A stretch of DNA of 64,000 nt from an uncultured Bacteroidota bacterium (GTDB lineage: Bacteria; Bacteroidota; Bacteroidia; Bacteroidales; SZUA-534), in NCBI GenBank assembly GCA_946186925.1, contig CAMHPA010000006.1, positions 23,221 through 87,220 on the forward strand, given 5' to 3'. How positions within the stretch are numbered: position 1 is the first letter of the stretch; each line of letters begins with the position of its first letter. The notes beneath the pieces were generated by a model. That model ran no database searches. It was not told the origin of the DNA and saw nothing but the letters and a program-made list of their open reading frames with translations. Positions 1-64,000 of the stretch are shown piece after piece. The position numbers and the translations under genes were made by a program.

Positions 1-46
1 TCTGTGTTATCTGTGTCATTTGTGCGAATTGTTTACGTCCTAAAAA

Positions 47-1729
47 TCAGAAAATTACAAACGCCGACACCGCCAACCACCGCTCATTGTGGCAGTCGGG
101 TTCGGGCGTAATCATTGGGCAGACCGAATTGTAGCCGATTGGTTTTGTAAATTCAGCGTCGCTAACGCGCTGACCGACAGTGTTGAAGCAATCAAGTTTC
201 AGCCCCGCCGCGAATTTTGCCCAATGGTGCGTGTATGTGGCACTGCCCGCCAGCGCGTCGGTGTTGGCCGCGTGGTAGGCGTACGGCGCAAAACACGTCT
301 GAAAGTCAACGTGTTGAATGGCGTTGTTCTTAATCTCAACGTCGTAATTGTTGCGCACCGCAATCTGACGGTTGTACTGAACGGCCAAGTTGAGTTCGTG
401 CCTCAAATTGCCCGAACGCAACCGCGCGTCAAGGCGGAAATTTGGCGTAATATTCACGTTTTCAACCAAATATTTGTATTTGGTATTTTCCTCGCGGCGG
501 CTGTCGAGCATACAGCCCGCTTGAATGCCGAAAACAATGTTCGGCGTTGGCGCAATGCTCAATTGTACGGCATTTTTCGTGCTGACAGTCAGAAACTTAT
601 AATTCCGTTCCTCGCCAATCTTGCGGTAATCGTAAGTTGAGTTGGCGGCGTCGGTCAAATAGCGTTCCAGAATGTTCTCGCAGCCGCGTCGGCTCACAAT
701 CTGACTGAAACTGAACAGATTAAGGCTCACTTTCGGCGTTAGGGCGCAGGCAATCTCAAACGCGGGGTTGACGGTTTGCGTGCGGCTGTTGTAAAGGTTC
801 ACAATCGAACTCTCTTCGGTGTACATATATTTGTAATCGTACACCGCGTTTGCCTTGATTTTCAGCCGTTTGCCAATGGCCGACTGATACGCCACGTCGG
901 CGCCGACGTTGTTGATGTAGAACATTCGCGACACGCCAAAAGCCACCGTGCTCTGTTTGTTGTTGTAGAGCCCGAATCCGTAGAGCACAAAGAACCTCTG
1001 CTGCTCGCCAGGGCGCCAGTAGCGGTCGTGCTCATACTGCTTGTTGCGCGTATAGTACAAGCTGACGCACAGTGAGTTACCACCGTCAAAAACTCTGCCG
1101 CCGCCAATTTTGAACGTCAGAAAAGTGGTGTTGTTCAGCACGCGCGGGTCGGTCAGGCGGTAGGCCTGCTCGCCGTTGAACGCAAAGTTGGCGCCCAGGT
1201 GCCAGCGGCCGAACTGCTTCGTGTAACCGCCTTCAGCACAGTAGTTTTCGAATCGGCTGTTGCCGCCCGTCGAGTCGGTGATGGCGTACGGCAGATAGAG
1301 TTCGGGGTAGCGCATTGCGTTCCACGAGATGCCGCGGTGCCTGCCCAGCGCGTAGTGGGCCTTGCCGTAGAGCACACCCAACTTGCCGTAATCGCTTACA
1401 CCATAGCCGTTTAGCCCCCAATCGCGGCTGCTGCGGCCCTCGTATGGCAGAAAATCGCCTTCGGTTTCGCCTGTCGAGCAGAATGTCGAAACCATTGCCT
1501 GCGACAATTTCAGCGAATCGCCAAAGCGCTGTTTCTCAACCGAATAGTAGCAGGCCGATTTTTCCAGCAGGCTGCTTATCGCGGAAGCGGACGACTGAAA
1601 ACGCCTGTCGAACCGTGCGGCCGACGGCGACAGACTCTCGCGTACGTGCGTAACAATCTGATTTTGAGCCGCCGCCACTTGGCAGACAGCGGTCAGCAAG
1701 GCTGCGGCCAGCAATTTATTTCGTAACAT
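47..1729 (-). CDS. Outer-membrane beta-barrel-like protein, DUF6850-like
   Basis: 560 aa ORF with signal peptide (MLRNKLLAAALLTAVCQVAAAQ), alternating Tyr/aromatic beta-strand pattern, terminal aromatic residue; directly follows a TonB receptor. Confidence 0.7.
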   Translation of the reverse strand: MLRNKLLAAALLTAVCQVAAAQNQIVTHVRESLSPSAARFDRRFQSSASAISSLLEKSACYYSVEKQRFGDSLKLSQAMVSTFCSTGETEGDFLPYEGRSSRDWGLNGYGVSDYGKLGVLYGKAHYALGRHRGISWNAMRYPELYLPYAITDSTGGNSRFENYCAEGGYTKQFGRWHLGANFAFNGEQAYRLTDPRVLNNTTFLTFKIGGGRVFDGGNSLCVSLYYTRNKQYEHDRYWRPGEQQRFFVLYGFGLYNNKQSTVAFGVSRMFYINNVGADVAYQSAIGKRLKIKANAVYDYKYMYTEESSIVNLYNSRTQTVNPAFEIACALTPKVSLNLFSFSQIVSRRGCENILERYLTDAANSTYDYRKIGEERNYKFLTVSTKNAVQLSIAPTPNIVFGIQAGCMLDSRREENTKYKYLVENVNITPNFRLDARLRSGNLRHELNLAVQYNRQIAVRNNYDVEIKNNAIQHVDFQTCFAPYAYHAANTDALAGSATYTHHWAKFAAGLKLDCFNTVGQRVSDAEFTKPIGYNSVCPMITPEPDCHNERWLAVSAFVIF

Positions 1730-4517
1730 TTTTTCCTACATTAAAAATTAGTTCCATACCGAAAAACGGATTCGTCCACTCGCGCCTTGTCCGCGCCGAC
1801 GTGTTGCTAACATATTGTGGATGAACGTCGAAGATGTTGTTAACAAAGAACGACAGTTTGGTGCTGTTGAACTCTTTCGTGGCCTTGATGTTCCAGAGCA
1901 TATACACGGGCTTCTCTTCTTTGGCGTAGGTGAGCGCGGTCGATTGGCGGCGCAGTTGGAACCACTCAATCTCGGCGTTCGAGTTGATTTTTTCGGCCAG
2001 TTCGGGCGTAACTTCGTGAGTATCACCGTTGAAATCGATGTAAGCGTAGGGCGTTTTCTTGTAGATGCCCTCAAATCGGTCGGTGTATTGGCTTGTCTGC
2101 GTCCAGATGAACTGAAAGAAATTGGTGAAAATCAGGCCGAAACGCGGAATGTGCGTGTTCAGCCACACGTTGGTGTTCAGGCGCGTTTTCTTGGTTTGCG
2201 CGTCCAAATCGTAGATGCCCACATACGGGTACATATTCTGCCCGATGCGGCTGTTCGGGTAGAAATAGTCGGGCAGCGACGAGCCGTAAACCGTGTAGTA
2301 GTAAGCCCCGTTCACCTCAATGTTGGTCTCAATGGCCTTGATTTTCGGGCTCACAACCCGATACTCAATGCCACGCTTAACCACCTTCTCGCTGTTCATT
2401 ACCTTGCCGTACGAGTTGAACTCGCTGAAAGTCTGCGCGATATAGTCGTCTTTTTCAGGACGGCGGCCGCTGATGTCGGCGTCTTCTTTCAGTTGGCTGA
2501 AAAACGGATAGGTCACGGGCATATAGAACTTGAAATACTCAAAGCCCGATTCCGACCGCTCGTAGAACGCCGTGAGCGAAATCTCAAATCCCTTGTAATC
2601 AATGTCGTAGCCTACTTCAAACTTCTTGTTTCGGTTCTCGCGGATGTCGCGGTTTGTGCCGTCGAAAATTTTGGTGTAAGTGATTAGATGTCTGTTGTTT
2701 GGATTGTTTGTGTAGGCGTTCAGCACCCAGAAATCCTTGTAGATTTTTTCGGGATAGAGATAGTCCATTGTCGGCAGTTTGTTCTCAATTCCGAACCCGA
2801 AGCGCAAAGTGTGTTTCAGCATCTCACCAATTGTGTATGAAGCATTTAGGCGTGGTTCGCACAGCAGTTTGCCGTTCAGCGCGTAGCCGCTTTCAAGATT
2901 GAACATTTGCGAGAAGCGATAGCCAAAATCCACTTTAGCCGTCTGATTTTCAGTCGGTTTCAGCGTCCACCTGCTCTGAACGTAAGCCGCGCCCGTCTCA
3001 ATGGCGGGAATGTCGTAGTTTTTGCGCGGCCGCATATACGAGTTGTCCGACGGAAACGGCGGAAGTTTCTCATTTTCAATCACTGCGCCTTCGCCACGGT
3101 TCTTTGTCGCCGTAAAATCGGCACCATACTCAATGTTCAGGTTGAGCCGCGGCGCAATCTCAAAACGGCTGTTCAGGTTCAGTTGCGCGTAGAAATTCAG
3201 CGGAATGTTTTCGATGTAAAAGTCACTGTAATACATAGTTGGCAGGTAGTAGCCTTCGTGCTCGCCTTCGCTGTACGAGAGCGGCATACTCTTCGGGTTG
3301 CCCGTGATGACGCAGTAGTGGCGGTCAATCACGTCGCTCACGCGGCTGAACGACGCCACCAGTTCGGCCGTCTCAATCCAGGCCGCGCCCGTGTTCAGTT
3401 TCGCCTTGAGCATAAGGTCGGTTTTGTTGTAGTCGGCCTTGTAGGTCTCGTTGTACTCGTAGGTCAGTTCGTCCTTCTTCATTTTGTTGGCCGAAATGGT
3501 CTGCGCAAGTTTGAAATCGATGTCGATGCTGCGGCTTAACCCAATGGTAATCTTATTGTTATAATACGCCTGCGCGGTGATGCGGGTGAATTTTTCCATT
3601 TCTTCGCGGATGTCGTCGCACGAGTGCAGATAATCGGCGCCAATGTGCAGTGCGCCAGCCTTTTCGCCGAGCGAGAAGCCCTTTCCAGCGTAGAATAGTT
3701 TGTTCTTCAAATCGATTTTGGCCCTGACGCGCAGCGGCGACACGCCGTACTTCGATTTCACCTGAATCTGCCCAGCCGAGATGTTGCCGTACTTCGACGA
3801 CGAGATGCCGCGGTTCACTTCAACGCTCTGAATGTGGTCGGTGCTGATGTAGCGCATATCGGTGCCAGAGTTGATGCCCGTGCGTTCCTTCACCTGACTG
3901 TCGCCGCCGCCCGAGTAACTGTTCTGCGTGATGCCCACCATTTGCACCCGCACGCCGTCCGACGTCTGCGGCACACCGTCGGCCGTGACGCCCATTCCGA
4001 GCGACGAGTTTTGGTCCGTGCCCACCTGACGGTTGCTGTTCAGGTTGAAGCCCGTCATTGAGTTGTCGGTGTGCAGATTGCCAGGCAACAGCACAAACAG
4101 GTCGGCAATGCTCACGGGCTGAATGTACTCAATGGCCGTCTCGCCGATTTCCAACTTGTCGGCCTTGTGGCGGCGCGCCATAACTTCAACGTCGGCAATG
4201 CGGAAGGTGGCCGTGGGCATAGTCACCGCCAGGCTCACGTCGTGGTCGGTAACGCTCACAGTCAGCACTTTATCAACCAATCCCATTCGGCGGAAAAGGA
4301 TTTTGTGCGTCCCCACAGGCACGCGCCGCAGGGTGAACCGCCCGTTCTCGTCGGCCAAAGCCGCAATCTGCAAATCTTCGATTGCCACGGTGGCGAATCC
4401 CGCGTAGCCGTCGTCGGTTGTAATCACGCCGCCAACGTTGAAAGTGCTCTGCGCCAAAGCCGTCGTCGCAATCAACAGACTGAAAAACAGAATTATAACG
4501 TATCTCATTTTATTCAA
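1716..4517 (-). CDS. TonB-dependent receptor with N-terminal carboxypeptidase-regulatory-like domain
   Basis: 933 aa; signal peptide, GGVITTDDGYAGFATVAIEDL...GRFTLRRVPVGTHKI domain, plug (VEVNRGISSSKYGNISAGQIQVKSK), beta-barrel C-terminus. Confidence 0.9.
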   Translation of the reverse strand: MNKMRYVIILFFSLLIATTALAQSTFNVGGVITTDDGYAGFATVAIEDLQIAALADENGRFTLRRVPVGTHKILFRRMGLVDKVLTVSVTDHDVSLAVTMPTATFRIADVEVMARRHKADKLEIGETAIEYIQPVSIADLFVLLPGNLHTDNSMTGFNLNSNRQVGTDQNSSLGMGVTADGVPQTSDGVRVQMVGITQNSYSGGGDSQVKERTGINSGTDMRYISTDHIQSVEVNRGISSSKYGNISAGQIQVKSKYGVSPLRVRAKIDLKNKLFYAGKGFSLGEKAGALHIGADYLHSCDDIREEMEKFTRITAQAYYNNKITIGLSRSIDIDFKLAQTISANKMKKDELTYEYNETYKADYNKTDLMLKAKLNTGAAWIETAELVASFSRVSDVIDRHYCVITGNPKSMPLSYSEGEHEGYYLPTMYYSDFYIENIPLNFYAQLNLNSRFEIAPRLNLNIEYGADFTATKNRGEGAVIENEKLPPFPSDNSYMRPRKNYDIPAIETGAAYVQSRWTLKPTENQTAKVDFGYRFSQMFNLESGYALNGKLLCEPRLNASYTIGEMLKHTLRFGFGIENKLPTMDYLYPEKIYKDFWVLNAYTNNPNNRHLITYTKIFDGTNRDIRENRNKKFEVGYDIDYKGFEISLTAFYERSESGFEYFKFYMPVTYPFFSQLKEDADISGRRPEKDDYIAQTFSEFNSYGKVMNSEKVVKRGIEYRVVSPKIKAIETNIEVNGAYYYTVYGSSLPDYFYPNSRIGQNMYPYVGIYDLDAQTKKTRLNTNVWLNTHIPRFGLIFTNFFQFIWTQTSQYTDRFEGIYKKTPYAYIDFNGDTHEVTPELAEKINSNAEIEWFQLRRQSTALTYAKEEKPVYMLWNIKATKEFNSTKLSFFVNNIFDVHPQYVSNTSARTRREWTNPFFGMELIFNVGKNVTK

Positions 4518-4519
4518 TT

Positions 4520-4557
4520 AAAAATCCGCAGAGAGATTTCGGCCCCCCGCGGATTTT
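4520..4557 (-). terminator. Intrinsic terminator-like hairpin
   Basis: AAATCCGC...GCGGATTT inverted repeat downstream of the DUF4876-like ORF. Confidence 0.5.
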
Positions 4558-4579
4558 CCCTATCTATCTGAAAAGAACT

Positions 4580-5914
4580 TTACCTGTTTCGCCAACCTGC
4601 GGAATAGTCTGCATAATCCTTATGCGGCACCAATTGCTCGCAGTCTTCGGTCGAGTTGTTTGTGTCGGCATAGCCGTCTTTGTCGCTTCCCTTGCGTTTT
4701 ACAAGAATGCCGCTGTGGCAGCCCTTCACAAGTTGTTTGCCGCGGTCAACCGTCTGCGGAAGCGGGTTTGTCACAATGTCCGACGGAATGTGGCCCGTGG
4801 TGATACCGTCGAGTATTTTGTCGGCGGCCACCGAAAGCATTTGAATTTCAACGTTATTGCCTTCCTTGTCGGCAACGGTTGCGGTTGAAGTGTTGGCCTT
4901 GAAGAAGGCGTCGAGAGCGGCCTGCGTGCCGTTTTCGAGTTTGAAAATGAACGGGCAGTAGAAGCCGCGCGGGTGCTGATAGAAGCCGCCAATGCCGCCG
5001 TAGTCGTTTTCGGCAGGATAGATTTCCAAAACATTGGGAACTTCAGGATTGTCAACGTCGCTTGTGTAAACCTGCGGGTCGTAGATTTCAAAATCGGCGC
5101 CCGTCAGATTTATGGCGTTCTCGTAGGTGTAATCGACCCAAGTGGTGTCGTAGCGCACGTTGTCGCCGCTGCCAATGGTGTCAACCTTGTCAACGTAGCG
5201 GTTTTCGGTTGCGGTGTGGTTAATGGCCGTGAAGGCGATAACAAGTTTGTCGTGCGGCTTCACGGGCACGTCGTATCCCGAGCCTGGAATGACAATCACG
5301 CCGTGGACAGGCACCTTGCCCGCGTTGTAATACTCGTCGTACCAACTCTCTTTCTCGGTGCACGAAGCCTGCATTGTGCAACCAACTGCCAATCCGTCGG
5401 CGTAGAGCACGTTGCTGGTCGGGTTGTAAAGCACCATATACTGGTCGGGGTGCATCATTCGGCCCGCGTTGCGCTCGCCGTTGAAGAAGATTTCAGAGAA
5501 AATAAACTGATAATCAGCCGAGTTGGCGGCCGTTGTAATCAGTTTCACGCTGATTTCGTCGTCGCCCTTGACGGTGACATTCTCGCTGCGAAGGAAGATT
5601 GTCTTGCCTTCGGCCGATTTCTCAAGGCTGAAGTCGTAAACGCCCACTGGCAGTTTGATTGCGATTTTTCCGTTGCCGTTGGCGTCAAAATCGTTTTTGC
5701 TGACGGTGAAGGTGTAGGTGTCCTTCGATTCGGTTGCAATGGCCGTGAGCACGGCGCCGTCAATCTCATCGGCCGAAATTGAGCCCGCAACGTCGCAAAT
5801 CACACTAACTGTGGCTTTTACATCGTTGTCATCGTCATCGTCGCAAGCGGTGAACATTGCGCTACCGCCTAACATCGCCATCGCAATGGCGAAATTTAAA
5901 ACTTTCTTGTTCAT
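4580..5914 (-). CDS. DUF4876-like surface lipoprotein
   Basis: 444 aa; lipoprotein signal (AMFTACDDDDDND), YQFIFSEIFFNGERNAGRMMHPDQYMVLYNPT motif; first gene of cluster with TonB receptor and DUF6850-like barrel. Confidence 0.7.
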   Translation of the reverse strand: MNKKVLNFAIAMAMLGGSAMFTACDDDDDNDVKATVSVICDVAGSISADEIDGAVLTAIATESKDTYTFTVSKNDFDANGNGKIAIKLPVGVYDFSLEKSAEGKTIFLRSENVTVKGDDEISVKLITTAANSADYQFIFSEIFFNGERNAGRMMHPDQYMVLYNPTSNVLYADGLAVGCTMQASCTEKESWYDEYYNAGKVPVHGVIVIPGSGYDVPVKPHDKLVIAFTAINHTATENRYVDKVDTIGSGDNVRYDTTWVDYTYENAINLTGADFEIYDPQVYTSDVDNPEVPNVLEIYPAENDYGGIGGFYQHPRGFYCPFIFKLENGTQAALDAFFKANTSTATVADKEGNNVEIQMLSVAADKILDGITTGHIPSDIVTNPLPQTVDRGKQLVKGCHSGILVKRKGSDKDGYADTNNSTEDCEQLVPHKDYADYSAGWRNR

Positions 5915-6049
5915 TTTGTTTAATTTTTATTGTTTAAAAGATTGATATTCAATATTTAAGTGTCGGTTTTTCCGAGAAACCGAAGCGCAAAGAGCACCTT
6001 TAGCGCCATTTCCGTGGCACTTCAACCGATTGGTTTTCAGATAGTTTGC

Positions 6050-6712
6050 CTATTTTTCCTTGCAGCCGTCGTGACCGCCGCAGCCGTCAGTTTGTTCGGC
6101 AGCCTGCGCCATTGCTTCGGGGTCGTTTTTCTTCTTGCAGCAGTCGGCAAATTGCTCTGCTTCAAAGTAATAGTCGGGCACAAAGTCGGTTTTGTTGTCG
6201 GCCATCCATTGCAGTTGTTCCTGCTTGTAGGCCTTCACGCTTTCGAGTTTGGCTTTCAGCGCGTCGCAGCGTTCCTGCAGCGAAGCGTCGGTTTTCAGTT
6301 TTTCGGTTGCTTCGGCAAGCGCTTCGGCCACTTTGGCTTCGTTGCTGTCCAATGTTTCTTTGGTTATCTTGTTCATTCTCAAGTAGCCTGTAATGTTGGC
6401 GTGCTGTCCCATCAGGCATTTGTTGAACTTCTCAATCTCGCCGCCAACCAAAACGCGCATCATCACGGTTGTGTCGCGCATATCGGTGAAAGTCAGTTTC
6501 TTACCCGAGCAGCAGACGTGCGTTACGTTGGCTTTGATTCGTATTTGCTTGTCTAAAAGGAATTTTGCCGAATCTAAAACTGTTTTTGGCGAGTAAACGC
6601 CCGCGCAGCAGTCTTTTTTGCCGTCGGCGGTTGCCTTCGACGAGTTTCCGCCACACGCGGCAAACAGCATTGTTGCCGCAACAATTGCACTAAAAATTGT
6701 CTTTTTCATCAT
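6050..6712 (-). CDS. Cys-rich lipoprotein, possible metal-binding protein
   Basis: 220 aa; lipobox (MLFAACGG); CC motifs (KKDCCAG, HVCCSGK, ADCCKKK) and C-terminal DGCGGHDGCKEK; divergent from TonB/HMA genes. Confidence 0.6.
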   Translation of the reverse strand: MMKKTIFSAIVAATMLFAACGGNSSKATADGKKDCCAGVYSPKTVLDSAKFLLDKQIRIKANVTHVCCSGKKLTFTDMRDTTVMMRVLVGGEIEKFNKCLMGQHANITGYLRMNKITKETLDSNEAKVAEALAEATEKLKTDASLQERCDALKAKLESVKAYKQEQLQWMADNKTDFVPDYYFEAEQFADCCKKKNDPEAMAQAAEQTDGCGGHDGCKEK

Positions 6713-7089
6713 TCAAAATTTTCGTTAAAAATTATGCCGCAAAAGTGCAGGCTACATTTTTACTGTGAAATCCCCTATTTTGGCGATTTTCAGTTTTGTC
6801 CGATAGCCTTTTCGGGGGATTGCGGGAGCGTAAAGTGGTGGTTTACCTTGATATAAATGAATTTTTGGTGTTGAATTAATCTAACCGATTCAACCCGATT
6901 TAATCCGAAACTTAATCTGTTCGAATCTGATAGAATCGGTTAGTGAAAAATAATCTGTGAAAATCTGTGTTCTCTGCGCCATTTGTGCGAAAATTCCTGT
7001 GTTTTTCGCCCCCAAAAATCCCCATTTGTGGCGATTGCGGGCAACTTTGCATAAAGGTAATTTTGCGCCGTAAAAAATTAAGCATAGGT

Positions 7090-9351
7090 ATGCGTTATTT
7101 GCTTTCAGCAGCATTGCTATTTATCAGTATATCAGCATTTCCGCAAAACGTTAGAAGTCGCGTTCTGGGCGACGACGGCGCACCTGCGGCTTTTGCCAAT
7201 GTTGCCGTTCTGAACCCCGACTCGAGCCTTGTGGCGGGCACTTCGGCCGACGCCGACGGATTCTTCATCATTGCCGTCCCGAACCGAAAATTCACGCTGG
7301 CTGTTTCGTGCGTGGGCTACGCTAAATTCAGCGCCGAATGCGACGGACGGCTGCCCGAAAACATCGTGCTTAAAAAGCAAGACATTGATTTGAAAGAAGT
7401 TGACGTGACCGCCCACACGCAAGGTCAGTACCTTTCGCGCATCGACGTCAGGCAAATGGAAAGCATCAACCGCACGGGACTGACCAAACTGGCCTGCTGC
7501 TCGCTGAGCGAGAGTTTCGAAAATTCAGGCACCACGGGCACCACCTATTCCGACGCCATAACAGGCACGCGGCAGATTCAAATGCTCGGATTGTCAGGCA
7601 TTTACGTTCAGACTTTGGCCGAGAACATTCCCGTTTTCCGCGGGCTGAACTATCTTTTCGGGTGGAATTACACGCCTGCCGCGTGGCTGAAATCGATTCA
7701 GATTAGTAAGGGCGCGGCATCGGTAACGTCTGGTTATGAGTCGGTTACGGGGCAAATCAACACTGTTTTCGCAAGCCCCGCCGAAGGCCGTCAGTTCTAT
7801 GCCGACGTTTACACCGACGAATACCTAATGACTGACGCCAATTTTGTTGTAAAACAGCGAGTTGGCGGCAAATGGCGCACGGCGCTGTTCGGCCACACAA
7901 CCCAAAGCCTAATGCCCGAGAGCGCCACTCAGCGCCACGACCGCAACGGCGACGGCTTTGCCGATATGCCCAAAGTGCGCAACATCAACCTGCAAAACCG
8001 TTGGATTTATTTGGGCGACAATGGTTTGCAGTCGCGGTTTGCAGTTTCGGCGGCGACCGAAAAATGCGACGCAGGGCAAATGGAAATGGACGGAATGCAA
8101 CACGAACTCTACAAAACCCAAATCGAAAACGTTGATTTTCAGATTAGTAACAAAACAGGCTTCCCCTTCGGGCAGAAAGACGGCCAAAGCGTGGGGCTGA
8201 TAAACAGCCTGTCGTACCACAAAACCGACGCCGAGTTTGGCCGTAAATCGCTCTACGCCACCGAGTTGTACTACTACGGCAACCTAATTTTCAACTCACA
8301 TATCGGCAACGAAAACCACAAATATGCGGCGGGGGTGTCCTACATTTTCGACGGCCTGACAAACCGCTTTGCCGACCGTCTGCCCAAAAACCTGACGCCC
8401 GAAACCGATTTCGACAAAAAAGAGCACTCGGCGGGCGCGTTTGCCGAATACTCCAATTATTCGGTTGACAATCTGATAATTAGCGCAGGCTTGCGAGCCG
8501 ATTATAACAGCCGCTACCATTGGCTGCTGACACCGCGTTTCAACGTGAAATATTCGCCGACCGACATTCTCACAATCCGCGCAAGCGCAGGCCGCGGCTA
8601 TCGTTCGGCCAATCCGCTCAGCGAGAATTTGGGGCTTTTCTCAACTTCGCGCAAATTCCACACCGACCAACTGCAACTGCTTGATATTGAAGCCGCTTGG
8701 AACTACGGCGCCAACCTGATTCTGACCGTTCCAACGCAGCGCGACAACATTGTGCTGAATATCGACTTCTATCGGACTGATTTTCAGAGCCGAACCATCT
8801 GCGACATCGAGCGCGACCGCCACGCCGTGTTTTTCTACAATCTCGGCGGAAAATCGCACGCCTACGCGGCTCAGGCCGATTTGTCGGCAACGCTTTTCAA
8901 GGGCTTGACCTTCTACTCGGCGTTCCGCTACAACATTCAGCACATCAGTTACACGCAAAATGCTGAAAACCATACGGTTGAGTCGCCGCTTGTCAATCGG
9001 TTCAAGTCGCTCGTGAACGTGAGTTACGCCACCAATATGCGCAAATGGATTTTCGACGCCACCGTGCAACTCAACGGCAAATGCCGCCTGCCAAATATGG
9101 ACGGATATGCTAAAACCGAAAGATATTCAAATACTTACACAATCCTGTTCGCGCAGATTACAAAGCGTTTCAAGTTTGTTGAGATATACGTCGGGGCGGA
9201 AAACCTGACCGATTATCGGCAAAAGAATCCGATTATCGCGCCCGACGCACCGTTTGGCGACGATTTCGACGCGTCGATTGTTTATGCGCCTGTTGTGGGA
9301 CGGAAAATCTACGCGGGCGCGCGGTTCAATTTCGGGAAATATATGGATTAA
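7090..9351 (+). CDS. TonB-dependent receptor, probable metal or metallophore uptake
   Basis: Start refined to ATG at 7090 (MRYLLSAALLFISISAFPQNV signal peptide); plug domain and barrel; followed by HMA protein. Confidence 0.88.
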   Translation: MRYLLSAALLFISISAFPQNVRSRVLGDDGAPAAFANVAVLNPDSSLVAGTSADADGFFIIAVPNRKFTLAVSCVGYAKFSAECDGRLPENIVLKKQDIDLKEVDVTAHTQGQYLSRIDVRQMESINRTGLTKLACCSLSESFENSGTTGTTYSDAITGTRQIQMLGLSGIYVQTLAENIPVFRGLNYLFGWNYTPAAWLKSIQISKGAASVTSGYESVTGQINTVFASPAEGRQFYADVYTDEYLMTDANFVVKQRVGGKWRTALFGHTTQSLMPESATQRHDRNGDGFADMPKVRNINLQNRWIYLGDNGLQSRFAVSAATEKCDAGQMEMDGMQHELYKTQIENVDFQISNKTGFPFGQKDGQSVGLINSLSYHKTDAEFGRKSLYATELYYYGNLIFNSHIGNENHKYAAGVSYIFDGLTNRFADRLPKNLTPETDFDKKEHSAGAFAEYSNYSVDNLIISAGLRADYNSRYHWLLTPRFNVKYSPTDILTIRASAGRGYRSANPLSENLGLFSTSRKFHTDQLQLLDIEAAWNYGANLILTVPTQRDNIVLNIDFYRTDFQSRTICDIERDRHAVFFYNLGGKSHAYAAQADLSATLFKGLTFYSAFRYNIQHISYTQNAENHTVESPLVNRFKSLVNVSYATNMRKWIFDATVQLNGKCRLPNMDGYAKTERYSNTYTILFAQITKRFKFVEIYVGAENLTDYRQKNPIIAPDAPFGDDFDASIVYAPVVGRKIYAGARFNFGKYMD

Positions 9352-9372
9352 CTAATTTTAATACAATTATTT

Positions 9373-9678
9373 ATGAAAACACGCAATTTGATTCTGACGG
9401 CAGCGGCAGCCTTCTGCCTTGCAGCACCCGCCAAAGCGCAGGAAGCGAAAAAGAATGTATCGGACACGGTAACATTCACAGTATCAATGCACTGCGAGAA
9501 CTGCAAAAAGAAAGTTGAGAACACAATGCAGTTTGAGAAAGGGGTTAAAGACCTGAATGTCAGCCTTGCAGACAAGACGGTGACCATTGTTTACGACTCG
9601 CGCAAAACCACGTCGGCGGCCCTGAAGGAATCGCTCGAGAAACTCAACTACACGGTTGAAGAGAAGGCGCGGAAGTAG
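9373..9678 (+). CDS. Exported heavy-metal-associated (HMA) domain protein
   Basis: 101 aa; signal peptide, MHCENCKKKVE motif typical of HMA domains. Confidence 0.88.
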   Translation: MKTRNLILTAAAAFCLAAPAKAQEAKKNVSDTVTFTVSMHCENCKKKVENTMQFEKGVKDLNVSLADKTVTIVYDSRKTTSAALKESLEKLNYTVEEKARK

Positions 9679-9696
9679 TCTGCGTGCTATGCGTAA

Positions 9697-9732
9697 AAAG
9701 CCGTCAATGAACAACTTTGGCGGCTTTTTTGC
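9697..9732 (+). terminator. Intrinsic terminator
   Basis: AAAAAGCCG...CGGCTTTTTT hairpin after the HMA gene. Confidence 0.7.
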
Positions 9733-9740
9733 CTTACGGC

Positions 9741-10688
9741 CTATCGTTTCCGCACCGCAAATCGGAACACATCGGCGCCCAGAATTGTGACGTTCAGTCG
9801 GTCGGCTTCGGCTTCCAACATTTTGATTTCCGCATCCGAAAGTTTCACATTCACAGCATTATACAACTGCTCAACCTGATAGGCTTTGCGACAGCCGCAT
9901 ATCGGCACAATGCCCTTGCTTGAGCAGAACGACATTGCAACCTGCGGAATGCTGATATTGTGTTGATTGCCAACGCTTTCCATCAGTTCGTAAAGCGGTT
10001 TGAGTTTCTTCTTTTTCCGATTGAAAATCAGTTTCATAACCGATTTTTTCGACTTCGATTTCGGATTGGTCAGCATTCCTTCTTCAAGAACGGCCCACGC
10101 CCAAAAACTGATTCCGTTCTCGCGGCACCAATCGACAAGACCGTTGCGTTCCCAGTCGCGGCACAGAAGGCAGTAGTGGTTCTGCACGCCGTAGAGCGGG
10201 ATTCCCGACGCGTCGAGAATGGATTTCGCCAGGCGGCACTCGTCGAGCGTGAAATTTGAAACGCCAATGTGGCGGATTTTGCCATCGTGGTATAAATCAA
10301 TTATTTCCGACAAATTTTCGCAAATATCATTCGGCAGGTGAAGCCAGTAAATGTCAACGTAACTGCGCCCGAAGTCGGCCAAATCCTTCTCAAACGATTT
10401 TTTGACCTGCCCAGCCTTGTAACGCGCTGTGGGTGTGAATTTTGACGAAATGAGCACATCGCCACAGCCGAATCGGCCAATCATTTTCTGCGCCTGTCCG
10501 AAACCGTAATCTTGTGCTAAATCGAAGACTGCCAAACCTTTAGCCCGCGCGCTGTCAAACGCTTCCTTAATGACGGACTCATCGACGCTCTCGCCGCGCA
10601 GCAATTTGCCGTACAGACTTCCGCCCCACGAATTTGTGCCAACCACACATTTCAGTTGGTTCAGATTGTTGTTTTCTATCTTGCTCAT
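9741..10688 (-). CDS. Aldo/keto reductase family protein
   Basis: 315 aa; FDLAQDYGFGQAQKMIG, YVDIYWLHLPND, IRHIGVSNFT motifs. Confidence 0.9.
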   Translation of the reverse strand: MSKIENNNLNQLKCVVGTNSWGGSLYGKLLRGESVDESVIKEAFDSARAKGLAVFDLAQDYGFGQAQKMIGRFGCGDVLISSKFTPTARYKAGQVKKSFEKDLADFGRSYVDIYWLHLPNDICENLSEIIDLYHDGKIRHIGVSNFTLDECRLAKSILDASGIPLYGVQNHYCLLCRDWERNGLVDWCRENGISFWAWAVLEEGMLTNPKSKSKKSVMKLIFNRKKKKLKPLYELMESVGNQHNISIPQVAMSFCSSKGIVPICGCRKAYQVEQLYNAVNVKLSDAEIKMLEAEADRLNVTILGADVFRFAVRKR

Positions 10689-10719
10689 TGTTTGTTAGTT
10701 TTAAATTTTTAGCACAAAA

Positions 10720-10766
10720 ATATGGCGCCGATTCTGCAACCAGGTTGCAAAGTTTCGGCGCCATAT
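10720..10766 (-). promoter_or_regulatory. Nested palindromic operator plus promoter of aldo/keto reductase gene
   Basis: Outer arms ATATGGCGCCGA/TCGGCGCCATAT (perfect 12 bp) around TGCAACCAGGTTGCA (perfect 7-1-7); ~31 bp upstream of ATG. Confidence 0.65.
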
Positions 10767-10792
10767 CTTTTCACTTTTCAAACTTCTCTGCC

Positions 10793-11116
10793 TTATTTCC
10801 CCTTCCCCGCCTTTCGCAATGCTTCGTAATAGTCGTGGCGCTTCGGATTTTCGGGGAACCAGCCACGCAGAACGCGTTTTTCCTGTGCGAACATTTCGCC
10901 AATGCCCCAAAAACAAGAGAAAGCAAATCCGCTGATTATTGTCGATACGGTCTGATTATCAATGAGTAGCGCCGCTGCGACGCAGGCGAGCCCCACAAAG
11001 AGCCAGAGCCACCAACTGCGTTTTCCCCAGTAATATTCCATTTTAATGACGGCTGGATGGCACAAGCCGATGCTCAAAAAAACTGCCGCGCCAACAATTA
11101 TGCTGCTATAATTCAT
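10793..11116 (-). CDS. DUF4491-like small membrane protein
   Basis: 107 aa; HPAVIKMEYYWGKRSWWLWLFVG and FWGIGEMFAQEKRVLRGWFPENPKR. Confidence 0.7.
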   Translation of the reverse strand: MNYSSIIVGAAVFLSIGLCHPAVIKMEYYWGKRSWWLWLFVGLACVAAALLIDNQTVSTIISGFAFSCFWGIGEMFAQEKRVLRGWFPENPKRHDYYEALRKAGKGK

Positions 11117-11161
11117 AGTTTCAGAAATTTTGGCGCAAAAATAGTATTTGAAGCGAAATGG

Positions 11162-11767
11162 CTAAACGTTTTTTGTGATTACCGCCACAGCGCAAGGCAT
11201 CTTGCCTTCAACAAGGTGATACTCAACGTTTTTGTATCCTGCATTTTTGAAAAAAGCCTTGTACGATTCAATGTCGAATTGCTTTTTGAAATTCGCCCCC
11301 GCCTTTTCAAAAATCTTGACAAAAACGTTTTCCTTGCCATTGCTGTATATGTTTATATATGTGGGGATTATAACTTTTCCGCCAGGCTTGCAGACGCGCA
11401 CAAGTTCCGAAATCACGGCTGCGGGATTTTCCAACAAATGAATCACATTTCCTGCCACAACCTTGTCGAAACTGTTGTCGGGGTAATCAATCTTTGTCAT
11501 ATCCAACGGCTTGATTTCCACATTGTTGAACTTGCGCAATTTTTTAGCGGTCTGTTTCAGCATCTTTGGCGAGAAGTCTGTGGCCGTCAGGTGTTTGCAC
11601 TTGGGTGCGATATACACGCTGATTGCCCCCGTTCCACACGCACATTCCAGAACTTCGTCGGTCGTATCTATCTGTTCTGCAACTGTTTTGCCCGTGTTGG
11701 CATAAACTTTTCCGTTGTAGGTGTTCTCAAAAAAATCGTAGGCGAATGCCACTTTGTCCCAAAACAT
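11162..11767 (-). CDS. Class I SAM-dependent methyltransferase
   Basis: 201 aa; VLECACGTGAISVYIA motif I, DNSFDKVVAGNVIHLL. Confidence 0.85.
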   Translation of the reverse strand: MFWDKVAFAYDFFENTYNGKVYANTGKTVAEQIDTTDEVLECACGTGAISVYIAPKCKHLTATDFSPKMLKQTAKKLRKFNNVEIKPLDMTKIDYPDNSFDKVVAGNVIHLLENPAAVISELVRVCKPGGKVIIPTYINIYSNGKENVFVKIFEKAGANFKKQFDIESYKAFFKNAGYKNVEYHLVEGKMPCAVAVITKNV

Positions 11768-11812
11768 AACTATCGGTTTTTAATGTTTTTCTCTTTTTTT
11801 TCTGACGCAAAA

Positions 11813-11857
11813 ATACGGCGCCAACTCTGCAACCGAGTTGCAAAGTGCGGCGCCATA
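11813..11857 (-). promoter_or_regulatory. Palindromic operator of the same family as 10720-10766
   Basis: TGCAACCGAGTTGCA (6-3-6) flanked by GGCGCC on both sides; minus-strand -7 box TATTTTTGC adjacent. Confidence 0.6.
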
Positions 11858-11901
11858 TCGCAGCAAGAGAAAATCAAACTAAAAAGTTCACTGTCAGCCG
11901 T

Positions 11902-12468
11902 TTACTTTAACACTTCCACTTGCTTCTTCTCTAACTTTTCGGCCAGACGCATCGCCAGAATTGCAACGGGAATGGTGAGCAGAAGGACGAAAACGAGCAT
12001 CGGGGTATTGTCGATAACGGGGCGCATCAGGGCGTCGTAGCCAGGGCGCATCTCTTCGACGGCGGCGGCAAGCGAGCCTTCGGTGTCGGTCCACCAGTGG
12101 AAGGTGTAGGCGAAGAACGAGAAGGCCAGCGGCAGGAAACTCAGGCGGACGCCCCGCAGTGTGCTGTAGCCACAACGCCAGCGGACAATCTCGGCGGCGA
12201 CCGTCAGAAGAACAATGCCAACGACGAAAGTTGCATCGGCTTCGCCAGCAATCAGGAACAGAACGAACAAAAAGCCGTTCAGAACCGTGGCCGCGCCAAA
12301 CCGCTGCATCGCGGAAGCGGCGGGAAGATAGACAAGCGCCAGCAACAGCGGCACAACCGCGCCAGCGTACGCATAACACGCGGGGTGAATGAGCCCGCTC
12401 AAACTGCCTGCAATGAATGACAAAAACCAGGCGAATGCCAGTAACGAAATTTTAAAAATTGGTTTCAT
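11902..12468 (-). CDS. MptD/Trep_Strep-like integral membrane protein (putative ECF S component)
   Basis: 188 aa, five to six hydrophobic segments; family call from overall pattern only. Confidence 0.5.
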   Translation of the reverse strand: MKPIFKISLLAFAWFLSFIAGSLSGLIHPACYAYAGAVVPLLLALVYLPAASAMQRFGAATVLNGFLFVLFLIAGEADATFVVGIVLLTVAAEIVRWRCGYSTLRGVRLSFLPLAFSFFAYTFHWWTDTEGSLAAAVEEMRPGYDALMRPVIDNTPMLVFVLLLTIPVAILAMRLAEKLEKKQVEVLK

Positions 12469-12607
12469 TTTTTTGAATTTTAAAAGGTTATTGTTAAATG
12501 TAAACTAGTGATAATCAAATATTTTTCAACCGATTCAATCCGATTTTAGCAGATACCCTTTTCGGATTAAATCTGTTGTCTGAAGTCCGTTGTCTATTGT
12601 CCATCGT

Positions 12608-13834
12608 CTAAAAACTAAACTTCGCCTTAACAAAAATCTCGGAATTGTCCTTATACATCGCGAACATTCCAGCGTCGGCGCGGAACCAGTCGTAGCCAGC
12701 GGTGAGCGATATTTCGTCGGTCAGGTTGTAGTCGGCGTTGAATCGAATGAAGAAGGCCCCGTTGTTGGCGCAGTCGAAGCGGCCGTAAGCCGACAACTTC
12801 AAAGTGTTGCGCAACAGGGCTTTACTGATATTGGCCGTTGCCATTCCCGCGTTGCGGTAGCACTCTGCAAGGGCGGTGCCGCCATCGGTGTAGGTGTGGC
12901 AGTATTGCGCCATCAGCGTCCAGTCGTTGCCAGGGTACCAGTCGATTCCAATGAGCGCAAGTGCCTGATTACGAAGCATCGGCGCCGACCGATAGCCAAT
13001 GAACGACAACTGTTGGTTGAAATATCCAGCCACTTCGGCGCGGACCACAAACTTGCCCACCGAAGCCGACGCATCGGCGCCAACCATCGTCATTCGGTGG
13101 TGGTGGGCGGCAACAGCCAGTGTGCCGTCGGGGTTGAAGCCTGTGAGTTGGAAGGCGGGCATCTTGTTCCACGTGCGCAGGACGCAGAGCGAGAAGTCGA
13201 TACCGCTCATATAGGCCGACACGCGCCCGCCGAACTCACTGTTTTCGAGCCGTTTAGCGGGTTTGCGGTCGTCCATCGCGCAGTACATTCCGCCCATTGC
13301 GATTGCCCACGGGTTGACGCTGTCGGTCGGCAGGTTAAAAAATTCGGGCACGGGCACCCAAATGGCTTCGGCTTTCACAGCCATATTGCTGTAATTCAGC
13401 CGAATGGCGTTCACAGGAATGCGAATATCATCGTAGTCTTCGGCCAAAAATTCGGTGTAGTCCATCGGCGAGATAATGTCGGTGACCTGCAGGCCGTCGG
13501 CCACGCCCCACGTGACAATCTGCTTGCCCGCTTTTATGCCCCAATTGCCCTGACTATGTTCAAGATAGGCTTCGCGCAGGTGCAGCCCAGTCTCGTCTTC
13601 GAGAATCGGGTTGTAAATGGCGTTGAGCGACACAAAGCCCGTTGTTGAGCCTTTCTCAAGGCCGCTCTCAAGGCGCGCGCACGTGCGGCTCGACATATAG
13701 TTCCACGGGTCGCTGCTGCGAACGGCGTGGTAGGTGTAGGCAAAACCCTTGTATTTGAATTTCAGCCCGTTATCGTCGTCTTGCGCCATTACTGCGAATG
13801 GCAGCAAAAACAGTGTGAGTAGGATTGGTTTCAT
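12608..13834 (-). CDS. Outer-membrane barrel protein (DUF1302-like) of an RND exporter operon
   Basis: 408 aa; signal peptide, GNWGIKAGKQIVTWGVADGLQVTDIISP; downstream of LolA-like and MMPL genes. Confidence 0.65.
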   Translation of the reverse strand: MKPILLTLFLLPFAVMAQDDDNGLKFKYKGFAYTYHAVRSSDPWNYMSSRTCARLESGLEKGSTTGFVSLNAIYNPILEDETGLHLREAYLEHSQGNWGIKAGKQIVTWGVADGLQVTDIISPMDYTEFLAEDYDDIRIPVNAIRLNYSNMAVKAEAIWVPVPEFFNLPTDSVNPWAIAMGGMYCAMDDRKPAKRLENSEFGGRVSAYMSGIDFSLCVLRTWNKMPAFQLTGFNPDGTLAVAAHHHRMTMVGADASASVGKFVVRAEVAGYFNQQLSFIGYRSAPMLRNQALALIGIDWYPGNDWTLMAQYCHTYTDGGTALAECYRNAGMATANISKALLRNTLKLSAYGRFDCANNGAFFIRFNADYNLTDEISLTAGYDWFRADAGMFAMYKDNSEIFVKAKFSF

Positions 13835-13938
13835 AGTTAAATGTTTAGTTGAAAGTTGAACGGGTTGAACAGGTTTAAATCGTTATATAGTTTAAACTTG
13901 TTCAACAGCGAAGCGTTTAAACTTGTTCAACTTCCGAA

Positions 13939-14712
13939 TCAAAGCCCCTTTTCCAACTGATTGACTGTGAAAATGTTATCGTTGACAGGTTGGTCGTACT
14001 TGTAGGCCTTGAAAACCAGATTGGTCTCGTGGTTGGTCTGCACGTTTTTCATATTCATTTGGCCGATAGTCCAGAAACCGTCAATCTGTTTCACGTCGGT
14101 GCAGACGAGCAGGCGGTGCAGTTTGTCGAGTTTGTCGTAATACTCAACGCGGACGGGAATCAGGCAGTCTTTCCGAATCCACGAAACGCGCCGAGTGTAG
14201 ATTTCGCCCGTGGTGTTGGGCACCGATTGCAGCACCCAACAGGCCTGACCGTCAATGGTTTCCTCGCGCAGCAGCGTGTGAGTGTCCTCGTCGGTGTTGC
14301 GGTGGCCCATATCGTCGTAGGTGAAGTCGGTGCCCATAAAATAGTCGGTTTTCGACGACGAGCCGCTGATTCGGCGCGTCTTTTTCATTGCGGGCAGATA
14401 GAGCCACTTGTCATCGTCGCGGTCGATTTGGTCGTATTCCCAGGTCAGGAAGCCAGTGCCCTTCACGTCGCCAGGGTAAAGGAAGAACATAATGGTTTTG
14501 CGGTCTTTGCCGTAGTCTTTGGCAAACGATTTGAGTTCGCGGACGCGCTTGCTGCCGTTCTTGTTGACGAGCATCAGGCTCATCTCGCAGTAGCGGGTGT
14601 CGCCGTCGGGGCGGTTGTGGACTTTTTCGGCAATCTCGCGGCCAGTCAGGTTTTGCGCCGACATTGTGGCAGTGGCCAGCATTGCGGCAATGATTGTTGC
14701 TATCTTTTTCAT
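13939..14712 (-). CDS. Outer-membrane lipoprotein-sorting (LolA-like) protein
   Basis: 257 aa; [31 protein letters not shown] motif characteristic of the family. Confidence 0.85.
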
Positions 14713-14958
14713 TTTCTTATGATTTTTGATTTTCGATTTTTGATTATCGCACAGAAGACACTGAATACACTGATTATCACTGTTTTTTCTCTAACCGATT
14801 TTATCAGATTCAAACCGAATCGGTAATCGGATAAAATCGGATTGAATCGGTTAGCGTTTTTTTTCAATCGATTATTTATGATTTATTGTCTTGATTATTA
14901 GTAAAATCTGTAAAATCCTGTGTTCTCTGTGTCATCTGTGCGAAATATGAGTTCTAAT

Positions 14959-17313
14959 TCATTTTTCACGTTCCTCGCCGAAGACTTTGAAGCGCCGCAT
15001 CACGATTGGCGAAATGAACAAATCGGCGAACAGGGCGGCCACAAGGCCCGCGGCGGCTAGAATGCCAAGGTCGCGGAAGTTGTTGGCGGTTGACGACAGG
15101 AAGCCCAGGAAGGTGGCGGTGACAATCACCGTCGACATCACCACCGCAACGCCAATCACACGGAAGGTGCGCAGAATGGCGTGCCGATAGTTGGCTCGGC
15201 GGTCGAACTCAAGGTGCGCGTGGTTGACAACGTGAATGGTGTCATCGACGGCCAAACCAAGCACCATCGGGATTACAATGGCTGTGACCATATCGAGCGA
15301 ATAGCCGAACCAGCCCATCACGCCGCCCACAAAAATGATTGGCGCAAGATTCGGAATCATCCCCACAAGGCCCAGTTTCACGTTGCCGAAGGCCAACATC
15401 AGCAGCAAACCCACAATGAGCACCGAAATGAGCAGTGACCACATCTGCCCGCGAACCAGATATTGCTGCATTACAGTGAATTGCGGCAGATTGCCCACGG
15501 TTGAGATAACCGCATCGGGGAACAATTGCGCGGCGTATGCCTCAAGGTCGTCCATATTGGCCTCAACCTCGGCCGAGTTGTATTTGGTTATCTCGACCTG
15601 AAGACGCAACTTACTGTAGTCATAATCAATCCAATAGTTGGTTTCCGAGCCGCCCGCGTTCTCGTAGAGCAAGAGCAGTTGCGCCACCGCGTCGCTGCTT
15701 TCGGGAATGCGGTAGAAGGCCTGATTGTTCTCGTTCAGCGTGCGGTTCATATCCTTCAGAATTGGCAGAATTGAGTAATGGCGCTTTGTAAGTACGTATG
15801 TTTCAACGCGTTTCTCAAGCAGTTCGAGTTTGCGCAGCGTTTCGGGCTGTTTGGCCTCGTCGGCGTTGGGCAACGCCACAAGCAAGTCGTACGAGTACAT
15901 TGAGCCGATTTCCGACTCGCTAACGTTTAGCAACTCATCGACATACGGCACCTGACGGCCCATTGTCTTCTCAACATCGAAAGCGGGCTGAATGCGATAA
16001 ACGGCTGACGCACAAACGATTGCCAGCACGCACGAAACAATCATAATCTTGCGGCTGTGCGACAGAACCCACTCGCCCAGACGTTGGAACCAGGCGTCGG
16101 CGCGGCCCTCAATGGTGTTCACAAACGACTTGCGCAGGCGAATGTTCTTTCGTCCGAACGAGTAGATTATCGGTGTGAAAATCAGGCAGGTAAGCACCAC
16201 CGAGACAATGCACAGCGACGAGTTTATGCCAATGGCCTTCATCGGCACAATCTTCATCGCCACAAACGAGAGCATTGCCGCAATGGTGGTGATTCCAGAG
16301 AACATCACAGGCCAGCCCGTCTCGGTCACGGCCTCGGTAATGGCCCGCAGGCGGTCGCCGTGCTGAACCAACTGCGTGCGGAAATAGTTGTAAATGTGAA
16401 TGTTGTAGGCGATTGAAATGGCAAAGCACAGCACCACAACCGACAGCGTGGCGGCCGAGTCAATGTAGAGCCCCGTCCAGCCAATCCAGCCGAAAGCCAT
16501 CAGAATGCTCATTATGGTGGTGGCGATTGGCATCAGAATTCCGCGCAGCGAGCGAGTGACCACGGTCATTATTATAATGCCGATAATCAGCACAATAACC
16601 AGCATCATCGCCATTTGGCCGTGCATATACTCGTTCTTCTCGTACGACATATACGGCATTCCCGACGCGTGCGGGTGTAGGCTCGCGTACTTGGGCTGCG
16701 AGCATATTTCCTTCGCCTCGCGGCCAGTCATCAGGTCGGGCGCCTCGTTGGTTTCGGCCTTCCACACCGAGTCTTCGGGGAACGGCCGCAACTTCACCAT
16801 AATCCACGACATTGTGCCGTCCTTCGAGATTAGGCGCTGAGCCAGTTCGGGCTTCGAGTAGGCGGCCCGCTTAATGGCGGCCATGCCCTCGGCGTCGTCG
16901 GGAATCACATCGGGCACAATCTGCCCAAGTTCCATACCGTCGTCGGTGCCAACCATAAACTCAAGGTCGGTGAGCGACGTGATTTTCTCGGAATACGACA
17001 GGCTGTCCATCAGATTGTTGCTCAACTCGCGAATGAGTTCCAGATTCTGTTTGGTGAACAGTCCGCCGTCGTTCTGAACCAGCACGGCCACGTAGTAGTC
17101 GTTGCCGAAAATGGCCTTGAACTCGTCGGTTTTCTCGAGCATCGGGTCGCCCTCAACAAAATAACTGTCCCACGACGTCTCGAAATAGATTCGTTTAAGT
17201 CCCATTGCCGACAACACAAAGATTGCGGCAAACGCCAGCACCGTCAGCAGGCGGTGACGCAGATTCCACTCTGTCAGAGCGCGGAATCGTGAATTGATTT
17301 TCTCAATGTTCAT
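14959..17313 (-). CDS. RND/MMPL-family exporter
   Basis: 784 aa; repeated 6-TM halves, GLAVDDTIHVVNHAHLEFDR and PMVLGLAVDD. Confidence 0.9.
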   Translation of the reverse strand: MNIEKINSRFRALTEWNLRHRLLTVLAFAAIFVLSAMGLKRIYFETSWDSYFVEGDPMLEKTDEFKAIFGNDYYVAVLVQNDGGLFTKQNLELIRELSNNLMDSLSYSEKITSLTDLEFMVGTDDGMELGQIVPDVIPDDAEGMAAIKRAAYSKPELAQRLISKDGTMSWIMVKLRPFPEDSVWKAETNEAPDLMTGREAKEICSQPKYASLHPHASGMPYMSYEKNEYMHGQMAMMLVIVLIIGIIIMTVVTRSLRGILMPIATTIMSILMAFGWIGWTGLYIDSAATLSVVVLCFAISIAYNIHIYNYFRTQLVQHGDRLRAITEAVTETGWPVMFSGITTIAAMLSFVAMKIVPMKAIGINSSLCIVSVVLTCLIFTPIIYSFGRKNIRLRKSFVNTIEGRADAWFQRLGEWVLSHSRKIMIVSCVLAIVCASAVYRIQPAFDVEKTMGRQVPYVDELLNVSESEIGSMYSYDLLVALPNADEAKQPETLRKLELLEKRVETYVLTKRHYSILPILKDMNRTLNENNQAFYRIPESSDAVAQLLLLYENAGGSETNYWIDYDYSKLRLQVEITKYNSAEVEANMDDLEAYAAQLFPDAVISTVGNLPQFTVMQQYLVRGQMWSLLISVLIVGLLLMLAFGNVKLGLVGMIPNLAPIIFVGGVMGWFGYSLDMVTAIVIPMVLGLAVDDTIHVVNHAHLEFDRRANYRHAILRTFRVIGVAVVMSTVIVTATFLGFLSSTANNFRDLGILAAAGLVAALFADLFISPIVMRRFKVFGEEREK

Positions 17314-17536
17314 AATTGTATTTATTTAATGTTTAGAAGTTTAGAGTTGAGAAGGTTGAGTTTTTTCTCTAACCGATTTTTGCCGATTCGAACCAAAAAA
17401 CATATCGGACAGAATCGGGTTGAATCGGTTAGATATTTTTCATTGTTCATTGCAGATTGTAAATCTGTGTTATCAGTGCGATTTTTTCCGTTGGTTCCGT
17501 CGTCCAAAAACGAACAACATTCAGAATCGTTCACAA

Positions 17537-17564
17537 AAAAAGGGACCCGTTTCCGAGCCCCTTT
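17537..17564 (-). terminator. Terminator-like leader hairpin upstream of MMPL ORF (possible attenuator)
   Basis: Minus strand AAAAGGGGCTCG-GAAA-CGGGTCCCTTTTTTT: 12-bp stem (G-U allowed), GAAA loop, U-tract. Confidence 0.6.
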
Positions 17565-17613
17565 TCCTGACTATTTAAAATCAAACTATGGTGTATTTGT
17601 TTTGCCATTAAAC

Positions 17614-17690
17614 TGAACGCTGTACGTTTTTAAACGCTGCAAAAATCAGCCGTAAAACGCAAATGGGCAATCCCCATTAGTTGGGATTTG
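17614..17690 (-). promoter_or_regulatory. Bipartite regulatory module, copy 1 (RND operon)
   Basis: TGAACGCTGTACGTTTTTAAACGCTGCAAAAATCAGCC...CAATCCCCATTAGTTGGGATTTG; near-identical copies at 19336 and 27573. Confidence 0.75.
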
Positions 17691-17726
17691 CAGTGCGGGG
17701 CAATGGCAAGTTGGGGGGATGTGTGC

Positions 17727-18134
17727 CTACAACGATTTCAGACATTCATCGACAAGCAATGATATTTGCGATATAAATGCCTCGCAACGTGGATATAGGG
17801 AATCGGCCGTTTCTTTGTTGTGGGTTAGAAAATCTTCGTAGTCACCAGCCGTACGCTTCGAGAACAGTATACTGTAAAACTGCCCTTGTTCTTTCGGAAT
17901 TTTCCCTGTCAACACAAAATGAAGCCCCAATTGCTGCCGCACGCCTTCGTGCGATTTAACTTGTATTCCGTTGGCAACCAACAACGCGCTAACTGCATAA
18001 TAACAAGCATAATACATTCTGTTTACAGCAGTATTGTAAAATCCATTTTCAATATGGCTTTGGACTTCGGCCAATGTGGTTCGGGCGTTTTCCAATCGGT
18101 ACAACACAATATCTTTCCGCTCATCGTTTGTCAT
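17727..18134 (-). CDS. HEPN-domain protein (HEPN/MNT pair)
   Basis: 135 aa; NRMYYACYYAVSALL helix typical of small HEPN proteins; overlaps MNT gene. Confidence 0.8.
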   Translation of the reverse strand: MTNDERKDIVLYRLENARTTLAEVQSHIENGFYNTAVNRMYYACYYAVSALLVANGIQVKSHEGVRQQLGLHFVLTGKIPKEQGQFYSILFSKRTAGDYEDFLTHNKETADSLYPRCEAFISQISLLVDECLKSL

Positions 18135-18439
18135 AACGCAACGCCCTCTTTTTCAATATTTTCATACAATGGTGTTTTGCGTTTTCCCCAATCATTTTTT
18201 GGCAAAATGATAGGATTTATGGCAATACCATATTGTAATTCAATAGGATACAATTTCGAGAACACTTTTTCTTCGTCCGAAAGATTCACCTGCTCTGAAT
18301 CTAACAGAATTAGCAAATCAATGTCGGAATTTTCACGGGCATCGCCACGCGCCTCTGAACCAAACAGCCTGACATCCATTGCGTAAGGAAGCCCCCGCAA
18401 AGCCGTCTTTATTGCCGATGTAACATTCGCCCGTGTCAT
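18131..18439 (-). CDS. Minimal nucleotidyltransferase (MNT)
   Basis: VRLFGSEARGDARENSDIDLLI (GSx10DxD); start refined to ATG at 18439. Confidence 0.85.
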   Translation of the reverse strand: MTRANVTSAIKTALRGLPYAMDVRLFGSEARGDARENSDIDLLILLDSEQVNLSDEEKVFSKLYPIELQYGIAINPIILPKNDWGKRKTPLYENIEKEGVAL

Positions 18440-18717
18440 AACTGAATCTTTTCTACAAAGATACGTGTTTTTCTTTGCGATGCAAGAATATATCTCGAAC
18501 ACGGTTTGCGGCTTATTTTCTCGGAATTATATAGGGATTCACAACACGGTTTTGTGTAAGAACGCAGACAGAACTGATTAAACAGATTCGCGCAAATGAA
18601 TATTATTGATTACGAATCCGATTGTGTCAGGAAATCGGTGGCAGACATCAGCAGAAATCTCAAAAAACTGCCTAAAAAGTTCCGCAGTTTTTGAATATTT
18701 ATGGCAATCGTAAGGAT

Positions 18718-19332
18718 TTAACCGTTGTAAATCAACTGTTTCCAGCCGTTGTTGTGGTAATCGACGTATTCCAGAAAAATCCGTTCGGCCTCGTCGGGTT
18801 TGACTTTGTGCATAATAATTTCCTCGAGCACGGCGAACATCTGCACGGTGTTTATGTGAATGAAGAACGGCGAGAAGTCCCATTTCAGTGCGGGATAGCG
18901 TTGCTTCATCGCATCCATATAGTTGAGCATCAGGCCTGTAGCCTCGTCGGTGAAATCTTCTTTGAACCGCGCCAGCGACGAGCCCGCCGACTTGAACAGC
19001 AGCAGAGTGAGCAAGTCTCTGTATTTCAGCATTATCTGATTGTATTCGGCGGCCGTTTTCTCAGTCATTTCGGGCATCCATTGCTTTGTTATGTCAATTT
19101 GCAGCGGGTTGTGGTAGGTTTGCAGAAGGCGCTTGAACTCGCCCGTGAGCGGCGCCACAATGGCGCGGAAAAGGTCATCTTTGCCAGCATAATAGTTGTA
19201 AATGTTGCTCAACCCCACGCCCGCCTTTTCGGCAATCTCGCGCATCGACGTCTGCGCGAATCCCTTTTTCAGGAAAATCGCCTTTGCCGCCTTTGCAATC
19301 TGCTGCTCAATATCGTCCTTTTTGGTTTGCAT
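18718..19332 (-). CDS. TetR/AcrR family transcriptional regulator
   Basis: AKAIFLKKGFAQTSMREIAEKAGVGLSNIYNYYAGKDDLF HTH; start refined to ATG at 19332 because the conserved regulatory module lies just upstream. Confidence 0.92.
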   Translation of the reverse strand: MQTKKDDIEQQIAKAAKAIFLKKGFAQTSMREIAEKAGVGLSNIYNYYAGKDDLFRAIVAPLTGEFKRLLQTYHNPLQIDITKQWMPEMTEKTAAEYNQIMLKYRDLLTLLLFKSAGSSLARFKEDFTDEATGLMLNYMDAMKQRYPALKWDFSPFFIHINTVQMFAVLEEIIMHKVKPDEAERIFLEYVDYHNNGWKQLIYNG

Positions 19333-19335
19333 CGC

Positions 19336-19412
19336 TGAACGCTGTACGTTTTTCGGTATCGCAAAAATCAGCCGAAAACACTTATCGGGCAATCCCAATT
19401 AGTGGGGATTTG
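19336..19412 (-). promoter_or_regulatory. Bipartite regulatory module, copy 2 (tetR itself)
   Basis: TGAACGCTGTACGTTTTT...GCAAAAATCAGCCGAAAACACTTATCGGGCAATCCCAATTAGTGGGGATTTGTGCGG. Confidence 0.75.
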
Positions 19413-19445
19413 TGCGGGTGTGGGGTGGCGATTGTGGGGATAAAA

Positions 19446-19476
19446 TCAACAAAAGGGAACACTCTGTGCCCCCTTT
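19446..19476 (-). terminator. Intrinsic terminator of the M49-like gene
   Basis: AAAAGGG...CCCTTTT hairpin between 19553 and the tetR promoter. Confidence 0.5.
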
Positions 19477-19552
19477 TGCCTTGTCTGGTGCCGATTTATC
19501 GTCGAAAAACTGGGTTGTACAAGCGCCAGACCATTATCAGAAAAAACGTGTC

Positions 19553-21154
19553 TTACTTCTTGAAATTCAACTGAATATCGACAGGAATGTTTTCCAGACG
19601 CAGATTCTTAATGTCGGCTGTCAGATTATCGTCGGGTTTTGAGTATTTTGCCACAAACTCGTTGGCTTTCTGCAAGTTGCCAGTGGCCTGAATCTCTAAA
19701 ATCTGCGCAGCCATTCCAGCCAGAGCGCTTTCCATCTTTGCAAAGTCGATTGTGTAGGTTCCGCTGACCGAACGGTGGAATGCGGCGTTATCTTTCAAAT
19801 AGTTGTAAATCATTATATTGGCGCGTCCCAGAGTCGAGCCTTCGCCGTAGCGTTCAGAGCGGATTGTCGAAGCGAAGAAGGTTGCGAGCGCGTCCTCTTT
19901 GGTGAAAATGTTGGGCAAATCGAAGTGCTTTTGCAGCGTGCCGACAAGGTAAACGCCCACCACGTTCGCCTTAACTTCCTCAAGCACAGGCGCGTTGGCG
20001 GCAAGTGCCGACTGAACATCGGTGCCGTCGGTGACGGTTTTCTTCACGCCAAGGCCGTGGGCTATCTCGCGGAAAGCAGTGTTCCAGAAAAAGGCTTCTT
20101 GCGAGATATGTTCCTTATAATCAGCGTCTAAAAGCAGATTTCCAGTGGGCGCCACAATGTAGTTGAACTTGTTGCGGATAATGTTCTCGAACAATATGGT
20201 GCGGGTTCCCTTATCGCGCTGAACATCAGTGTCAAACGGCAGGTTGAGCGCAATAACCTTGACGCCCGCGTTGGCCTTGCCAGCGTAGTAGATTGCGTCG
20301 TACGAGAAAATGTTCGACCCAGTGCCAGGCTGGAACTGCTTGTACTCGTCGGCGCACGGCAGGTCGGCCTGGAACTCGCCAAGGCGGGCGGCAAACTGCT
20401 GCATCTTGTCGGTCTGCGCCTCGTTTTTCAGCATCACGTAGGCCTCATACGAGCGTTTTTTGCCCAGAAGTTGGTCGTCGGTGCTCTCGTTGGGGCCGAT
20501 AACAATGTCCATCTTGCTGTCGGTCATATCGAGCCAGGCAATGCTGCTCTCGTAATAGTTGTCGGTGCGCAGCGCGTCGGCTTTGGCCTGAAGATATTTT
20601 TTCACGCTCGGCTTTATGGTAATGTCGGCGGCAGCGGTTAAGTAGTTGGCAATCTTATCGATATGCGTTTTGTAGGCATCGTGGTACCAAACAGCGTCAA
20701 GTTGTCCGTCGGCCTTGCGGCGAATGAGCGTGTAGGGGCTTTCCTTGTCGGGATTGCCGAACTGTCGGAACTCGTCGGCTGTCATATCGGCTGGATAGAA
20801 GTTGGCGCCAGGCTGACGCTTGCTGTATCCATCGACAAACGGTTCGCCCGAAATGCGGTCCCACGGCCCGTAGTTTATCAGGGCGTAGGCTTTTGCGTCA
20901 GCATCGGCAATGCTGTTGATAAACTGCTGTTTGTCACCAAAATACTGTTCCCAATAAATGGCGTCAACCTCGTCGGCGGCAAAGCGGTACAGGTTCAGCA
21001 CTTCCTTGCCGTTGTCGGAAATTCCGCTCAAATCTGGCGCCTGAATGTCAACCACGGCATATTGTTCGGTCTTTTTCGCAAACTGCGACTTTTTCTGTTC
21101 GCAAGCCGTCGTCAGCATCACAGCCGCAGCGGCCAAAATAACTATCTTTTTCAT
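19553..21154 (-). CDS. Peptidase M49-like (dipeptidyl-peptidase III-related) lipoprotein
   Basis: ~533 aa from ATG at 21154 (lipobox MLTTACEQ); FREIAHGLG and EEVKANVVG motifs. Confidence 0.65.
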   Translation of the reverse strand: MKKIVILAAAAVMLTTACEQKKSQFAKKTEQYAVVDIQAPDLSGISDNGKEVLNLYRFAADEVDAIYWEQYFGDKQQFINSIADADAKAYALINYGPWDRISGEPFVDGYSKRQPGANFYPADMTADEFRQFGNPDKESPYTLIRRKADGQLDAVWYHDAYKTHIDKIANYLTAAADITIKPSVKKYLQAKADALRTDNYYESSIAWLDMTDSKMDIVIGPNESTDDQLLGKKRSYEAYVMLKNEAQTDKMQQFAARLGEFQADLPCADEYKQFQPGTGSNIFSYDAIYYAGKANAGVKVIALNLPFDTDVQRDKGTRTILFENIIRNKFNYIVAPTGNLLLDADYKEHISQEAFFWNTAFREIAHGLGVKKTVTDGTDVQSALAANAPVLEEVKANVVGVYLVGTLQKHFDLPNIFTKEDALATFFASTIRSERYGEGSTLGRANIMIYNYLKDNAAFHRSVSGTYTIDFAKMESALAGMAAQILEIQATGNLQKANEFVAKYSKPDDNLTADIKNLRLENIPVDIQLNFKK

Positions 21155-21156
21155 AT

Positions 21157-22842
21157 TTAAAGAATTAACATTATCAGAATTTGTGCCGCCACCACTCGAA
21201 GAAACATTGTGAGCGGGTAAACGGTGGCGTAGTTTACCGCAATGCGTCCGCTCCCGAACATCTGCTCTGAAAACGAGAGTAGCGCGGGGTCGGTGGTGCC
21301 GCCCGAAAGCAGACCGCATATCTTGAAAAAGTTCATTTTAAGGAAGATACGGGCAATGAGCGCCACAATGGTCATCGGCACAAGCGTAATGATTGCGCCG
21401 TAGCCAATCCAGGCGAAACCGCCGTTCATCAGGCAACTGACAAAATTCTCGCCCGCGCCAAGTCCCACAGCCGCCATAAAGAGCGATATGCCAATCTCGC
21501 GAATCATCAGGTTGGCCGAGAGCGCGGTGTAGGTTGTAATGCGCAGTTTCGGCCCGAAGTGGCCCAGCAGAATGGCGATAATGAGCGGACCGCCCGCTAT
21601 GCCCAGTTTGAGCGGCTGCGGCATCGACGGAAAGCGCAGCGGAATCATTCCCACCACAACGCCGATTGCAATGCCGAAGAAAATGGGCACCAGATTAGGC
21701 CTGTGAAGCGATTCGGGCTTGTTGCCCACCAACTGCGCGAGTTGGTTTATGCCGTCTTCGCTGCCCACCACCTGAATGCTGTCGCCAACTTGCAGAATCA
21801 GGTCGGCATCGGCCTGAAGGTCGACGCTTGAGCGCAGAATGCGGGTGACGGTGACGCCGTAACGCTGGCGGATATTGAGTTTGCGCAGGCTTTTGCCCGT
21901 AATGCTCGACTGCGTTATCGACAGCCGCTTCGACACCAGTTTGCAGCCTGGCTGCTGCCACTCTTTCATATCCACCTGAATCTCGTTGCCGAACAGGATT
22001 TTTACCATATCCTTATGCTGAATATCGGTGACAATCAGTAGTTTATCGCCTTCGTTGAGTGGTGTGTCCAAATCGGCTGGCGACACTTTTCCGTCCCGCA
22101 TCACGCGCGACACCACAAGGTGCTCGTTGTTGCTCTCGCCAATCACATCGTGCAGCGTCTTGCCGAAAATGGCTGGGTTCTCGACCACGCACGCCAGACG
22201 GTAGGCGCTCGACTCGCCGCTCTCTTCGGTTGCCGACGAGTCGCGCTCGCGCTTCAAATCGACCCGAAAAATTGCGCGCAAGGCGATAATCAGAAAAATG
22301 GCGCCCAAAACGCCAAGCGGATAGGCCACCGCATAGGCCGAAGCCAATGCCGACGACGCTTGCGAAGCCTGCTCAACCGTTCCGCCATCGGCCATTGTGG
22401 CGTCGGCAATCATCTGCTGCGCCGCACCGAGCCCTGGCGTGTTAGTCACGGCCGCCGACATCACACCTGTCAGAATATCAAGCCTTTCGCCCGACACCAA
22501 ATGAATTATGTAGGTTGTAACCACGGCCAAAACCACAAGCGCAATGGCCATCAGGTTCATCGGAAGGCCGTCTTTGCGGAACGAGCGGAAGAAGCCTGGC
22601 CCCACCTGCAGGCCGATTGCGAAAACAAAGAGTATCAGGCCGAAATCTTTGAAAAGCGACAGAATCTGCGGCGGAATGCGCAGGCCGAAGTGGCTGAGCG
22701 CAATGCCGACAAACAAAATCCACGTGGTGCCGAGCGACACGCCCTTCACCTTAAAGCGTCCGAGATAAAGCCCCGACGCAATCACAAGCGACAGAATGAA
22801 AATGGCGCTTGCCGTACTGTTTTGTGCAATCAAATTCATCAT
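21157..22842 (-). CDS. AspT/YidE/YbjL family putative transporter with TrkA-C domains
   Basis: 561 aa; duplicated membrane halves, LDILTGVMSAAVTNTPGLGAA, GLLSGGTTDPALLSF, central TrkA_C-like regions. Confidence 0.88.
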   Translation of the reverse strand: MMNLIAQNSTASAIFILSLVIASGLYLGRFKVKGVSLGTTWILFVGIALSHFGLRIPPQILSLFKDFGLILFVFAIGLQVGPGFFRSFRKDGLPMNLMAIALVVLAVVTTYIIHLVSGERLDILTGVMSAAVTNTPGLGAAQQMIADATMADGGTVEQASQASSALASAYAVAYPLGVLGAIFLIIALRAIFRVDLKRERDSSATEESGESSAYRLACVVENPAIFGKTLHDVIGESNNEHLVVSRVMRDGKVSPADLDTPLNEGDKLLIVTDIQHKDMVKILFGNEIQVDMKEWQQPGCKLVSKRLSITQSSITGKSLRKLNIRQRYGVTVTRILRSSVDLQADADLILQVGDSIQVVGSEDGINQLAQLVGNKPESLHRPNLVPIFFGIAIGVVVGMIPLRFPSMPQPLKLGIAGGPLIIAILLGHFGPKLRITTYTALSANLMIREIGISLFMAAVGLGAGENFVSCLMNGGFAWIGYGAIITLVPMTIVALIARIFLKMNFFKICGLLSGGTTDPALLSFSEQMFGSGRIAVNYATVYPLTMFLRVVAAQILIMLIL

Positions 22843-22879
22843 AACGGCCGCAAAAGTACCGCCGCCGCGAATGTTGTTT

Positions 22880-22930
22880 TATCGCAGAATAATGTTTTTA
22901 GCGATATTATTTATCGATTTTCGCGATAAA
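22880..22930. promoter_or_regulatory. Intergenic inverted repeats between LysR gene and transporter
   Basis: TATCGC-N15-GCGATA and TTTATCG-N7-CGATAAA in the divergent promoter region. Confidence 0.5.
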
Positions 22931-22964
22931 TGAATATTTTTGCCGACGTAAAATTCAGAAGGAT

Positions 22965-23867
22965 ATGGAATTACGGCAGTTGAAATATTTTGCCGAAGTG
23001 AGTCGGCGCAAAAGTTTCTCGGAAGCGTCGAAGGCGCTTTTCATAACGCAGAGCACACTCTCGCAGCAGATTCAGAAACTGGAAGAAGAACTTGGCGTTG
23101 AACTACTTACGCGCGACACTCGACACGTTGAGTTGAGCGACTACGGCACACAGTTTCTGCCTTGCGCACTGCAGATTCTGCAAGACGCGCAGGCGGGCAT
23201 CGACAAGATTAAAGACGCGCAAAACCTTATGTCGGGCGAGTTGCGCGTGGGTTCCACCTACTCGTTCGACCCGCTGCTCTACAAAACTGCGCTCGGATTC
23301 CACAAGCGCTATCCGCACATCAAACTGCTAATGCACAGTTCGTCGAAGGAAGTGCTGCTCAAAATGCTGACCGACAGAGAATTGGATATTGTGCTGGCCT
23401 ACAAGTCGTATCTCACCGACGAGCGGATAATGTCGCACCCGCTGTTCAACGGCCGATTGAGCCTGATTATGGCCCGTCGGTACGCCCCCGACAGCGCCGT
23501 CGGCATTGAACTCGACAGCCTGCCGAAATATCCGCTGGCGCTGCCGTCGAAAGGTCTGCAAGCCCGCGACGCGCTCGATTTAATGCTCTCAACCCACAAC
23601 ATCAGTCTCGACATCCGCTTTGAGTTGAACAACCTGCACGGCATTCTGAGCCTTGTGCGCAACAGCCGCCTGGCCACCATTCTGTCGGGCGAAGTGGTGA
23701 GCAATGCCGACGCTTTTGCGGCCATCCCCATAAACCACCCCGACGCCCGAATGGACGGCTGCTACCACTACCTGAAAAACACCTATCAGAAGAAATCGGC
23801 CGAAGTGTTCATCGATATGCTGAAGGAAAACAACGCGTTCAACCTTGCGGGAAGGATTGAAGGGTGA
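22965..23867 (+). CDS. LysR family transcriptional regulator
   Basis: 300 aa; MELRQLKYFAEVSRRKSFSEASKALFITQSTLSQQIQKLEEELG. Confidence 0.93.
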   Translation: MELRQLKYFAEVSRRKSFSEASKALFITQSTLSQQIQKLEEELGVELLTRDTRHVELSDYGTQFLPCALQILQDAQAGIDKIKDAQNLMSGELRVGSTYSFDPLLYKTALGFHKRYPHIKLLMHSSSKEVLLKMLTDRELDIVLAYKSYLTDERIMSHPLFNGRLSLIMARRYAPDSAVGIELDSLPKYPLALPSKGLQARDALDLMLSTHNISLDIRFELNNLHGILSLVRNSRLATILSGEVVSNADAFAAIPINHPDARMDGCYHYLKNTYQKKSAEVFIDMLKENNAFNLAGRIEG

Positions 23868-23872
23868 CCTTC

Positions 23873-25522
23873 TCACCCATTCTTTCCCTCGCTAGCCTTT
23901 CCGTCTTTAATGGTGACAATCTTGTCGGCGCCAGCCACGGTACGCATTCGGTGGGCAATCACCAAAACGGTCTTGCCTTTGATAAATTTTGAAATCGACT
24001 GCTGTATAAGTGTCTCGTTTTCAACGTCGAGCGAAGCCGAAGCCTCGTCGAGCAGGATTATCGGGGCGTTTTTCAGGAAGGCGCGGGCGATTGATATGCG
24101 CTGACGCTCGCCGCCCGACAGTTTCTTGCCGTTCTCGCCAATCACCGTTTGCCACTTATCGGGCAGATTTTCAACAAATTCGGTGCAGTTGGCAAGCGCT
24201 GCGGCCTGCATCACCTGCTCGTCGGTAGCGTCTTTGTCGCCAATGCGGATATTTTCCATAACGGTATTGTTGAACAAGGTAACATCTTGGAAAACAATCG
24301 AGTAAAGATTCATCAGCGTTTCGGGGTCGATTTTTGAAATGTCTTGTCCGCCAACGGTTATGCGGCCCGAATCGACGTCCCAGAACCGCGCCGCGAGTCT
24401 TGAAACGGTTGTCTTGCCGCTGCCCGACGGGCCAATGAGCGCCGTCACCTCGCCTTGCTTTGCGGTGAACGACACGCCGTCCAAAATCTTTTTTCCGTCC
24501 TGGTAAGAGAACGTAACATTCTGAAACTCAATGTCGCCGCCGTTCACTTTGAGTTCTTCGGTGCCAGTCTGCTCTTTGTGCAGCAGAATGTCGTTGAGCC
24601 GCTCACTGTTGACATCGAGCGCGATAATGGCCGCAAAATGCTCAAGCGAAGTGAGCAGCGGGTCGTAAATGCGCGACGCTATCAGCAGGAACAGGAAGAA
24701 TTCCAGCAGACCTAACTCGCCGCTTCTCAACAACATAGCGCCTACAAGAGCCGTGGTTGCAATGCCGAATTTCAGCAGCAGTTCGGCGTTGCAGACAAAA
24801 AGCCCAGTGCCGAGTTCGTTCCAGAGCATACGTTTCTCAACCTCGTGAATTTTGGCTTTAATTTCCTTGAAATAAGGCTGTTGCGCGTTGTTTTGCCGCA
24901 GGTCGCGGACGGTTTCCAGACATTCCTGAATTTTTTCGGTCATCTCAACGGCCGCCGCGCTCTTCCGCTTGCCCAGTTTGTACTGCACCTTGCGCGAGAA
25001 AGCCACAATGAGCATACTCAGCGGCAGCACCCAAACCACCGCCAAGGCCATCTTCCAGTTAATGAAAAACAGACACACGGCCAATATGCAAGTGCTTATT
25101 ATTGAGCCGATTAGTTGCGGAATAAAGTGCGACGAAGCCTGTTCAATGCTTGCCGCGTCGTCCATCAGCGTCGAAGTCAGGTCGGCGCTGTCTTTCTTGG
25201 CGAAGAACGAAAGCGGCAGTTTCCGCAGTTTCTCGGCCAGCGTCACGCGCCTGATTCCGCTTTCGCGATAAGTCGAGAAATAGCAGGTGTTGTATTGAAT
25301 CACGGTGGTGACAATCATCAGCACCAGCCAAATGCAAATGCCTGTAAGATAAAAACTTGCGCGACCAACCAGAGTCCCGCCCATAATGTCCTGAATCAGG
25401 AACCAGAGCAGAACAACAGGCGAGAACAGCGCCAGATTGTAAAACACGTTTGCCGTCGACGCAATCACCATCGACCTTGCGCCCTCGTCAGACAGGGCAT
25501 ATTTTTGTTTAAGAGTTGCCAT
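23873..25522 (-). CDS. ABC transporter, fused permease/ATPase
   Basis: 549 aa; GPSGSGKTT Walker A, LSGGERQRISIARAFL signature, N-terminal TM domain. Confidence 0.93.
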   Translation of the reverse strand: MATLKQKYALSDEGARSMVIASTANVFYNLALFSPVVLLWFLIQDIMGGTLVGRASFYLTGICIWLVLMIVTTVIQYNTCYFSTYRESGIRRVTLAEKLRKLPLSFFAKKDSADLTSTLMDDAASIEQASSHFIPQLIGSIISTCILAVCLFFINWKMALAVVWVLPLSMLIVAFSRKVQYKLGKRKSAAAVEMTEKIQECLETVRDLRQNNAQQPYFKEIKAKIHEVEKRMLWNELGTGLFVCNAELLLKFGIATTALVGAMLLRSGELGLLEFFLFLLIASRIYDPLLTSLEHFAAIIALDVNSERLNDILLHKEQTGTEELKVNGGDIEFQNVTFSYQDGKKILDGVSFTAKQGEVTALIGPSGSGKTTVSRLAARFWDVDSGRITVGGQDISKIDPETLMNLYSIVFQDVTLFNNTVMENIRIGDKDATDEQVMQAAALANCTEFVENLPDKWQTVIGENGKKLSGGERQRISIARAFLKNAPIILLDEASASLDVENETLIQQSISKFIKGKTVLVIAHRMRTVAGADKIVTIKDGKASEGKNG

Positions 25523-25653
25523 TTTTTATTTAGGATTTAGGATTTAGGATTTTTTGATTATTGCACTGATTATCATAGTTTTTGACTTTAGACATCAGAC
25601 TGCAGACTTAAGACTGTTGTCCGTTGTCTGTTGTCCGTAGTCCTTTTCAATTT

Positions 25654-27435
25654 TCAATTCTCAATTTTCCATTCCACCGATTTTTGGTATTCGTTCCACA
25701 TTCGAGAGTAGATACCTTGCTGTTTTACAAGGTCTTCGTGCTTGCCGCTCTCGACAATCCGCCCTTCTTTGAACACGAAAATCGCGTCGGCGTCAACAAC
25801 GGTTGAAAGGCGGTGGGCGATTTTTATAACTGTCTTTCCTTTAGACATTTCGTTGAATGCCCGAAGCACTTTTTCCTCGTTTTCGGGGTCGGCAAAGGCG
25901 GTTGCCTCGTCCAGAATCAGAATGGGCGCGTTGCGCAGCATCACCCTCGCAATGGCAATGCGCTGCTGCTCGCCGCCGCTCAAATAGGTGCCGCGACTGC
26001 CAATGACGGTGTTCACGCCGTCGGGCAGGCGGTTGATAATGTCGGTGCATTGGGCGCGTTGCAGAACTTCAGCAACTTCGGCGTCGGTTGCCGTCGGCTT
26101 GGCCATCTTGATATTGTCTAAAATGCTCGTTTTCATTAGTTTGCTGTCTTGAAAAACAAACGACACGATTTCCGACAGCCGCGCCTGCGGAATGTTGCGC
26201 ACATCGACGCCGCCAATGAGAATGCGGCCTTCGGCAACATCCCAGAACCGCGACACAAGGCTTGCCGACGTGGTTTTGCCGCCACCCGACGGCCCGACAA
26301 AGGCCACGTGTCCGCCCGACGGAATTGTCAGCGAAATGCCGTCCAGAGCGTTCCGCGCGGCATCTTTGTAACGGAATTTAACATTCTGAAACTCAACCGA
26401 ATAATCGCTTGGCGTTTGCGGATTTTCGGCATCTTTCATCTCTTCGACATCGAGCACCGAATTGATTCGCAAAAGCGAGTTCTCAACAATCATATCGGCT
26501 TCCGACGAGTGCATCAACTTGAAGAAAATCACCGCGATAACGGGCGTGAAAATGATATAGAACATCAGGTTTGAGAAAAACTCGGGGCTTGCCGCGCCGC
26601 TGCCGTGCCAGAGCGCAACGGCCGTCAGCATTGCAAAAAACGAGTTGATTACAACGGTGTAGGCCGTCATCGGAATACGGAAACGACGGGTGTAACTAAC
26701 TGAAAATATTTCGTATGTATCGATCGCCGCCTTGAGTTTCTTGAACGAGAAAACCGACTGCCCGAACGTCTTCACAACAGGAATGCCGCGCACGTACTCA
26801 ACGGCTTCCTTCGTCATATTCTCGAGCGCGACGTTGTAGGCCAGAATATCGCGCTTCAGCGACGGCCCCACCATAAAACCGTACATTATGAGAAAGGCGA
26901 CCACAATGGTTGCAATGCACAGAAGGCCGATTCGCCAGTCGAAATACATCAGCAGGGCAATCATCGCCACGGGCGTCACCATTCCCACGGTGCGGTCGGG
27001 CAGAATGTGTTCCAGGTAGTTGCTCATTGCGTCGGTTGAGTCGATAATGATTTTGCGGATTTTGCCGCTGCCTTCGGTCTCAATGTGTCCGAGCGGCATC
27101 CGAAGCACCTTGGCCACGCAGCGCTCGCGAATGTTGGCCACCGTGCGGAACGCCCCAAGGTGCGAGCAGGCCAGCGCGCAAAAATAGACGCACATTGCGT
27201 TGACCGCATACTTGACGGCCGTAAAGCCGTAATCTTCAATGTTTTCCGCTTTCGCGAAATCGGGCGCCACACTCAGCACTTCGTTCACGATTTTCCAAAT
27301 GTAAACGAACGGCACCAGTCCCAGGCACGCGCTCGCCGCCGACAGCACAATGGCCCCAACGGTGAAATACTTGAACCGACCTGCGTTGTCCATCAGCGTG
27401 AGCAGGTTCGGTCGCTTTTTTGTTTTGTTATCCAT
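25654..27435 (-). CDS. ABC transporter, fused permease/ATPase (partner)
   Basis: 593 aa; GPSGGGKTT, LSGGEQQRIAIARVML. Confidence 0.93.
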   Translation of the reverse strand: MDNKTKKRPNLLTLMDNAGRFKYFTVGAIVLSAASACLGLVPFVYIWKIVNEVLSVAPDFAKAENIEDYGFTAVKYAVNAMCVYFCALACSHLGAFRTVANIRERCVAKVLRMPLGHIETEGSGKIRKIIIDSTDAMSNYLEHILPDRTVGMVTPVAMIALLMYFDWRIGLLCIATIVVAFLIMYGFMVGPSLKRDILAYNVALENMTKEAVEYVRGIPVVKTFGQSVFSFKKLKAAIDTYEIFSVSYTRRFRIPMTAYTVVINSFFAMLTAVALWHGSGAASPEFFSNLMFYIIFTPVIAVIFFKLMHSSEADMIVENSLLRINSVLDVEEMKDAENPQTPSDYSVEFQNVKFRYKDAARNALDGISLTIPSGGHVAFVGPSGGGKTTSASLVSRFWDVAEGRILIGGVDVRNIPQARLSEIVSFVFQDSKLMKTSILDNIKMAKPTATDAEVAEVLQRAQCTDIINRLPDGVNTVIGSRGTYLSGGEQQRIAIARVMLRNAPILILDEATAFADPENEEKVLRAFNEMSKGKTVIKIAHRLSTVVDADAIFVFKEGRIVESGKHEDLVKQQGIYSRMWNEYQKSVEWKIEN

Positions 27436-27496
27436 ATACTTAATTTTTAATTTGTTACGCTTTTAAAAGCGAACAGCCGTCAATTTTGTTCTCAAA

Positions 27497-27525
27497 AAAA
27501 AAGGACCCGTTTCCGAGTCCCTTTT
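27497..27525 (-). terminator. Terminator-like leader hairpin upstream of ABC pair
   Basis: Minus strand AAAAGGGACTCG-GAAA-CGGGTCCTTTTTTTTTT; same architecture as 17537-17564. Confidence 0.6.
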
Positions 27526-27572
27526 CCCTAACTTTAATTCAAAATACGGCTTGTTTGTCTGTACATTTTAAG

Positions 27573-27651
27573 TGAACGCTGTACGTTTTTAAATGCTGCA
27601 AAAATCAGCCGAAAACGCATATCGGTCAATCCCAATTTGTGGGGATTTGTG
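27573..27651 (-). promoter_or_regulatory. Bipartite regulatory module, copy 3 (ABC pair)
   Basis: TGAACGCTGTACGTTTTTAAATGCTGCAAAAATCAGCCGAAAACGCATATCGGTCAATCCCAATTTGTGGGGATTTGTGCGG. Confidence 0.75.
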
Positions 27652-27746
27652 CGGATTCCGACTGACAACTTATGGGTATAAAAACGGCGCGATTATGCAT
27701 TTGCAACGTCGCGCCGATTCGCGGTGAGCGGTTCCGTCACCACGCT

Positions 27747-28706
27747 TTACACACTAATATCTGCTTTGTTTTCAGGCATATGCCGCCTGATTCCGTCCCA
27801 GGTTGGCATTGGCGAGCCACGGTGCTGACGCCGCCATTCGTCGAATTTTTGGTCGATATAAATCATCTCTTCAATGCCGTTTTTGCAGTGGTCCGAAACC
27901 ATCAATCGGCCCAGAACAGTTTTCGACATCAGTCTGTATAACAGAAACATAGCGTATGTCCGCAGACCGCCGTTGTAGAATCGGTCTTCGCCTTTCGGCA
28001 TAACGCTCACGCCCGCGCTTTTCAGGTAGGCGAAGCACTCTTTCGACGCCTGCATAATAAACTCAATGTCGCGGCGGGTGAGTTGCTTCAAGTTGCAGCC
28101 GCACTTGTAGCACATATAGCCGTAGGGCATCACTTCGGCAACGTGGCACAGGTAGTAGGCCTGCATATCACCGATTGGCGTCACTTTGTAGTCTTTGATA
28201 CTGAATGCTTTACGTATTGCATCGATTGCCCAGTCGGGTGCGGGTTGGTGCAGACCGCCGACAAAAAGTTCGGTGACGGGCAGCCTTCCGACAACCGCCT
28301 TTCCGCCTTCGCGGTGCCCAGCCGAGTTCTGAAAGCCGAAAAGCAGCTGCAAATTGTTGCGTTCGGCCAGAATGCGGTTTTGGCAATGGTCGGCTTCAAG
28401 ATTATTGCCTACAAGCACCAAAAGATTGGTTTTCAAACCGATAAACGCATCTAACAACGCCTTCTGCTGTTGCCCCTGCATCACTGAAAAAACAATGTCG
28501 AACTGCTCGCCAACGGGTGCGCTCTCAACAATTTTGGGGTGGTCAATGGTGGTTTTGCGTTGCAGATAGTGCCTGACAATCAATCCATTGCGACGCAACT
28601 CGTCGGCAGTTGAGCGGGCCACCACCGTCACGTCGTTGCCAGCCTTACACAAATAGTGAATCATCAGCGAGCCCAACGCGCCCGAACCATAAACTAAAAT
28701 CTTCAT
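27747..28706 (-). CDS. Ketopantoate reductase (ApbA/PanE) family protein
   Basis: MKILVYGSGALGSLMIHYLCKAGNDVTVVARS NAD(P)-binding start; start refined to 28706. Confidence 0.8.
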   Translation of the reverse strand: MKILVYGSGALGSLMIHYLCKAGNDVTVVARSTADELRRNGLIVRHYLQRKTTIDHPKIVESAPVGEQFDIVFSVMQGQQQKALLDAFIGLKTNLLVLVGNNLEADHCQNRILAERNNLQLLFGFQNSAGHREGGKAVVGRLPVTELFVGGLHQPAPDWAIDAIRKAFSIKDYKVTPIGDMQAYYLCHVAEVMPYGYMCYKCGCNLKQLTRRDIEFIMQASKECFAYLKSAGVSVMPKGEDRFYNGGLRTYAMFLLYRLMSKTVLGRLMVSDHCKNGIEEMIYIDQKFDEWRRQHRGSPMPTWDGIRRHMPENKADISV

Positions 28707-28717
28707 AATCAGTAGGT

Positions 28718-29524
28718 TTACCAAACTAAAGTTGCCCAGCGGTCGTTGATATTGGGCAGTAGAAGAGCGAAAAGTTTGGCGCGCAGCGAGTGCTTCCGCA
28801 TCTCTTCGTTGAAACTGTGCTCTTCGGCGACGCGGATTCCAGGGCAGAGGGGCTCAAGTTCGCGGGCCGAGTTGGTTCCGCTCTTGAAAACGGCGTTGGT
28901 CTTGCTCACCGTGTCGTGATATTTTTGCTTCTTCACCATCATCGGGCAGTTCTGCTCGGCCATCAGTATGCCGTGTTCGAAGTTGTTTTTCAGCAAGTTG
29001 AGCAGTGTGCCGATTTCGTCCATCGTCAGGTACATAAAGAGCCCTTCGGCAATGAACATCAGCGGCGCGCTTTTCGCGGAAGCGGCATTTTTGACCAGTT
29101 CTATCCAACTGTTTTCCAGAATGTTGGCCGCAACCATTGTGACGCGCTCGCGCTCGGGAAACGCCTTCCGACGGGCGGCAATCAGGTCGGGCAAATCAAT
29201 GTCGAACCAAGTGATACGGCCGTTGTCGACGCGCTCGAAACGGTTGTCGAAAACCGCGCCCAGATTGACAATGACGGCGTCGGGGTTGGCGGCCACAAAT
29301 TCGCGCACCGTACGGTCGAGCATCACCGTGCGCGCAATCACGCCTTCGCGCGACAGAAACTTGTCGAACTGACGTGTGTCCACGTTCAGGTGCTTGACAA
29401 TCTCAACCGCCATCGGGTCCTTCACGCGCGGATTTTTCGAGAGCGTCTCGTTCGCCTTTATGGCGACAGGAATCAGCGCTGTGGTCTCAACGTCGCCAAG
29501 TTTCAGAGTGATTATATTTTTCAT
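28718..29524 (-). CDS. Leucine carboxyl methyltransferase (LCM)-family SAM methyltransferase
   Basis: 268 aa; VIVNLGAVFDNRFERVDNGRITWFDIDLPDLIAARR, FIAEGLFMYL. Confidence 0.85.
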   Translation of the reverse strand: MKNIITLKLGDVETTALIPVAIKANETLSKNPRVKDPMAVEIVKHLNVDTRQFDKFLSREGVIARTVMLDRTVREFVAANPDAVIVNLGAVFDNRFERVDNGRITWFDIDLPDLIAARRKAFPERERVTMVAANILENSWIELVKNAASAKSAPLMFIAEGLFMYLTMDEIGTLLNLLKNNFEHGILMAEQNCPMMVKKQKYHDTVSKTNAVFKSGTNSARELEPLCPGIRVAEEHSFNEEMRKHSLRAKLFALLLPNINDRWATLVW

Positions 29525-29549
29525 ATTATCAGCATTTTAGATTTTGTGA

Positions 29550-29585
29550 GAAAAGCCGAACATCCACTTCAGGCGTTCGGCTTTC
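29550..29585 (-). terminator. Intrinsic terminator
   Basis: AAAAGCCGAAC...GTTCGGCTTT hairpin downstream of the 29638 gene. Confidence 0.6.
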
Positions 29586-29637
29586 GGAAACAATGAGAAA
29601 AAGTTTATCTTTTTGTAAATGACTATGGTTCTTTGTT

Positions 29638-30027
29638 TTATATTTTTTCTTCTTTTCTGATTTTCAGCGACTCGCGCGCCAGCAGAATTGCCACAACGGC
29701 CATCAGCGGCATAATCAGAAGTTGCGCGGGATTGAACTCGTCAATGAGTTCCGACATATGCAGCACCGTGAAGGCCGCCATAATGCAGGCCAGCACCACG
29801 TTGACTGCCAGGCATTTGCGTCCGCCGAACATCACAAGCAGAACGCCCACGGCGGGCACCGTGTAGGTAAGCAGCATCATAAACGAAATCATCCCCACCG
29901 AAGCGGGCGGTGTCATAGCGGCAATGCTCTCGCCCCAAAAGGCAGGCATTGCGTCGGTTAGCGAGTGCGCCAGGAATCCCGCAAGGGTGAGCGTCCACAG
30001 CGCGACGATTTTAGTTTTTCTTTCCAT
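29638..30027 (-). CDS. Small four-TM hypothetical membrane protein
   Basis: ~129 aa from MERKTKIVALWTLTLAGFLAH; hydrophobic segments; start refined to 30027. Confidence 0.6.
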   Translation of the reverse strand: MERKTKIVALWTLTLAGFLAHSLTDAMPAFWGESIAAMTPPASVGMISFMMLLTYTVPAVGVLLVMFGGRKCLAVNVVLACIMAAFTVLHMSELIDEFNPAQLLIMPLMAVVAILLARESLKIRKEEKI

Positions 30028-30311
30028 TTTGCTAGATTTTAGAATTATTATGCCGCAAAGTAACGGCGGCTTGTCGGCTGCGTCAATCGCCATTTGTAAT
30101 GAAATAGGTTCAGTGGGTATCATCATTTTGGGGGAAATAACTTCGCGCTGAAAGCGCAACTCATAATAGCCTATGGCAAAGCGAAGCGGCACCATAGGAA
30201 AAAAATAGCAGTCTTAGCCAGCGCGCTAAAATCGCAACTCACAAAAAAACAGCAAGCAATCAGCCTTTGAATGCCAATTGCTTGCTGCACAATTTGTTAC
30301 GTCAAATTTTC

Positions 30312-32576
30312 CTAGAACTTGTACGGAACCGTCTGCAAATCGCACATATCGGACGAACCGCCAACGAGCAATTCGTACTGGCCGCGCAGCGGAACCATAT
30401 TCTGGGCGCTCTCGTCCCACCACTCAAAGGTATCGTCGGTGAGCGGGAAGGTGACATTGACGGTCTTTCCTGCAGGAACGGCCACACGTTGAAATCCGCG
30501 AAGAGTCAAAACGGGACCAGCAGCATCGTCGGGTCGGCGGACGTAAAGTTGAACAACCTCTGTGCCGTCAACCGCGCCAGTATTGGTCACCGAAACAACC
30601 ACCTTCTTGCCTTTGACTTTCGGTTGACCATATTCGAAAGTGGTGTAACTCAATCCGTAACCGAACGCAAACAGCGGCTCGCCACGGAAATAGCGGTAGG
30701 TGTGTCCTTCCATATTATAATCCTCAACTTCAGGCAGTTGGTCCGAGTTCTTGTAGAAGGTTACGGGCAGTTTTCCCGAAGGAACAACATCGCCAAAAAG
30801 AATATCGGCAACAGCCGTGCCACCGTCTTGCCCAGGATACCAGGCCTGCAGAATGGCGTTGCAGGTTTCGGTTTCGGGCTCAAGGCCAATGGCGGAACCC
30901 GAGAAGTTGACCAGAACCACTTTCTTGCCAGCATCGCGAAGGGCGGCAAGCAGACGGCGCTGAACGCCAGGCAGTTCAATGTCGGTGCGGTCGCCGCCCG
31001 AGAAGCCAGGAACGTGCACGGGCATCTCTTCGCCTTCCAAACGTGGCGATATACCGCCCGCAAACACCACAATATCAATATCTTTCAGCAACAGCATCAC
31101 CGAATCCATATCGAGTGCGGGAAGGAAACTGCGCTTCATCTGCTCGTGGCGGCGCAGGTGGCGTTTCACATCGCCCACGCCAATGGCCAGTTGCTTGGCC
31201 ACCTTTTCAATCTGCTCGTCGCTCATATCGGCGAAAGCGGTGGCAAAACGCGGGTCGGGGGCGGGCATATACTCGGCATCGATAATGCCGCAGGCGCGCG
31301 AATAGACAAGGCCAGGAACGCGCTGCTGCATTGCCTGACGCAGCGTGACGGTCTGCCGCGGAATGGGGTTGTAGTTGCCCCAGAGCATCTCGGCGTCGTC
31401 GGCGTTGGGGCCGATAAGTGCAATCTTCTGACCGCTCTTCAGGGGCAGAATGCCGTCGTTCTTCAGCAGAACCATCGACTCGTGGGCAATATCAAGCGAG
31501 AGAGCGCGGTGTGCGGGGCCTTCAAGAAGCGCGGTGTCCAGATTGTCCCACGGCGTTGTGGCTGCGCTGTCCATCTCGCCAAGGCGGAAGCGCTCGGTCA
31601 GGACGCGAAGCAGGTTGCGGTCAAGGTCCTTCTCATCAAGTAGGCCGCTCTTCACGGCTTCGGGAATGCTCATAAACGACGAGCCGCACTCAACATCGAG
31701 CCCGTTCTTGACGGCCACGGCGGCTGCCATAGCCTGATTATCGACGTATCCGTGGCGGTTGGGCTCGAAAAAGTCGGGAATGGCCCAGCAATCGGAAACA
31801 ACCAGCCCCTTGTAGCCCCACTCGCCGCGCAGAATATCGTTCACAAGGTATTCCGACGCCGCGCACGGCACACCGCGGAAACGGTTGTAGGCCGTCATAA
31901 CTTCCTTAACGCCAGCCTTTGTCACCAAATCTTTGAAGGCGGGAAGATAGGTCTCGCGCAGGTCGCGTTCCGAAACCACGGCATCGAAACGGTGGCGGTT
32001 GCTTTCAAGGCCCGAATGCACGGCAAAGTGTTTCGCGCAAGCGTGAGTTTTGAGAACAGGCGCATCGGGGTCGCCCTGCAGGCCGCGCACAACGGCCATT
32101 CCGAGTTGGCCTGTCAGATACGGGTCTTCGCCGTAAGTTTCCATACCACGTCCCCAGCGCGGGTCGCGGAAAATGTTGATATTGGGCGTCCAGAACGTCA
32201 GTCCCTGATATTGCCTTACGCGCCCGCTGCGCACGGCTTTGGCGTACTTGATTCGGGCTTCGTCGGAAACGGCGGTGAACACCTGCTCAATTTTTTCGGT
32301 GTCGAACGACGCGGCCATACCGATTGGCTGCGGAAAGACAGTGGCCGAGCCGTTGCGGGCCACGCCGTGCAGCGCTTCGTTCCACCAGTTGTACGACTTA
32401 ATGCCGAGCCGCGGAATGGCAGGCGACGAGTTCAGCACGAGCGACGCCTTCTCTTCAAGCGTGAGTTGCGACAGAAGGTCGGCGGCGCGCTGTTCGGCCG
32501 TCGGCGTGTTTTGCTGTGAGCACGATTGCAGCAGAACAACCATCCCCGCAACAGTGAAGAACAAATTTCTTTTCAT
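30312..32576 (-). CDS. Glycoside hydrolase family 3 protein (beta-glucosidase/xylosidase-like)
   Basis: 754 aa; lipoprotein signal, WWNEALHGVARNG, KHFAVHSG, GLVVSDCWAI, C-terminal Fn3-like domain. Confidence 0.92.
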   Translation of the reverse strand: MKRNLFFTVAGMVVLLQSCSQQNTPTAEQRAADLLSQLTLEEKASLVLNSSPAIPRLGIKSYNWWNEALHGVARNGSATVFPQPIGMAASFDTEKIEQVFTAVSDEARIKYAKAVRSGRVRQYQGLTFWTPNINIFRDPRWGRGMETYGEDPYLTGQLGMAVVRGLQGDPDAPVLKTHACAKHFAVHSGLESNRHRFDAVVSERDLRETYLPAFKDLVTKAGVKEVMTAYNRFRGVPCAASEYLVNDILRGEWGYKGLVVSDCWAIPDFFEPNRHGYVDNQAMAAAVAVKNGLDVECGSSFMSIPEAVKSGLLDEKDLDRNLLRVLTERFRLGEMDSAATTPWDNLDTALLEGPAHRALSLDIAHESMVLLKNDGILPLKSGQKIALIGPNADDAEMLWGNYNPIPRQTVTLRQAMQQRVPGLVYSRACGIIDAEYMPAPDPRFATAFADMSDEQIEKVAKQLAIGVGDVKRHLRRHEQMKRSFLPALDMDSVMLLLKDIDIVVFAGGISPRLEGEEMPVHVPGFSGGDRTDIELPGVQRRLLAALRDAGKKVVLVNFSGSAIGLEPETETCNAILQAWYPGQDGGTAVADILFGDVVPSGKLPVTFYKNSDQLPEVEDYNMEGHTYRYFRGEPLFAFGYGLSYTTFEYGQPKVKGKKVVVSVTNTGAVDGTEVVQLYVRRPDDAAGPVLTLRGFQRVAVPAGKTVNVTFPLTDDTFEWWDESAQNMVPLRGQYELLVGGSSDMCDLQTVPYKF

Positions 32577-32774
32577 AATCGAATTACGTGTATAGTTTAA
32601 ACTTCACAAATATAGGCATATACAAATGCGAACAAAGCCCCGCAGGTTGGCACAATCGTGCGGTTTATCGTTTTTTTAGGTTGAATGGGCGATATGATTG
32701 GCGACTCGCCCAAAATCGTAGTGTTTTCAATGATTATGTGGAAAAAGAATATATTAGCAACCAAAATCGATACA

Positions 32775-32975
32775 ATGAAACTGAAGAAGCGAAAAATCAA
32801 GTATGCGGCAATATTTTTTCTCTGCTGGTTTGCCCTTTTGGTCTTTTTGGTTGACGGGGTTCTGAAATTTCAAACACTGGTTGATTATTTCGGGTCGTAC
32901 GCACTTGTGGAGACTGCGCTGCTGCTATTGGTCGCTCTGCCGACATTGGCCGTTTACAGATTTACAAAAGAATAA
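32775..32975 (+). CDS. Small hypothetical membrane protein
   Basis: MKLKKRKIKYAAIFFLCWFALLVFLVDG..., two hydrophobic segments; intergenic gap; weak. Confidence 0.35.
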   Translation: MKLKKRKIKYAAIFFLCWFALLVFLVDGVLKFQTLVDYFGSYALVETALLLLVALPTLAVYRFTKE

Positions 32976-33040
32976 GGCGTTCGGCGAAAGTGACCGCAGG
33001 ATAATGGTTTTTAGCAGTTTTAGGTATTAAATTTCTCATT

Positions 33041-33163
33041 ATGAATTGGATAATATTGATTTTGGCGGGTTTTTGCGAGACAGGCTTCACATTCTGTTTG
33101 GGCAAGGCCAAACTGGCGGTCGGTGCCGAATGGTGGGCGTGGATAACGAAATTTGTGAAATAA
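33041..33163 (+). pseudogene. Truncated SMR (EmrE/SugE-like) transporter remnant
   Basis: Translates as MNWIILILAGFCETGFTFCLGKAKLAVGAEWWAWITKFVK* (40 aa), matching only the N-terminus expected of ~105-aa SMR proteins; not in supplied ORF list. Confidence 0.55.
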
Positions 33164-33164
33164 T

Positions 33165-33653
33165 ATGGAACACAGACAAATGCGCCGTAAGGACCGTGAA
33201 ATAACAGATTTTCAGCAGATTGCCGATATTTTGAACCGTTGCAACACAATCCGTTTAGGCATTGGCGGCGGCGAATACCCTTATGTGGTGCCCGTCTCGT
33301 TCGGTATGGAAACAGTTGACGGAAAGGCAGTTATCTATTTTCACTGCGCCCATCAGGGTTTGAAAGTCGATTTGCTCGAACGCAACAAAAAAGTTTGCGT
33401 TGAAGCCGATATTTTTATCCGCACCGAAGAAATAACGCACGGAATCACAGCGCGTTACGAGAGTGTAATCGGTTTTGGCGAGTGCGTTTTCCTGACCGAT
33501 ACGGCGGAAATGGTCCACGGTCTGAAACTTATCTGCGAACATTACGGATATGCTGATTATCAGATTGATAATTGCAGCTCATTGCAGCACGTTCTGGTCG
33601 GAAAAATTGTTTTGGAACAGATTTCGGGGAAGTGGAATATTAAAACCGAATAA
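33165..33653 (+). CDS. Pyridoxamine 5'-phosphate oxidase family (NimA-like) protein
   Basis: MRRKDREITDFQQIADILNRCNTIRLGIGGGEYPYVVPVSFGME. Confidence 0.88.
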   Translation: MEHRQMRRKDREITDFQQIADILNRCNTIRLGIGGGEYPYVVPVSFGMETVDGKAVIYFHCAHQGLKVDLLERNKKVCVEADIFIRTEEITHGITARYESVIGFGECVFLTDTAEMVHGLKLICEHYGYADYQIDNCSSLQHVLVGKIVLEQISGKWNIKTE

Positions 33654-33682
33654 ATATTGTGGCTCTAAACGATTGATTGGCA

Positions 33683-34120
33683 ATGGATTTTTACGTAAAG
33701 CGATTCAACGAACTATCGCCGACTGAAGTTTACGAAATACTGAAGGCGCGTCAGAAGGTCTTTATGGTCGAGCAGAAAATTATCTGTGTCGACGCCGACG
33801 ATATTGACTACCGCAGTCTTCACTGCTTTTTTATGCGCAATGGCGTTGTAGAAGCCTATTTGAGAGCATTTTACGACGACGTTCGGTCTGCAACCGTAAC
33901 CATCGGGCGGGTGCTGACAATAACGCGCGGCAAGGGCATCGGCCGCCAACTTATGGAACGCGCCATTGCCGAAATCAAGCGCCAACTTCCGTGCTCAACA
34001 ATCCGTATGGACGCGCAAAAACAGGCGCAAGGCTTCTACGAGAAAATTGGTTTCAAAACAGTTTCAGGCGAATATTTCGAAGAAGGCGTGGTGCACGTTG
34101 ATATGGAAATGACTTTGTAG
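33683..34120 (+). CDS. GNAT family N-acetyltransferase, ElaA-like
   Basis: MDFYVKRFNELSPTEVYEILKARQKVFMVEQKIICVDADDID. Confidence 0.85.
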   Translation: MDFYVKRFNELSPTEVYEILKARQKVFMVEQKIICVDADDIDYRSLHCFFMRNGVVEAYLRAFYDDVRSATVTIGRVLTITRGKGIGRQLMERAIAEIKRQLPCSTIRMDAQKQAQGFYEKIGFKTVSGEYFEEGVVHVDMEMTL

Positions 34121-34150
34121 CCAAAATGCGAGTGCGCTTGCTTTAAATGG

Positions 34151-34816
34151 CTATTTCTCGCACACGCACCAAAGTATGGCGTTGTCGGTGTGTATTTCGA
34201 CTTTCGAGTAGCGCTGCTGCAAAATCTGTCGCACTTCGGCTTCGGTGTGGAATGGCGGTGTGAACCAGCCTTTGGGCGCAAGAATATGATTTACAAGCCA
34301 ATCGGTGCGGCGCAGTTGACCGCAAATGTAGAAGCAGGCAATGAACTTTCCGCCCTTCCGCAGCACGCGGCAGGTCTCGTCGAAGGCTTTCAGCTTGTCG
34401 GGAAAGGCGTGGAAGCCGTTCATACTCATCACAACGTCAGCACTTTGATTTTCAAACGACAATGCTCCAACATCGCCTTGCGTGAGCGTTATGTGTGCGG
34501 CGCCAGACAACCGTTTTTCGGCTTGCTGAAGCATATCGGCGCTGTAATCGAGACAAGTGATTCGCGCGTTGGTGAGACGGCGCCATTTTTCGGCCGTGAA
34601 AACCGCCGTGCCACACGGAACGTCAAGAATTGTGTCCGAAAAATTGTCGGGAATGAACGACAACAACTTTTGCGCAATGGCCACATCGTCAGTTCCGCCC
34701 CAAAAGAAATGGATATAGGCGCGGGCAAAAATGTTCCCTTGAGTCAGCACGCCGTCGTAAATGTTCTTTGAATCGTGATAGGCACTGCTGATTTTGTCTT
34801 TCTTTATCTTGCTCAT
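34151..34816 (-). CDS. Class I SAM-dependent methyltransferase
   Basis: ILDVPCGTAVFTAEKW motif I, VLRKGGKFIACFYI; start refined to 34816. Confidence 0.85.
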   Translation of the reverse strand: MSKIKKDKISSAYHDSKNIYDGVLTQGNIFARAYIHFFWGGTDDVAIAQKLLSFIPDNFSDTILDVPCGTAVFTAEKWRRLTNARITCLDYSADMLQQAEKRLSGAAHITLTQGDVGALSFENQSADVVMSMNGFHAFPDKLKAFDETCRVLRKGGKFIACFYICGQLRRTDWLVNHILAPKGWFTPPFHTEAEVRQILQQRYSKVEIHTDNAILWCVCEK

Positions 34817-34844
34817 AATTAGATTGTTTTGTTTATGACGCAAA

Positions 34845-34876
34845 AATACGGCGTTGAGGTTGCAACTGGGTTGCAA
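34845..34876 (-). promoter_or_regulatory. Palindromic operator, third member of TTGCAACnnnGTTGCAA family
   Basis: TTGCAACTGGGTTGCAA (perfect 7-3-7) with adjacent minus-strand TATTTTTGC, ~30 bp from ATG. Confidence 0.6.
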
Positions 34877-34987
34877 AATCGGGTTTGACTGTAAGCAGAA
34901 TTTTATCTTTCTATTTCCAATTTGTCTATCATCAAAAAAGGATTGGTTCTATGCTAGGTGATAAACAAAAATTCAAGAGTACCTATG

Positions 34988-35028
34988 CAAAAAAAACAGC
35001 CTTCAATTGGGGGAGTGAAGACTGTTTA
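34988..35028 (-). terminator. Intrinsic terminator-like hairpin
   Basis: Minus strand AAACAGTCTTCA...TGAAGGCTGTTTTTTTT. Confidence 0.55.
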
Positions 35029-35181
35029 GTTACTTTGGGAGTAACATCGTTCTGTTAGTGGCTAATCTGATTGAACGATGCAAATGTATCTGCACTTTTT
35101 CGACCCATCTTGGCAAATAAAAATTTGGTCAACACCGATTCATATTTGGCGGCGATGGATTAAAATTTGGCAACACAACTT

Positions 35182-36042
35182 TCACCTTATCGCGTCAAAC
35201 CCTTCGCCGTAAACGCTCATCACGGCTTCCTGCGAGATGAACGCCTGCGGGTCAATCTGCTTTACAATGTGGTGAACAGCCTGAACCTGAGTCTTTTTCA
35301 CTATCGAAAGGATGACTTTCACTTCCTGTTTCGAGTACCAGCCCTGGCCTTCGAGAATGGTCACGCCGCGGTCGAGTTGCGAAGTGATGGCGTCAGCAAT
35401 CTCGGCGTAGTGCTTCGAGAAAATCATCATCTGCACCGATTGTTTGCGTCCAACAAGCACAATGTCAATGCAATAGGTGAGCGTGAACATAGTCACAAAG
35501 CCGTAAACCATCTTCTCAACGCTGTTGAAAATGAAGTATGACGACGCCACCACCAACGCGTCACAGACCATTATGGCGCGGCCGGGCATAATGTCGCGGT
35601 ACTTGTTGATAATCATTGCAATAATGTCGGTGCCGCCCGTGCTGCCGCCCTGCAAAAAGACAAGGCCGATGCCCAAGCCGCCAATGGCGCCGCCAATCAC
35701 TGTGGCCATAAACGCTTCGCTGACAATGGGTTCGGTTATCACTCCGCGCAAAATGCGGACAAAGAGCGTAATCATTGCAATGCTGTAGATGGTTTTGACG
35801 CCGAACGATGCGCCTAAAATCTTGATAGCCAGCACCAAAAGAACAGCGTTGATGCCAACGTATGAATATTCAACGGGGAATCCCGTGGCGTAGAAGATGG
35901 CCGATGCCATACCGGCCACTCCGCCACTCACAACCTGTGCCGGCAAGATGAACGACGCCCAACCCAACGAGTAGATGAACAGTCCCACCGTCATTATGGC
36001 GTATGAGCGGATGGTTTCTGAAACTGACGCTTGCATTTTCAT
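35182..36042 (-). CDS. YitT family (DUF2179) membrane protein
   Basis: 286 aa; GGVAGMASAIFYATGFPVEYSYVGINAVLL, GSTGGTDIIAMIINKYRDIMPGRA, C-terminal DUF2179-like domain. Confidence 0.9.
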   Translation of the reverse strand: MKMQASVSETIRSYAIMTVGLFIYSLGWASFILPAQVVSGGVAGMASAIFYATGFPVEYSYVGINAVLLVLAIKILGASFGVKTIYSIAMITLFVRILRGVITEPIVSEAFMATVIGGAIGGLGIGLVFLQGGSTGGTDIIAMIINKYRDIMPGRAIMVCDALVVASSYFIFNSVEKMVYGFVTMFTLTYCIDIVLVGRKQSVQMMIFSKHYAEIADAITSQLDRGVTILEGQGWYSKQEVKVILSIVKKTQVQAVHHIVKQIDPQAFISQEAVMSVYGEGFDAIR

Positions 36043-36158
36043 ATCACAAAACGATTTTCAATAGAACACAAATCTATAGCAGAATTGCCGAAAGTGGAAC
36101 GTTTTTTTGAAGGCTGTAGAGAAAGATTTTCGCACAGATGTCCCCCCTTCATCTTCTC

Positions 36159-37235
36159 TTATCTCACCGACGGGGTAATGAAAACCCGCCACGAACCAGC
36201 GGTAGAACCACGCTCAATGTAATGTTTGTCAAGCAGTTGGCCTAACAGTTTTTTTACAGCCGACATATTTATTCCTATGTGGCGCTGCATATCCGCCAGT
36301 GTCAGCACAGGCTCTGTCATCATCAGTAGCAGCAGTTTGCCGTAGTTTGGCGTACGGAATTCGATACGTTCACCGTCGTACCACCACAGATTCTCGTTGT
36401 GCTCGGTCAGAAAGCACACATCAGCATAGACTTCGCGCGCCATCATACTCTTGAAATAATGCACAAATGGTCTGATATTCTGCAGTTTGGCGTTGGCGCC
36501 AGCATACGGCTCGGGACCTACAATCAGGTCGGCGGCGTGCAGAGCCTCAAGGTACTCGTTTTTCAGCCTGCTTCGGACAACAATCATCGGATAGTTGTGT
36601 TTGGTCAGGATATAGTTGACCATTAGTCGCGCAATGCGCCCATTGCCATCCTCGAACGGGTGAATGCGAATGTAGCGGTAGTGGAACAGCGCCGCCAGCT
36701 CAACAGGCGACAGCCTTCCGTCGGCTTCTGCCTTGTTGTACCAATCGACAAGGTCGGCCATCAGGGCGGGGGTCTCCTCGGGCGAAGCATACTCAAATCG
36801 GTCGCCGTAGCGCGTTATGACGCTGTTCGGACGGGTTTTGTACTGTCCCGCGTGAATGGTGTAGCTCGTCTGCATTCCGCCAGGCAGCGTGCGATAAACG
36901 GTGTAATCCTCGCGCAGCAAGGTCCGGTGCAGAGTGCGGATAAAATTTTGTGTCAGCGGGGATTTCTTCACCATAGCTTCTTCTTTCATCATATTAAGAG
37001 CGACATTGCTCGCCGCCATATCCTGCACATCCTTTGTATTTGCCTCGCCAATAACCTTGCCAAAAAGCAAAAGAATCTCGGTTTGCCCGTACGTCAGCGT
37101 GTTGCCCTCAATATGGTTTGAATTGAAGTTGAAATCGACAGTAAACTTGCGGCTCAGGCGGGCTTTGTCGGCCTCTGCCAGCGGTTGCAGTTTCTGCCAT
37201 TCATTAATGGCTTTTTGTAATGTTAAGTAGCGCAT
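36159..37235 (-). CDS. Fic family protein with C-terminal HTH
   Basis: 358 aa; IHPFEDGNGRIARLMVN Fic motif, SNHIEGN inhibitory-type motif. Confidence 0.93.
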   Translation of the reverse strand: MRYLTLQKAINEWQKLQPLAEADKARLSRKFTVDFNFNSNHIEGNTLTYGQTEILLLFGKVIGEANTKDVQDMAASNVALNMMKEEAMVKKSPLTQNFIRTLHRTLLREDYTVYRTLPGGMQTSYTIHAGQYKTRPNSVITRYGDRFEYASPEETPALMADLVDWYNKAEADGRLSPVELAALFHYRYIRIHPFEDGNGRIARLMVNYILTKHNYPMIVVRSRLKNEYLEALHAADLIVGPEPYAGANAKLQNIRPFVHYFKSMMAREVYADVCFLTEHNENLWWYDGERIEFRTPNYGKLLLLMMTEPVLTLADMQRHIGINMSAVKKLLGQLLDKHYIERGSTAGSWRVFITPSVR

Positions 37236-37252
37236 AGCAAAAAATGTTTGTC

Positions 37253-37399
37253 AAAAGGTGGCTATTGGGCCACTTTGTCGTCTACAAAAATATCTATTTT
37301 TCGAAAGCTCAAATCTTTTTTTCAATAGTTTTTCGCTAGAAAAATGGATAAATGATGAAAAAATGTTGCCAAAAAGGTGGCTATACGGGTACTTTTTGT
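37253..37399 (-). promoter_or_regulatory. Duplicated ~50-bp element upstream of fic
   Basis: AAAAGGTGGCTATTGGGCCACTTTGTCG and AAAAAGGTGGCTATACGGGTACTTTTTGT, ~119 bp apart. Confidence 0.55.
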
Positions 37400-37464
37400 A
37401 AAGAAAATAACTGTAGTTTTTTTGGGGCGGAAGCGGATTTTGAAAAACACAGATTTTATAAACT

Positions 37465-38022
37465 CTATAACCAAGGTAAAGGATAGCCACTTTCGGCTCG
37501 GATAGTTTTGATTACTTTAACCATTTCTTTTATTTCTGTTTCATCGTTTCCTCTTATTCTTTGCTGAAGAGCAATGTTTCCATAATCATAAATGGTTATT
37601 CCTTTAGGTCCACCCCTACCTATACCTATGCCAATTTCGGTTATTTCTGCATTTATTCTTGTCGCTTTAATGGTTAAATTATGACTTTTCTTCCAATTAC
37701 TATAATTAATTGTTACAATCCCATTTTCTAATAAAATTGTATTTATAGTAATGCCTGTTTTAAATGTGCGGACAATACCATTTATGCCCAATATTACAAA
37801 CAGTGTGAATGGTATTAATAACACACACACAATAATCACGTTTGTTTTCCAAGAATCAGGGACAAACGAAGTTACACTGAAATAAAATATAAAAGCACAT
37901 AAAAACAGCAATAATAAAGAAGACATAATTGCCACAAATGAATCGATATAATACGTTATGTATTGTAGCAGATTTTTTTTCTCCGAAATTGGTTTTTGAT
38001 ATGCAACTATGTTTTCGTTCAT
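37465..38022 (-). CDS. Hypothetical membrane-anchored protein, low GC
   Basis: 185 aa, two N-terminal TM segments (FVAIMSSLLLLFLCAFIFYFSV, NVIIVCVLLIPFTLFVILG) then beta-rich tail. Confidence 0.6.
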   Translation of the reverse strand: MNENIVAYQKPISEKKNLLQYITYYIDSFVAIMSSLLLLFLCAFIFYFSVTSFVPDSWKTNVIIVCVLLIPFTLFVILGINGIVRTFKTGITINTILLENGIVTINYSNWKKSHNLTIKATRINAEITEIGIGIGRGGPKGITIYDYGNIALQQRIRGNDETEIKEMVKVIKTIRAESGYPLPWL

Positions 38023-38038
38023 TTTTTAAAGATATATA

Positions 38039-38071
38039 AAAAGCCCCATTCCAACCGAAACGGGGCTTTTT
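38039..38071 (-). terminator. Intrinsic terminator after leuS
   Basis: AAAAGCCCC...GGGGCTTTTT. Confidence 0.75.
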
Positions 38072-38088
38072 ATTCTTGTTATAAATCG

Positions 38089-40701
38089 TTACAAAACTAC
38101 ATTCACAATCTTGCCAGGAACGACAATCACCTTCTTCGGTGTTTTGCCGTCGAGCCATTTGGCAGCCGACTCGTGCGACAAGGCCGTCTCTTGAACCTGC
38201 TGAACGGGCGTGCCCACGGGCAGTTCAATCATAAAGCGGGTTTTGCCGTTGAACGAAACGGGGTAGGTCACCACGTCTTCGGTCAGTTTCGACTCGTCCA
38301 ATGCGGGCCACGGCTCGTATGCTAGCGACTCGGTGCCGCCATACATCTGCCACAACTCTTCGGCAAGGTGCGGGGCAAACGGCGCCAGAATCTTGGCAAA
38401 ATCGCGGGCCACGCTGACCGAAACCTTCTTGGCCTTGTAGCAGGCGTTGGTGAATATCATCATTTGTGAGATTGCGGTGTTAAAGCGCAGATTCTCAATA
38501 TCATCGGCAACCTTCTTGATTGTCTTGTGCAACTCTTTCACAACGGCGCTGTCGTCGGTCAGGCCATCAACCACGTTCTCTTTCTCGCTGAAGAAGCGGA
38601 ACACGCGCGCCAGGAAGTTGAACACGCCCTTCACACCGCTTTCGGCCCACGGCTTCACGGCGTCGAGCGGGCCCATAAACATCTCGTAAAGGCGCAGACT
38701 GTCAGCACCATAGTGGGCAATCACATCGTCGGGGTTGACAACGTTTTTGAGCGATTTCGACATCTTGGCCACAATCTGACGCAACTCAACGCCCGTCTCT
38801 TTGTGGAAGAATTTGCCGTCGCGCTCTTCAACCATATCCGAAGTGACCTTGGCGCCCGCCATCGTCTCATAGGCGAAAGCCAGAATCATTCCTTGGTTGA
38901 ACAGTTTCTGATAGGGCTCGTCGGTGTGGACAATGCCCAAATCGAACAGAACCTTGTGCCAGAAGCGGCTGTAGAGCAAGTGCAGCACGGCGTGCTCGGC
39001 GCCGCCCACATACAAATCGACAGGCAGCCAGTAGTTTTCGGCTTCGACCGAGAATGGCGCAGAGTCGTTCTTGGGGTCGGTGTAGCGCAGATAGTACCAG
39101 CACGAGCCCGCCCATTGCGGCATTGTGTTGGTCTCGTAGCGGCCGCGGCGTCCGTTCTTGTCAACCACTGTGAGCCAGTCGGTTGCGTTGGCCAGTGGCG
39201 ACTCGCCAGTGTCGCTCGGCTCGTACTTGGTGAGTTCGGGCAGCGTGTGCGGCAGGTCCTTCTCGTCGACGGTGGTCACTTCGCCGTCTTCCCAGTGGAT
39301 AATGGGGAACGGCTCGCCCCAGTAGCGTTGGCGGCTGAACAACCAGTCGCGGATTTTATAGTTGACGGTGGCTTTGCCCAGATTGCGCTCGGCCAGCCAG
39401 GCAATCATCTTGTCAATGGCGTCCTTCTTGTTCAGGCCGTCAAGGAAGCCCGAGTTGACGTGGATTCCGTCTTCGGTCCAGGCCTGCTGCTGAACATCGA
39501 CTTCCGATTTCAGAACTTCGATAATCGGCAGATTGAATTTTTTGGCGAATTCCCAGTCGCGTGTGTCGTGGGCGGGAACGGCCATAATGGCGCCCGTGCC
39601 GTAGCCCATCAGCACGTAGTCGGCAACCCAGATTGGAATGAGCGTGCCGTTGACGGGATTTTTGGCGTAGCGGCCTGTGAAGACGCCCGTTTTCTCTTTG
39701 GCCAGTTCGGTGCGGTCCAAATCGGATTTCATCGAAGCCTGACGGCGGTATTCTTCAACGGCGGCGCGTTGGTCGTCGGTTGTAATTTGCTCAATCATAG
39801 GGTGCTCGGGGGCGATAACCATATAGGTTGCACCGAACAGGGTGTCGCAGCGGGTGGTGTAGACGGTGAGTTTGGCGTCGAGTCCGTCGAGCGCGAAATC
39901 GACTTCGGCACCCGTTGAGCGGCCAATCCAGTTGCGCTGCATATCCTTCACGCCAGCGGGCCAGTCAAGAGTGTCGAGACCTTTGAGCAGGCGCTCGGCG
40001 TACAAAGGAATGCGCAACATCCACTGTTTCAGATTCTTGCGGTTCACTTGGCAGCCGCATTTCTCGTGCGAGCCGTCGTTCAGCACTTCTTCGTTGGCGC
40101 AGACGGTCTTGCAGTTGGGGCACCACCAAACCTGTGCGTTGTCGTAGTATGCAAGACGCTGTGAGTCAACGTATTTCTTCACTTCGGCATCGCCTTTGGC
40201 CTTAATGTCGGCAGGAATTGGCAGTTCCGAAATGGGGCGGCCTTTCTGAAGGTCTTTGTCGAACCAGGTGTTGTAGAGTTTAATGAAAATCCACTGTGTC
40301 CACTTGTAATACTTTGGGTCAGTGGTGTTTATCTCGCGGTCCCAGTCGTAACTCAAGCCCAGCGACTTGATTTGGCGGCGGAACGTGTCGCAATTTTTTT
40401 TAGTGGTAATGGCGGGGTGAGTGCCCGTTTGAATGGCGTACTGCTCAGCAGGCAAGCCAAAGGCGTCCCAGCCCATCGGGTGAAGCACGTTGAAGCCGCG
40501 CATACGCTTGTATCGGCTCACAATGTCGGTGGCCGTGTACCCTTCGGGGTGGCCTACGTGCAGCCCCGCCCCCGACGGATAGGGGAACATATCGAGAGCG
40601 TAGAATTTTGGTTTCGATTTGTCCAAAACAGTTTTGAAAGTCTTATTTTTTTCCCAATAAGCCTGCCATTTCTGTTCGATTTCGGTAAAATTGTATTCCA
40701 T
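38089..40701 (-). CDS. leuS: Leucyl-tRNA synthetase
   Basis: 870 aa; [23 protein letters not shown] (HIGH), [13 protein letters not shown] (KMSKS). Confidence 0.98.
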
Positions 40702-41055
40702 AAATCATTGAATTAGAAGAACGAACGCGCGTTCTGTATTTTAAATTTTGAATGGCAAAACTAACTAATGGCGGCGAAAAACAAAAACCGAATTTTAATT
40801 GTATTTGAAAGAATTGCGCCATAGACCTTCGCCATAGGCGCGATGGCATTGCGGTTGATGTTTTTCAGTCAATTATACCACTGTTTTGGCAATCAGTTTT
40901 TTACGTAAATCCATTGTGTCTAAAAAACGGAAATATCATATTTTCAATCATTTGATATATAAATAGATTCGATTCGACGATTCACCAATTCGACGATTCA
41001 CCAATTATTATAACTTCGCGGCCGTAAAAAATTGAAATTGAAAATACGAAATACT

Positions 41056-42453
41056 ATGCAGAAAAGGACAAAAATTGTTGACGTCCTGAAATCGGGAAAG
41101 GTTGACACTGAAGTGGTTGTGATGGGTTGGGTGCGCACAAAGCGCGACAGCAAAACCGTGGTTTTCATCGCCCTGAACGATGGCTCGACAATCAACAACG
41201 TGCAGATTGTTGCCGATGTGGTGAACTTCGACGAAGAACTTTTGAAACAGATAACCACCGGCGCCTGCTTGAGCGTTACCGGAAAACTCGTTCAAAGCGT
41301 TGGCGCAGGACAAAGTGTTGAGATTCAAGCAAAAGAGATTAAACTCTTTGGCGCTTGCCCACAGGATTACCCGATGCAGAAAAAAGGTCAGACAATGGAA
41401 TATATGCGCCAGTACGCCCACTTGCGTCTGCGTACAAACACTTTCGGCGCCGTGTTCCGCATACGTCACAATATGGCCATCGCCATTCATAAGTTCTTCC
41501 ACGACAAGGGTTTCGTCTATTTCCACTCGCCGCTCATCACCGCCAGCGACTGCGAAGGTGCCGGCCAGATGTTCCAGGTGACGACCAAAAACCTTTACGA
41601 CCTGCAGAAAGATGAGAACGGCAAGATAATCTACACTGACGATTTCTTCGGCAAGCAGACCAGCCTGACCGTTTCGGGCCAACTCGAGGGCGAACTTGCA
41701 GCCACCGCGCTTGGCGCCATCTACACCTTTGGCCCCACATTCCGCGCCGAAAACTCGAACACCCCGCGCCACTTGGCCGAGTTTTGGATGATTGAACCCG
41801 AAATGGCCTTCTGCGACATCGACGACCTGATGGCGCTTGAGGAGGAATTCATTAAATACTGCGTGAAATGGGCGCTCGACAACTGCCAGGACGACCTTGC
41901 ATTCCTTAACAAGATGATTGACAAGAGCCTGCTCGAACGGCTCAACTCGGTAATCAACACCGAATTCATTCATCTGCCTTATACCGAAGGAATTAAGATT
42001 CTTGAAGACGCCATTGCCAAAGGTCACAAATTCGAGTTCCCAGTGTTCTGGGGCTGCGACCTTGCCAGCGAGCACGAGCGCTACCTGGTTGAAGAGCACT
42101 TCAAGAAACCGGTGATTATGATTGACTATCCGAAAGAGATTAAATCGTTCTATATGAAGCAGAACGCCGACGGCAAAACCGTTCAGGGCACCGACGTGCT
42201 GTTCCCGCAGATTGGCGAAATCATCGGCGGCAGCGTGCGCGAGGAAGACTACGACAAACTGCTGGCCCGTATGAACGAGCTCGGAATGAAGACCGAAGGC
42301 TACGAGTGGTATCTCGACACCCGCAAATATGGTTCTTGCCCGCACGCCGGCTTCGGCTTGGGTTTCGAGCGCCTGATGCTCTTCGTAACAGGAATGGCCA
42401 ACATCCGCGATGTGATACCGTTCCCGCGCACACCGAAGAATGCAGAGTTCTAA
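41056..42453 (+). CDS. asnS: Asparaginyl-tRNA synthetase
   Basis: class II aa[18 protein letters not shown] fold, [29 protein letters not shown]; start refined to 41056. Confidence 0.96.
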
Positions 42454-42500
42454 AACGGTAAGAGGTAAGTGTTTAGAGTTTAGAATTAATAGTTTATAAA

Positions 42501-42534
42501 TGAAAGGCTGCGACTATTTCGCGGCCTTTTTTGA
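42501..42534 (+). terminator. Intrinsic terminator after asnS
   Basis: AAAGGCTGCGACTATTTCGCGGCCTTTTTT. Confidence 0.65.
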
Positions 42535-42629
42535 TGACAATGCCTTGCTGTGTTTTTTGTTTTCTGCTTGAGTTTGTGTCACTCATCCCCATAATTTAGT
42601 ATCTTGCACCCGCTTTTTAGGGAAAGGCT

Positions 42630-44075
42630 ATGCTGAAACAGAGTTTACAACAGAAACTGCTTCAAAAACTGTCGCCGCAGCAGATACAGGTCATCCGGCT
42701 GCTGGAGGTGCCCGTTATGCAACTCGACCAACGCATCAAGAGCGAGATTGAGGAGAATCCGGCGCTTGAGGAGGCCGAGTTTGACGGTCGCACTGAAGGC
42801 GAGGAGCCGCTGCCCGAGGAGCCGAAGGACCAAGACGAGCTGTCGATGGAGGGCTACCTGAACGACGATGACTACATCCCGTCGTACAAGCTGCGCGCCA
42901 ACAACTACTCGCCCGACGACGAGGTGCGCGAAACGCCGCTCTCGCAGGGCCCCACCTTCCACGAGAGCCTGATGAATCAGCTGGGACTTCACAAGATGAG
43001 CGAGCGTCAGCACAAGCTTGCCGAATATATAATAGGTAACATCGACGACGACGGCTACCTGCGCCGCGAGCTTGAGTCGATTGCCGACGACCTGGCTTTC
43101 TCGCAGAACATCGAGGTATCGGAAACCGAATTGCGCGAGGTGCTGAACATCATTCAGAATTTCGACCCTGCAGGGGTTGGAGCGCTCACGCTTCAGGAGT
43201 GTCTGCTGCTGCAACTCAAGCGCCGCAACCAACAATCGGAAACAGTGCAGCTGGCCACCAAGATAATCGAGAAGTGCTTCACCGAATTCTCGAAAAAGCA
43301 CTACGACAAGATTCTGGCCCGCACCGGCGCCACCGAGCAACAGCTGAAAGAGGCTCTCGACGAGATTTTGAAACTTAATCCAAAACCGGGCGGCGGATAT
43401 TCGAATCCGCAGGAGCGCACGCTTCAGCCCATCACGCCCGATTTTGTGCTCGAAAACCACGACGGCATTCTCGAAGTGTCGCTCAACGAGTTCAACACGC
43501 CAAATCTGCGCATCAGCCCAACCTACACCAATATGCTTGAGCAGCTGGCAGTGAAGAACAAACGCACCACTCAAGACCGCGACACTATCAACTTTGTAAA
43601 GCAGAAAATTGATTCGGCCCGGTGGTTCATCGATGCCATACAGCAGCGCAAAATCACCCTGCTCTCGACAATGCAGGCCATCGTCAACTATCAGCGCGAC
43701 TACTTTTTGGACGGCGACGACAAGAAACTGCGCCCGATGATTCTGAACGACATTGCCGACATCACCGGCCTTGACGTGAGCACCATCTCGCGCGTGGCCA
43801 ATAGCAAGTTCATACAGACCGATTTCGGCATTTTCCCGCTCAAATGGTTCTTCTCTGACTCAATCAAGACCGACAGCGGCGAGGAAGTGTCGTCGCGCGA
43901 GGTGAAGAGCATTCTGAAAGACGCTGTTGAGGGCGAGGACAAGCGCAACCCGCTCAACGACGACGCTCTGGCCGCCATCCTTAAAGAGAAGGGCTATCAG
44001 GTGGCCCGCCGCACCGTGGCCAAATACCGCGAAAAAATGGGCATTCCCGTTGCCCGGATGCGGAAAGAGTTGTAG
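42630..44075 (+). CDS. rpoN: RNA polymerase sigma-54 factor
   Basis: 481 aa; Q-rich N-term LKQSLQQKLLQKLSPQQIQVIRLLEVP, RpoN box ARRTVAKYREKMGIP. Confidence 0.97.
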   Translation: MLKQSLQQKLLQKLSPQQIQVIRLLEVPVMQLDQRIKSEIEENPALEEAEFDGRTEGEEPLPEEPKDQDELSMEGYLNDDDYIPSYKLRANNYSPDDEVRETPLSQGPTFHESLMNQLGLHKMSERQHKLAEYIIGNIDDDGYLRRELESIADDLAFSQNIEVSETELREVLNIIQNFDPAGVGALTLQECLLLQLKRRNQQSETVQLATKIIEKCFTEFSKKHYDKILARTGATEQQLKEALDEILKLNPKPGGGYSNPQERTLQPITPDFVLENHDGILEVSLNEFNTPNLRISPTYTNMLEQLAVKNKRTTQDRDTINFVKQKIDSARWFIDAIQQRKITLLSTMQAIVNYQRDYFLDGDDKKLRPMILNDIADITGLDVSTISRVANSKFIQTDFGIFPLKWFFSDSIKTDSGEEVSSREVKSILKDAVEGEDKRNPLNDDALAAILKEKGYQVARRTVAKYREKMGIPVARMRKEL

Positions 44076-44202
44076 TGAAGGACAACGCATCAGACTGAGC
44101 TGGAAAAATCGCAGTGTTGTTGGTAATAATGACACTTAAATCATAAATTTGTGCAAAACTGGCAATTCCATAAATGTCAGTCGAACAAATAAACATCGAA
44201 TT

Positions 44203-44637
44203 ATGGAAGAGAAAGACATCAGATGGGTACAGCGGTTCAGCAATTACCGCAAGGCGTTGCTTCAATTGGGTAAGGCGGTTGCCATAGTTTCCGCCCAAAA
44301 AAGCAGGGGCGATGCGGACAAGCTGATGGAGGAAGGCCTGATACAGCGATATGAGTACACTCACGAACTGGCTTGGAAGGTGATGAAGGATTATGCTGAA
44401 TATCAAGGATTAACAGATATTGTCGGCTCGCGCGATGCCATTAGGCAGACATTGCAGGCGGGTTTGATAAGCGATGAGCGCTGGATGGATTCCATTCGCG
44501 ACCGAAACCTGACTTCGCACAATTACGATGATGACACAGCTGTGGCCATTGTCACCAACATCATCAATGTCTATTATCCGCTGTTTGTGGATTATGAAAA
44601 AGTGATGCTGAAACGACTTGAAACGATGGCTGAATAA
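44203..44637 (+). CDS. Nucleotidyltransferase substrate-binding protein (HI0074-like, HEPN-like)
   Basis: RWVQRFSNYRKALLQLGKAV, QRYEYTHELAWKVMKDYAEYQG; paired with MNT. Confidence 0.85.
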   Translation: MEEKDIRWVQRFSNYRKALLQLGKAVAIVSAQKSRGDADKLMEEGLIQRYEYTHELAWKVMKDYAEYQGLTDIVGSRDAIRQTLQAGLISDERWMDSIRDRNLTSHNYDDDTAVAIVTNIINVYYPLFVDYEKVMLKRLETMAE

Positions 44638-44646
44638 AAACCGATT

Positions 44647-44952
44647 ATGCCCTACGGACTGAAAGACACGGAATTAGAGAAGTTGCACAAGGTGTTTGCC
44701 GCCAACGAGCGGGTTGCGAGCGTGGTGCTGTACGGCTCGCGCGCCAAGGGCAATTACAAACCTTTTTCTGATGTTGACATCACATTGAAGGGCACAGAGC
44801 TAACCCACACCGACCTTAACAGCATCAGTCTTGCCATCGACGACCTGCTGTTACCCTATCAGTTCGACATTTCCATTTTCAAATCGTTAAAGAATCCTGA
44901 TTTGATAGAGCATATTAGCAGGGTTGGGGTTGTGATATATAGTAGGGGATAA
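44647..44952 (+). CDS. Nucleotidyltransferase (HI0073-like MNT)
   Basis: VVLYGSRAKGNYKPFSDVDITLKG. Confidence 0.87.
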   Translation: MPYGLKDTELEKLHKVFAANERVASVVLYGSRAKGNYKPFSDVDITLKGTELTHTDLNSISLAIDDLLLPYQFDISIFKSLKNPDLIEHISRVGVVIYSRG

Positions 44953-45065
44953 AGAATGGTATGGGAAAAAACAAAAGACAGCATAGCAAACAAGCATTGG
45001 AAAGAATGCTAAAAATTATACTTATGCGAAAAGAAATTCTGTATAACTAGATAAAAATATAAAGT

Positions 45066-46124
45066 ATGAAACCATTGCATTTAATTCAAGAGAAGAAACA
45101 AGACTTATACAAAAACACTATTCTTGTAACTTTACTATCAGTAGGAGTTTCACTATGCGCTAATTATTTATCTAAATTATATGAATCAAATGTTTTTCTT
45201 ATAGTAAGCGGAATAATATGTATTCTTATTGTAATGATTACTTATGTCGTTTCTTTCTATAATAGTAAAACCTATAAAATAAAAACAGAATGTGTCTTTG
45301 TAACAGGTAAAGATGGAGTGTTATTCCCTATTAATAGATATTGGCTCAACGAAGAAATGTATAGAGATTTACGTTCTGTTTTTTCCGAAAACAAAGTATA
45401 TAAAGATTTATGGATGAAGGCTTTTTCTAAACCGATTGATTCTGAATCAAAAAACAAGTACGTTCCCATTTATAACAACAAAGAAATTGTCGGATTTGTT
45501 GGAGAACTTATTGAATATGTTTTTATAGAATGGCTGTCATTGGAACAAAGTTCATATTTTAATGGATTTAATGATAGTGATTTGAAAATACTAACAAGAG
45601 ACAAAGTTTCAAAGTATTTGTTGCAGAATAGGGTGTTGGAAATGATATCAAGGCCATATAATGAAAGAGAAAAACTCACAAAAGATAATCAACCTGATGA
45701 TGAAGGTGAAGTATATTCAATGTATGGAGATGATGATGTTATTTATAATCGGTTTGATCTTCGGTTACCTAAAAACTCGTATTTATTTAAGGAAAACGGC
45801 AAATTAACTATTAAGAATAGAAATTATACATTGAAGTTTACGCATAACTTCAATGGTTTTAATGCAAATCTTCCTTATGGATTTCATAAATTGTATCTAA
45901 AGCAAAATTTTGAAGATATTTGTGTTTATGAAGTTAGTCCTGAATTAGAAATAAGATTAAATCCATTCTTTTTCTTGTTTTGGAAAGACTGGAAGTATAT
46001 GAAATGGATAGATATTGTTAGTGAAAAGTTTTCAGAGGATTTTTCTTTTGATGCTTTTATAAAGAGGATAGGATATGAATCATCACTAACTGGTAAAATA
46101 ATAGATGATAATAAAACTCGCTAA
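45066..46124 (+). CDS. Hypothetical two-TM membrane protein with large cytosolic domain, AT-rich
   Basis: 352 aa; TM segments ILVTLLSVGVSLCANYL and VFLIVSGIICILIVMITYVVSFY; no recognised family. Confidence 0.7.
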   Translation: MKPLHLIQEKKQDLYKNTILVTLLSVGVSLCANYLSKLYESNVFLIVSGIICILIVMITYVVSFYNSKTYKIKTECVFVTGKDGVLFPINRYWLNEEMYRDLRSVFSENKVYKDLWMKAFSKPIDSESKNKYVPIYNNKEIVGFVGELIEYVFIEWLSLEQSSYFNGFNDSDLKILTRDKVSKYLLQNRVLEMISRPYNEREKLTKDNQPDDEGEVYSMYGDDDVIYNRFDLRLPKNSYLFKENGKLTIKNRNYTLKFTHNFNGFNANLPYGFHKLYLKQNFEDICVYEVSPELEIRLNPFFFLFWKDWKYMKWIDIVSEKFSEDFSFDAFIKRIGYESSLTGKIIDDNKTR

Positions 46125-46189
46125 TTTCTGCAGTCTTTCAAATCTAACATAATAGAATCGTGCTTATTATCAATTTATTAATGCAACCC

Positions 46190-47428
46190 CTACCTGATTA
46201 TCAGCATCAAATTATTGTCAGGCGATTTCAGCACAGTGCCGGGCGGGACAAAGATTTTGTCGCCGGGCTTCACGTTTGAGAAGATGGTGCGTTTGCCCAC
46301 GCCCTTGTAGCTGCTGATTTTCACAATCTTGCGGCCTTGTTTGTAGTAAAGGTAGAAGCGGCTGTTCTGCGGATTGTTTATCACGTCGAGCATCTGCTGG
46401 TTATCAGCAAAATAGCTGTAGAGCGTGTGGCCGTCTTCAATCAGCAGGTAGAAATCCTGCTCGGTGGCCGGAACGGTGAATTCCACCTTGCTGTCGATGC
46501 TGAGCGGGTCCGATTCCATCACGTTCACGTAGTAGCGCTCGATAAACGACTTACGGATGCGGCCGTTGTCGATGCCCGAGATGATGTTCCGGAACATCTG
46601 GTCCATAGTTGCTTCGGGCAGCTCGGGCAGGTTGCGGCAGACAAGGTTCAGGTTTATCAGCGCGAAAAGGTTCTCGCGGTAGTTGGTCGAGTCGAGCTCG
46701 ATGGCGTTGTATTTGGCAAACAACTCTTCGTACATCAGGCTGCGCACCATCACCTTCTCGGCGTAGGCAAAGGCTTCTTCGCCAAAGCCGTTGTAGTTTT
46801 TCAGGCCGTCGAGTTTGTGGTCGGCGTCGTAGCCCTTCACGTTTGGCAGAAACTCAAATGGGAAGCGCACCTGCATACGGTTGCTCAGGAAATAGTGCTC
46901 GCCGTTGCGGTTGAAGGCGAAAAACGGTTTCCACGTGTCGCGGTCGGTGCGGTAGAGCATCCGGGCGGTTTTGTAGTAGAGTTGCGGCAGGCCGATGCTC
47001 TGTCCCTTGTCGCCCTTGATGTAGGGATTGAAGGCCGACTCGGTGAACTGCTGCGCCAGCACAATGCTCAGCGCCGGTGCGTTGATGCCGTATTTCTTGT
47101 AGGCGCGCCAGGCTTCCTGCTCGTAGAGCGACACCAGGTCAGACGGCACGTATCCCACGCCCATCTTATATTTGGCGTTGTAGAGAGCGTAGTAGCGGGT
47201 GGTGCCGTTGCGGAAGCTGATGAGTTCGGCCGGAATGTGGAAGTTGGCCGGAATGCTGTCCTGAGCCCACCGGGCGGTGCGGGTTTCGTACTGCTTTCGG
47301 AAGGTGGCCTTGTTTTTCTCGGTCATCCGCCAGTAGTTCACCAGCCGTTTCATCTCGGCGTCGGCCGACGACTGTGCCGGTGTGGCAAGGCTTGCAAGCA
47401 GAATTCCGAAAAGCAGCAATACTCTCAT
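46190..47428 (-). CDS. Lytic-transglycosylase-like exported protein
   Basis: Signal peptide; IVLAQQFTESAFNPYIKGDKGQSIGLPQL (SLT-like catalytic Glu context); C-terminal LysM-like IFSNVKPGDKIFVPPGT. Confidence 0.65.
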   Translation of the reverse strand: MRVLLLFGILLASLATPAQSSADAEMKRLVNYWRMTEKNKATFRKQYETRTARWAQDSIPANFHIPAELISFRNGTTRYYALYNAKYKMGVGYVPSDLVSLYEQEAWRAYKKYGINAPALSIVLAQQFTESAFNPYIKGDKGQSIGLPQLYYKTARMLYRTDRDTWKPFFAFNRNGEHYFLSNRMQVRFPFEFLPNVKGYDADHKLDGLKNYNGFGEEAFAYAEKVMVRSLMYEELFAKYNAIELDSTNYRENLFALINLNLVCRNLPELPEATMDQMFRNIISGIDNGRIRKSFIERYYVNVMESDPLSIDSKVEFTVPATEQDFYLLIEDGHTLYSYFADNQQMLDVINNPQNSRFYLYYKQGRKIVKISSYKGVGKRTIFSNVKPGDKIFVPPGTVLKSPDNNLMLIIR

Positions 47429-47491
47429 TAGGCACAAATTGTCCGCAAATATACGATGTTTGTTGAAAATGAGGAAATAAGGCGCGTCAGC

Positions 47492-48043
47492 CTATCGTTT
47501 CACCACCTTGTCGGGATTGCGGTTCACAAAATCGGCCCACGATTTGCAGCTTTTGGGTGTCCCCGATGGGATGCGCTGGTAGAAATGGCAGACGGCGGCG
47601 GCCAGACCGTCGGTGGCGTCGAGGTTCTTTGGCAGCTCGGTAAAGCTGAACATTTTCTGCAATATGCCGGCCACCTGTTCCTTCGACGCATCGCCGTTGC
47701 CGGTGATTGAGAGTTTGATTTTGCGCGGGGCGTACTCGGTGATTGGTATCTGCCGTGCAATAACTGCCGCAATGGCCACACCCTGCGCCCGTCCCAGTTT
47801 CAGCATCGACTGCACGTTCTGTCCGAAGAACGGAGCCTCAATGGCGCACTCATCGGGCAGGAACTCCTCAACCAGCCACGTGACGCGCTTGTGAATGGCG
47901 GCGAGTTTCTCATAAGGGTCGGTTATTTTGTTGAGCATAATCACGCCCATCGTCTCCAGCTTCGGCTTGTTGCCGTCGGCCGAAATCACGCCGTAGCCCA
48001 TAATGTTCGTTCCCGGGTCGATGCCTAAAATCTTGCGTTTCAT
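47492..48043 (-). CDS. ruvC: Crossover junction endodeoxyribonuclease RuvC
   Basis: [45 protein letters not shown]. Confidence 0.97.
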
Positions 48044-48071
48044 TGTTCACTCCTGACTTGCAATTATAAGC

Positions 48072-48104
48072 AAAAAAGCCCGACCAACCGGCCGGGCTTC
48101 GTTT
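48072..48104 (-). terminator. Intrinsic terminator after serS
   Basis: AAGCCCGACCAACCGGCCGGGCTT. Confidence 0.7.
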
Positions 48105-48120
48105 TATCTTGCTCAGAAAA

Positions 48121-49401
48121 TTATTTCGTCAGCATACTGCAGCCCATAAACTTCTGGATGCACTCTGGCAGTTTGATGCCTTCGGGCGTCTGGTTGTTCT
48201 CGAGCAGGGCGGCCACAATGCGCGGCAAAGCCAGCGAGCTGCCGTTCAGCGTGTGAGCCAGCTGAGTTTTCTTTGTCTCCTCGTCGCGGAAGCGCAGTTT
48301 TAGACGGTTGGCCTGGAAGGTCTCAAAGTTCGATACCGAGCTAACCTCCAGCCAGCGTTTCTGTGCGGCCGAGAACACCTCGAAATCGTAGGTCATTGCC
48401 GAGGTGAAGCTCATATCGCCACCGCAGAGGCGCAGAATACGATAGGGCAGCCCCAACTTCTGCACAAGCGACTCAACGTGAGCCACCATCTTGTCCAGAG
48501 TCTCGTATGAGCGCGACGGGTGCTCAATGCAGACAATCTCAACCTTGTCGAACTGGTGCAGACGGTTCAAGCCGCGCACGTCTTTGCCGTACGAGCCGGC
48601 CTCGCGGCGGAAGCAGGCGCTGTAGGCGGTGTTCTTAATCGGCAGGTCCTTCGACGAAACAATCACATCGCGGTAGAGGTTTGTCACAGGCACTTCGGCT
48701 GTCGGAATCAGGTACAGATTGTCGAGGTTGACGTGATACATCTGGCCTTCCTTGTCGGGAAGCTGGCCCGTGCCGTAGCCCGAAGCCTCGTTCACCATCA
48801 AAGGCGGCTCAATCTCAAGATAGCCGGCCTTCTCGTTCTCCTCAAGGAAGAAGCTGATGAGCGCGCGCTGCAGTTTGGCGCCTTTGCCTTTATAAACGGG
48901 GAATCCGGCGCCGGTGATTTTCACGCCGAGTTCGAAATCGATAAGGTCATAGTCTTTAGCCAGTTCCCAGTGCGGTTTGGCGTCCTCGGGCAGGTGGGGA
49001 ATCTTGTCGTCGACAAGTTTCACAATCTCGTTGTCCTCGGCACCCTTGCCAGGTTTCACCAGTTTGTACGGCATATTGGGCAGGCGCACCAGAATGTCGT
49101 TCAGCTCAGCGTTGATGGCGTCGAGTTTGGCGCCCAGGGCCTTCTGAGTCTCGCCAAGTTCGGTGCTTTTCTTCTTCATTTCGTTGGCCTCGGCAGCTTT
49201 TCCTTCTTTAAAAAGCTGGCCAATCTGCTTCGATATGGCGTTGATTTGAGCCAGAACATCGTCCTGTTCTTTTTGTGTGGCCCGACGCTCGTCGTCTTTT
49301 GCAAGAATCTGCTTCACGTATGGTTCAGCGTCGAAATTCTTGATTTTCAACCCCGCAATCACAGCTTCGGGGTTTTCCTGAATAAACTTAAGAGTTAGCA
49401 T
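48121..49401 (-). CDS. serS: Seryl-tRNA synthetase
   Basis: 426 aa; coiled-coil N-term, TAEVPVTNLYRD, FRREAGSYGKDVRGLNRLHQFDKVE. Confidence 0.98.
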   Translation of the reverse strand: MLTLKFIQENPEAVIAGLKIKNFDAEPYVKQILAKDDERRATQKEQDDVLAQINAISKQIGQLFKEGKAAEANEMKKKSTELGETQKALGAKLDAINAELNDILVRLPNMPYKLVKPGKGAEDNEIVKLVDDKIPHLPEDAKPHWELAKDYDLIDFELGVKITGAGFPVYKGKGAKLQRALISFFLEENEKAGYLEIEPPLMVNEASGYGTGQLPDKEGQMYHVNLDNLYLIPTAEVPVTNLYRDVIVSSKDLPIKNTAYSACFRREAGSYGKDVRGLNRLHQFDKVEIVCIEHPSRSYETLDKMVAHVESLVQKLGLPYRILRLCGGDMSFTSAMTYDFEVFSAAQKRWLEVSSVSNFETFQANRLKLRFRDEETKKTQLAHTLNGSSLALPRIVAALLENNQTPEGIKLPECIQKFMGCSMLTK

Positions 49402-49419
49402 AACGTTGTATTGTTATAA

Positions 49420-49462
49420 AACAAAAAAGAGGATGCCATCGCGTTGACGGTCAGCCTCTTTC
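49420..49462 (-). terminator. Intrinsic terminator-like hairpin after rpmA
   Basis: AAAGAGG...CCTCTTT. Confidence 0.5.
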
Positions 49463-49482
49463 TTATCTTTGTTGATAAAAAT

Positions 49483-49743
49483 CTATGCCTCGGCCGGAAT
49501 AACCGATACGTACGATTTGTTGTCGCGTTTCTTTACGAAAGAAACTGTGCCATCTACAAGGGCGAACAGGGTGTGGTCTTTGCCCAAACCTACGTTGTTA
49601 CCCGGATGGTGCTGAGTTCCTCTCTGGCGGACGATGATGTTGCCCGCAACAGCGGCCTGGCCGCCGAAAATCTTAACGCCCAATCTCTTACTTGCTGATT
49701 CACGGCCGTTCTTTGAACTGCCGACGCCTTTCTTATGTGCCAT
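49483..49743 (-). CDS. rpmA: 50S ribosomal protein L27
   Basis: [48 protein letters not shown]. Confidence 0.98.
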
Positions 49744-49749
49744 AGTGTA

Positions 49750-50061
49750 TTAAGCTTTAATGTTTTCAATCTGAATTTGAGTGAACTGCTGACGGTGGCC
49801 GTTCATTTTCTGATAGCCTTTGCGGCGTTTCTTCTTGAACACCATCACTTTGTCACCCTTAACTTGAGTCAGCACCTTGGCCGACACTTTTGCGCCGTCA
49901 ACAACCGGCGTTCCTACTTTGATGTCGCCATCGTTATCAACCAACAAAACTTTGTCGAAATCGACAACTGCGCCATCCTCTGCTTCCAAACGGTGAACAA
50001 AAATCTTCGAGTCTTTCTCTACTTTGAATTGCTGACCGTTAATTTCAACTATTGCGTACAT
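49750..50061 (-). CDS. rplU: 50S ribosomal protein L21
   Basis: [30 protein letters not shown]..., [26 protein letters not shown]. Confidence 0.98.
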
Positions 50062-50332
50062 ACTATTTATAGTGTTATATTTTCATAACTTTTGGACGGC
50101 AAAAGTAGAAAGTATTTTTCAACTTGCAAACATTTGAAACGATTAATCGGATTTTCTCAACATATTTTTTTTGACGCTATTTTTAGTCTATCATTGCGAT
50201 TGATATTCAGTAAGATGCGCGGTTGATAAAATTCTTTTCCAGATTTATTGCCATATAGAGGGTTGGCGGAATTATATATTTTTATATTTGCTCAACAGAT
50301 TAATGTCTGCTCAATAAATTAATGAATCGGCA

Positions 50333-50923
50333 ATGTCGAAGGTGAAACTCAAAGTTTTGGGGCTGTCGTGCAGCCAAACCCAGTCGGGTGCCTACGCGCT
50401 GATACTGTCGGAGGAGAACGGCAACCGCCGCATTCCGATTGTCATCGGCGGGTTCGAGGCGCAGGCCATCGCCATTGGTCTCGAAAGGCTTCATCCGCCG
50501 CGCCCGCTCACTCACGACCTCTTTGTCAATTTTGCCAAATCGTTCGATATTACCATCACCGAGGTTAACATTTACCACCTTGAGGAGGGTATTTTCTATT
50601 CCGAGCTTGTGTGTATGAACAACGGCTCGTACATTAAAATCGACGCCCGCACATCTGACGCCGTGGCGCTGGCCATCCGCTGCAACTGCCCAATCTACAC
50701 CACCGAGCAGATTATTGAGAAGGCCGGCATCGTGTTCAACGTGACCGAAGAACAGGCTGAGCCTGCCCAAAAGGAGCCGCAGCCGGCCGAGACAGGTGCT
50801 GACAAATATGAGAAGCTTGACATCAAGGAATTGAAAAAACTGCTCGACAAGTCAATATCGAACGAGGACTATGAGGAGGCCTCGCACATCCGCGACGAGA
50901 TTCAGCGGCGGGAAGGAAAATAA
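50333..50923 (+). CDS. Bifunctional nuclease (DUF151) family protein with C-terminal UvrB/UvrC motif
   Basis: 196 aa; RRIPIVIGGFEAQAIAIGLE, YIKIDARTSDAVALAIR; C-term LLDKSISNEDYEEASHIRDEIQRRE. Confidence 0.92.
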   Translation: MSKVKLKVLGLSCSQTQSGAYALILSEENGNRRIPIVIGGFEAQAIAIGLERLHPPRPLTHDLFVNFAKSFDITITEVNIYHLEEGIFYSELVCMNNGSYIKIDARTSDAVALAIRCNCPIYTTEQIIEKAGIVFNVTEEQAEPAQKEPQPAETGADKYEKLDIKELKKLLDKSISNEDYEEASHIRDEIQRREGK

Positions 50924-50960
50924 CACCAATAATAAATAGGAATACGGATTCATCTAAATA

Positions 50961-50986
50961 AAAAAGCGCCCCACAAGGGCGCTTTT
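50961..50986. terminator. Bidirectional intrinsic terminator
   Basis: AAAAAGCGCCCCACAAGGGCGCTTTT between convergent genes. Confidence 0.75.
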
Positions 50987-51040
50987 CTATTAATTGACTG
51001 ATTATTGTGTCTTTTGTCCGTAGTCTGATGTCCGTTGTCC

Positions 51041-53515
51041 TCAAAATCTTACCGTCACACTGCCCATTGCTGTGAAACCAGCCATTGGGATGAAGCCGAT
51101 TTGGTAGTAGCGGTTGTCGTTGGGGTGGCCGCCGCTCTCGTACACAGCCGAGTAAACCCAGCCGCTTGCGGCATAGTGGTGGTTGAACAAGTTGCTGAAA
51201 TTCAAGCCGAAAACAGCCTCTTTCAGCACACGTTTCGGCTTCAGGGTGTAACTCAGATTCAGGTTCGATGTGGTGTAGGCAGGCAGCGAGCGGTCTTTGT
51301 TCTCGGTGTTGTCGAGATACTGACGACTCACATAGTTGGTGTGCCAAACGGCCTGCCAGCCCTTGAGGTGGAAGTTCACAAAGCCGTTTACAATGGCCGA
51401 TGGCGAGAAAGCCAGCGTTGAGTTGTCGTAGTGAAAAGAACGGAAACCATCCAAATTACCGTCAATGTGATAGTTCTCAATAGCATATTGCACCATCGCT
51501 TCATCTAAAACGCCATTTTCATCCAAATAGTTGTCATAGACGTCATCCCAGTCTTCAGCCATCTCGTCAAAGTCCTTTATCTTGTTGATGCTCAGTGCGG
51601 CGTTACCCTCAATGGTGAGCCACTCGGTGATGTCAACGGCAGCCTGAAGTTCGGCGCCTGCGCGGTACGAGTCCTTGATGTTGGTGGTGAGTTTCTCGCC
51701 GATGTCGCTCTGCGCGCCCGTCTGCACAAATTGGTCGGTGTAGTCCATAAAATAGAAGTTGGCGCCCGCGCGGACAGCCTCACCAGCAAACTGATAACCA
51801 AGTTCATAGTCGAACATTTGCTCGGCTTTTGGCGCAGGATACGAACCATTGTCGGTGAAGTTGTTGCGCTCGGGCTCGCGATGGCTCAGCGCCACCGAAC
51901 CATAGACGCGGTGGGCGTCGGTGCGCCACGAGAAGCCAGCCTTTGGGTTCACAAAATTGTATTTCTCGTCGATGTTGAGCGGTTGGTTGTAGAGGCCGCT
52001 CTTGTCGTCGTAAAATTTGTCGTTGATGCCGTCGGTGGCGTAGCCCACGTGACGGAACTGAACGTCGGCAAACACGTCGAAGCCCTCGGTCAGGTGCAGG
52101 GCCGTTTTCGCGAAAGCGCTACCGTCGAACTTGTTGGCGTCAGAGTCGTAATATTTGTGGTCGCCGTCGGCCAAATACTTGTCGGCCACGGTTTTATCTT
52201 TGATGTAGTTGAGGTAGCCGAAGTGGTTGCCATTGAAATTCTGCACCGACGCGCCGCCGATAATATCCAGCAAATCATTGGTATAGTTGATGTTCCAAAC
52301 CACGCCGTAGGTGTTCTGCGAGAGGCCCTTCTTGCGCACAAAATCGGTCTTTTTGATGCTGTTGCCCTCGGCGTCTTTCGCACTCAAACCGTATTTTTTG
52401 AGTTTGTTGTTGGGGCGGAACTCCTCGTAGTAGCCGTAGCCGTAAGTGTAATGCAATGAGGCAGTTGTGGCCAGATTATCGTTTATCTGCCAAGCCGCCG
52501 ACAGAATGTTATGGTCTTGCCAGAAGTTGTCGGTGGTGCGGTCCCAAAACGAGCCGTCGGCCATTTGATAGCGTTGGGTGGTGTACTCATACGGTTTGCC
52601 AACCGTTTTCTGCTCTAAAGGCGTGATAGTCAACGATTCATAGAGCGAATTGAACTTGCCCAGGCCAGCGTCCCACATATCCTCGTAGGTTTTGATGCCC
52701 GTCCGCTCGCCATAGATGCCGTCCATAATGCTCAAATCATCGTTGCCCGCCGTCACGCCGTTCCAAGCCTGACCAGTACGCTCAAAATTGCCGATGTTTT
52801 TGTATCTAACTTGCAGATTGTCAGTCTGCCAGGTGATGCCGCCATAGTACGAGCCGCTGTTGGCGCTTGTGCCGTGGATGTAGCCGTCGGTGCGCGTTTG
52901 ATGGTAGGCACCGTCGATTATCAAACTATTGAACAACAGGCCAGTAGAAGCCTTGCCGCCAAAGTTGACGGTGTTGAACGAGCCGTATGAAACCGACAGT
53001 TCAACGCCTGCCGTCTGCATAGGCAACGCCGACGACAGAGCCACCGTTCCGCCGAAAGCGCCGTCGCCGTTGGTCGATGAGCCCACGCCGCGCTGAATCT
53101 GCACGCTGCCCAAGAGCGAGCCGTAAGAGTTCATATTGGCCCAAAAAACGCACTGGTCTTCGGGCGAGTTGAGCGGCACACCGTCGAGCGTGACGTTGAT
53201 GCGCGAGTCGCCCGCACCGCGGATGCGCATATAGGTGGTGCCTGTGCCAAGGCCGTTCTCACTCCACGCAAGCACGCCAGGCGTCTGCGAGAACAGGAAC
53301 GGCAGCTCGCGGCCCGTCTTCGAGAACTCGTTGAGTTCCGTTTTTTTGATGTTCGACACTGCAAACGGCGCGTTCTGCTGAGCCCGCACACCGTTAATCA
53401 CAACCTCTTGCAACTGCTCGGCTTTAATCACGGTGTCAGGTTGCGCGGCCTCCTGTGCCACGGCGCCAACAGCCGTCATCGATGCAATTGTAACGAATAG
53501 AAATTCCCTTTTCAT
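51041..53515 (-). CDS. TonB-dependent receptor, probable thiamine uptake
   Basis: 824 aa; plug with TTYMRIRGAGDSRINVTLDGVPLNSPED, C-terminal F; downstream of TPP riboswitch. Confidence 0.93.
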   Translation of the reverse strand: MKREFLFVTIASMTAVGAVAQEAAQPDTVIKAEQLQEVVINGVRAQQNAPFAVSNIKKTELNEFSKTGRELPFLFSQTPGVLAWSENGLGTGTTYMRIRGAGDSRINVTLDGVPLNSPEDQCVFWANMNSYGSLLGSVQIQRGVGSSTNGDGAFGGTVALSSALPMQTAGVELSVSYGSFNTVNFGGKASTGLLFNSLIIDGAYHQTRTDGYIHGTSANSGSYYGGITWQTDNLQVRYKNIGNFERTGQAWNGVTAGNDDLSIMDGIYGERTGIKTYEDMWDAGLGKFNSLYESLTITPLEQKTVGKPYEYTTQRYQMADGSFWDRTTDNFWQDHNILSAAWQINDNLATTASLHYTYGYGYYEEFRPNNKLKKYGLSAKDAEGNSIKKTDFVRKKGLSQNTYGVVWNINYTNDLLDIIGGASVQNFNGNHFGYLNYIKDKTVADKYLADGDHKYYDSDANKFDGSAFAKTALHLTEGFDVFADVQFRHVGYATDGINDKFYDDKSGLYNQPLNIDEKYNFVNPKAGFSWRTDAHRVYGSVALSHREPERNNFTDNGSYPAPKAEQMFDYELGYQFAGEAVRAGANFYFMDYTDQFVQTGAQSDIGEKLTTNIKDSYRAGAELQAAVDITEWLTIEGNAALSINKIKDFDEMAEDWDDVYDNYLDENGVLDEAMVQYAIENYHIDGNLDGFRSFHYDNSTLAFSPSAIVNGFVNFHLKGWQAVWHTNYVSRQYLDNTENKDRSLPAYTTSNLNLSYTLKPKRVLKEAVFGLNFSNLFNHHYAASGWVYSAVYESGGHPNDNRYYQIGFIPMAGFTAMGSVTVRF

Positions 53516-53599
53516 CTTTTTAAATTTTTAAAAATTAGTTAGTAAAAAAGATTGAAATGGGGGTAATGAAAGAATTATACTGGTTTGGCTTCTGATTGG

Positions 53600-53690
53600 A
53601 AATCAAAGCCTTATCCCTACGACGGCATTACCCGTATCAGGTTCAAAGGGTATAATCTCAGCCGCAAGCGGCACCCCATTCTTTTCGGGG
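53600..53690 (-). ncRNA. TPP (THI-box) riboswitch
   Basis: Minus strand GGGGTGCCGCTTGCGGCTGAGATTATACCCTTTGAACCTGATACGGGTAATGCCGTCGTAGGGATAAG. Confidence 0.95.
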
Positions 53691-53700
53691 CGCAAAGGTA
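53691..53700 (-). promoter_or_regulatory. -7 box (TACCTTTGCG) of the TPP-controlled transcript
   Basis: Matches Bacteroidetes TAnnTTTG consensus just upstream of the riboswitch. Confidence 0.6.
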
Positions 53701-53815
53701 GAAATTTATCGGACCGACAATACATAGGGCGATATTTTTCGCGCGGTTAACACAATTGAGACACTGTTTCTGAACGCAGATGACGCAGATTGAACGGATT
53801 TACACAGATTTTAAT

Positions 53816-54041
53816 CTCTAACCCAAATTTATCCAAACATAGCGTCATGGGGCACTAACCGATTCTTTCCGATTCAAACCGAATGTTATCCGCTAGCGGA
53901 TAATGGTTGGGGGTATCGCTTCGCAAAAAATCGCACAGATTATGCGGAAAACACTGATTTACACAGATTTTTCTCTAACCAAACTAACCCGAATTTATCC
54001 AAACAAATTTTGGTTTCAGTTTGGATGCGTTTGGTTAGAAA
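53816..54041. repeat. Intergenic imperfect inverted repeats and 18-bp perfect palindrome TTATCCGCTAGCGGATAA (53886-53903)
   Basis: Direct reading; same CTAACC...GGTTAG family as 6881, 12527, 14791 and 17369. Confidence 0.7.
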
Positions 54042-54328
54042 AAAATATATGCGTTTTCGCTACGCGAGAAATTAGGACAAATTTGATTATAAAATTTGTA
54101 AAAAATTGATAATGTGAATTTTGTAAAATTTTATCTTTAAATTTTCGAACAATTTCCGCCCGCCAGGGCGCCCCCAACCCCAAAACGCCTGCGTTTTAAA
54201 AATTACCGTGTTTTCAGTGAGTTCCGTGGTAAACATTTTTTGTGGTTAGAACCAAAAATCCGCGTTTTCGACCTAAAAATCACTCAAAAATCGCCCAAAA
54301 AAGCCCCTTTTTTGCCCATTTTCAAAAA

Positions 54329-54406
54329 CCGTTCGTTAAGTCAAACCCGCCGTTCGTTAAGTCAAACCCGCCGTTCATTCGCCAAAACCCGCCGTTCATT
54401 TTTCGG
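54329..54406. repeat. 21-bp tandem repeat (CCGTTCGTTAAGTCAAACCCG), ~3.7 copies
   Basis: Two identical units, one diverged, one partial. Confidence 0.9.
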
Positions 54407-55249
54407 CTATTGTTTTTTTTTAATGCCGTTCCGACTTTTGAAAAGTTAGAAAATGAGGAGAATGGATTTAGGAGTTAGGAATTAGGAATTAGGATTTAGA
54501 AATGAGGAGTTAGGATTTAGAAATTAGGAATGAGCAATTAAGTTTCTAAACTTTTAACCCTCTAAACTTTAAACTTAAAACATAAACTATGGAAAATCGG
54601 ATGATTAAAAGCACAACGAGCGCCGCAAGCGGAAAAGTGAAAGTGGCAAGCAGCAAACTGGCCAACTTGAAACTCACCACATATATTATTGTCAGAAACC
54701 AAATTGCTAAACAATTGATGCCATGATTATTGCAACCATTATCGTTTTGTTTGCGACCTTCAAACTGCACTGCGCAGCGAGGGAAGGCGATTTATCGCGC
54801 CAGAATTAACTACGCGGCGGAACAATTTGGCAACCGAATGATTTACAATTTATGAAAACAAGAGGCAGACATAAAACATTTGGCGTGGCGGCGCACAGGG
54901 TGCGCAGGTACATTGCACGTCTGCTGTCGGTTGTGCGCAATAGCCAATCGCGTTATCTTGTTGCAAACCAGCAATTTACCCTCCATCACACAGTATCTTG
55001 CTGTAAATTAACCTTTTTCACACACTCTATATATTCCCTACTTAAGGAAAAAATGTTGTCTGCCTTGCCCGACGGCCAGACCCTTGTTTTGTGGTTGGCC
55101 GCCAGCGGGGCGCTGCTGCACTGCACAAACATGCACGGCCGCGACGCTACCAGCGCCGAAGGGTGCCAAACAATGCGGGGACGCACCGCGTGCGCCCGCA
55201 ACTGGCACCATTGTTAATACGGTGCATGATAGGGACGGTGCATTCCATG

Positions 55250-55277
55250 GTAGAGACGTGCCATGGCGCGTCTCTAC
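55250..55277. repeat. 28-bp near-perfect palindrome GTAGAGACGTGCCATGGCGCGTCTCTAC
   Basis: 9-bp outer arms, 8-bp palindromic core GCCATGGC; adjoining degenerate partial copy. Confidence 0.85.
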
Positions 55278-55336
55278 AACAGAAACAATATCAAACACAT
55301 AAACAATTTATTATTCATTCTAAATTTTTAACGATT

Positions 55337-58300
55337 ATGCGAAAGATTAAACAATTTTTACTGACAACGGCGGAGTCTCCCCAAAGCGGCAGACGCGCCC
55401 TAAGCGGACTATTCAAGTCCAAAGCAATGAAATGTTTGCTTACAACGTTGTTGCTGCTAGGCAGCACACTGACATCGTGGGCGGTGCGGGAAATTTACGA
55501 TTTACCTACAGAACAGCCTGTCTTAATTGATGAAAGCAACTATCAGCAATATGGGCTGACAAGTGAGTACATCGGTTATCGTGGCCTCTCGAAACCCCAG
55601 CACCTTTATTGGATGACTGACATGGGACGAGGACGCGCTCCAATAAACTACGTTTTGCTTAATGACATTGTAATGAACAGCGGCAGCGGCACCAAAAAGA
55701 GATGGGTACCTCTTGGTGGTCGGGTTTATAATAGAGTCATTCATTCTAATGGTACCCTTGAAGTGAGTCTAAACGAGGAAAGGGCATATACGGGCACTTT
55801 CGATGGCAATGGCCATACTATCAGTGGTTTGTATTTTGATAATACAGGATCAATATTAATGATTACCCAAGAAGAAAGCAATGACTACGCCGTCTCATAC
55901 GAGTTTGTAGCAGGGCCAAAAGTGGGCTTTATTGGAGTGGCAAATGGAGCCACCATCAAGAATTTGGGAATAATTAATGCCACTATTATCAACGATGATA
56001 ATTATGTAGGTGGCATTGTCGGTTACTGTATTAATTCGTCTGCCGAAAATTATAACGGGCCCACAACAATAACCAACTGCTGGTTCGAAGGAGTAGTGAG
56101 GGGAAAAAATAATACTGGTGGCATTTGCGGCTATGGTGGCAATATAACCAAATGCTACAACACAGGAACGGTTTCGGGGGCTTACTATACTGGCGGCATT
56201 TGCGGCTATGGTGGCAATATAACCAACTGCTACAACACAGGAGCGGTTTCGGGTTCTGCCTATACTGGCGGCATTTGCGGTAATGGTGGCACCCAAAACA
56301 ACTGCTACACCACAGGAATGGTTTCGAGTTCAAGTAGTTATTTCGGCGGCATTTGCGGTAGTTCTGGCACCCAAAACAACTGCTACTATTTGGAAGGCAG
56401 CTGCTCTAGACGCGGCGGTGGTGTTTCTGCCACAGCTGATGAGTTTGCAAGCGGCAAAATCGCTTACTTGCTGAACGGCAACACATTCGATGGCACAACA
56501 TGGCGGCAGACTTTGTTCACCGATGCCGCACCTTTGCTTGCTGCAAGCCACAAAGCAGTTACTGGATATATTAATGAAGTTGATAATGTCATAACAACCT
56601 ATGGCAATGTTGCTCTTTCCACCGACTACACCGTTGGCGAAGGCAAAACACTGATTATTCCTGAAGGAGCGACGGTAACAACCATTGGTTCATCAAAAAT
56701 CATCAACAACGGCACCCTGATTGTCGAAGGCACCATTTCGGGCAACAATTTGGATGGAAACGGCGCTTTCTACTACGCCCAACTTGATGATGCCGATGTA
56801 ACTCTGAACACTGTAAGTGTTCCCTATAAAGGTTCGGCCTACACCGTCGGCGACCTCGATGTAAGTTATGCCTCGCGCATCTATAAAGGTAAGACTTTCA
56901 CCTACAGCAACACTGCCACAATGACTTATCAGAACAACACCAACTGCGGAACGGCAACCGTAACGTGGAACGGAAGCGTAACTCGTGAGTTCACAATCGC
57001 GCCAAAGGCGGTTACTACCCCCACAGTAGAGTTGAGCGCAACGGTGTTCACCTACAGCGGCAACGAACAGAAGCCTACCGTTACTTTGAAAGACGGAGAA
57101 ACGGTGATTGACCCCTCAGAGTACACCGTAACCTATCCCAGTGATGTGGTGAACGAAGGCGACAAAACCATCACCATCACCGATAACGAGGGTGGAAACT
57201 ATATCATTAGCGAGTGCTCGGCCGAATATTCAATCGTCCTGGATCCCGAGATTGTTGACGGATTCTATCAAATTGGCAACGCTAAGCAACTCGCCTGGTT
57301 TGCCAATTTGGTCAATAGTGGCACAACCAACGCCAATGCCGTATTGGTGTCGAACATTGTGGTCAACAGCAACGTGCTTGCAACCGACGGCTCGCTCAAC
57401 GACGACGGCAGCAACTTCTCCGTCTGGACACCCATAGGCACCAGCAGCCGGAAATACACTGGCACCTTCAACGGCCAAGGGTACACCGTAAGTGGTTTGT
57501 ATTACAATAACAGCACAACCTCGTATGTGGGTTTGTTTGGCTGTGCCGATGGCGCAACCATCACCAAAGTTGGAGTTGTTGACTCTTATCTGAAAGGCAA
57601 CCAATATGTTGGCGGAATCTGCGGCAATGGTGGAACAATAATTGGCTGCCATAATGCCTCAAACGTTTCGGGTAATAGCAATGTTGGCGGAATATGCGGC
57701 AATGGCGGAACACAAACAAGTTGCTATAGCATTGGAACTGTATCCGGCTCTGCCATTTGCGGCAATGGCGGCACACAAACCCTTTGCTATTATCTCACAG
57801 GCAGTGCAACATCGGCCGGGGGTGGTTCTAATGCTAGTAAAATCGCGTTTACAAACGGCGAAGCAGCCTATATGCTCAACGGCAACACAAGCGAGGGTGA
57901 CATTCTTTGGTACCAAGACATTGGCGCAGACGCAATGCCGACAACAAACAACCGGCACGGAATAGTATATTATTCCAACTACCTTTATGGCAACGGCATC
58001 TGCCCTACGCAGATTGCCGATGCAGCGCAAGCCGAGGCGCTGGGTCTTTCAAGTAGTTATGTCGGTTATTACGCTATAGGCAGTGCAGATGAACTCTATG
58101 GTTTTTCCGAATTAGTTAAAAGAGGCACCACAAGTGCCAATGGAGTTCTTACTGATGACATTGTTGTGAACCGAAATGTGCTTAATGAGGACGGCACACT
58201 TAATGGCGACGGAAGTAATTTCCGTAAATGGATTCCAATAGGAACTAGCGGTAACTCATATCTTGGCAAATTCAATGGTAATGGCCATACTGTAAGCGGT

Positions 58301-61300
58301 TTGTATTTCGATGACAGCGAGGCAAATAATGTCGGATTGTTCGGCTATCTTAATACAAACTCCTACAATGGTGGCAGTATTGAAGATGTGGGTGTTGTTG
58401 ATTCTTATTTCAATGGTTATCAAAATGTTGGCGGAATATGCGGTTATGTTCTATCTTCTAATAGTTATGGTTGTAGTATATTTAGATGTTATAGCACAAG
58501 CACTATTTCGGGCTGGCGTAATGTTGGCGGTATCTGCGGATATAGCAGTAGTGAGATAAATTATATAACGCACTGTTACAATGCGGGATCTGTTTCGGGA
58601 TATTATGAAGTTGGTGGTATTTGTGGATCAGGAAGTTACTATGGTACCGTACCAGTGAATTGTTGTTTCAATGTAGGAAGCGTCTCTGCAACAAATTATT
58701 ATGATGCTGATGGCATTTGTCCTCACGCAGGAGAAAAGATTAAATGTTATAGCCTTGAAAATAGCGCCCCAACATTGCTAAGCAGTAGTACAATAATCGC
58801 ATCAGCGAGCGAGTTTGCAAGCGGTAAAATCGCATATTTGATAGGGGGGTATTTCCGCCAAACATTGTTTTCCGATGCATATCCATCATTCAACAAAAAT
58901 AGCAACTGGGTTACTGGATATATAGATGAGGATGGTGATGTGTTAACTGTAGTAGGCAATCCGGTTCTTACTACAAACTATACGATTGCCGAAGGTAAAA
59001 CTTTAGTTATTCCTGAAGGAACCTCTTATGATGATCGCCCCTCGATTGAAACTACTGGCGATGCCGTGATAACCAACAACGGAACAATCATTTGCAATGG
59101 TACCATTACAGGCAACGATTTGGCTGGAAACGGCAGTTTCATCTTTGAGAATCTCACTTCAAATGATGTTATTCTGAACACCGCGAGTTACCCATACAAA
59201 GGCACAGCCTACACACTCGAAGACGGACTCGATATTACTATCAGCCGTGTAATGTGTGGAAAAACATTCACTTATTACAACCCTGAAACGCCCTTGGAAG
59301 TTGTATATTACAACAATGTCAATGTGGGCACAACGGCAAGCATATCTTGGAGAAAAACGTTTTGGTCAGAACAATATTCGGAATATAATTATAGACAATA
59401 TGCCTACAAAACATTCTCAATCACCCCGAAAGAGGTAGAACTTGTTTGGTTACAAAGCGAATTGCCTTACAGCGGCGAGGCACAAGCCCCGACAGCCACG
59501 GTTGGCAATCTGATTGGCAACGATGTGTGCGAAGTAACCGTTGAGGGCGCACAAACGGCCGTTGGCGGCCCATACACAGCCACAGCAACGGCTTTGAGCA
59601 ACGATAACTACACACTGCCAGAAGACGCTACTATGGAGTTCAGCATTTTGTCGAAGACAGTTTCGAACCCAACCATAGTGTTGAGTGCCAACACATTCAC
59701 CTACAATGGTCAGGCTCAAACGCCAACCGTGACAGTGAAAGACGGCGAGACAACAATTGACCCTTCGGAATATAGAGTAACAATGTCTGACGATGTTACA
59801 AACGTCGGCCAGAAAACCGTTACCATCAGCAATGTTAGCGGCAACTACAACGTCAGCGGCTCGGCAATCTTCACAATCAACCCGAAGGAGGTTACAAATC
59901 CGACAATCGCGCTGAGCGCAACATCGTACACCTACAATGGCTCGGCTCAGACACCGACCGTGACTGTAAAAGACGGAGAAACAACCATTCCAACATCGGA
60001 ATACACTGTTAGTTACCCGACCGATGTTATCAACGCTGGCTCGAAAACCGTTACCATCAGCAATGTTAGCGGCAACTACACCGTCAGCAGCGGCTCGGCA
60101 ACCTTCACAATCAACCCGAAGGAGGTTACGAACCCGACAATCGAGTTGAGTGCAACAGAGTTCACCTACAACGGCTCGGCTCAGACACCGACCGTGACTG
60201 TAAAAGACGGAGAAACAACCATTCCAACATCGGAATACACCGTTAGTTACAGCAGCAACACCAATGCTGGAACGGCAACGGTAACTATTACCGACAAAGC
60301 CAATGGAAACTACACCGTCAGCAACTGCTCGGCAACCTTCACAATCAACCCGAAGGTGGTTTCGAACCCGACAATCGCGTTGAGCGCAACAGAGTTCACC
60401 TACGACGGCTCGGCAAAAACTCCGACGGTTTCATCAGTGAAAGATGGCTCAACAATCATTAATTCAGACGAATACACCGTTAGTTACAGCAACAACACCA
60501 ATGCTGGAACGGCAAAAGTAACAATTACCGACAAGGCCAACGGCAATTACACTGTCAGCGGCTCGGCAACGTTCACTATCAGCCCGAAGGTGGTTTCAAG
60601 CCCGACCATCGCGTTGAGCCAGACTTCGTACACCTACGACGGCTCGGCTAAAACACCGACTGTTTCATCGGTGAAAGATGGTTCAACAACCATTGCATCA
60701 GGCGAATACACCGTTAGTTACAGCAACAACACCAATGCTGGCACGGCAACCGTAACCATCGCCGACAAGGCCAACGGCAACTACACTGTCAGCGGCTCGG
60801 CAACGTTCACCATCAGCCCGAAGGAGGTTTCTAGCCCGACAATCGAGTTGAGCCAGACTTCGTACACCTACGACGGCTCGGCTAAAACTCCGACTGTCAC
60901 ATCGGTGAAAGATGGTTCAACAATCATTGCATCAGGCGAATACACCGTTAGTTACAGCAACAACACCAATGCTGGAACGGCAACCGTAACCATCGCCGAC
61001 AAGGCCAACGGCAACTACACCGTCAGGGGCGAGGCAAACTTCACAATCAGTCCGAAGGTGGTTTCAAGCCCGACAATCGAATTTAGCGATGCGGAGATTA
61101 CCTACACTGGTTCGGCTCTGACTCCGACCATCACTGTAAAGGACGGCTCAACCGTTATTCCAACATCGGAATACACCGTTAGTTACAGCAACAACACCAA
61201 TGCTGGAACGGCCAACCTGACCATCACCAACAATGCCAACGGCAACTACACCGTCAGCGGCGAGGCAACCTTCACCATCAATCCAAAGTCCGTTTCTAAC

Positions 61301-64000
61301 CCGACAATCATATTGAGCCAGACTACGTTCATCTACGACGGCACGGCAAAATCTCCGACTGTTACATCGGTGAAAGACGGCTCAACCGTTATTCCAGCAT
61401 CGGAATACACGGTGACGATGCCTGACGATGCTGTGAGCGTTGGTGATTATACTGTCGAAATCGAAGACATCGATGGCGGTAACTACACCGTCAGCGGTAC
61501 GGCAACCTACGTTATTAATCTCTGCACCGAGCACCAGTTCGACAACTTCGGCCAGTGCACCGTTTGCGGCGAATATACTCAGCCCGAACTCGTCGACGAC
61601 GTTTATCAGATTGCCAGCGCGGCACATCTCTATTGGTTTGCCTCGTGGGTGAACAAAGGAAATGCTGAAGCCAGCGCAGTGCTCACTGCCGACATTGTTG
61701 TAAACAGCAATGTGCTTGCAGCCGACGGCTCGCTCAACGGCGACGGCAGCAACTTCAGAACCTGGACTCCGATAGGTTATATTGACGAGGAAGGAACTGA
61801 GTATTACTTCTCAGGCACTTTCGATGGCAACAACCACACCATAAGCGGCTTGTATTCAGTTGATTATGGTTATTGTGTCGGACTGATAGGCGAGGCCGAC
61901 GGAGCAACAATTAAAAACGTGGGTATTGTTGATTCATACTTTAGCGGAATAGAATGTATTGGAGGTGTTTGCGGTTATGCACAAAACAACTGCACAATCG
62001 ACAACTGCTACAACACTGGAACGGTTAGCAGCGAATACGGAACAGGTGGCATTTGCGGTTGGGCTCCAGATAATTGCACAATAACCAATTGCTACAACAC
62101 AGGAGCGGTTTCCAGCGAACAGTACTATGCAGGTGGCATTAGCGGTTATGCTTATAATAATTGCACAATAACCAATTGCTACAACACAGGAGCGGTTACT
62201 TGTGGTGAATCATACGCAGGTGGCATTTGCGGTTATATGGAAATCAATAGCACAATAACCAATTGCTACAACACAGGAAAGGTTACTTGTGGTGAAGAAT
62301 GTGCAGGTGGCATTTGCGGTTGGGCTCAAGATAATTGCACAATAACCAACTGCTACAACACAGGAGCGGTTAGCAGCGAATACGGAGCAGGTGGCATTTG
62401 CGGATTCCTTGCTGGCAGCGAAATAACTAATTGCTACAACACAGGAGCGGTTACTTGTGGTGAATCATACGCGGGTGGCATTTGCGGATATTTGGATGAA
62501 TCAACAGCAACCAACAACTTCTATCTTGCTGGTTGTGCAACCGTTGGCGAGGGCGAGAATGTGGTAGTGCAAAACGGCGTTGGAGTTGATGAAGGAGAAG
62601 AGCCAGCAGCCGATGCCGAAGGCCAGACAACTGCGGCCACAGCCAGTGAGTTTGTAAGCGGCCGAATAGCCTACTTGCTCAATGGCAGCGAGTTCGGCGG
62701 CAGCGTATGGCATCAGACTCTGTTTGCCGATGAGGCTCCAGTGCTCAACGCAGAGCACAACAGTGTTACGGGCTACATTACCGAGGAGGGCAGCGTCGTC
62801 ACAGTTGTCGGCAGCGTGGTTGTGGAATCGGCCTATGAGGTTGCCAATGGCAAAACTCTGAATATTCCTGCTGGCGCATCGCTCACCACAAGAGGCGATG
62901 GTGTCATCACCAACAATGGCACAATTGTTCTCAACGGCACACTTGCAGGCAACGATTTGGCTGGCAGTGGCAACTTCATCTATGGCGGCCAAATCGCAAC
63001 AGCCGATTTAGTGCTGAGCAATGCAAACTATGTCTACAAAGGTTCGGCCTACGATGACATTGAGTTCACTGTCAGCCGCACAATCTGCGGAAAAGTGTTC
63101 ACCTATGGCGATGCTTACACAGTGTCGTACGCCAACAACATCAACGCTGGCCAGGCAACCATCAGCCTTACCAACAACAACGATGCTGAGAATGTTGTCA
63201 GCAGCCAGTTTACCATCAATCCTGTTGAAGATGAGGTGGTTGTGACAGTAACACTTGCCGATAAGAGCGTGGCATTCAGCGGCGCGGCGCAGACTTACAA
63301 CTCTGAAGATGCACTCACCATTGAGGCCAACAACGCGCTTTACAATATCAGTTGGGTTTCGGCATCGGGCAACGCTGCAAGCGTGAGCGGCACCAATGCT
63401 GCAGAGTACGCTTTCGGCTGGAATGCGGAAATGTTCAGCAACACCAGCGATAATTTCACCAATGTCCGCTTCGATGTTACCGATGGCAAACTCATCATCA
63501 CTCCTAACACTGAGGTTGTTGTCACCGTAACCGAGAACAGCAGCACACTCACTTATAATGGTGAGGAACATAGCGTTAGCGGTTACTCTGTAGCCATCAG
63601 CGATGCCACAGGTGTTTACACCGAAGATGATATCGCGTTCAGCGGCACTGCCACAGCAAGCGGCACCAACGCTGGCGTTTACCCGATGCAACTGTCGGCA
63701 GCCGATTTCAGCAACACCAATGCAAACTTTGCCGAGGTTACATTCAATATTGTCGATGGCGCGCTCACCATCACCAAAGCGCCTGAGGCACCCAACAAGC
63801 CTGCCGCCGCCATGGAGACACGCTACATCAACACCCAACTTGTGGCTCTGCCTGCCGATTGGGCATGGAGCGGAAACAAGGCTCTTGAATTAGGCGACAA
63901 CTCCGCCACAGCCAACTACGCAGGTGCCGACAAGGGCAACTACGAGGTTGAGAGCGTTGCTGTAACCATCAAGCGTCTGCCATGTCTGCACAACGAGGGC
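55337..64000 (+). CDS. Giant secreted repeat protein (GLUG blocks, MBG/Ig-like tandem repeats, CxxC mini-motif), incomplete at window end
   Basis: Open frame from ATG 55337; frame continuity checked at 58019, 58802, 60122 and 63662; >2880 aa; not in supplied ORF track, apparently because no stop lies inside the window. Confidence 0.9.
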   Translation, partial: MRKIKQFLLTTAESPQSGRRALSGLFKSKAMKCLLTTLLLLGSTLTSWAVREIYDLPTEQPVLIDESNYQQYGLTSEYIGYRGLSKPQHLYWMTDMGRGRAPINYVLLNDIVMNSGSGTKKRWVPLGGRVYNRVIHSNGTLEVSLNEERAYTGTFDGNGHTISGLYFDNTGSILMITQEESNDYAVSYEFVAGPKVGFIGVANGATIKNLGIINATIINDDNYVGGIVGYCINSSAENYNGPTTITNCWFEGVVRGKNNTGGICGYGGNITKCYNTGTVSGAYYTGGICGYGGNITNCYNTGAVSGSAYTGGICGNGGTQNNCYTTGMVSSSSSYFGGICGSSGTQNNCYYLEGSCSRRGGGVSATADEFASGKIAYLLNGNTFDGTTWRQTLFTDAAPLLAASHKAVTGYINEVDNVITTYGNVALSTDYTVGEGKTLIIPEGATVTTIGSSKIINNGTLIVEGTISGNNLDGNGAFYYAQLDDADVTLNTVSVPYKGSAYTVGDLDVSYASRIYKGKTFTYSNTATMTYQNNTNCGTATVTWNGSVTREFTIAPKAVTTPTVELSATVFTYSGNEQKPTVTLKDGETVIDPSEYTVTYPSDVVNEGDKTITITDNEGGNYIISECSAEYSIVLDPEIVDGFYQIGNAKQLAWFANLVNSGTTNANAVLVSNIVVNSNVLATDGSLNDDGSNFSVWTPIGTSSRKYTGTFNGQGYTVSGLYYNNSTTSYVGLFGCADGATITKVGVVDSYLKGNQYVGGICGNGGTIIGCHNASNVSGNSNVGGICGNGGTQTSCYSIGTVSGSAICGNGGTQTLCYYLTGSATSAGGGSNASKIAFTNGEAAYMLNGNTSEGDILWYQDIGADAMPTTNNRHGIVYYSNYLYGNGICPTQIADAAQAEALGLSSSYVGYYAIGSADELYGFSELVKRGTTSANGVLTDDIVVNRNVLNEDGTLNGDGSNFRKWIPIGTSGNSYLGKFNGNGHTVSGLYFDDSEANNVGLFGYLNTNSYNGGSIEDVGVVDSYFNGYQNVGGICGYVLSSNSYGCSIFRCYSTSTISGWRNVGGICGYSSSEINYITHCYNAGSVSGYYEVGGICGSGSYYGTVPVNCCFNVGSVSATNYYDADGICPHAGEKIKCYSLENSAPTLLSSSTIIASASEFASGKIAYLIGGYFRQTLFSDAYPSFNKNSNWVTGYIDEDGDVLTVVGNPVLTTNYTIAEGKTLVIPEGTSYDDRPSIETTGDAVITNNGTIICNGTITGNDLAGNGSFIFENLTSNDVILNTASYPYKGTAYTLEDGLDITISRVMCGKTFTYYNPETPLEVVYYNNVNVGTTASISWRKTFWSEQYSEYNYRQYAYKTFSITPKEVELVWLQSELPYSGEAQAPTATVGNLIGNDVCEVTVEGAQTAVGGPYTATATALSNDNYTLPEDATMEFSILSKTVSNPTIVLSANTFTYNGQAQTPTVTVKDGETTIDPSEYRVTMSDDVTNVGQKTVTISNVSGNYNVSGSAIFTINPKEVTNPTIALSATSYTYNGSAQTPTVTVKDGETTIPTSEYTVSYPTDVINAGSKTVTISNVSGNYTVSSGSATFTINPKEVTNPTIELSATEFTYNGSAQTPTVTVKDGETTIPTSEYTVSYSSNTNAGTATVTITDKANGNYTVSNCSATFTINPKVVSNPTIALSATEFTYDGSAKTPTVSSVKDGSTIINSDEYTVSYSNNTNAGTAKVTITDKANGNYTVSGSATFTISPKVVSSPTIALSQTSYTYDGSAKTPTVSSVKDGSTTIASGEYTVSYSNNTNAGTATVTIADKANGNYTVSGSATFTISPKEVSSPTIELSQTSYTYDGSAKTPTVTSVKDGSTIIASGEYTVSYSNNTNAGTATVTIADKANGNYTVRGEANFTISPKVVSSPTIEFSDAEITYTGSALTPTITVKDGSTVIPTSEYTVSYSNNTNAGTANLTITNNANGNYTVSGEATFTINPKSVSNPTIILSQTTFIYDGTAKSPTVTSVKDGSTVIPASEYTVTMPDDAVSVGDYTVEIEDIDGGNYTVSGTATYVINLCTEHQFDNFGQCTVCGEYTQPELVDDVYQIASAAHLYWFASWVNKGNAEASAVLTADIVVNSNVLAADGSLNGDGSNFRTWTPIGYIDEEGTEYYFSGTFDGNNHTISGLYSVDYGYCVGLIGEADGATIKNVGIVDSYFSGIECIGGVCGYAQNNCTIDNCYNTGTVSSEYGTGGICGWAPDNCTITNCYNTGAVSSEQYYAGGISGYAYNNCTITNCYNTGAVTCGESYAGGICGYMEINSTITNCYNTGKVTCGEECAGGICGWAQDNCTITNCYNTGAVSSEYGAGGICGFLAGSEITNCYNTGAVTCGESYAGGICGYLDESTATNNFYLAGCATVGEGENVVVQNGVGVDEGEEPAADAEGQTTAATASEFVSGRIAYLLNGSEFGGSVWHQTLFADEAPVLNAEHNSVTGYITEEGSVVTVVGSVVVESAYEVANGKTLNIPAGASLTTRGDGVITNNGTIVLNGTLAGNDLAGSGNFIYGGQIATADLVLSNANYVYKGSAYDDIEFTVSRTICGKVFTYGDAYTVSYANNINAGQATISLTNNNDAENVVSSQFTINPVEDEVVVTVTLADKSVAFSGAAQTYNSEDALTIEANNALYNISWVSASGNAASVSGTNAAEYAFGWNAEMFSNTSDNFTNVRFDVTDGKLIITPNTEVVVTVTENSSTLTYNGEEHSVSGYSVAISDATGVYTEDDIAFSGTATASGTNAGVYPMQLSAADFSNTNANFAEVTFNIVDGALTITKAPEAPNKPAAAMETRYINTQLVALPADWAWSGNKALELGDNSATANYAGADKGNYEVESVAVTIKRLPCLHNEG
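59660..61520 (+). repeat. Eight ~234-bp (78-aa) tandem MBG/Ig-like units
   Basis: PTIxLSxTxFTYxGSAxTPTVTxVKDGSTxIxxxEYTVSYSNNTNAGTATVTIxDKANGNYTVSGSATFTIxPKxV repeating at ~231-234 bp. Confidence 0.9.
61790..62520 (+). repeat. GLUG repeat block (third in the protein)
   Basis: Repeating YAGGICGYxxxNCTITNCYNTGAVS units. Confidence 0.85.

Follow-up and report, generated by a model that had tools for sequence, protein, structure and literature searches.

The hairpin upstream of an MMPL-family RND transporter gene in a 64,000-nucleotide stretch of Bacteroidota DNA (hereafter the window, meaning the whole stretch that was analysed) appears to have been the intrinsic terminator at the end of a tetR unit that controlled itself and has since lost the tetR coding part, a reading that we consider fairly probable. 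It applies to two leaders, termed A and B, which precede the MMPL operon and an ABC transporter operon, respectively. The hairpin probably separates two tandem predicted promoters, P1 and P2, rather than serving as a switch within the leader of an efflux gene. The anatomy of the hairpin and the leaders, their conservation, the covariation of the stem and its identity with the tetR terminator of relatives are established by the comparisons described below.

The hairpin lies on the minus strand and, including its U-tract, extends from 17565 to 17535 (Table 1). The initial annotation had described a 12-bp stem, a GAAA loop and a U7 tract more than 200 bp ahead of the MMPL start, as well as a 25-codon short ORF running through the hairpin. 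All of these features were found, with the ORF at 17608-17531 and the MMPL ATG, at 17313, 222 nt downstream of the hairpin. Folding of the region 17620-17520 yielded -30.9 kcal/mol (z = -4.3), a value that was reached by none of 200 shuffled sequences, and the isolated 28-nt stem yielded -17.8 kcal/mol. The leader A hairpin has the stable stem-loop and the following U-tract of an intrinsic terminator. A consensus scan of the window for terminators and E. coli-type sigma-70 promoters did not list it, probably because most of the T run is taken up by the A4/U4 stem extension. The scan was discarded, its promoter type being the wrong one for Bacteroidetes.

Homology identifies the source organism as a Salinivirgaceae bacterium of the rumen type. 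The MMPL protein of the window is 58% identical to MMPL in Prevotella species other than P. intermedia. Between P2 and the MMPL gene, an interspersed palindromic repeat was noticed (CTAACCGATTCAACCCGATT...AATCGGCAAAAATCGGTTAG, window positions 17440-17360, minus strand), which has about 20 matches in the genome. Among Rfam families, only the TPP riboswitch, at 53597-53688 (minus strand), exceeded the gathering cutoff anywhere in the window.

Table 1. Positions of the leaders, their elements and the neighbouring genes in the window.
Feature	Position	Strand	Remark
Palindromic box AATCCCAACTAATGGGGATTG	17668..17688	-	contains P1 -33 element ATTG (17671-17668)
Palindromic box, 4 perfect copies	17688-17668, 19410-19390, 27647-27627; G000:C6:19607-19627	- (window copies)	
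P1 -7 element GATTTTTG	17640..17647	-	20 nt after ATTG
P1 start, predicted	~17635		
P1 TetR operator AACGTACAGCGTTCA, predicted	17614..17628	-	reverse orientation of TGAAnnnTGTACG
P1 terminated RNA, predicted	17535..17635	-	~101 nt, inferred from P1 and terminator
Short ORF ATGGCAAAACAAATACACC...	17608-17531	-	25 codons and TGA, passes through hairpin
Terminator hairpin, whole	17538..17565	-	tetR terminator hairpin of relatives
Stem 5' arm AAAAGGGGCTCG	17565-17554	-	12-bp stem
Loop GAAA	17553-17550	-	
Stem 3' arm CGGGTCCCTTTT	17549-17538	-	
U-tract (T7)	17541-17535	-	overlaps 3' arm
P2	17505..17537	-	between leader A hairpin and MMPL
P2 -33, T-tract/TTTG	17537-17534	-	
P2 operator half-site GAAC	17532-17529	-	
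P2 TetR operator TGAATGTTGTTCG, predicted	17523-17511	-	
P2 -7-like CGTTTTTG	17512-17505	-	predicted start ~17500
MMPL-family RND transporter	14959..17313	-	behind leader A
LolA-like gene	13939-14712		downstream of MMPL
DUF1302 gene	12608-13834		after LolA-like gene
Trep_Strep/MptD-like gene	11902-12468		after DUF1302 gene
HEPN/MNT pair	17727..18460	-	between TetR and leader A
TetR regulator	18718..19332	-	P1 cassette upstream (19410-19336), no hairpin in promoter part
P1 promoter part alone, before tetR	19418-19335	-	without hairpin
Leader B	27464..27649	-	upstream of ABC transporter pair
Leader B P1 -7	27606-27599	-	
Leader B P1 operator	27587-27573	-	
Leader B hairpin	27525-27498	-	
Leader B P2 operator	27482-27470	-	
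Leader B P2 -7-like	27471-27464	-	
ABC pair, first gene	25654..27435	-	behind leader B; predicted P2 5' UTR 24 nt

The Bacteroidetes promoter consensus consists of a -33 TTTG and a -7 TAnnTTTG element (PMC7366714, PMC9723704), and the tetR promoters of relatives carry a perfect -7 TAnnTTTG at the place of P1 (TAAATTTG in L078, TACCTTTG in L103). In the window, leader B matches leader A with 79% identity over 185 nt, a stretch that takes in the hairpin, and the promoter part of each leader resembles the TetR promoter (copy C; 81-88%). The core of the predicted P1 operator, CGTACAGCGTTCA, does not vary among the A and B leaders of the genus members and is shared by nearly all TetR promoters. The predicted 5' UTRs, 25 nt from the tetR copy of P1 to tetR and 24 nt from P2 to the first ABC gene, are close to the commonest length of 23 nt in B. 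thetaiotaomicron (PMC7366714), which supports the assignment of P1 and P2.

Each of the leader A, TetR and leader B promoters has a 21-bp palindromic box, AATCCCnAnnAATnGGGATTG, across its -33 element. Its four perfect copies in the 3.3-Mb genome are all located on the same contig, while the control yielded none. Several additional occurrences were noticed. A degenerate copy lies at about 7016-7036 of the window; in sister species, the box also precedes genes that, on a translation-based reading, encode a TonB-receptor-like protein, a ZIP-like transporter and an LCM methyltransferase; and a similar AATCCC...GGTATTG box is found at tetR promoters across Bacteroidales.

Leader A is present in five further species of the genus with 97-99% identity, and leader B in three. 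In two genomes (G002, locus L090, and G008, locus L089), no MMPL gene was found and leader A is directly followed by the Trep_Strep gene; hence, the operon changes its genes but keeps the leader in front of them. Across three species, 4 of 182 columns are variable in leader A, compared to 47 of 388 fourfold sites of the MMPL gene. For leader B the count is 11 of 182, with no change in the 70 columns of spacer and hairpin, compared to 29 of 290 fourfold sites of the first ABC gene, and the spacer is unchanged in four species. P1 and the spacer thus change too slowly for P1 and its RNA to be in simple decay.

The relatives show where such a hairpin resides in an intact unit. In MAGs of Paludibacteraceae, with TetR 71-78% and MMPL 80% identical to the window proteins, the same hairpin, in which bases have changed yet remain paired, lies about 40 nt past the tetR stop codon and is followed by P2 and then by the target gene. 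The order is tetR, hairpin and MMPL in L064, L067 and L082, and tetR, hairpin and ABC pair in L128, L130, L132 and L133. The tetR gene is located between P1 and the terminator in L064, L067, L082 and L128-L134; at this place it is absent in leaders A and B. The stem itself is well supported by covariation, as 84 of 84 pair cells were standard across seven distinct relatives with 12 pairs each, compared to 37-69% in slid controls. Two pairs had changed on both sides, so that the hairpin exhibits the compensatory changes expected of an intrinsic terminator.

Four further loci (L063, L065, L066 and L083) have a tetR-less leader before the MMPL operon and a single tetR upstream of the ABC genes. 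The ORFs in these leaders start with the 5' end of tetR. The L083 leader could be aligned with the L128 tetR gene over 59 nt without a gap (MQIKRKNIVQ versus MQIKKEDIEQ), and none of 1000 shuffles was as good. By sequence comparison, this tetR 5' end identifies the tetR-less leaders of Paludibacteraceae as tetR cassettes from which tetR has been largely deleted. For the short-ORF region of leader A the match to tetR was marginal (49 of 1000 shuffles were as good), and the likewise marginal similarity of its spacer to the tetR 5' end or 3' UTR was not used as proof. The short ORF does lie at the place that the tetR start codon takes in the cassette copy belonging to the TetR gene. For leaders A and B, we infer the tetR origin from the two flanks, a tetR promoter on one side and a tetR terminator on the other. 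The tetR gene of the window argues against this model, as its stop codon is followed by an unrelated terminator-like repeat and not by the leader hairpin.

The second element, P2, has the same layout after the U-tract of each such hairpin, namely a T-tract (TTTG, TTATG or TTTGTG), AAC, TGAAnnnTGTTCG and TTTTTG. The T-tract of the terminator doubles as the -33 element at a spacing of 19-21 nt, and the -7-like CGTTTTTG is overlapped by the predicted TetR operator. The motif has exactly two matches in the 3.3-Mb genome of the window, right after hairpins A and B, and none in the control; seven Paludibacteraceae genomes contain one or two matches each, all behind hairpins. At tetR loci of Bacteroidales, P2 was found 3-122 nt past the tetR stop codon in 23 of 40 cases, and 18 of these 23 loci have a hairpin immediately next to the T-tract, often one with an unrelated sequence. 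P2-like elements without a hairpin occur in L080, L084, L085, L113 and L114. Two features count against the promoter model, the missing TA of TAnnTTTG in the -7-like CGTTTTTG and the degenerate P2 operator of leader B.

Motif comparison revealed the predicted TetR operator motif at both P1 and P2, as inverted copies that flank the hairpin. This arrangement prompted the consideration of a mobile repeat (MITE), which was ruled out because the block is always located before genes of the regulon, each genome has one or two copies of P2, and two operators suffice as an explanation.

We infer promoter activity, TetR binding, termination and the promoter feeding the MMPL gene from the sequence, and they can be combined as follows. 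The ancestral cassette would have had the order P1, tetR, terminator, P2 and target operon. P1, with a TetR operator just past the start and the palindromic box, possibly a second, metal-responsive operator, at -33, would drive tetR, and the hairpin would end the tetR mRNA. P2, with the T-tract as -33 region and the TetR operator in the spacer, would drive the target genes. Ahead of the two transporter operons of the window, MMPL (A) and ABC (B), the cassette would persist without tetR. There, P1 would yield a terminated RNA of about 101 nt; the RNA of about 100 nt that had been proposed earlier is thus supported by the terminator and the predicted P1 start. The hairpin would insulate P2, a TetR protein encoded elsewhere would control P1 and P2 of both leaders, and the transporter genes would be read mainly from P2.

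It had been proposed in the initial annotation that the upstream promoter yields a terminated RNA unless read-through occurs, as a control layer in addition to TetR, and that a mapped promoter downstream of the hairpin would speak against this. The promoter-like element P2, identified in silico, has just this location. It adjoins the 3' side of the hairpin in every related locus, and its occurrence without a hairpin in several relatives, together with the role of the hairpin as tetR terminator in others, disfavours control of the MMPL gene mainly via read-through. A full attenuator, in which P1 would be the main promoter of the MMPL and ABC genes and the hairpin would be read through conditionally, depending on translation of the short ORF or on a factor, is unlikely in our view. 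P1, ORF, terminator and gene do follow one another in this order, conservation covers P1, spacer and hairpin, a similar order of promoter, short ORF, terminator and operator is found upstream of tetR in Prevotella, and, since the palindromic box occurs only at P1, read-through from P1 would add a second input. However, no promoter should follow the terminator of an attenuator, and the predicted P2 sits between the hairpin and the genes. Furthermore, the short ORF has 25 codons in leader A versus 10 in leader B, its length and its frame past the U-tract vary with U7 or U8, and in Paludibacteraceae leaders an indel lies within it. A conserved leader peptide was not found, as the ORF differs among leaders A, B and those of Paludibacteraceae. 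The folding analysis likewise gave no antiterminator before the 3' arm that equals the terminator (-9.6 versus -17.8 kcal/mol in leader A, -7.3 versus -15.7 kcal/mol in leader B), and the Rfam search of the window yielded no match or aptamer in the leader. Pairing between P1 and P2 in a read-through RNA (-51 kcal/mol in leader A), which is strong because the operators are inverted copies, was rejected as an antiterminator because it forms only past the terminator. Together, P2 and the lack of an antiterminator and of a conserved peptide disfavour a classical attenuator.

The conservation of P1 and the short RNA keeps two related readings alive, partial read-through and a functional P1 transcript. 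The latter, a small RNA or small-peptide mRNA that would be made upon release of TetR and act in trans on mRNAs or as a sponge, would have its own promoter and terminator, and it has two paralogues per genome as well as the invariant leader B spacer in its favour. Nevertheless, we judge it quite improbable, because the spacers of A and B differ, no Rfam family was matched, and an origin as a tetR remnant would account for the existence of the RNA without a function. Slightly bolder, and decidedly doubtful, is the notion that selection maintains the tetR-less leaders as units of their own. P1, once released by TetR, would produce a conserved, roughly 100-nt RNA with two paralogues, and this RNA would affect metal-transport genes either in trans or through controlled read-through. 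If true, a repressor gene would have become a regulatory RNA gene through loss of its coding part. It is hardly credible that the hairpin is simply the terminator at the 3' end of the HEPN/MNT pair located upstream. The pair runs in the same direction, and no evident terminator separates it from leader A, but the leader and the hairpin are retained where the interval between TetR and leader A lacks the pair (G003 and Paludibacteraceae; it is present in the window species and in G009), and they also stand before the ABC pair. This conservation refutes the pair as the origin of the hairpin, which likely ends HEPN/MNT read-through only incidentally.

Two side observations concern these loci. The HEPN protein is 100% identical in G009, whereas the flanking genes differ at about 20-25% of fourfold sites; therefore, the HEPN/MNT pair was probably exchanged recently. 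In Prevotella (L068-L072), a promoter (TACCTTTG or TATCTTTG), a short ORF (MIKRKYH... or MRKDKYH...), a terminator hairpin and a TetR operator are found 5' of tetR, before the whole tetR-ABC-MMPL operon, and most differences between the short ORFs of L068 and L069 look synonymous. This leader is a better candidate for a leader peptide than that of the window.

Among known systems, the intrinsic tetR terminators of relatives share the GC-containing stem, the tetraloop, the U7-8 tract, the covariation and the place directly after tetR; the window leaders differ in that their promoter and terminator do not enclose a tetR gene. Leader-peptide attenuators are similar in promoter, short ORF, terminator and gene order, whereas the window leader has no antiterminator or conserved peptide and has a promoter-like element past the terminator. 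The P1 transcript resembles Bacteroides intergenic sRNAs with their own start site and terminator (PMC7366714) in size and anatomy, but it is a prediction and is explained as a tetR remnant. A published description of a leader like leader A was not found in the literature.

The gene set of the window is shared with loci that respond to iron. Iron depletion strongly induces homologous TetR-ABC-MMPL-lipoprotein-sorting loci in P. gingivalis (PG1175-81) and P. intermedia (PMC10434189). In B. thetaiotaomicron, where BT0507-09 comprises the regulator and the ABC genes, it induced BT0507 (tetR) 51-fold and BT0508-0509 (ABC) 516-675-fold (PMC10434189), and this inequality is in line with tetR and its targets having separate promoters. 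In contrast to these loci, the window has the set distributed over two operons, both of which are headed by a tetR-less leader.

If the hairpin is a tetR terminator, as we favour, the order of promoter, hairpin and gene is insufficient for calling an attenuator in Bacteroidetes. For a type of transporter locus that is reported to be strongly induced on iron depletion, the analysis also supplies a predicted TetR operator, TGAAnnnTGTTCG. A block of terminator and promoter would travel with the regulon, its T-tract shared as the tail of the terminator and the -33 element of the target promoter, and once tetR was lost, this block would be re-usable before new operons.
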